From IMG/VR virus record IMGVR_UViG_3300030107_005380, positions 1 to 21,129 of that record: DNA of 21,129 bases; one strand, given 5' to 3'. This DNA is from a virus. The notes below the pieces were generated by a model that worked only from the letters and a program-made list of their open reading frames with translations, made no database searches and was not told where the DNA came from. Shown piece by piece: positions 1 to 21,129 of this stretch. Numbering within the stretch: the stretch's first letter is position 1; each line of letters starts with the position of its first letter. The position numbers were made by a program, and so were the translations under genes.

Positions 1-387
1 AAATCCATTTTGAGCTGCTGTTGGCGTAGGTTTGATTTCAACCTTGTTATCTCTTATAAAAAAAGCTGGATCATCTGCTGTTGCATAATAGTTACTAGCA
101 GTTGAATCTTCAGTCAAATGTCCATACTGTGGATCAACTGCCCTACATGGTATATCATAACTTCCATTATTACGAGTGCAATAAAGTATCTTTCCAATAG
201 TAGATGTATCAAGGTCTAAAGTTGTAGGAGAATTAGTTAAAGTTGATTTGTCACTACATTTTTCTTGAAGACCTTCAGGCAACTGTTGTATAATCTCTCT
301 TATACCATCTACAGCCCATTGATCACAAGCAGTTTGATCTATAGTGCCACCAACAAGCTCAGTTATCTGTGCATCAAAATTAGCCAT
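1..387 (-). CDS. Putative virion structural (neck/connector-like) protein, partial
   Basis: Only the first 129 codons are present; the reading frame is open at the window edge, so the C-terminus lies outside. The ATG at 387 overlaps the stop of the upstream gene as TAATG, which fixes the start. The N-terminus begins MANFDAQITELVGG, followed by a helical stretch with REIIQQLP. It then becomes mixed alpha/beta, with motifs such as TIGKILYC and FFIRDNKVEIKP. It is the next gene after the small virion-associated genes in the leftward late operon. Proteins starting MANFDAQ-, placed after the capsid genes, are familiar to me from marine phages as structural proteins, often near the neck or tail connector. 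That role is an inference from position and general appearance; I see no catalytic motif. Confidence 0.6.
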   Translation of the reverse strand, partial: MANFDAQITELVGGTIDQTACDQWAVDGIREIIQQLPEGLQEKCSDKSTLTNSPTTLDLDTSTIGKILYCTRNNGSYDIPCRAVDPQYGHLTEDSTASNYYATADDPAFFIRDNKVEIKPTPTAAQNGF

Positions 388-596
388 TATCTAGCATTCC
401 TTTCTGCTATATCTTTATCTATTGTAGTTTGATTAAACTCTATTTTAGTAGTACCAGACCAAGTATTACGCATATTAACATGATTACGTGTATCATCATG
501 ATCCTTAACATAATGACCACAATCACATTTCATCTCTGCTTTAGTTTCACACTCTACCTTACTATTGCATCTGTGACAATAAAATATTATAGCCAT
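387..596 (-). CDS. Small zinc-knuckle protein of the late operon
   Basis: A 69-residue protein. The N-terminal half carries a clustered metal-binding set: C7 and C10 (CHRC), C16, then C24, C26 and H28 (CDCGH), consistent with a compact zinc ribbon or knuckle. The C-terminal half is polar, with RNTWSGTTKIEFN. The ATG directly follows the TAA of the upstream gene (TAAATG), and its own TAA overlaps the ATG of the next gene, so it is translated as part of the late operon. I recognise no named family. Possible roles are a small virion component or an assembly factor. The metal site is visible; its function is unknown. Confidence 0.7.
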   Translation of the reverse strand: MAIIFYCHRCNSKVECETKAEMKCDCGHYVKDHDDTRNHVNMRNTWSGTTKIEFNQTTIDKDIAERNAR

Positions 597-1103
597 TTAT
601 TTTTTACCCTTTTTCTTTTTAATTGCTTTATTCTCCTTATCCCAATATTCTTTATAACTTTTCTTTATGGCTTCTTTACGCCCAACTGTCTTCACAACAT
701 CCGTTATGTTATATGGTTTATCTGGCTTATCATGCTTAGTGCCTCTTTTAGGCGTAAACTTTATTCTTCCTTCAAGAGCACCTTTTACTTCCTCCCCTAC
801 AGATTCCTTCCAATGCTTTTCAAGTGCTTTTTTACTTGTATCACGTACTTTTCCACCTTTATCATACTTTTCTGTATCAGGCATTGATTGAGTTCTATCT
901 TGTGCATTTGAAATTGGAATACCCATATTCTCTGTGGATTGTTCTTGCATATTCTTTTGTTCTACAAGCTCTTTAGCTTTCTCCATTCCAATACCTTCTT
1001 CATTTCTTGCAGAAAATGGATCAACATTCCCACCATATTTGTATTTATCTTTTTTAGGAGGTCTTCCAACTTGACTTCCATATGTTCCTTTTCCTTGTGG
1101 CAT
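597..1103 (-). CDS. Lysine-rich putative virion protein, MPQGKGTYG family
   Basis: A protein of 168 residues, very rich in Lys, Glu and Gly. I chose the ATG at 1103 rather than the longer frame starting at 1133. Its A is shared with the TAA of the upstream gene (TAATG), a GAGG Shine-Dalgarno lies about eight bases upstream, and the N-terminus MPQGKGTYGSQVGRPPKK matches a start I recall from marine phage proteins. The body has low-complexity segments with two KYGG/KGGK turns (KYKYGGNVDPFSARNEE and DKGGKVRDTSK) and a strongly basic tail ending KKKKGKK. No enzyme motif is seen. Its place among capsid genes and its composition suggest a DNA-contacting virion or assembly protein, which is an inference. 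Confidence 0.75.
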   Translation of the reverse strand: MPQGKGTYGSQVGRPPKKDKYKYGGNVDPFSARNEEGIGMEKAKELVEQKNMQEQSTENMGIPISNAQDRTQSMPDTEKYDKGGKVRDTSKKALEKHWKESVGEEVKGALEGRIKFTPKRGTKHDKPDKPYNITDVVKTVGRKEAIKKSYKEYWDKENKAIKKKKGKK

Positions 1104-1636
1104 TATCTTTTCCTCGCATCTGTTGATGGCCAATTAAACATTCCACCATCATTAGATGAAGATTCTACCTTGCCACCATGACTATATTCTTCTTTGTTGG
1201 GCTCTGGTGATGTTACTTTTGTAATAGCCTTACTAGCAGTTTTTTCCTTTTCTTTTTTAACATCATCAGCTGTTTTGCCAGAATATTTACGACCTTGCCA
1301 TGTAAAATCTTTGCCCTTGGCTGCCTTAAATGCCTCACGAAATGATTGAGCATCTTTAGACTTTTTGCCATATTTTATATATTCACCACCCTTTGTAGAC
1401 TTGACTCCTTTAATATCTTTCTTCTTTCCAATATCACCTGTCTCTTTTGCCTTAGACTTCTTTTTAGCCTTTTCTTTCATATCTTTAGGTGCTTTTTGAT
1501 ACCATTTTAAGCCAGCCTCTTTTCTATAAGCCTTTTTAAGCTTTCTTGCTTTTTTTCTTTCTTCAGCTCTCTTCTTATTTGCTTTTGCTCTTTCTTTTGC
1601 TTTTTTATCTGAAGCAGTTTGATCTATTGCAGCCAT
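1103..1636 (-). CDS. Basic putative virion protein with SFREAF..FTWQGRKY motif
   Basis: A 177-residue protein. The first 75 residues are almost entirely Lys/Arg/Ala/Glu and look like a long charged helix or disordered arm. Then comes KGGEYIKYGKKSKDAQSFRE, leading to AFKAAKGKDFTWQGRKYS around residues 95-120. This F-R-x-A-F ... F-x-W-x-G-x-x-Y element is a short module I recall at the end of many marine phage late-operon proteins of unknown function. After it comes a Ser/Gly-rich tail with SHGGKVESSSNDGGMF. Start ATG at 1636 directly follows the upstream stop (TAAATG). Likely a capsid- or DNA-associated small structural protein; the function of the motif is not known to me. Confidence 0.75.
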   Translation of the reverse strand: MAAIDQTASDKKAKERAKANKKRAEERKKARKLKKAYRKEAGLKWYQKAPKDMKEKAKKKSKAKETGDIGKKKDIKGVKSTKGGEYIKYGKKSKDAQSFREAFKAAKGKDFTWQGRKYSGKTADDVKKEKEKTASKAITKVTSPEPNKEEYSHGGKVESSSNDGGMFNWPSTDARKR

Positions 1637-2068
1637 TTATTTTAATCTCCTATTTCTAGCATCAGACAATGGTAAGTCTCCATGCTTGTTAATATATTCT
1701 AATGTATCTAATGTATTTTGATTAACAGAATCTTTCCTTATTATAAACTCGCCACCTTCTGCTTCAATTGGTATACCACCTTCTTCATGGGAATCACCAA
1801 CCAAAGTACCACCTTCGTATTCTTTCATATTATATCCACCCATTTCAAAATCCTCTCTTTCTGATCCTTTTAATCTACTTTTTTCTTTTTTACCTTTGTT
1901 TTTGCTAGATTCTTTAAATCCAGTAATTTTTCCATCATCATGGGATGCATCTAAACCATCTCCATTTCCATATGTGCCTTTATCTCTATTAAATTCATTT
2001 AACTTAGCACGATATGCTGATCTATGTTTTTGAAATTTTTCATACTCATCTTTATAATCTCTACCCAC
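1637..2068 (-). CDS. Small late protein: degenerate HNH-like N-terminus plus GGEFII motif
   Basis: A 143-residue protein starting at GTG 2068. The start shares its G with the upstream TAG stop (TAGTG) and is preceded by a strong GGAGGAGG Shine-Dalgarno inside the previous gene. The N-terminus GRDYKDEYEKFQKHR, followed by NRDKGTYGNGDGLDASHDDG and a basic stretch, resembles small marine phage HNH-like proteins (pattern RDY..EY..F ... GDG.DVDH). The expected D-H core reads DASHDDG, so nuclease activity is doubtful. The C-terminal half has GGTLVGDSHEEGGIPIEAEG leading into GEFIIRKDSVN, a Gly-turn motif I recall from tail and other virion proteins. It looks like a composite structural protein; this reading is tentative. 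Confidence 0.7.
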   Translation of the reverse strand: MGRDYKDEYEKFQKHRSAYRAKLNEFNRDKGTYGNGDGLDASHDDGKITGFKESSKNKGKKEKSRLKGSEREDFEMGGYNMKEYEGGTLVGDSHEEGGIPIEAEGGEFIIRKDSVNQNTLDTLEYINKHGDLPLSDARNRRLK

Positions 2069-2211
2069 TATCTTAATCCTCCTCCACCTCGCTTGCGACC
2101 TCTGTATTGTTTACCTCTTTTTCTATTTGCCTCTATTTTCTCAGGAGGCATTGCAACGATAACAGGTTCGTTAGTTAAAAGTGTTGATAATATAAGTGCC
2201 TTAATAATCAT
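2068..2211 (-). CDS. 47-residue hydrophobic-basic miniprotein downstream of capsid genes
   Basis: A short frame not obvious in a simple ORF scan. ATG at 2211, TAG at 2070-2068. The N-terminal 20 residues are hydrophobic (MIIKALILSTLL, then PVIVAMPPEK). The C-terminal half is strongly basic and ends RGKQYRGRKRGGGGLR. The stop shares its G with the GTG of the next gene, and the codons for the final glycines form that gene's GGAGGAGG ribosome binding site, which supports the frame being genuinely used. The Shine-Dalgarno of this gene itself is weak. It fills an otherwise unexplained gap between two late genes. It could bind nucleic acid or membrane; no family is recognised. Confidence 0.65.
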   Translation of the reverse strand: MIIKALILSTLLTNEPVIVAMPPEKIEANRKRGKQYRGRKRGGGGLR

Positions 2212-2230
2212 AATTTTTATTAGCTTGTTT

Positions 2231-2258
2231 GGGGCAAGCCCTTTATACGACCTGCCCC
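2231..2258 (-). other. GC-rich hairpin between capsid accessory gene and miniprotein
   Basis: On the minus strand GGGGCAGG pairs with CTTGCCCC around a 12-base loop, giving seven of eight pairs in a strongly AT-rich context. It lies in the largest gap of the late operon, between the stop at 2298 and the ATG at 2211. No U-tract follows on either strand, so it does not look like a Rho-independent terminator. It may protect or process the 3' end of the abundant capsid mRNA. Confidence 0.45.
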
Positions 2259-2297
2259 ACAGTAAGCAATCCTGTTAACCCTTATTTATTTGGGTCA

Positions 2298-2780
2298 TTA
2301 AGCACTAGCAGACTCAGTAATTAATGCTGTGCCTACAACAACAGCAGAATAACCACTAAGATGCCAATTTGTACCATCACATAGAAAGGTTAACCTTAAC
2401 CCTTCTGTTGCTTGTGAAGCTGATCCATCAACAGTTACTTTAGATAAACCATCAACATCAAGAACAGTACTATTAGCACCACCACGAACAACATATCCAT
2501 ATATATCAATATCATTATCGCCAGTTGTGACAGCAAAGTCTGCATCATCGTCACAATTAGCAGTATAGATAAACTCATAATAACATCCAGCAGAACTAGC
2601 TGCTGCAGGAAGAGTTATGGTTACATTGTTATCAACAGCAGACATGTCTACTAAAAATATTGTACCAGACTCTTCAGCAAGTAAAGTTCTTGTTGTTGCT
2701 GCTACATTATTAATATAGTCAATTGCTATTTTTTTTGTGTTATATAGATCGCTATTGCTATTTAGTATATCACTTCTCAT
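2298..2780 (-). CDS. Beta-rich capsid accessory / fibre-like protein
   Basis: A 160-residue protein directly downstream of the major capsid gene, with a clear AAGGAG Shine-Dalgarno that overlaps the capsid stop codon. After a short N-terminal segment (about residues 1-32) it is Gly/Ala/Thr/Asp-rich with alternating beta pattern: SGTIFLVDMSAVDNNVTITL, PAAASSAGCYYEFIY, GDNDIDIYGYV, and LRLTFLCDGTNWHLSGYSAV near the end. The TITLPAA..AG..Y.F sequence is typical of jelly-roll or beta-sandwich decoration, head-fibre and tail-fibre proteins. Position next to the capsid protein favours a decoration or head-fibre role. Family assignment is by general resemblance only. Confidence 0.65.
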   Translation of the reverse strand: MRSDILNSNSDLYNTKKIAIDYINNVAATTRTLLAEESGTIFLVDMSAVDNNVTITLPAAASSAGCYYEFIYTANCDDDADFAVTTGDNDIDIYGYVVRGGANSTVLDVDGLSKVTVDGSASQATEGLRLTFLCDGTNWHLSGYSAVVVGTALITESASA

Positions 2781-2792
2781 ATTATAATCTCC

Positions 2793-4148
2793 TTATAGGT
2801 CTGTGAATGAATACAAAGCGTGAGTCTCTGGAATAGTAATTTCTAAACCAGCTTCCGTAACGATCATATCTTTACGTAAGTCTTCATCAGCTTGTTGTAC
2901 ATTCGTTATAATGTGAGTATCACGATTCAATCCGTTGCCCACGAGAGGACGATAAGCTACTTGATCTAAATCAATAAGTGCCATATATCCACTTGAAATA
3001 CCTCTAAATAATGGCTCTGCCACTAATGAAAGGTCTCCATGAATAGTGTTTATCTGCATTATTGAATGACCAAATGAGCCATTACGCTCTTTAGCACTCC
3101 AGTTATAACGCTGTTCTCCACCAAGCTCCATGTTGTTATCAACAAAGCCACCGATCTTGTTAAAGAAAGTTAAAACTGGACGACTTGCTAAGGCAAGTTT
3201 TCCCTTATTTCCACCACGTGCTGGATCGAATACTGTTTCAAAATCACTAAGAAGTGAATCATAAGTAACATTGCCAGATGCTTGGCTAAACATATATGCA
3301 TTACCTGATGTATATGAGGCACTACCACTTGCAACTGCCGTTGCAGATGATAATATATGTCCAACTATGCCTTCTGAGTATTGAACACTATTACTACGTG
3401 CTCTCATTCCAAAAAGCATTGCTCTTTCGATGTCAACTTTATGTTCTCTTAGTTTTAAATTCCAGATACGATTCCATTCGTTTGCATATCCTCTATAATT
3501 AGTAGCAATTGCAGTATTTGTCATTTCAGCTGCTGTTTTAAAGATTTGGGTATACCCATAATCATCGTCTAATTGACTAGACCAAACATCAGGAGAACCT
3601 GACCCTTCTGCAAAAGAAGTACCAATTATTTGGCAATTATCATTATCAGCGATATGATCATGATCAGTTTCATTAGTTGATCCTGTTTCTGCAATTGCTC
3701 TTGCAGTAACAGTAGTGTCAGCACTATTATGTGTAACACCTTCAACCCTAAAGTTAACCATAGAATCACCATCACTTGTTGAAACTGCGAATACCATTCC
3801 TTTTACAAGAAATTTAACTGCATTTGCAGAGCCTTCATCAACAATTAGTGTGTATGTAGAATCTACAGCTACATCACTTATTGCTGTTCCTTTGATTTGA
3901 AAGCTTCTACTTGTCCAATCAATCTTAGAACGATTTTCTAAGAAACGAAAAACTGGATCATTAGTAGGTACTTTTGCCACTTTATTAAGATATACAAAAA
4001 ATGGAGATTCATCTGGAGTAAGTTCGGCAACTCTGTCGCCAAAATTATGTATTCTACGTAAATCAGCTGATGCACCAACTGCTGCTGGTACAGTGTTACC
4101 AGTTTGATCTACATTATAAGAATACAATGTTCCTGTTTGATTAGCCAT
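2793..4148 (-). CDS. Major capsid protein (HK97-fold, predicted)
   Basis: A 451-residue protein at the expected place, immediately after portal and scaffold genes, with a strong AAAGGAG Shine-Dalgarno before ATG 4148. Residues about 28-70 carry ADLRRIHNFGDRVAELTPDE and SPFFVYLNKV, the type of N-terminal signature (LR.i..F.DRV.eLtP.esPF) I associate with the capsid proteins of marine tailed phages and the SU10/DUF5309-like group. The rest is Gly/Thr/Ala-rich mixed sequence with a long helix-forming stretch (NEWNRIWNLKLREHKVDIER) that would fit a spine helix. The C-terminal region contains IPETHALYSFTDL. Size and context make the assignment firm even though the exact family is not proven. Confidence 0.85.
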   Translation of the reverse strand: MANQTGTLYSYNVDQTGNTVPAAVGASADLRRIHNFGDRVAELTPDESPFFVYLNKVAKVPTNDPVFRFLENRSKIDWTSRSFQIKGTAISDVAVDSTYTLIVDEGSANAVKFLVKGMVFAVSTSDGDSMVNFRVEGVTHNSADTTVTARAIAETGSTNETDHDHIADNDNCQIIGTSFAEGSGSPDVWSSQLDDDYGYTQIFKTAAEMTNTAIATNYRGYANEWNRIWNLKLREHKVDIERAMLFGMRARSNSVQYSEGIVGHILSSATAVASGSASYTSGNAYMFSQASGNVTYDSLLSDFETVFDPARGGNKGKLALASRPVLTFFNKIGGFVDNNMELGGEQRYNWSAKERNGSFGHSIMQINTIHGDLSLVAEPLFRGISSGYMALIDLDQVAYRPLVGNGLNRDTHIITNVQQADEDLRKDMIVTEAGLEITIPETHALYSFTDL

Positions 4149-4175
4149 TGCTATTCTCCTTTTTTATTGTATTAT

Positions 4176-4919
4176 TTATGGTATCTTATTTCCAACTCTA
4201 GCTGCTCCTAAAACACCTTCCCATAACGATTCGTCTTCATTCTTCCTCGCAGGTTGCTGACCTTGTAATACGCCTGCTGCCTGTGGGGATGATTGTGTTT
4301 GACGAATCCTATCTAAAGGGTTCTCTCTTTGACCATCTTGAGCTGGACTAGAGACTGCTTGCCACATTTTTAGTACATTATCCAAGCCATATTCTGATGG
4401 ATGTTTGTCAGCAAATTCAAAGAAAGAATTAATTTGTTCTTCGTTTAAACCCCTAGAGGTCAATTCAGATTTTAAATTAACTTGTCCTTGTTGTTGCTTT
4501 ATTCCACCTACAGCATTTTCAACTGCACCATTTACTGTGTCTTGCATCTCTTGCATCCTAAATTTATAGGATTTTGATGATGGGTCATTATAGGCTTCCC
4601 ATGGATCGAACTCATCAGGTTTTAATGCAATACGATTATCTTGAGTATTTGGTTGACCACCTATTTCTCCAACTAAGTTTTGTACTAAGTCTGGACGTGA
4701 TTCCAAAAATTTCCCAACTTTCTCATATTGTTTTAACTGTTGATTTTCTGCATAGAGTTTATCCTTCTCAGATTGGTGGTACTTAGCTTGAGCCTCCCAA
4801 TCTGTAGTAGAACTCTCTTGCACTTCTGTTCCTTCATCTTGCCCTACTTCCAATGAATTATGTTGACCAGTTGCCTGATTCATTTCATCGAAAGCGATAT
4901 TGTCTTGTTCATTAGACAT
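4176..4919 (-). CDS. Capsid scaffolding protein
   Basis: A 247-residue, strongly acidic and Gln-rich protein between portal and major capsid genes, the classic scaffold position. The first 35 residues are acidic and disordered (MSNEQDNIAFDEMNQ). Residues about 40-70 form a likely coiled coil (WEAQAKYHQSEKDKLYAENQ). The middle holds Gln-rich helices, and residues 130-190 have short helices with LNEEQINSFFEFADKHP. The C-terminus is basic-polar, ending GAARVGNKIP, as is usual for scaffold tails that touch the capsid protein. Shine-Dalgarno GGGAG precedes ATG 4919. No protease motif is visible, so scaffold removal mode cannot be told. Confidence 0.8.
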   Translation of the reverse strand: MSNEQDNIAFDEMNQATGQHNSLEVGQDEGTEVQESSTTDWEAQAKYHQSEKDKLYAENQQLKQYEKVGKFLESRPDLVQNLVGEIGGQPNTQDNRIALKPDEFDPWEAYNDPSSKSYKFRMQEMQDTVNGAVENAVGGIKQQQGQVNLKSELTSRGLNEEQINSFFEFADKHPSEYGLDNVLKMWQAVSSPAQDGQRENPLDRIRQTQSSPQAAGVLQGQQPARKNEDESLWEGVLGAARVGNKIP

Positions 4920-4939
4920 TGTTAACTCCCTTGTTATTG

Positions 4940-6970
4940 CTATTTCTCTAACTTTTGAGTTTGACTACGTTTCTTTTCTGCGTCTGTCGCTAAACGTAAT
5001 TTCTCAGTTTCGAGTTTAACAGCGTTAGATAATTTATCGACTGTAGCTCTATTTTTAGACTTGGAGTCAAGTTCACTTTCTTTGAGCTTACCTTTAAATT
5101 TCTCAACTTCAGTTCTTTTACGTGATGCAATTGATTCACGATGGGCTGTTTGTAAATCACCACTAAGCTTTTTAATCTCTTCTTGAGCTTGTTGTAATTG
5201 ACCTTGTAATTGTTGAACTTGATCAGTTCTCTGCATCACACCTTCTTTATCAAATATTTCTGTTTTCTTCAATGCTTCTACCTTATCAATAAGACCTTTT
5301 TCATAGGCTTCCATATATATGTTCCACTCACCCCATTTATTAGATGGCATTGTTGAGTTTCCTATTACACGTATGTCAAACGACCCAACAGCCAATTCAT
5401 TTTCAATTGATTGCAGGTCTTTAGTTTTGTCATCATATAGCCTCTTATTAACTGTATATTCTGTAATATCATTGTTTGGCTGTGTAATTCTAAATGTTTT
5501 CTTAAAATCATAATGAGATTTAGCTAAATGATACATTAGCTTGCCAAGTCTTTTTAAACTAGCTTCAACATCTCTTAGTTTAGACTTAGAGCGTCTCTGT
5601 CCAAAGTCTTCCATCATCATTGTTCCAGACGATGTCCTAGGAGCTGCTTCAGTATTTCCTTGTTGCATCTCAAATATTCCAATGTTTAAGTCGATGTAAT
5701 GTTCCACCATTTGAGGTAATTGCAATATAGAACCTGCTAATGGTTGTGGTGAAGGAAAATGAGGTTCTCCAAAAGAGGCGTCATACTCAATCGTTGCATT
5801 TGGATTCGCCCAATCACGTTCAAGTTCTTCTATATCTTGTACAGAGCCTTGTGGTATCAACAACTTCAAACCTGAAGATGCTTGTGCATGCGATGTTATT
5901 AATGACATTACTTTATTCAAGAACCTCTGAAATCCCTTGTTCTTACGAACATCACTCATTGGATAAGGAGTATTAGTCCAAATATTTGGTACAGGTACTA
6001 GTGGGAATATATTAGTATCTAATATTTTTTCATATAAAACAACTTGCCCAACTATACATGTACACTTAATTCTTGTTTGCTGAACTTCAACTAAATCAAA
6101 TAAACCTCTATCAAAAGCTTCTTGAGTTGAATCATCAGCCAATAACATGTCTAAGCCTTTTTTATCTAAGACTTTTTCAGTTCCACTTTGCATATCTGCA
6201 ACTCTATAGAATGGAACTTTGACTTTTCTAAAATCTTCTATTATTCTAAATTTTTCTGCCTTACTACCCCAATCATAGTCTTTTACAATATCTGGAGTAA
6301 ACGATCCTCCCTCTTGTCTATTTTGTGTTGATGGGTAATCCTCATCTGTAATAGCAAGATTTTCAATTTCATCAATTAATGCCTTACCATCAGCATCAGG
6401 TTCAGAAAGCATTGGGTATGCATCTAACAATTGATCTCTTGTAACTATTGTTGATAATTGCATTCCAGTAGCATCATCAAACCATTTGCTTCTACTATTA
6501 GGATCAACAACTACACGAAATGGATCAACATATGTAAATTTAACTTCACCACGTCCATAATCTTCTTCACTATCTATATATCCATAAAAGTATCCAATCC
6601 CTGCAACAGAGAAGTCATGTATGACTTGTTTAAAAACTTCATCCCCATCTGAGGTATCCCAAATATACTCTAGTATTGTTCTCCATACCATCGCCAATCT
6701 ATTATCAGAGTCCTCTCTGCCAACGGCAGAAAATTTTGGGGGCTTAGAAGTAATAATTGCTTTGAACTGCTCAATTGCAGCATATAACCTATCAATGGGT
6801 AGCCCCATTTGATTTCTCTCAGCAAGTTCTTTTGCCTCAGATTCTGAAAAATGATTGCCGAGATAGAAATCTATGTCCTCTCTGGCTTGAATATCCCAGT
6901 CAGACCTGGCATCATACCATTTACGCCAGCGTTCTTTTATCTCTTCACATCTTTTATCTTGTGGTATCAT
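4940..6970 (-). CDS. Portal protein
   Basis: A 676-residue protein just downstream of the large terminase. The N-terminus (IKERWRKWYDARSDWDIQAR, then EDIDFYLGNHF) and the segment FSVAGIGYFYGYIDSEEDYG leading to VKFTYVDPFRVVVDP are characteristic of P22-type and related portal proteins, where the V-DP-RV-VDP element marks the wing/stem region. Residues about 570-676 form a long charged coiled coil (QVQQLQGQLQQAQEEIKKLS onward) that could make the barrel or contact scaffold and packaged DNA. An in-frame stop lies shortly upstream of ATG 6970, fixing the start, although the Shine-Dalgarno is weak. A 37-base gap separates it from the terminase stop. Confidence 0.88.
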   Translation of the reverse strand: MIPQDKRCEEIKERWRKWYDARSDWDIQAREDIDFYLGNHFSESEAKELAERNQMGLPIDRLYAAIEQFKAIITSKPPKFSAVGREDSDNRLAMVWRTILEYIWDTSDGDEVFKQVIHDFSVAGIGYFYGYIDSEEDYGRGEVKFTYVDPFRVVVDPNSRSKWFDDATGMQLSTIVTRDQLLDAYPMLSEPDADGKALIDEIENLAITDEDYPSTQNRQEGGSFTPDIVKDYDWGSKAEKFRIIEDFRKVKVPFYRVADMQSGTEKVLDKKGLDMLLADDSTQEAFDRGLFDLVEVQQTRIKCTCIVGQVVLYEKILDTNIFPLVPVPNIWTNTPYPMSDVRKNKGFQRFLNKVMSLITSHAQASSGLKLLIPQGSVQDIEELERDWANPNATIEYDASFGEPHFPSPQPLAGSILQLPQMVEHYIDLNIGIFEMQQGNTEAAPRTSSGTMMMEDFGQRRSKSKLRDVEASLKRLGKLMYHLAKSHYDFKKTFRITQPNNDITEYTVNKRLYDDKTKDLQSIENELAVGSFDIRVIGNSTMPSNKWGEWNIYMEAYEKGLIDKVEALKKTEIFDKEGVMQRTDQVQQLQGQLQQAQEEIKKLSGDLQTAHRESIASRKRTEVEKFKGKLKESELDSKSKNRATVDKLSNAVKLETEKLRLATDAEKKRSQTQKLEK

Positions 6971-7007
6971 ATGGTAAATTTACTGAAATAATAGTCACAA
7001 ATACAAA

Positions 7008-8570
7008 TCACACACGTTTTCCTGTTATCCAATTGTAAACCTTGCGTGGAGTTGCATAAGTACCATCATTCTGTTTCTCCTTTTTCTTTTTTCCTGCTTT
7101 TGGATTTCCCTTAGCATACTGTGTTGCTAACCAGAAAGCATCTATCGTATCATCATGTGAGCCTTTTGGGAAGTCTAATAGCTCTCCTATGAACTCATGA
7201 TGCAATTTTTTCAAATGAACAGCTCCTGCTTTGAACATAGGCTGCAATCCCTCGAACAACCTATCTTTCTTTTTTTGAGTATAGCCCTTAATTCCTTGCT
7301 CAATACCTGGAACAAACAATCCTTCCCTTTTGCTTCGTTTTTGAACATAATCTCTAAGCATCTCCTGATAGGCTATTGTTTCTATATTTACCCTTCTTAC
7401 AGGGTCGTACCTTTTAAGTATCTCAAAAATCTTGTCAGCACATTCCATTGGGAGGACTCTTTCACGCCAATACTCAATAACATAGTAATCATACTCTGAA
7501 GTGACCCCAATAACCATAATAACACTATAATCGTTCCTGCTAGCAACAGTCGAGGCAGGATCAACACCGATATAAATATTGACATACTCAGTATGTCCGT
7601 CATCAAACTTGATGTACCAACTTCCTGATTCTTCTTCAAATCTAATATTCCCCCTATAAAGTGCTCCATTAATATCTTCCTCTGCGAAAATCTGATCTTC
7701 AGGTGATTTCGCTTGATTCATATACTCCTGATAGAACTTTGCAGGAGTTCCACTATCTATATAAAATTGCTTACGCTCTTCTAACTTCTCTAGTGGCCAA
7801 CGTGAAGGCCATATTGGCTCTCCGTCTTCAATAGCTTTTTGTGTATATACTTCCCATGAATAATCTTCACCACTCTTTTCTGCATCTCTAGCACCTGTAA
7901 CCAAACCATTTAAGAATGAATCCCAATGAACAATCGTTCCATTACACCATAAGAACCCATTCTTGTCAAAATCAATCGCTGGGAACACTGCTGCCGTTAC
8001 CCAGTTTTTTATTTGTTGTCTAGCCTCAGGTGTTTTAGTATTTAACTCAGATTCAAAGTCATCAAGCACCATTCCTGTAAAACGAGTAGATAATTGCTTT
8101 TTTCCTCTCAATCTCTGATTTGCACCTTTGGCGATCATTCTGCAGCCATTCGTTAACGTAAACTCAGATTTCGTCCATTTGTTCCCTTGAAGGTCTCCAA
8201 AATAGTAATCTATAGCTGGGTTTAGCTCGATATGAGACATAACCCAATTTAAGTTATCAATTGCTTGATCTTGTGCCTCACCTATCCAAGCGATAAATTC
8301 TGGCTTATCTTTTGTTGCAAATAAGAATCTATGGAGTATTGCTGTGGCTGCTAACGTGGATTTAGCGTGGTCTCTAGGTAAAACTAGTCCAAGCTGTTGA
8401 ATTTTTCTATCTATGAGGAGCTTCCCTACCTCTACGTGAAAATCAGGTGTAGCAGAGGCAAGGAAGTCTTGAGGAGAGAAAAGTTTACCAAATACTATTA
8501 AATCATCATATGCTTGAGCGAGAAGTTCTTCATTTTTACTAACATCACCATGTAAGTTTAAATTAGCCAC
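7008..8570 (-). CDS. Terminase large subunit (packaging ATPase/nuclease)
   Basis: A 520-residue protein. It drives DNA into the prohead by ATP hydrolysis and cuts the concatemer. ATPase domain: Walker A-like LPRDHAKST at residues 64-72, Walker B MVLDDFE at 167-173 with acidic catalytic residues D170/D171/E173. Nuclease domain (RNase H-like): GVDPAS with D337, NIETIAYQ with E397, and GSHDDTIDA with D473/D474 and D478. Length is typical. Translation starts at GTG 8570, whose G is shared with the TAG stop of the upstream 53-residue gene (TAGTG), so the terminase is translationally coupled to the lysis-region genes. The C-terminal tail is Lys-rich. Confidence 0.95.
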   Translation of the reverse strand: MANLNLHGDVSKNEELLAQAYDDLIVFGKLFSPQDFLASATPDFHVEVGKLLIDRKIQQLGLVLPRDHAKSTLAATAILHRFLFATKDKPEFIAWIGEAQDQAIDNLNWVMSHIELNPAIDYYFGDLQGNKWTKSEFTLTNGCRMIAKGANQRLRGKKQLSTRFTGMVLDDFESELNTKTPEARQQIKNWVTAAVFPAIDFDKNGFLWCNGTIVHWDSFLNGLVTGARDAEKSGEDYSWEVYTQKAIEDGEPIWPSRWPLEKLEERKQFYIDSGTPAKFYQEYMNQAKSPEDQIFAEEDINGALYRGNIRFEEESGSWYIKFDDGHTEYVNIYIGVDPASTVASRNDYSVIMVIGVTSEYDYYVIEYWRERVLPMECADKIFEILKRYDPVRRVNIETIAYQEMLRDYVQKRSKREGLFVPGIEQGIKGYTQKKKDRLFEGLQPMFKAGAVHLKKLHHEFIGELLDFPKGSHDDTIDAFWLATQYAKGNPKAGKKKKEKQNDGTYATPRKVYNWITGKRV

Positions 8571-8731
8571 TAAAAGCTACCTGATTGTAAAATCATCTTG
8601 ACATATCCTGTTATTACATCTGCAATATACTTTATTTCCTTGAAAATGTAAAATAAGCCTATAGCTATTGCACATCTCCAAATAAAATTGAATACACTCT
8701 CTAATCTTGGTTGATCGTTATATGGATACAT
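8570..8731 (-). CDS. 53-residue single-pass membrane protein upstream of TerL
   Basis: A small frame with ATG at 8731 and a GAAGAGGA Shine-Dalgarno immediately upstream. The stop TAG shares its last base with the terminase GTG. It overlaps the preceding gene by 31 bases. The N-terminus MYPYNDQPRLESVFNFIW is polar, followed by one hydrophobic segment (CAIAIGLFYIFKEI, residues about 20-33) and an amphipathic tail ending VKMILQSGSF. It lies three genes after lysozyme, so a holin-like or lysis-accessory role is possible. A function only in coupling terminase translation cannot be excluded. No known family is recognised. Confidence 0.65.
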   Translation of the reverse strand: MYPYNDQPRLESVFNFIWRCAIAIGLFYIFKEIKYIADVITGYVKMILQSGSF

Positions 8732-8964
8732 AAATCCTCTTCGCAATTATATTTTTTAAAATGTCCAACATGAAAATGATCAATTTCGCAGTACAATGGG
8801 CAAAATTCATAGCCAGCCTTCCTAATCATTAACGTATCCCCATTTCCCACAGGATATGGCTTGGGCTTTTCTCTGTCGGACTCTAACCCAATAATACATG
8901 CCATAATAATCATAATAACTGTGGTCACTTTCTCCCAAATACGAATACGCCTATATTTAAACAT
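8701..8964 (-). CDS. Secreted/membrane-anchored Cys-His-rich small protein
   Basis: An 87-residue protein (start chosen at ATG 8964). An upstream ATG at 9003 would give 100 residues; a GTG at 8928, overlapping the previous stop as GTGA, would give 75. From 8964 the N-terminus is basic (MFKYRRIRIWEK), followed by a hydrophobic run VTTVIMIIMACIIGL, i.e. a signal anchor or signal peptide with an imperfect lipobox-like I-M-A-C. The exported part has KPKPYPVG, then CPLYC, HFHVGH, NC and DLC: a compact Cys/His-rich domain likely to be disulfide-bonded or metal-binding outside the membrane. Position between lysozyme and terminase suggests a lysis or envelope role such as an outer spanin-like lipoprotein, but this is not proven. 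Confidence 0.6.
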   Translation of the reverse strand: MFKYRRIRIWEKVTTVIMIIMACIIGLESDREKPKPYPVGNGDTLMIRKAGYEFCPLYCEIDHFHVGHFKKYNCEEDLCIHITINQD

Positions 8965-9065
8965 CCTATTACAAATGTGAGCCAAAAACCACTTACATGC
9001 CAATTATACAGGTTTAATAAACCTATAAACAGGTTGAGTAAGCGTGCTTGGTCTCTTTTTGTCAC
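8925..9065 (-). CDS. 46-residue holin-like membrane protein
   Basis: A short frame with GTG at 9065 that overlaps the lysozyme TGA as GTGA, so ribosomes finishing lysozyme could restart here. It ends at 8925 with a TGA that overlaps a candidate GTG of the next gene in the same GTGA way. The protein starts MTKRDQARLLNLFIGLLNLY and has a second hydrophobic stretch (FWLTFVIGCLNIGVFVFG) before a basic GRK end. It therefore looks like one or two membrane segments with charged ends, the usual profile of a small holin. No separate Shine-Dalgarno is obvious. It overlaps the longest version of the neighbouring gene, so the two annotations partly compete. Confidence 0.55.
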   Translation of the reverse strand: MTKRDQARLLNLFIGLLNLYNWHVSGFWLTFVIGCLNIGVFVFGRK

Positions 9066-9469
9066 TCTTCAGTATCAGCGACAATCTTAGCTAGTCGTTC
9101 ACAACGATTTTTGGTTTGGCGATACCATCTTGAGTCTTTCATCTCTTCAGCAGCACCTTTCCAGTCTTTTGCTTTCATATTAGCTATCATTTTCTTAAAT
9201 TTTAACATTCCAGTAGTACCGATCTGAAAACACATCTCTAAAATCACGCCTTGAACGTTTACAGGAAGTCCATCATACCAATCAAGCTTGTTTCCAAGCT
9301 CTAAATGTTTCTTTCCTACACGTGCTGCAACGATTGCAAGTGATTCATCTTCAGTTAAATACGTGATTCCATGACCAATAGTCCAAACACCCTCTGTACA
9401 TTGGTATGGTTTTGAGCGAAAACCCTCGTTTTCACATATTCTTTTAATTGTACTCTTCATATCTATCAT
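9062..9469 (-). CDS. T4-type lysozyme / endolysin (GH24)
   Basis: A 135-residue muramidase that cleaves the glycan of peptidoglycan for host lysis. The active-site region reads E15-G-F, then P-Y-Q-C24, then W-T30-I-G-H-G, aligning with the T4 lysozyme E11/D20/T26 set. The acidic D20 equivalent is a cysteine (codon TGT), a variant tolerated in some GH24 enzymes and described for T4 D20C mutants. Other family marks are VNVQGVILEMCFQIGTTGML and the C-terminal SRWYRQTKNRCERLA. There is no signal peptide or SAR segment at the N-terminus, so it needs a holin for export. ATG 9469 overlaps the upstream stop as TAATG. Confidence 0.9.
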   Translation of the reverse strand: MIDMKSTIKRICENEGFRSKPYQCTEGVWTIGHGITYLTEDESLAIVAARVGKKHLELGNKLDWYDGLPVNVQGVILEMCFQIGTTGMLKFKKMIANMKAKDWKGAAEEMKDSRWYRQTKNRCERLAKIVADTEE

Positions 9470-9717
9470 TATGCTTCCCCTCTTATGCTTCCCTCTCCAA
9501 GAAACTTGGTTAAATGGTTGTCTGTGTCAAATTCAGACTTGCAATGTGGACACATCCAGCCTATAATCATATCAAAATCGTCTAAAAGCCCCACTCTTTG
9601 TGTATATTCTTTATCTAAGTACAATTCCTTGTTACAAATTGGACAAGGATCAGTACTTTCCTTCTTTTTAGTCGTCTTCGGTTTTTTCGGCATGTGCGAT
9701 GAGTTCTGGTTTTCCAT
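9469..9717 (-). CDS. Small zinc-ribbon protein between TerS and lysozyme
   Basis: An 82-residue protein with a four-cysteine zinc ribbon: CPIC at C25/C28 and CPHC at C56/C59, separated by a 27-residue beta/loop segment. The N-terminus is Lys/Thr-rich (PKKPKTTKKKE). ATG 9717 lies inside the end of the small terminase gene (49-base overlap) and is preceded by a strong GAGGAGG Shine-Dalgarno about nine bases upstream, which supports this start over the internal methionine at residue 9. The stop is fused to the lysozyme start. It may help packaging or late regulation, but no specific family is recognised. Confidence 0.75.
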   Translation of the reverse strand: MENQNSSHMPKKPKTTKKKESTDPCPICNKELYLDKEYTQRVGLLDDFDMIIGWMCPHCKSEFDTDNHLTKFLGEGSIRGEA

Positions 9718-10435
9718 GGTTTTTGACCTCCTCTAGCTGTTCAGGCGAAAATCCAGACCAAATTGTTACTTGCTCAGATTTTGTCTGTTGTTGTTCAAAC
9801 AATCCAGAAATTCTTGCAAGGCTGTCTAACGATCTTAGCTTTGCAGTATCACTTTCAGCTAAATCAGCAATTGTTTTATAGCGTTCTATCAACCAATTAT
9901 CGGTAACACCTTCTTCTTCAAGAATTTTACGTATTTCATCGTTTATCATTTTATCTATTCTCTCCGTCCTTAATAATTTATCACAGCGTTTTTTGATATA
10001 TGCTTTGTTATTTGCATCAGGATATACCTTTTTGTATGCCTCATCTGCTTTCATACCAGATGCTACATACCTTGCGAATATAAGCTCTTTGGAATTATAC
10101 CTGTTTTCCTTGTATCTATCTTTGCCAAGTGATTTTCCAGAGAACGTGTAGATGTTTTCAGCAATGCCATCTTCACCAAGCATCTCTTTTTTTCTGTTAG
10201 ATGCCACGAATGTACCACACACTGTTCTTATGCAAATCTCTGATTTGCCATTAGGCTTTAATATACTACTCTTTTTTAGGATTTGACACACAAACTTGTC
10301 ATCTGTAAAAACCCATTCACCATCTTCCCCATGACGCCAGTTGTGACGAACAGGAACACTTGGATGCGAAAGTGCAAACTCTTCTTTGCTGTCATACAAA
10401 TAGTGTTTTGTGTTTTTTATTTCCTTGAAATCCAT
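9668..10435 (-). CDS. Terminase small subunit with extra N-terminal domain
   Basis: A 255-residue protein opening the leftward late operon. The middle part (residues about 114-165) holds the typical TerS helix-turn-helix sequence: KELIFARYVASGMKADEAYK, then KVYPDANN and a basic helix RCDKLLRTERI. The C-terminal half is helical and acidic, ending EKTEDD, and would form the oligomerisation core and TerL contact. Residues about 28-80 form a separate domain, VPVRHNWRHGEDGEWVFTDD followed by VCQIL and IRTVCGTFVAS, which I recall only as an uncharacterised beta-rich element on marine phage TerS-like proteins. No Shine-Dalgarno precedes the ATG; a TATATT box lies six bases upstream, so a leaderless start is possible. 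Confidence 0.8.
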   Translation of the reverse strand: MDFKEIKNTKHYLYDSKEEFALSHPSVPVRHNWRHGEDGEWVFTDDKFVCQILKKSSILKPNGKSEICIRTVCGTFVASNRKKEMLGEDGIAENIYTFSGKSLGKDRYKENRYNSKELIFARYVASGMKADEAYKKVYPDANNKAYIKKRCDKLLRTERIDKMINDEIRKILEEEGVTDNWLIERYKTIADLAESDTAKLRSLDSLARISGLFEQQQTKSEQVTIWSGFSPEQLEEVKNHGKPELIAHAEKTEDD

Positions 10436-10442
10436 ACAGTAA

Positions 10443-10470
10443 TATACACCAGTTTTAAAAATTAAACAAA
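10443..10470 (-). promoter_or_regulatory. Possible late promoter before TerS
   Basis: On the minus strand TTGTTT and TATATT are separated by 16 bases, with the ATG of the small terminase five bases after the -10-like box. The spacing fits a sigma70-type promoter, but the predicted start would be at or next to the ATG, giving a leaderless message. In such AT-rich sequence chance matches are common, so this is weak. Confidence 0.25.
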
Positions 10471-10738
10471 TTGTCCTATATATTAATATAGTATATTATA
10501 ATATATATATATTAATAAAGTTCCATTACTATAAATAAATATTAAAGTATATATGCATAAATTTGATTTTCATCACAAAAATCCCAAATTTTAAAAAATT
10601 ACATTAGAATGCGTGTACCTCTTTTTAAAAGTATGCACACCCCCGTTAAGTTCCCCATAGGGTTCTTTTTTAGGTTACTTTTTCCTTATTTTAATTATTA
10701 TATTAAAACTTTGCATATCTTCATAAAAGTAATACAAT

Positions 10739-10765
10739 AAAAAACGCCCCAATGTAGAGGCGTTT
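10739..10765 (-). terminator. Rho-independent terminator for leftward small gene
   Basis: On the minus strand AAACGCC pairs perfectly with GGCGTTT around a 10-base loop, and the stem runs into six T residues. It lies downstream of the 50-codon leftward gene at 10899-11051 and upstream of the late operon, so it would separate the two transcripts. On the plus strand the stem is followed by GTTTATT, a much poorer terminator. Confidence 0.7.
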
Positions 10766-10898
10766 GTTTATTATGGTATGATTGTTAGGTGAGTGTGTTA
10801 TGTGGTGTGATGTGATGGATTAAGAGAGTTTATTAACCTTATGCACACACTAGATATATTACTCATTCTAATATCAACTATGTTTACAAGTTCCAATA

Positions 10899-11051
10899 TT
10901 AACTATCCTTCCTAACTACATTGTTTAATATCTTTTGATTATCACATAATTTAATTTGTTTACCATCTTTTATTAATGTTATATCACCATCATCATTTAT
11001 TGTTATTCCATAATTTGTAATACTATCAAATACTATATTTCTATCATTCAT
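10899..11051 (-). CDS. 50-residue leftward gene in the divergent region
   Basis: A short frame with ATG at 11051 and TAA at 10901-10899. An AAAGG Shine-Dalgarno lies nearby upstream. The protein begins MNDRNIVFDSITNYGITIND and continues DGDITLIKDGKQIKL, an alternating beta-hairpin-like pattern, ending in a basic NVVRKDS. It is the only gene between the two divergent operons and is followed by a good leftward terminator, so it probably has its own short transcript. Its place suggests a regulator of the early/late switch or a host-takeover peptide; neither is shown by the sequence. Confidence 0.55.
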   Translation of the reverse strand: MNDRNIVFDSITNYGITINDDGDITLIKDGKQIKLCDNQKILNNVVRKDS

Positions 11052-11145
11052 TTTGTTTACCTTTATTTTATTATTAATTAACTAACATTTAAATATATAA
11101 CATTTATATTATTAATAACAAATATTTATTTATTATAAATAACAC

Positions 11146-11175
11146 TTGCATTATATTAATAATAAGTATTACTAT
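11146..11175 (+). promoter_or_regulatory. Possible early rightward promoter
   Basis: TTGCAT and TACTAT are separated by 18 bases, about 110 bases upstream of the first rightward gene. Spacing and direction are right for a sigma70-type early promoter, but the AT-rich background makes chance matches likely. Confidence 0.3.
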
Positions 11176-11286
11176 TCATTATATCATTATTGGTTATTTA
11201 TTGTAAATATGGGTCGTGTAAATAGATGGGAAGGCTTTTTGAAAATTGAAATCACTCAAAATAAATAAAATAAAGGAAATATTATT

Positions 11287-11709
11287 ATGGACTTATATAA
11301 TATATTAGGACAAGACAAGACAAAAAAAACAACTACAACTAATAAAAAATCTTCTATTCAAAGTATCATTAAAAAAAGATTGTATGAGGTTTGTGAAGAA
11401 ACTCTCAGAAATGAATTTCCAGAACATTTCTACAATTTAGATGATACGCAAGTGATAAAGAAAAGCACTAAACAAGGTGTAGAAGATGAAGTTCAAATTA
11501 TTAGTGGTAAATCATTAGTGTTTCCAATCGGTGAAGATGTAGAAGTGGGACGTGGAGATAAAAAACACGTGTTTAAAAATGCCGTAGGTATTAGCAAACT
11601 AAATATATATTGTGGTGGTGCAAATACACAAGTTGCCGAGTATGTGAAGATTGGACAACAAACGCAAACGTGGAACGGAAAGAAATTTTCACAAGTTAAA
11701 GCAAAGTAA
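11287..11709 (+). CDS. First rightward (early) protein, unknown function
   Basis: A 140-residue protein with an AAAGGA Shine-Dalgarno before the ATG. The N-terminal 25 residues are Lys/Thr-rich and probably disordered (KTKKTTTTNKKSS). They are followed by helices (IQSIIKKRLYEVCEETLRNE) and a beta-rich C-terminal half with VFPIGEDVEVGRGDKKHVF and KLNIYCGGANTQVAEYV. It is the first gene of the rightward region and has its own downstream terminator, so it is likely a highly expressed early product. I do not recognise a family. A nucleic-acid-binding or host-takeover role would fit its basic tail and position, but is a guess. Confidence 0.75.
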   Translation: MDLYNILGQDKTKKTTTTNKKSSIQSIIKKRLYEVCEETLRNEFPEHFYNLDDTQVIKKSTKQGVEDEVQIISGKSLVFPIGEDVEVGRGDKKHVFKNAVGISKLNIYCGGANTQVAEYVKIGQQTQTWNGKKFSQVKAK

Positions 11710-11732
11710 TATATCCACTAAATAAAAACACT

Positions 11733-11767
11733 AAACCCATGCAAATTAAATTTTGTGTGGGTTTTTT
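11733..11767 (+). terminator. Rho-independent terminator after first early gene
   Basis: AAACCCA pairs with TGGGTTT, with a further CAA/TTG pairing inside after a two-base mismatch; the loop is about eight bases. The stem ends in six T residues. It starts 24 bases after the stop at 11709 and would separate this gene from the following cluster of small genes. Confidence 0.75.
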
Positions 11768-11826
11768 GTTATATCTAATAAATAAAATTTTGTAGTAACT
11801 AAAAACAGAAAAGGAAAGGAAAGGCG

Positions 11827-12087
11827 ATGCACATAAATGACGCTGATTATAATGTAAAGGTAGAGCATTGTTTTAATGGTACAGTAAAGTATATTTGTAC
11901 CCCAAAGCAAAAGCAATGCGATAATGACCCCTGTAATAAACTAGTAAGGTATGACAAATTAAATTATGTCAAGTTTGCTACTGAAAAGGATAGGCAGAAG
12001 TATATTGTAGATGCAATGGTTTGTAATAGTTGCTATCCACAAGTAAAAGAATGGATGGACAATAACCCATACAGAAGGAGAATGTAA
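11827..12087 (+). CDS. 86-residue Cys-rich early protein
   Basis: Begins the cluster of small rightward genes. A purine-rich leader (GGAAAGGAAAGGCG) precedes the ATG. The cysteines fall in two groups: CTPKQKQCDNDPC near residue 28-40, and CNSC near residue 72, consistent with a small zinc-binding fold. The C-terminus is basic (NPYRRRM). No family recognised; small Cys-rich proteins of this kind are common among phage early genes and often act on host proteins. Confidence 0.7.
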   Translation: MHINDADYNVKVEHCFNGTVKYICTPKQKQCDNDPCNKLVRYDKLNYVKFATEKDRQKYIVDAMVCNSCYPQVKEWMDNNPYRRRM

Positions 12088-12088
12088 T

Positions 12089-12247
12089 ATGAGTATAAGA
12101 ATATTTGCAGAGTTTCAAGACAAGCAAGAGTTTGATATGTATTATCAGGATATGCTTAAAAGAATACCAAAGAAATATCATTGTGATTTTAATCTGTTTT
12201 GTGGCAGACTTGAATCAACATTATTATCAGGAAAGGAGATAAAATAA
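12089..12247 (+). CDS. 52-residue early protein
   Basis: A short frame with an AAGGAG Shine-Dalgarno eight bases before the ATG, one base after the previous stop. Its TAA overlaps the next ATG as TAATG. The protein starts MSIRIFAEFQDKQEFDMYYQ and ends STLLSGKEIK, with two cysteines in CDFNLFC. No family recognised. The tight coupling on both sides is the main evidence that it is real. Confidence 0.65.
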   Translation: MSIRIFAEFQDKQEFDMYYQDMLKRIPKKYHCDFNLFCGRLESTLLSGKEIK

Positions 12248-12555
12248 TGCCTGTATCACCAATAGTAAAAGAAGTAACACCCCCTGAAAATTGGGAAAAA
12301 TTAGAAAAGATGATAACGCCAGATAGTGCAACAGAGTGTTATTGGAGTGTATGGTTCAATGAGCCAAGCAATATGAAAAATGGTACAGCATGGTTAATGT
12401 GGTGTGCAATTGGAGAAGACCCATCAGTAATGGATAATTGGTGTCACGCAGAAGAAATAAATGGAGATTGTAAAAATGTATTGGATACTATAAAATCTGT
12501 ATTTGGTGTTAGTTTTCACGAATACATGGAAGGACTGCCATCAACATTTGAGTGA
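12247..12555 (+). CDS. 102-residue acidic early protein
   Basis: The ATG overlaps the previous stop. The protein is acidic and Trp-rich, with ECYWSVWFNEPSN, NGTAWLMWCAIGEDPSV and WCHAEEINGDC. The C-terminal part (LDTIKSVFGVSFHEYMEG) looks helical. It is followed by the structured intergenic region at 12565-12647. No catalytic motif or known family is apparent; small acidic, Trp-rich early proteins of phages can act as inhibitors of host enzymes, but nothing here proves it. Confidence 0.7.
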   Translation: MPVSPIVKEVTPPENWEKLEKMITPDSATECYWSVWFNEPSNMKNGTAWLMWCAIGEDPSVMDNWCHAEEINGDCKNVLDTIKSVFGVSFHEYMEGLPSTFE

Positions 12556-12564
12556 TGGAGGAAT

Positions 12565-12647
12565 ACACACAGTGGGGAGGCTTTTTTCTAAACTGTGTGT
12601 TATACAAGGGGAGAGCAGTAAGTTCGCTATGCAGACGTGTTCTCCCC
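12565..12647 (+). ncRNA. Pair of hairpins with competing GGGGAG segments
   Basis: The 123-base gap between two early genes contains two strong hairpins. The first is a perfect nine-base stem ACACACAGT/ACTGTGTGT (12565-12573 with 12592-12600), whose 18-base loop holds GGGGAGG and a run of six T. The second is a perfect seven-base stem GGGGAGA/TCTCCCC (12608-12614 with 12641-12647). The loop of the first carries the same GGGGAG as the left arm of the second, so either copy could pair with the single CTCCCC. This looks like a switchable RNA leader for the gene at 12679 or a processed small RNA. There is no T-run after the second stem. Confidence 0.5.
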
Positions 12648-12678
12648 ATATAATTAATAATAACAGAAAGGATAAGTA

Positions 12679-13257
12679 ATGAAAGAAAAAAGACTGACAG
12701 TGTATTTTACCTTTATACACTTTGATAAGTCAGATAATATAACTGAGGATATCGAAGAATATGTTGGTGAACAATTGGACTGTATAAATAACTTGCTACC
12801 TAATTGTAAAGTATATTCTGATACAATAGATTGGCATTTCTCTGATGAACATGCTAACAAGGTTGAGATGTTAGATGCAATCACAGAAGAAAGTCAGTAT
12901 AGGGTATATTTCAGTAGGTTGATAGAGTCTAACTGTAAGGGAGATGCTGAGATTGAGGCTTGGATGCTGACAGATGATTACAATGTTACAAGTAATGTGT
13001 GTGAACATAATAATACAATAACAAATGAATGCTCTGACTGTAATGAGCAGGAACTATTTGATGATATGTTAGATTATGCTTTGAAAGAAATAATGGACTT
13101 ATTAACAGAAACGAACAATGTAGTTTCTGATATAATAGATGACTATCAAGCATACAGTGGTATGCAATCTGATGATATTAAAATCAAAGTTGAAAAAGAA
13201 ATATACAGAAGATTAAACACTACAACAGAAAGGATAAACAATGAAGATAAAAGATGA
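12679..13257 (+). CDS. 192-residue acidic early protein with Cys/His cluster
   Basis: Preceded by the recurrent start cassette AACAGAAAGGATAA. The protein is very acidic. The N-terminal half is mixed alpha/beta (RLTVYFTFIHFDKSDNITED). Residues about 108-120 hold NVCEHNNTITNECSDC, a probable zinc site with C, H, C, C. The C-terminal half is helical (EQELFDDMLDYALKEIMDLL). The 3' end overlaps the next gene by 17 bases. A CEH..NT...C.DC element also occurs in the gene at 14902, so the two may share a zinc ribbon. Function unknown. Confidence 0.7.
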   Translation: MKEKRLTVYFTFIHFDKSDNITEDIEEYVGEQLDCINNLLPNCKVYSDTIDWHFSDEHANKVEMLDAITEESQYRVYFSRLIESNCKGDAEIEAWMLTDDYNVTSNVCEHNNTITNECSDCNEQELFDDMLDYALKEIMDLLTETNNVVSDIIDDYQAYSGMQSDDIKIKVEKEIYRRLNTTTERINNEDKR

Positions 13258-13537
13258 AATAACAACAACAGAGCAGTTTGAACTTGATATATCAATGAAA
13301 GAACTGCTGAAAGTAATATCAGATGGATTAAAAAATAGAGGATATTATATGTATCACGATGAACCATATCTTGACACATATGAAGACGCTGGAAGAGTAT
13401 CTGTAGAACTTTGTGCTGATGAGGCATATATTGATGAACTATTTGATAAGAATTTTACAGAAGAGTTACAACAAGTATTAAAAGATAAAGCAAATAATAA
13501 TAAACAGAAAGGGCAAACAAATGAAACTAATGACTAA
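13241..13537 (+). CDS. 98-residue early protein
   Basis: Begins inside the end of the previous gene and uses the same AACAGAAAGGATAA start cassette. The protein is acidic and mostly helical (ISMKELLKVISDGLKNRGYY), with one cysteine (VELCADEAYIDELF) and an Asn/Lys-rich tail. It overlaps the DUF2958 gene by 17 bases. No family recognised. Confidence 0.65.
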   Translation: MKIKDEITTTEQFELDISMKELLKVISDGLKNRGYYMYHDEPYLDTYEDAGRVSVELCADEAYIDELFDKNFTEELQQVLKDKANNNKQKGQTNETND

Positions 13538-13841
13538 AACAATAAAGAAACAAGCAGAGAAACAATATGAACTAGGTTCTGATATGAATCAAAAAGTAGT
13601 GGCTAAATACTTTAACCCTGCAGGTAGTGGTACTTGGTACTTAATGAACACAGCACCAGATGATAGTGATTATGCTTGGGGTATAGTTGACCTATTTGCT
13701 GTCGAAATGGGTTCATTTAGAATATCAGAGTTAGAGAGTATTAAACTACCATTTGGTCTTGGTATTGAACGAGACCTGTTGTTTGAACCAATGAAGGCTA
13801 AAGATGTATGGGATAAATTAAACAGAGGAGAGCATGTATGA
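13521..13841 (+). CDS. DUF2958 domain protein
   Basis: A 106-residue protein that matches the DUF2958 pattern from start to end: K-Y-F-N-P-x-G-S-G-T-W-Y at residues 29-40, the acidic VEMGSFRISELES at 61-73 and the ending GLGIERDLLFEP at 79-90. DUF2958 proteins are small, found in phages, plasmids and integrative elements, and have no established biochemical role; they often sit among anti-restriction or accessory genes. A GAAAGGG leader precedes the ATG at 13521; a second in-frame ATG lies three codons later. The stop overlaps the next start as ATGA. Confidence 0.8.
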   Translation: MKLMTKTIKKQAEKQYELGSDMNQKVVAKYFNPAGSGTWYLMNTAPDDSDYAWGIVDLFAVEMGSFRISELESIKLPFGLGIERDLLFEPMKAKDVWDKLNRGEHV

Positions 13842-14047
13842 TAATAGATAATCCAGCTCATATAAAGCTGTATCAAATGGTTGTGCAAAAACAGGCTCTT
13901 AAATTAGAGATATATGGATTGAAGACAAGAGGTAGGTCTGCGTATTCTCTGATTAAAGAACAATACAAACTCAAAGGTAATAAGCAGAAAGTACTAGAGC
14001 AGTTCACTAAAATGATAGAAGACATAAAAATAAAGGAGATGCTGTAA
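13838..14047 (+). CDS. 69-residue basic early protein (LKLE..RGRSAY type)
   Basis: ATG overlaps the previous stop (ATGA). The protein is basic and helical: IKLYQMVVQKQALKLEIYGL, then KTRGRSAYSLIKEQYKLKG and KVLEQFTKMIED. I recall this L-x-x-a-L-k-L-E-i-x-G-x-x-x-R-G-r-S-a-y pattern as a conserved small protein in many marine phages, without a known function. Its shape would allow nucleic-acid binding. The stop is fused to the next ATG (TAATG). Confidence 0.75.
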   Translation: MIIDNPAHIKLYQMVVQKQALKLEIYGLKTRGRSAYSLIKEQYKLKGNKQKVLEQFTKMIEDIKIKEML

Positions 14048-14229
14048 TGGATATAAAGCTAGACTATGATGAATATCAGGCATTATGCAGTGTTGTTGAC
14101 TATCTGTATGATGATGAATTAAAACATTACGAAGAAGAAACAGAAGAAGGAGAGCATAATAAACATCATATATGGCACTCAGTTAAGACTCTGTCACTAA
14201 TGTTAAAAGAATATCAAATGAAAGGATAA
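14047..14229 (+). CDS. 60-residue acidic early protein
   Basis: Start overlaps the previous stop. Very acidic helical protein (YDEYQALCSVVDYLYDDELK, then EEETEEGEHNKHH). An acid-rich miniprotein of this size could mimic DNA and block a host nucleic-acid-binding protein, but nothing beyond charge supports that. No family recognised. Confidence 0.65.
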   Translation: MDIKLDYDEYQALCSVVDYLYDDELKHYEEETEEGEHNKHHIWHSVKTLSLMLKEYQMKG

Positions 14230-14233
14230 ACAA

Positions 14234-14683
14234 ATGAATAAACATAAACTAATGCTGGATATATTAAAAGATACAAGAGACTACTATGATGCTGACCCAG
14301 ATAATCGTAGAAGTATATCTGAAGATGGAGAGTGTCTATATACTTGGGGAAAAACTCATTGTGCAGTTGGCAGATACTTGAAAGAAGATTATCAAAGAGA
14401 AGACTGGGATAACAACAATGAGTCTGTTAATGAGCTTTGTGAATGGTCTCCTGAAGTATGGGATATAGATTGGGCTGTACGTGATGAGGTGAAAGGTATT
14501 AATCCAAAGTTCTGGAGAGACTTACAAGACTTTCATGACAATAGACATAATTGGATATGTGAAGAAACTTTTTTCCCACCTGGTGATGAGAGAGAAAACT
14601 TACCTACAGGTATATCAGATGAGGGTAAGGCTCACTATGTAGGCATACAAGACAGAATAGCAGAGGGGGAATATGATGGATAA
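14234..14683 (+). CDS. 149-residue early protein with CLYTWGKTHCAVGRYL motif
   Basis: The start uses a GAAAGGATAAACAA cassette almost identical to that at 13228. The notable motif is G-E-C-L-Y-T-W-G-K-T-H-C-A-V-G-R-Y-L near residues 32-49. A C-x-Y-x(n)-G-x-x-C-A-x-G-R element occurs in small phage and bacterial proteins of unknown function that I recall as DUF6197-like. The rest is acidic and Trp-rich (CEWSPEVWDIDWAVRDEV). The 3' end overlaps the next gene by 11 bases. Function unknown. Confidence 0.7.
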   Translation: MNKHKLMLDILKDTRDYYDADPDNRRSISEDGECLYTWGKTHCAVGRYLKEDYQREDWDNNNESVNELCEWSPEVWDIDWAVRDEVKGINPKFWRDLQDFHDNRHNWICEETFFPPGDERENLPTGISDEGKAHYVGIQDRIAEGEYDG

Positions 14684-14900
14684 AACATATTGTAGAGGCT
14701 GTAAAGCAGAGGAAGAAATGCACAGACCAATAGGTCAGCATTGGTGGGCAAGATATGATGTATATGGTATATTCACAGGAATCTATTGTGATGATTGTTA
14801 TAACTCTGATGATAGTGATAGATACCCATATAAGAAAACAAGCTATGCTCACGAACTGGAACATAATGAACATATCTGGTCAGAAGAAGAGAGGTATTAA
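14673..14900 (+). CDS. 75-residue zinc-binding early protein
   Basis: Contains CRGC at residues 7-10 and CDDC at about 39-42, a four-cysteine zinc site, with YDVYGIFTGIYCDDCY between and around the second pair. The pattern RYD..GI..G..CD.C is one I recall from small marine phage proteins. The C-terminus is charged and ends SEEERY. The ATG lies within the end of the previous gene, with an AGAGGGGGA purine tract upstream. Function unknown. Confidence 0.75.
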   Translation: MMDKTYCRGCKAEEEMHRPIGQHWWARYDVYGIFTGIYCDDCYNSDDSDRYPYKKTSYAHELEHNEHIWSEEERY

Positions 14901-14901
14901 T

Positions 14902-15168
14902 ATGACTAAGCATGAATACTGTAGTCTTGAAACACTTGAAGGTATAGAAAAAGCTGAAAGGTTAAAACAAGATGGTTGGATTATAACTAATAGCACACCA
15001 TTCTCAGTAACAATGATTGAGTGTGAACATGATAACACAGAATACATACCATACGAAAGTGATACAAATGTACAGGAGAACTACATTTGCTTAGACTGTG
15101 GTATTAACTTACCATTACCAGAGGAGGATGTAGATGAGCAAATTAAAGAACATACTGTTAGAACTTGA
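14902..15168 (+). CDS. 88-residue zinc-ribbon early protein
   Basis: ATG 14902 follows the previous stop by one base, with GAGAGG upstream; a longer in-frame extension back to 14755 lies inside the previous gene and is rejected. The protein has a helical N-terminus (LEGIEKAERLKQDGWIITNS), then CEHDNTEYIP and CLDCGINLPLPEED, a C-x-H...C-x-x-C zinc ribbon. The CLDCG..LP.PE.D ending is seen in other marine phage small proteins. The gene overlaps the next one by 35 bases. Confidence 0.75.
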   Translation: MTKHEYCSLETLEGIEKAERLKQDGWIITNSTPFSVTMIECEHDNTEYIPYESDTNVQENYICLDCGINLPLPEEDVDEQIKEHTVRT

Positions 15169-15316
15169 AGCTAATCAGAGAGATTATGACAAATACTATT
15201 CTGAGCATGGGCATAGGTCTAACGACAGCTTTATAAATCTTGGTTGGTTAGAGTGTGCAAGGTTTATAGACAAACAGTTTGATGTACAAGACAAAACAAT
15301 AAACAAAGGAGAGTAA
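15134..15316 (+). CDS. 60-residue early protein
   Basis: ATG preceded by an ideal AGGAGG, embedded in the coding end of the previous gene. The protein is helical and charged (KLKNILLELEANQRDYDKYY), with an aromatic centre FINLGWLECARF. No family recognised. Confidence 0.65.
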   Translation: MSKLKNILLELEANQRDYDKYYSEHGHRSNDSFINLGWLECARFIDKQFDVQDKTINKGE

Positions 15317-15317
15317 A

Positions 15318-15617
15318 ATGACAGCATTAGAGTACGAATTAATGTGTGCTATTGGTAGTGCTATTGATTTAGTAGCTGACTTTAGTGATGAAATGGATGA
15401 TTTTGCCTGCGACATTAGTGATAAAAAAAATTACATAAGGGCAAATGAATTAGCATATGATGTATTAGAAATAAATGATGTACTAGCGAATGTCTTTAAT
15501 TCAACTGTAGAAAATAATAAAGAAGAATGGAACAGCTTTTTGAAGGCAGAGTCTGACATTATATATAAAAAACATATAAACCAAAAAGAAAGGAGAATAC
15601 AAGATGGCACAGTTTAA
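15318..15617 (+). CDS. 99-residue acidic helical early protein
   Basis: ATG preceded by GGAGAG, one base after the previous stop. The first 40 residues are strongly acidic (IDLVADFSDEMDDFACDISD). The remainder is helical with a basic tail (KKHINQKERRIQDGTV). The end overlaps the next gene by 14 bases. No family recognised. Confidence 0.65.
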   Translation: MTALEYELMCAIGSAIDLVADFSDEMDDFACDISDKKNYIRANELAYDVLEINDVLANVFNSTVENNKEEWNSFLKAESDIIYKKHINQKERRIQDGTV

Positions 15618-15849
15618 AGCAGAAATACAAGGCAATAGAGGTAGTGTATCAAGATTAGGACATAAAACAACAGGAATACAGAGTCATACTTGTGGATGGG
15701 ATACAGGTATAAGAGTAGAAGGTCATCACGATGAAGAACTTGGAGATATATTCTTAGTATGGCAGACAAGTGGTTCACACAGAAGACATAGAGATGTGCT
15801 GATAGGCAAATTAGTTGGTGACAGCTTTCAAGCACAGGAGAATACATAA
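15604..15849 (+). CDS. 81-residue early protein (IQGNRG-SRLG type)
   Basis: ATG preceded by AAAGGAGAA. The protein begins MAQFKAEIQGNRGSVSRLGH, then GWDTGIRVEGHHDEELGDIF and ends with SHRRHRDVLIGKLV. The QGNRG..SRLG...SG...H..GWD.GI.V pattern is a small conserved phage protein that I recall from marine and other phages; no function is established. It looks like a compact beta fold. Confidence 0.75.
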   Translation: MAQFKAEIQGNRGSVSRLGHKTTGIQSHTCGWDTGIRVEGHHDEELGDIFLVWQTSGSHRRHRDVLIGKLVGDSFQAQENT

Positions 15850-15924
15850 ATGATAATGGATATTATTTGTTATATATTCTTTGCAGTATTGGTAATAGAG
15901 ATAATTAACAATATAAGGAGATAA
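15850..15924 (+). CDS. 24-residue membrane miniprotein
   Basis: A very short frame with an AGGAG Shine-Dalgarno nine bases upstream and placed one base after the previous stop and two bases before the next ATG. The sequence MIMDIICYIFFAVLVIEIIN followed by NIRR is one hydrophobic helix with a basic end, typical of a single-pass membrane peptide. Without it there would be a 77-base gap in an otherwise gap-free gene array. Confidence 0.55.
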   Translation: MIMDIICYIFFAVLVIEIINNIRR

Positions 15925-15926
15925 GC

Positions 15927-16151
15927 ATGGTACAGTTTAAACGTTGTGATAAAAGAGATATATATGAAATAATCGTATCAGGAGATACAGTTATTGGGCA
16001 TATATCTGAGGAAGATAATATAACATTATATAATGCAGAGTCAACCACTCTAGTGAGGAATGTACTTCTTCATTGGACAGAGTATGGATTTCAACTGTCA
16101 AGAGACCTAGATGATTTTGCAGATAATACAACAGATAAAAAAGGAGAGTAA
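15927..16151 (+). CDS. 74-residue early protein
   Basis: ATG preceded by AAGGAGATAAGC. Predicted beta-rich N-terminal half (DIYEIIVSGDTVIGHISEED) and an acidic C-terminal helix (SRDLDDFADNTTDKKGE). No family recognised. It lies two bases before the next gene. Confidence 0.65.
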   Translation: MVQFKRCDKRDIYEIIVSGDTVIGHISEEDNITLYNAESTTLVRNVLLHWTEYGFQLSRDLDDFADNTTDKKGE

Positions 16152-16153
16152 CT

Positions 16154-16618
16154 ATGGGATTTGATTTATATGGAGTAAAGCCAAATATAACAACACCAGA
16201 GCCACCAAAGCCAAAGTTTAATGGTGAGAAATGGAATGATAAAGAACTTGAGCAGTATGATAAGTGGGATGAATGGAGAGTTAAATCAGGTGGATATTTC
16301 AGAGCTAATGTATGGTTTTGGAGACCACTATGGATGTTTGTATCTGGTGTTTGTGATGATATACTTACAGAAAAAGATATACTAAGAGGTGAATACAATG
16401 ATGGTCATAGAATAAGTAAAACAAAATCAGAGAAGATAGCAAAACGATTATATTCTATGCTTGACAATGGGCAGGTTGAAGATTATGAGAGAGAATTTAA
16501 GAGAGAACGAGAATCTTTAGCTGATGATAATTGGAATAAACATTATCCATTTGATAAACAAGTAGTACGTGAGTTTGCTGATTTCTGTGCTAATTGTGGA
16601 GGGTTTGAAATATGCTAG
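16154..16618 (+). CDS. MGFDLYG..FWRPLW phage protein, unknown function
   Basis: A 154-residue protein preceded by AAGGAGAG. Conserved landmarks are MGFDLYG at the N-terminus, GGYFRANVWFWRPLW at residues 46-60, CDDIL, the YNDGHRIS element, and a C-terminal YPFDKQVVREFADFCANCGG. This combination is a recurrent phage protein that I recall from marine phages; its role has not been assigned as far as I know. It is highly aromatic and soluble. The stop lies inside the start of the next membrane miniprotein. Confidence 0.8.
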   Translation: MGFDLYGVKPNITTPEPPKPKFNGEKWNDKELEQYDKWDEWRVKSGGYFRANVWFWRPLWMFVSGVCDDILTEKDILRGEYNDGHRISKTKSEKIAKRLYSMLDNGQVEDYEREFKRERESLADDNWNKHYPFDKQVVREFADFCANCGGFEIC

Positions 16619-16749
16619 ATAAATATGAAATACTTAGACTTATTACATTAGCAGTAAGAAATGCTGGAGCATTTATGGTTTGGATGCTGTTACTTGGTGC
16701 TTGTATTATGATGTGGTATTTTGTATTTACAATACTAGAAATAATATAA
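16612..16749 (+). CDS. 45-residue single-pass membrane miniprotein
   Basis: ATG at 16612 is embedded in the end of the previous gene and has GGAGGG eight bases upstream. The N-terminus MLDKYEILRLITLAVRNAGA is followed by a long hydrophobic helix, FMVWMLLLGACIMMWYFVF, ending TILEII. It is a second membrane miniprotein in the early region and lies just before the structured RNA at 16759-16836. Confidence 0.6.
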   Translation: MLDKYEILRLITLAVRNAGAFMVWMLLLGACIMMWYFVFTILEII

Positions 16750-16758
16750 CAATAATAA

Positions 16759-16836
16759 GGGGTAAGTTACGCTGTCTTACTAACAGCAGTGGTTTCATTC
16801 ATTTACCACACGCCTTTCTGACTTGCCCCTTTTTTT
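16759..16836 (+). terminator. Multibranched hairpin with T-tract (terminator or attenuator)
   Basis: An outer nine-base stem GGGGTAAGT (16759-16767) pairs with ACTTGCCCC (16821-16829) with one G-U. It encloses two perfect five-base hairpins: GCTGT/ACAGC with a 7-base loop, and GTGGT/ACCAC with an 11-base loop. Seven T residues follow. The Shine-Dalgarno AAGGAG of the 457-residue gene starts directly after the T-tract. It can act as a terminator of the small-gene transcript, or as an attenuator controlling the next gene. The branched form is unusual for a simple terminator; it was tested as a tRNA and does not fit. Confidence 0.65.
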
Positions 16837-16848
16837 AAGGAGATTAAA

Positions 16849-18222
16849 ATGGTATCAAATAAAATGTGTCATTACGAAAGAACTATTGAGTTTGGAAAGT
16901 CGTACCCTGAAACTAACTATTGGAACATTGCATATAACATAGAGCCATTATTTGAAAAATTACAAAGAATGGCTAAGTCACGACTTGATATGGCAAAGCT
17001 CTATCTCAATAAGGAGAATGAAAAAATACTTCTTGAAAGTATGGCAGAAATTAATGCTGAATGGAAACAGAATATTCAAACTAGCATAAATAGGGACAGA
17101 GACAGTGATGCAGTCAATGTTGAAGAAAAATCCAAACTATTTTGGACTATGTTTAAGTTTTATACTAGCAATAAGAGAGTATTCAGATTGACAAATAATC
17201 TTGCTATGGCAATGGATGATACTAATGTGAATAATTTTATGGGATATGTAAACATTCCATATGATTCTATATATCTATCATTTCCACCAGAATATTTCAA
17301 ATACAGAAAGATGGCAAAATTAGATGACATGAGGATGCCCTGGACTACAAGTGAAGTTGATCAGTGGCTTAAAGAATCTAAATCTATTAATGAAAAAGAA
17401 GGAATTAACACTACATCCTCAGTACATCCCAAATTAATAGATTTAGAATTAGCTGGCATTAAAGAACCTGACGAAATAAAAAGAGTTTTCAATGGAAATC
17501 GACCAGAAGGAGTATACTTGGACATTGAAAATAATCAATTAAATATGCATGTAGTACTAAAGCCTCACAATTACAGGTATTCAATATTTCATGAAAGCAC
17601 ATATAAAATGAGTATTGAAATAAACAGTGATAAAAGCATTAAAAATATAATTAATAATACTATTGAAGATTTTGAGTTAAATTCTAAACCTTCTGTAGAA
17701 ATTATAGATGGTCATGATTTTATGTTAAACGCTATGTACAACATAGATAAAGAAAATAATTATACTGAATTTATAGATAGACAAAAAGCTAAAAAAGAAG
17801 AAATGAAATCTATTATAATATTGACATTAAAAACTTTAGCATATATAAATTCAGCAAATCAAGACGTTAATAGGGTCAATGCTCCAAGTAAAAAAATAAT
17901 AAATAAAAAGAAGTTTAAAAAGCACCCCTTCAGAATAAAATCAAGACTCCCATATTATAGTATAGGAGATGATATAAAAATTAATAATAAACCTACATTA
18001 GATGTTGAATCCACAGGAACAGGCAAATCATTAACAACAAGATTTATGGTAAGGGGTCATTATCATCATTTCTGGAAAATAAGAACTGAGGAGATAACTG
18101 ATAGTATGGTAGTAAAAACTAATGAGGATGGTAAGGTATTGATACGGAAATGGATTGCCCCATATTGGAAAGGGTCAGAATATGGAGACGTAGTATTAAA
18201 AAATTATAAAGTAACTGTATAA
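16849..18222 (+). CDS. AcrVA2-like protein (possible anti-Cas12a-type early protein)
   Basis: A 457-residue protein, the largest of the early region, with AAGGAG before the ATG. Landmarks in order: NKRVFRLTNNLAMAMDDT (residues 108-125), IYLSFPPEYF (141-150), GVYLDIENNQLNMHVVL (221-237), LKTLAYINSANQDV (327-340), VRGHYHHFWK (401-410), and RKWIAPYWKGSEYGD (433-447). The order R-x-Y/F-x-L-D, then cvYi/iYlsfP, then L-x-Y-i-x-x-x-x-D-v, then VRGH-HxxW and WI-P-W closely follows what I recall of AcrVA2 and its many phage relatives. AcrVA2 lowers Cas12a by acting on its mRNA during translation. A GTGKS near residue 390 is not a proper P-loop. Function in this phage is an inference. Confidence 0.6.
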   Translation: MVSNKMCHYERTIEFGKSYPETNYWNIAYNIEPLFEKLQRMAKSRLDMAKLYLNKENEKILLESMAEINAEWKQNIQTSINRDRDSDAVNVEEKSKLFWTMFKFYTSNKRVFRLTNNLAMAMDDTNVNNFMGYVNIPYDSIYLSFPPEYFKYRKMAKLDDMRMPWTTSEVDQWLKESKSINEKEGINTTSSVHPKLIDLELAGIKEPDEIKRVFNGNRPEGVYLDIENNQLNMHVVLKPHNYRYSIFHESTYKMSIEINSDKSIKNIINNTIEDFELNSKPSVEIIDGHDFMLNAMYNIDKENNYTEFIDRQKAKKEEMKSIIILTLKTLAYINSANQDVNRVNAPSKKIINKKKFKKHPFRIKSRLPYYSIGDDIKINNKPTLDVESTGTGKSLTTRFMVRGHYHHFWKIRTEEITDSMVVKTNEDGKVLIRKWIAPYWKGSEYGDVVLKNYKVTV

Positions 18223-18236
18223 AAAAGGAGACAATA

Positions 18237-18737
18237 ATGGAAAATAATATAGTATCTAGGAATAAATACTTTAAAAGTAGAAATAACAATAGGGTAACAG
18301 AACCAAAGGCAATAGAATATTTAACAAAAAGAAAAATCAGACATGTTAGATTTGGACTCGATGCTTTAGATTCTGATGCTCCAATATGGAAAATACCAGA
18401 GCCTTTAAGAGCAATACCTGATTATATTGTATTTAGCAAGTATGACCAGCCATACTTTTTTGAGGCTAAAGGTTTTGTAGGTAAGGTAAAACTAAAAACA
18501 AGAGATTTAAGAAATTACAAAACATGGAATGAATATCTTGAAATTATAATGTTTCTGTATAATATTCCTGATGATTCATATTTACAAATACAATTTAATC
18601 AAATTGTTAAAATAATAAAAGAACAAAAACCAGAAATCAAGTCATATCCTGAGAGTAAGAATAATACTTATTACGAACTACCAGTGAACTGGCTGCCAGA
18701 TTTCAAACAAATGGAGAGCTTGAATGAAGATAAATAA
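18237..18737 (+). CDS. PD-(D/E)XK superfamily nuclease
   Basis: A 166-residue protein with AAAAAGGAG before the ATG. The core reads TEPKAIEYL (E22/E27, residues 21-29), IPDYIVFSK with P61-D62, and YFFEAKGF with E76-A77-K78, followed by KTRDLRNYKTWNE. This is the E ... PD ... ExK arrangement of small PD-(D/E)XK enzymes such as Holliday junction resolvases and VRR-NUC-like endonucleases. It would cut branched or damaged phage DNA during recombination or late DNA processing. Position near the Cas4-like nuclease and annealing protein supports a recombination role. The exact subfamily cannot be told. Confidence 0.75.
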   Translation: MENNIVSRNKYFKSRNNNRVTEPKAIEYLTKRKIRHVRFGLDALDSDAPIWKIPEPLRAIPDYIVFSKYDQPYFFEAKGFVGKVKLKTRDLRNYKTWNEYLEIIMFLYNIPDDSYLQIQFNQIVKIIKEQKPEIKSYPESKNNTYYELPVNWLPDFKQMESLNEDK

Positions 18738-19005
18738 AGAAACTGCCAAGAAGTATATATATGATACTAATGGTAAAATATTCTCTGCTGTCTTTACAAA
18801 GAAAGATGGTGAGAAAAGAACAATGATATGCAGGCAAGGTGTGTCTAAATATGTCAAAGGAGTTGGTTTAAAGTTTAAACCAGAAGTACGTAATCTAATT
18901 GGTGTATTTGATATGAAAAAAGAAGCATACAGATTTATTAACATAAACACGCTTGAGCAAATAACTGTTCAAGGTAAAACATACACAATAAAGGAGATAA
19001 AATAA
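18724..19005 (+). CDS. WYL_2/Sm-like SH3-barrel small protein
   Basis: A 93-residue basic protein that overlaps the nuclease gene by 14 bases. The features GKIFSAVFTKKDGEKRTMIC, then RQGVSKYVKGVGLKFKPE and LIGVFDMKKEAYRFINI fit the WYL_2 (formerly DUF2693) SH3-barrel family seen in phages. These domains are thought to bind nucleic acids or nucleotides. The stop TAA overlaps the next ATG as TAATG. Confidence 0.7.
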   Translation: MKINKETAKKYIYDTNGKIFSAVFTKKDGEKRTMICRQGVSKYVKGVGLKFKPEVRNLIGVFDMKKEAYRFININTLEQITVQGKTYTIKEIK

Positions 19006-19844
19006 TGTCAACAAAAACAAAAGAAACAAGTACACTAACAATAGAGAGTTTCATTGATTCCTCAGAGTACAATACAAATGATCCAATAAGGATAGAATGT
19101 GGAGTAACTACTGATAAAACAATCTTTAAGCCTTATTTCGCACAAAGACCATTAAATGAAGAAAGATGCAAAAAAATAGCAAAAGAAATGAAAAAGCATG
19201 GAAATTTCTCAGCTGTTGATTGTGTTAAAAAAGGAAGATATTTATATGTTTGGGATGGACAACATGTTCTTAGGGCTGCAGAGCTAGCAGGCAAGCCTAT
19301 CAACTATGATGTTTATAATAAAGTTCCTGAATATATATTATCTATTAAAAATGGTAATACAAAGGCATGGACTTTAGAAGTAACACACAACTATTTCCTT
19401 GAAATGGCTGATCCTGTTGCCAATGAAGTACAAGACTTTATAGAATATACAGGAACTATCCTAAAGAGACCTGTGAAATTAACAGCAGCATTGAGATTGT
19501 TATCTGGCATATATTCAAATCAACACTATAAAGATCGCAATTATAAAATAATTGATAGACCTAAAGCAGAAAAAATTGTAAAATGTCTTGTAGATATTGC
19601 AAAATATAAATACTTTGCAACAGATTCCAAGTTTGTTTCTTCTTTTCAATTAGTTTACAACTCAGGCTTGTATGATCATTCTGTAATGAAAAAGAGGCTT
19701 CGTACTGGACATATGCAATTACACAATCAATTAAAAATTAAAGATATTGTAAAAGGCATTGAGAATTGTTATAATTATAGAAGCAGAAGTGAGTATGTGG
19801 ACTTCATGTCAGCTTGTGGGATTGCAAGAAATAAGACTAGATGA
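19005..19844 (+). CDS. ParB/Srx-fold nuclease-like protein
   Basis: A 279-residue protein. The N-terminal domain has NEERCKKIAKEMKKHGNFSA and YVWDGQHVLRAAELAGKPIN; the D-G-Q-H at 84-87 and the preceding helix match the ParB/sulfiredoxin superfamily, where the corresponding G-x-x-R/H motif binds nucleotide. The C-terminal half is helical and basic. Phage members may be nucleases, partition-like or modification-associated proteins. It has no ParB HTH that I can identify. The TGA stop forms part of the first TGAGAC repeat downstream. Confidence 0.7.
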   Translation: MSTKTKETSTLTIESFIDSSEYNTNDPIRIECGVTTDKTIFKPYFAQRPLNEERCKKIAKEMKKHGNFSAVDCVKKGRYLYVWDGQHVLRAAELAGKPINYDVYNKVPEYILSIKNGNTKAWTLEVTHNYFLEMADPVANEVQDFIEYTGTILKRPVKLTAALRLLSGIYSNQHYKDRNYKIIDRPKAEKIVKCLVDIAKYKYFATDSKFVSSFQLVYNSGLYDHSVMKKRLRTGHMQLHNQLKIKDIVKGIENCYNYRSRSEYVDFMSACGIARNKTR

Positions 19845-19880
19845 GACAATGATACAAATATGAGACTATTTGAGACTATT
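19842..19880 (+). repeat. TGAGAC direct repeats (operator or iteron candidate)
   Basis: TGAGACTATT is repeated perfectly in tandem at 19861-19870 and 19871-19880. A third TGAGAC (followed by AATGA) lies at 19842-19847. The repeats precede a long AT-rich stretch and the promoter-like sequence for the ribbon-helix-helix gene. Short direct repeats at one-turn spacing are typical operators of RHH proteins and also resemble replication iterons. Confidence 0.5.
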
Positions 19881-19965
19881 AACGAGAGATAAAATATTTA
19901 TAATATTTATTAAATATATGTTGTTAATATCATTTAATATATTATAAATTTAAACATAATCACAC
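19881..19965 (+). promoter_or_regulatory. AT-rich region with promoter for RHH gene
   Basis: Almost pure A/T with TAAATATATG- and ATATTTATAATATT-type runs. TTGTTA at 19921-19926 and TATAAA at 19943-19948 are 16 bases apart, a plausible sigma70 promoter about 37 bases before the ATG at 19985. The AT-richness next to direct repeats would also suit a DNA-unwinding element. Confidence 0.45.
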
Positions 19966-19984
19966 ATTGAGATAAGGGAGATAC

Positions 19985-20125
19985 ATGGAAAAAAAGCATT
20001 CGACTTATATGCTAAAAATTTCTAATGATTTGTTTAGAAAGTTCAAAATCAAATCACTTGAAAATAATGATGCGAATTACAGAGAAACTCTATTAAGACT
20101 AATAGAAGACTATGTGAGAACATGA
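19985..20125 (+). CDS. 46-residue ribbon-helix-helix DNA-binding protein
   Basis: A short frame with AAGGGAG five bases before the ATG. The sequence has the RHH pattern: a basic beta strand (KKHSTYMLKIS), then helix NDLFRKFKIKSLENNDA and a second helix NYRETLLRLIEDYV. This is the length and spacing of the Arc/MetJ/CopG core, which binds DNA as a dimer through the strand. The end overlaps the next gene as ATGA. Upstream TGAGAC repeats make autoregulation likely. Confidence 0.75.
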   Translation: MEKKHSTYMLKISNDLFRKFKIKSLENNDANYRETLLRLIEDYVRT

Positions 20126-20901
20126 TGTTTGAAGAAATCTATAATGATTATTTAATACATCTAAACGAGCAGAACAAAAAAGAAAGATACGAAGGTAGGG
20201 AGGGCTGGTATCACGCAAGTGGTGCTGGCTTTTGCTCTCGTAAGCTTTACTACGAATCTGTTGAGAAAGTTGAACCAACCAATACACCAAACAAGCGTAG
20301 TATGAGAATTATGGGTCTTGGTACAGCAATTCATAATGAAATTCAATCCTCGTTACTATATTATAATAATAATATTAATAAAGATAATATTAATAAAGAT
20401 ATTATTACTAAAAAGAATATTAAAGTATATATGCACAATTTTCACACTGAAGGTGAAATTGAGCTTAGTGATTTGAATGTTAGAGGTTTTTATGATGTTG
20501 TTATGGAAGACAAGACAGATTCTAGTGATGACCCTTACATACGATTGTATGATATAAAAACTGTTAGTCAATTTGCATTTAGACAAAAGTTTTCTACAAA
20601 GTATGTTAATGAGCCATCAAGGAATCATTATATGCAGCTCGCTACTTATGGTCTTGCAGTTAAAGAAAAGTTTGGGAACTTAGATTCTATGGATTTGCTT
20701 TACTACAATAAAGACGATTCTAGGATGAAGAAACAATCTGTTCCTTTAGAATATTTAACAAAGGCAAGAATGTATTGGTATGCAATTAATGAGGAACATT
20801 CTAAGGGTTTACCGAGTTTTAATCTCGGCAGTTCACCAACCCAAAAATGGATGTGTAGTTACTGTTCATTCTTAGACCATTGTAATCCACCAAAATTTTA
20901 A
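20122..20901 (+). CDS. Cas4/RecB-like PD-(D/E)XK Fe-S exonuclease
   Basis: A 259-residue protein. An Fe-S cluster site is formed by C38 (GFCSRKLYY) and C245, C248 and C254 near the C-terminus (CSYCSFLDHC). The nuclease core has H71 (GTAIHNEI), D125 (RGFYDVV), D144 and K146 (YDIKT) and Q172 (MQLATYGL), i.e. the RecB-motif set. Such phage proteins act as 5'-3' or 3'-5' exonucleases that make ssDNA for annealing. It is translationally coupled to the RHH gene and followed by an annealing protein, a typical two-component recombination pair. Residues 82-99 are Asn/Lys/Ile-rich, from a short tandem codon repeat. Confidence 0.85.
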   Translation: MMFEEIYNDYLIHLNEQNKKERYEGREGWYHASGAGFCSRKLYYESVEKVEPTNTPNKRSMRIMGLGTAIHNEIQSSLLYYNNNINKDNINKDIITKKNIKVYMHNFHTEGEIELSDLNVRGFYDVVMEDKTDSSDDPYIRLYDIKTVSQFAFRQKFSTKYVNEPSRNHYMQLATYGLAVKEKFGNLDSMDLLYYNKDDSRMKKQSVPLEYLTKARMYWYAINEEHSKGLPSFNLGSSPTQKWMCSYCSFLDHCNPPKF

Positions 20902-20912
20902 ATAGGAGAGAG

Positions 20913-21129
20913 TAATGACAAATAAAAAAACAAACTACTTTACAGAGCTTGACCAAGTAGATGTTACTAAACATATTGAGAAGAAAGGTAAGTTTAGTTA
21001 TCTTAGCTGGGCATATGCTGTAAGAGAGTTAAAGAAAAGACATCCAGAGGCTACATGGATTGTACATGAATGGGATGGAGTTCCTTTCATAAATACGGAA
21101 TGTGGCTTTTTCGTTAAAGTAACTGTGAT
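20913..21129 (+). CDS. Sak-type single-strand annealing protein (DUF1071), partial
   Basis: Only the first 72 codons are present; the frame runs off the right end. ATG 20913 follows AGGAGAG. The N-terminus has YFTELDQVDVTKHIEKKGKF, then SYLSWAYAVRELKKRHPEAT and a TECGFFVKVTV strand. The core K-(G)-x-x-S-Y-L-S-W-A-x-A and PEATW elements are diagnostic of the DUF1071/Sak group of Rad52-like phage annealing proteins. It would anneal the ssDNA made by the adjacent exonuclease during recombination-dependent replication. Confidence 0.85.

What the first reader, a model, noticed from the sequence alone, without database searches (positions are those of the whole stretch)
16849..18222. AcrVA2-like large early protein in a phage with many unknown early genes
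The order of motifs and the VRGHYHHFWK / RKWIAPYWKG C-terminus fit what I recall of the AcrVA2-like family. At 457 residues it is longer than the original AcrVA2 (about 320), with extra N-terminal and internal segments. A member this divergent in an AT-rich, probably marine phage could be a new counter-defence or translation-linked mRNA regulator not limited to Cas12a.
Basis: partly seen in the sequence, partly recalled or inferred. Interest (0 to 1): 0.6.

Follow-up and report, generated by a model that had tools for sequence, protein, structure and literature searches.

The report
Distant phage cousin of AcrVA2 and FinQ
An uncultivated phage carries a very distant relative of two proteins that silence rival genetic elements, the anti-CRISPR AcrVA2 and the plasmid fertility inhibitor FinQ, which turn out here to be relatives of each other; this suggests a broad family of mobile-element proteins that shut down chosen mRNAs, most of them not aimed at Cas12a.

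Summary
The ORF is real (ATG 16849, RBS AAGGAG, 457 aa). PHROG 6160, the AcrVA2 family, matches it weakly (E 0.0014). A profile of 126 AcrVA2-like proteins finds it at E 2.1e-6, with no hit among 19,746 reversed or shuffled ORFs. hhalign gives 96-97% probability, and the reciprocal search succeeds. It keeps the C-terminal R-x-H-x-H-x2-W ... W-x2-P signature. It is not AcrVA2 proper: with one IMG/VR relative it branches between the AcrVA2/FinQ clade and an 'MVRGH...PYxKG' clade. An AlphaFold2 model (pTM 0.58) matches AcrVA2 structure 7ci1 best, but Z is only 5.9 and AcrVA2 relatives were in its alignment; a model without them was too poor to judge.

Two results reach beyond this gene. FinQ, the IncI plasmid inhibitor of F-plasmid tra expression, is homologous to AcrVA2 (E 4e-18 to 7ci1); no paper in the held library names both. 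Of 46 genomes carrying AcrVA2/FinQ-family genes, one has Cas12a. My best reading is a phage silencer of specific mRNAs (of a defence system, competitor or host gene), with a variable recognition region and a constant C-terminal effector. Homology is shown; mechanism and target are inferred.

The parts
16849..18222 (+). AcrVA2/FinQ-superfamily protein, 457 aa
16837..16842 (+). Shine-Dalgarno-like AAGGAG, 6 nt before ATG 16849
   Evidence: read from sequence
16757..16836 (+). leader immediately upstream: predicted three-way-junction RNA (16757-16831) whose closing stem runs into a T7 tract (16830-16836); terminator- or attenuator-like
   Evidence: MFE -28.6 kcal/mol, z -4.6 against 200 shuffles; no Rfam match; single copy in window
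17173..17286 (+). middle-domain segment, residues 109-146 (KRVFRLTNN...YVNIPYDSIYLSFP), matching AcrVA2 W..T.GIY.hD....LP.WCVYh
   Evidence: hhalign; 40% identity to L006 here
17800..17865 (+). residues 318-339, helix EMKSIIILTLKTLAYINSANQD, matching AcrVA2 LLPYLLWLC...PEI
   Evidence: hhalign; model
18034..18198 (+). C-terminal domain, residues 396-450: short beta strands, best predicted part of the model
   Evidence: 10-residue block means 68 to 96 from residue 391 to 450
18046..18075 (+). signature 1, residues 400-409 MVRGHYHHFW, aligning with the AcrVA2/FinQ motif RPHxRR(A/G)HWHxyW
   Evidence: H404 in all 79 rows, R402 in 78
18145..18174 (+). signature 2, residues 433-442 RKWIAPYWKG, aligning with the AcrVA2/FinQ motif hKWLPPhxVN
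   Evidence: W435 in 76 of 79 rows
18724..19005 (+). WYL_2 (Sm-like) protein gene two genes downstream; a 48% identical homologue also lies about 0.8 kb from the relative on L006. Neighbour, not shown to belong
   Evidence: Pfam PF10902 E 5.6e-6

Best explanation
The gene encodes a divergent member of a superfamily that also holds AcrVA2 and FinQ. Shown here: homology to AcrVA2 and FinQ; a conserved R-x-H-x-H-x2-W ... W-x2-P C-terminal domain; a much less conserved N-terminal and middle region; position in the rightward gene block next to recombination genes. Inferred: like AcrVA2, it recognises a particular nascent polypeptide through its variable middle region, and its constant C-terminal domain, acting directly or by recruiting a host nuclease, causes loss of the mRNA being translated. 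Its target is more likely a host defence, host or competing-element transcript other than Cas12a.
For: PHROG 6160 matches this protein at E 0.0014 and holds AcrVA2 proper: Moraxella phage Mcat2 protein E 5e-107, Shewanella phage Y11 AcrVA2 E 1e-58, the latter matching PDB 7ci1 at 1.5e-72. Profile-profile 96.4% and 97.0%. 126-sequence HMM: E 2.1e-6 here, 2.4e-11 for the relative L006, no control hits. Reciprocal search with a profile of only this protein and L006 finds AcrVA2/FinQ-clade proteins at 1.6e-7, no control hits. FinQ hits 7ci1 at 4e-18. C-terminal motif information 3.3 bits per column against 0.4-2.5 in other blocks. Published: AcrVA2 lowers Cas12a mRNA by reading the nascent N-terminus (PMC13131331); FinQ stops F tra transcripts at multiple sites, Rho-independently (PMC8744291). 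Cas12a in 1 of 46 genomes carrying the family.
Against: Identity to known members is under about 20% overall. The protein lacks residues near-invariant in the AcrVA2/FinQ clade (H of RPHxRR is F399; G after the W is I411). I found no member outside the Cas12a-inhibiting AcrVA2 with a tested nascent-peptide mechanism. FinQ was described as a transcription terminator, not a co-translational silencer. The AlphaFold2 match to 7ci1 (Z 5.9) used an alignment containing AcrVA2 relatives; without them the model was too poor (pTM 0.34) and 7ci1 was not listed.
Confidence: 0.5

Rival explanations
1. It is a true anti-Cas12a protein: it silences cas12a in the phage's host, as AcrVA2 does in Moraxella.
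For: Homology to AcrVA2. One family-bearing genome, Moraxella lacunata, does encode Cas12a.
Against: It lies outside the AcrVA2/FinQ clade. 45 of 46 genomes with the family have no Cas12a match. The host is unknown, so the target cannot be looked for.
Confidence: 0.1
2. It regulates the phage's own or host gene expression (for example the early-to-late switch) by the same fold, with no role in conflict.
For: Sits among early and recombination genes. The leader has a terminator-like structure suggesting controlled expression.
Against: The two relatives with known action (AcrVA2, FinQ) both act on rival systems. Patchy presence on unrelated phages and plasmids fits an accessory role.
Confidence: 0.25
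3. It is FinQ-like in the classic sense: it blocks transcript elongation or terminates transcription at several sites in a target operon, without reading a nascent peptide.
For: FinQ homology to AcrVA2 and the FinQ phenotype as reviewed in PMC8744291.
Against: AcrVA2 is translation-dependent (PMC13131331), and the shared C-terminal domain argues for a shared mechanism. The FinQ work (1989) predates the AcrVA2 mechanism, and shortened transcripts could also arise by cleavage (inference).
Confidence: 0.1
4. The motif resemblance is convergence or chance and the protein belongs to an unrelated phage family.
For: Low overall identity; no Pfam or NCBIfam family matches; Foldseek alone found no PDB match below E 0.001.
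Against: Reciprocal profile hits with clean controls over separate regions in the same order.
Confidence: 0.05

Closest known systems
AcrVA2 (Moraxella; PDB 7ci1, 7ci2; PHROG 6160)
   Same: Order of conserved segments from the middle domain to the C-terminus; R-x-H-x-H-x2-W followed by W-x2-P; profile match both ways.
   Different: 457 against 323 aa; internal and loop insertions; 'MVRGH...PYWKG' instead of 'RPHIRRGHWH...WxPAxFVN'; outside the AcrVA2/FinQ clade; no evidence of Cas12a targeting.
FinQ (IncI plasmids, fertility inhibition of F)
   Same: Member of the AcrVA2 clade (E 4e-18 to 7ci1) with the RPHIRRGHWHTYW motif; so a homologue at superfamily level.
   Different: Plasmid gene acting on F tra transcripts; about 350 aa; not compared with this protein pairwise, only through profiles.
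MVRGH...PYxKG proteins (PHROG 15934 of Propionibacterium phages; IncC plasmid protein WP_089069035; many IMG/VR contigs)
   Same: Identical MVRGH and P[YF]xKG signatures; profile match E 3.4e-8; IncC protein 25% identical over 144 aa.
   Different: 'GHWRxQ..GP' usually replaces 'GHYHHFW'; N-terminal part not alignable in most; no known function.
IMGVR_UViG_3300010151_007259 protein (L006:7439-8593)
   Same: Closest relative: 44% identity over the last 135 aa and 40% over 50 aa of the middle domain; WYL_2 gene nearby in both.
   Different: 385 aa, lacks most of the internal insertion; no other rightward gene of the window has a match on that contig.

Membership tests
AcrVA2 family (PHROG 6160) | Significant profile match to AcrVA2 relatives | tested here: met
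   PHROG 6160 E 0.0014; 126-row HMM E 2.1e-6 with 0 control hits; hhalign 96-97%; reciprocal 1.6e-7
AcrVA2 family (PHROG 6160) | C-terminal motif RPHxRR(A/G)HWHxyWxG ... hKWLPPhxVN | tested here: inconclusive
   R402, H404, H406, W409, W435, P438 kept; H at 399, R at 401, G at 411 and VN not kept
AcrVA2 family (PHROG 6160) | Falls inside the clade that holds AcrVA2 and FinQ | tested here: not met
   Branches outside the 63-row AcrVA2/FinQ clade (97), with L006 (99); quick tree, long branches
AcrVA2 family (PHROG 6160) | AcrVA2 fold (helical NTD, alpha/beta middle domain, small beta CTD) | tested here: inconclusive
   7ci1 top of 202 chains, Z 5.9, 221 residues, but the model used AcrVA2 relatives; independent model too poor
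AcrVA2 family (PHROG 6160) | Lowers Cas12a mRNA through the nascent N-terminal peptide | not testable with these tools
   needs experiment; host unknown
FinQ | Sequence homology to FinQ | tested here: met
   Indirect: FinQ is a row of alignment A3, which matches at 96-97%; FinQ itself matches AcrVA2 7ci1 at 4e-18
FinQ | Inhibits F-plasmid transfer gene expression | not testable with these tools
   needs experiment

The most novel reading that the evidence does not exclude
AcrVA2, FinQ and the MVRGH proteins, including this one, form one widespread superfamily of mobile-element silencers that read a chosen nascent peptide with a variable middle domain and destroy its mRNA through a constant R-x-H-x-H...W C-terminal domain; FinQ's 'premature termination' of F tra transcripts would then be co-translational mRNA destruction.
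Probability: 0.35. Interest if true: 0.85.

Novelty: new variant of a known kind. Interest (0 to 1): 0.6.

Why it matters
AcrVA2 is described as the first prokaryotic-defence example of destroying an mRNA by reading the protein being made from it (PMC13131331), and how the mRNA is destroyed is unknown. A superfamily with an invariant C-terminal motif points to where that activity may lie. The FinQ link gives a second, genetically easy system (F plasmid in laboratory E. coli) in which to test it, and offers a new reading of an old fertility-inhibition phenotype. The rarity of Cas12a in genomes carrying the family means many targets remain to be found.

Tried and rejected
tblastn of the protein against phages found nothing and a viral-contig scan with it found no relative; a genome-contig scan with the two-member alignment found none. 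Pfam, NCBIfam and PADLOC gave no credible match, and two AcrVA2-clade proteins likewise have no Pfam match. Pfam accession PF26125, recalled from memory as AcrVA2-like, is not in the library. phmmer of the protein against PDB gave nothing credible. Foldseek against PDB had no match below 0.001. A model made without AcrVA2 relatives was too poor to use, and its second look did not list 7ci1. A structured leader like the one upstream was not found before the L006 gene (z -1.3). Phage relatives: terminase 27% to Campylobacter and Helicobacter phage proteins, portal 23-24% to P22-like and Agrobacterium phage portals, too distant to name a host.

Full report
Observation. The ORF at 16849-18222 is intact, starts at ATG behind AAGGAG, and encodes 457 aa with the quoted motifs. 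The window is a 21,129-base IMG/VR virus record. Leftward genes encode terminase, portal, major head protein and endolysin; rightward genes include WYL_2, a ParB-like protein, a PD-(D/E)XK exonuclease and a Sak annealing protein. Strand and skew switch near 10.5-11.3 kb.

Family. Direct searches were blank, but PHROG 6160 matched at E 0.0014. That PHROG is AcrVA2: a Moraxella phage Mcat2 protein scores 5e-107 and the AcrVA2 of Shewanella phage Y11 (PMC10846135) 1e-58, and the latter matches PDB 7ci1 at 1.5e-72. The C-terminal motif also led to a second group, 'MVRGH...P[YF]xKG', in Propionibacterium phages, IncC plasmids and more than 20 IMG/VR contigs; those were found by the motif, so its invariance there is by construction. 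One IMG/VR protein, L006, is a closer relative (44% over 135 aa).

I gathered AcrVA2 relatives from phages, plasmids, IMG/VR and genomes. A profile built without this protein scores it at E 2.1e-6 and L006 at 2.4e-11; no reversed or shuffled ORF scores at E<=10. A profile of this protein plus L006 finds AcrVA2/FinQ-clade proteins at 1.6e-7, and a profile of the MVRGH group finds this protein at 3.4e-8 and the AcrVA2 clade at 1.6e-6, again without control hits. hhalign gives 96.4% and 97.0%, the second over 219 columns from the middle domain to the end. A quick tree puts this protein with L006 (99) between the MVRGH group (96) and the AcrVA2/FinQ clade (97); long branches and unusual composition make the placement tentative.

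Structure. The AlphaFold2 model has mean pLDDT 62.5 and pTM 0.58, with a confident C-terminal beta domain. Among 202 chains realigned, 7ci1 ranks first (Z 5.9, 221 residues) and 7ci2 third; unrelated rows reach 5.5, Foldseek alone was not significant, and AcrVA2 relatives were in the alignment, so this is supportive only. Without them the model fails.

FinQ. The tblastn of Y11 AcrVA2 against plasmids returned 607 records, many annotated finQ. FinQ matches 7ci1 at E 4.2e-18 over two segments. PMC8744291 says FinQ stops F tra transcription at multiple sites independently of Rho; PMC13131331 says AcrVA2 destroys Cas12a mRNA after reading its nascent N-terminus. No paper in the held library contains both names; preprints are not held, so prior mention cannot be excluded.

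Targets. Of 46 genomes from which family loci came, one (Moraxella lacunata) has a Cas12a match. Many are incomplete assemblies, and Cas12a is rare in general, so this shows that Cas12a is not the usual partner, not what the partner is. A conference report says AcrVA2 can be pointed at tagged Cas9 and Cas12f (PMC12908700). Earlier surveys already noted unnamed AcrVA2-like folds (PMC12230656) and AcrVA2-like proteins in huge phages (PMC7162821).

Mechanism. In the AcrVA2/FinQ clade, information is concentrated in the C-terminal motif (3.3 bits per column; other blocks 0.4-2.5). With H404 in all 79 rows and R402 in 78, I infer a constant effector domain and a variable recognition region. Whether the C-terminal domain cuts RNA, binds the ribosome or recruits a nuclease is not known. 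The leader immediately upstream folds into a three-way junction ending in T7 (z -4.6), possibly an attenuator or the terminator of the preceding genes.

Verdict.

Noticed in passing
window 16757-16836 (+): Predicted three-way-junction RNA (13-bp closing stem, two inner hairpins) ending in T7 directly before the ribosome-binding site of the AcrVA2-like gene; z -4.6, no Rfam match. Not seen before the L006 gene.
   Followed up: partly
window 18237-18737 (+): The next gene downstream (166 aa) has an IPDYIVF...YFFEAKG stretch that by eye resembles a PD-(D/E)XK nuclease core; no family matched it.
   Followed up: no
window 18724-19005; L006 6350-6601: A WYL_2 (Sm-like) gene lies within about 1 kb of the AcrVA2-like gene in both phages, 48% identical.
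   Followed up: partly
L003 2662-5340 (Citrobacter plasmid pZY-2) and the same in L005: A ribbon-helix-helix protein, a RelE/ParE-type toxin, an MVRGH-group protein and a site-specific integrase are adjacent on IncC plasmids.
   Followed up: no
L090 2812-3759 (+) and 4895-5878 (-); L139/L141; L162/L163: Some phages and genomes carry two different AcrVA2/FinQ-family genes, which would fit one silencer per target.
   Followed up: no
L047 2962-4056 (E. coli plasmid pDJH_Plas3): finQ is annotated from 3277 (260 codons), but homology to AcrVA2 starts at 3001 and the open frame reaches 2962, so the annotated start is probably too late.
   Followed up: no
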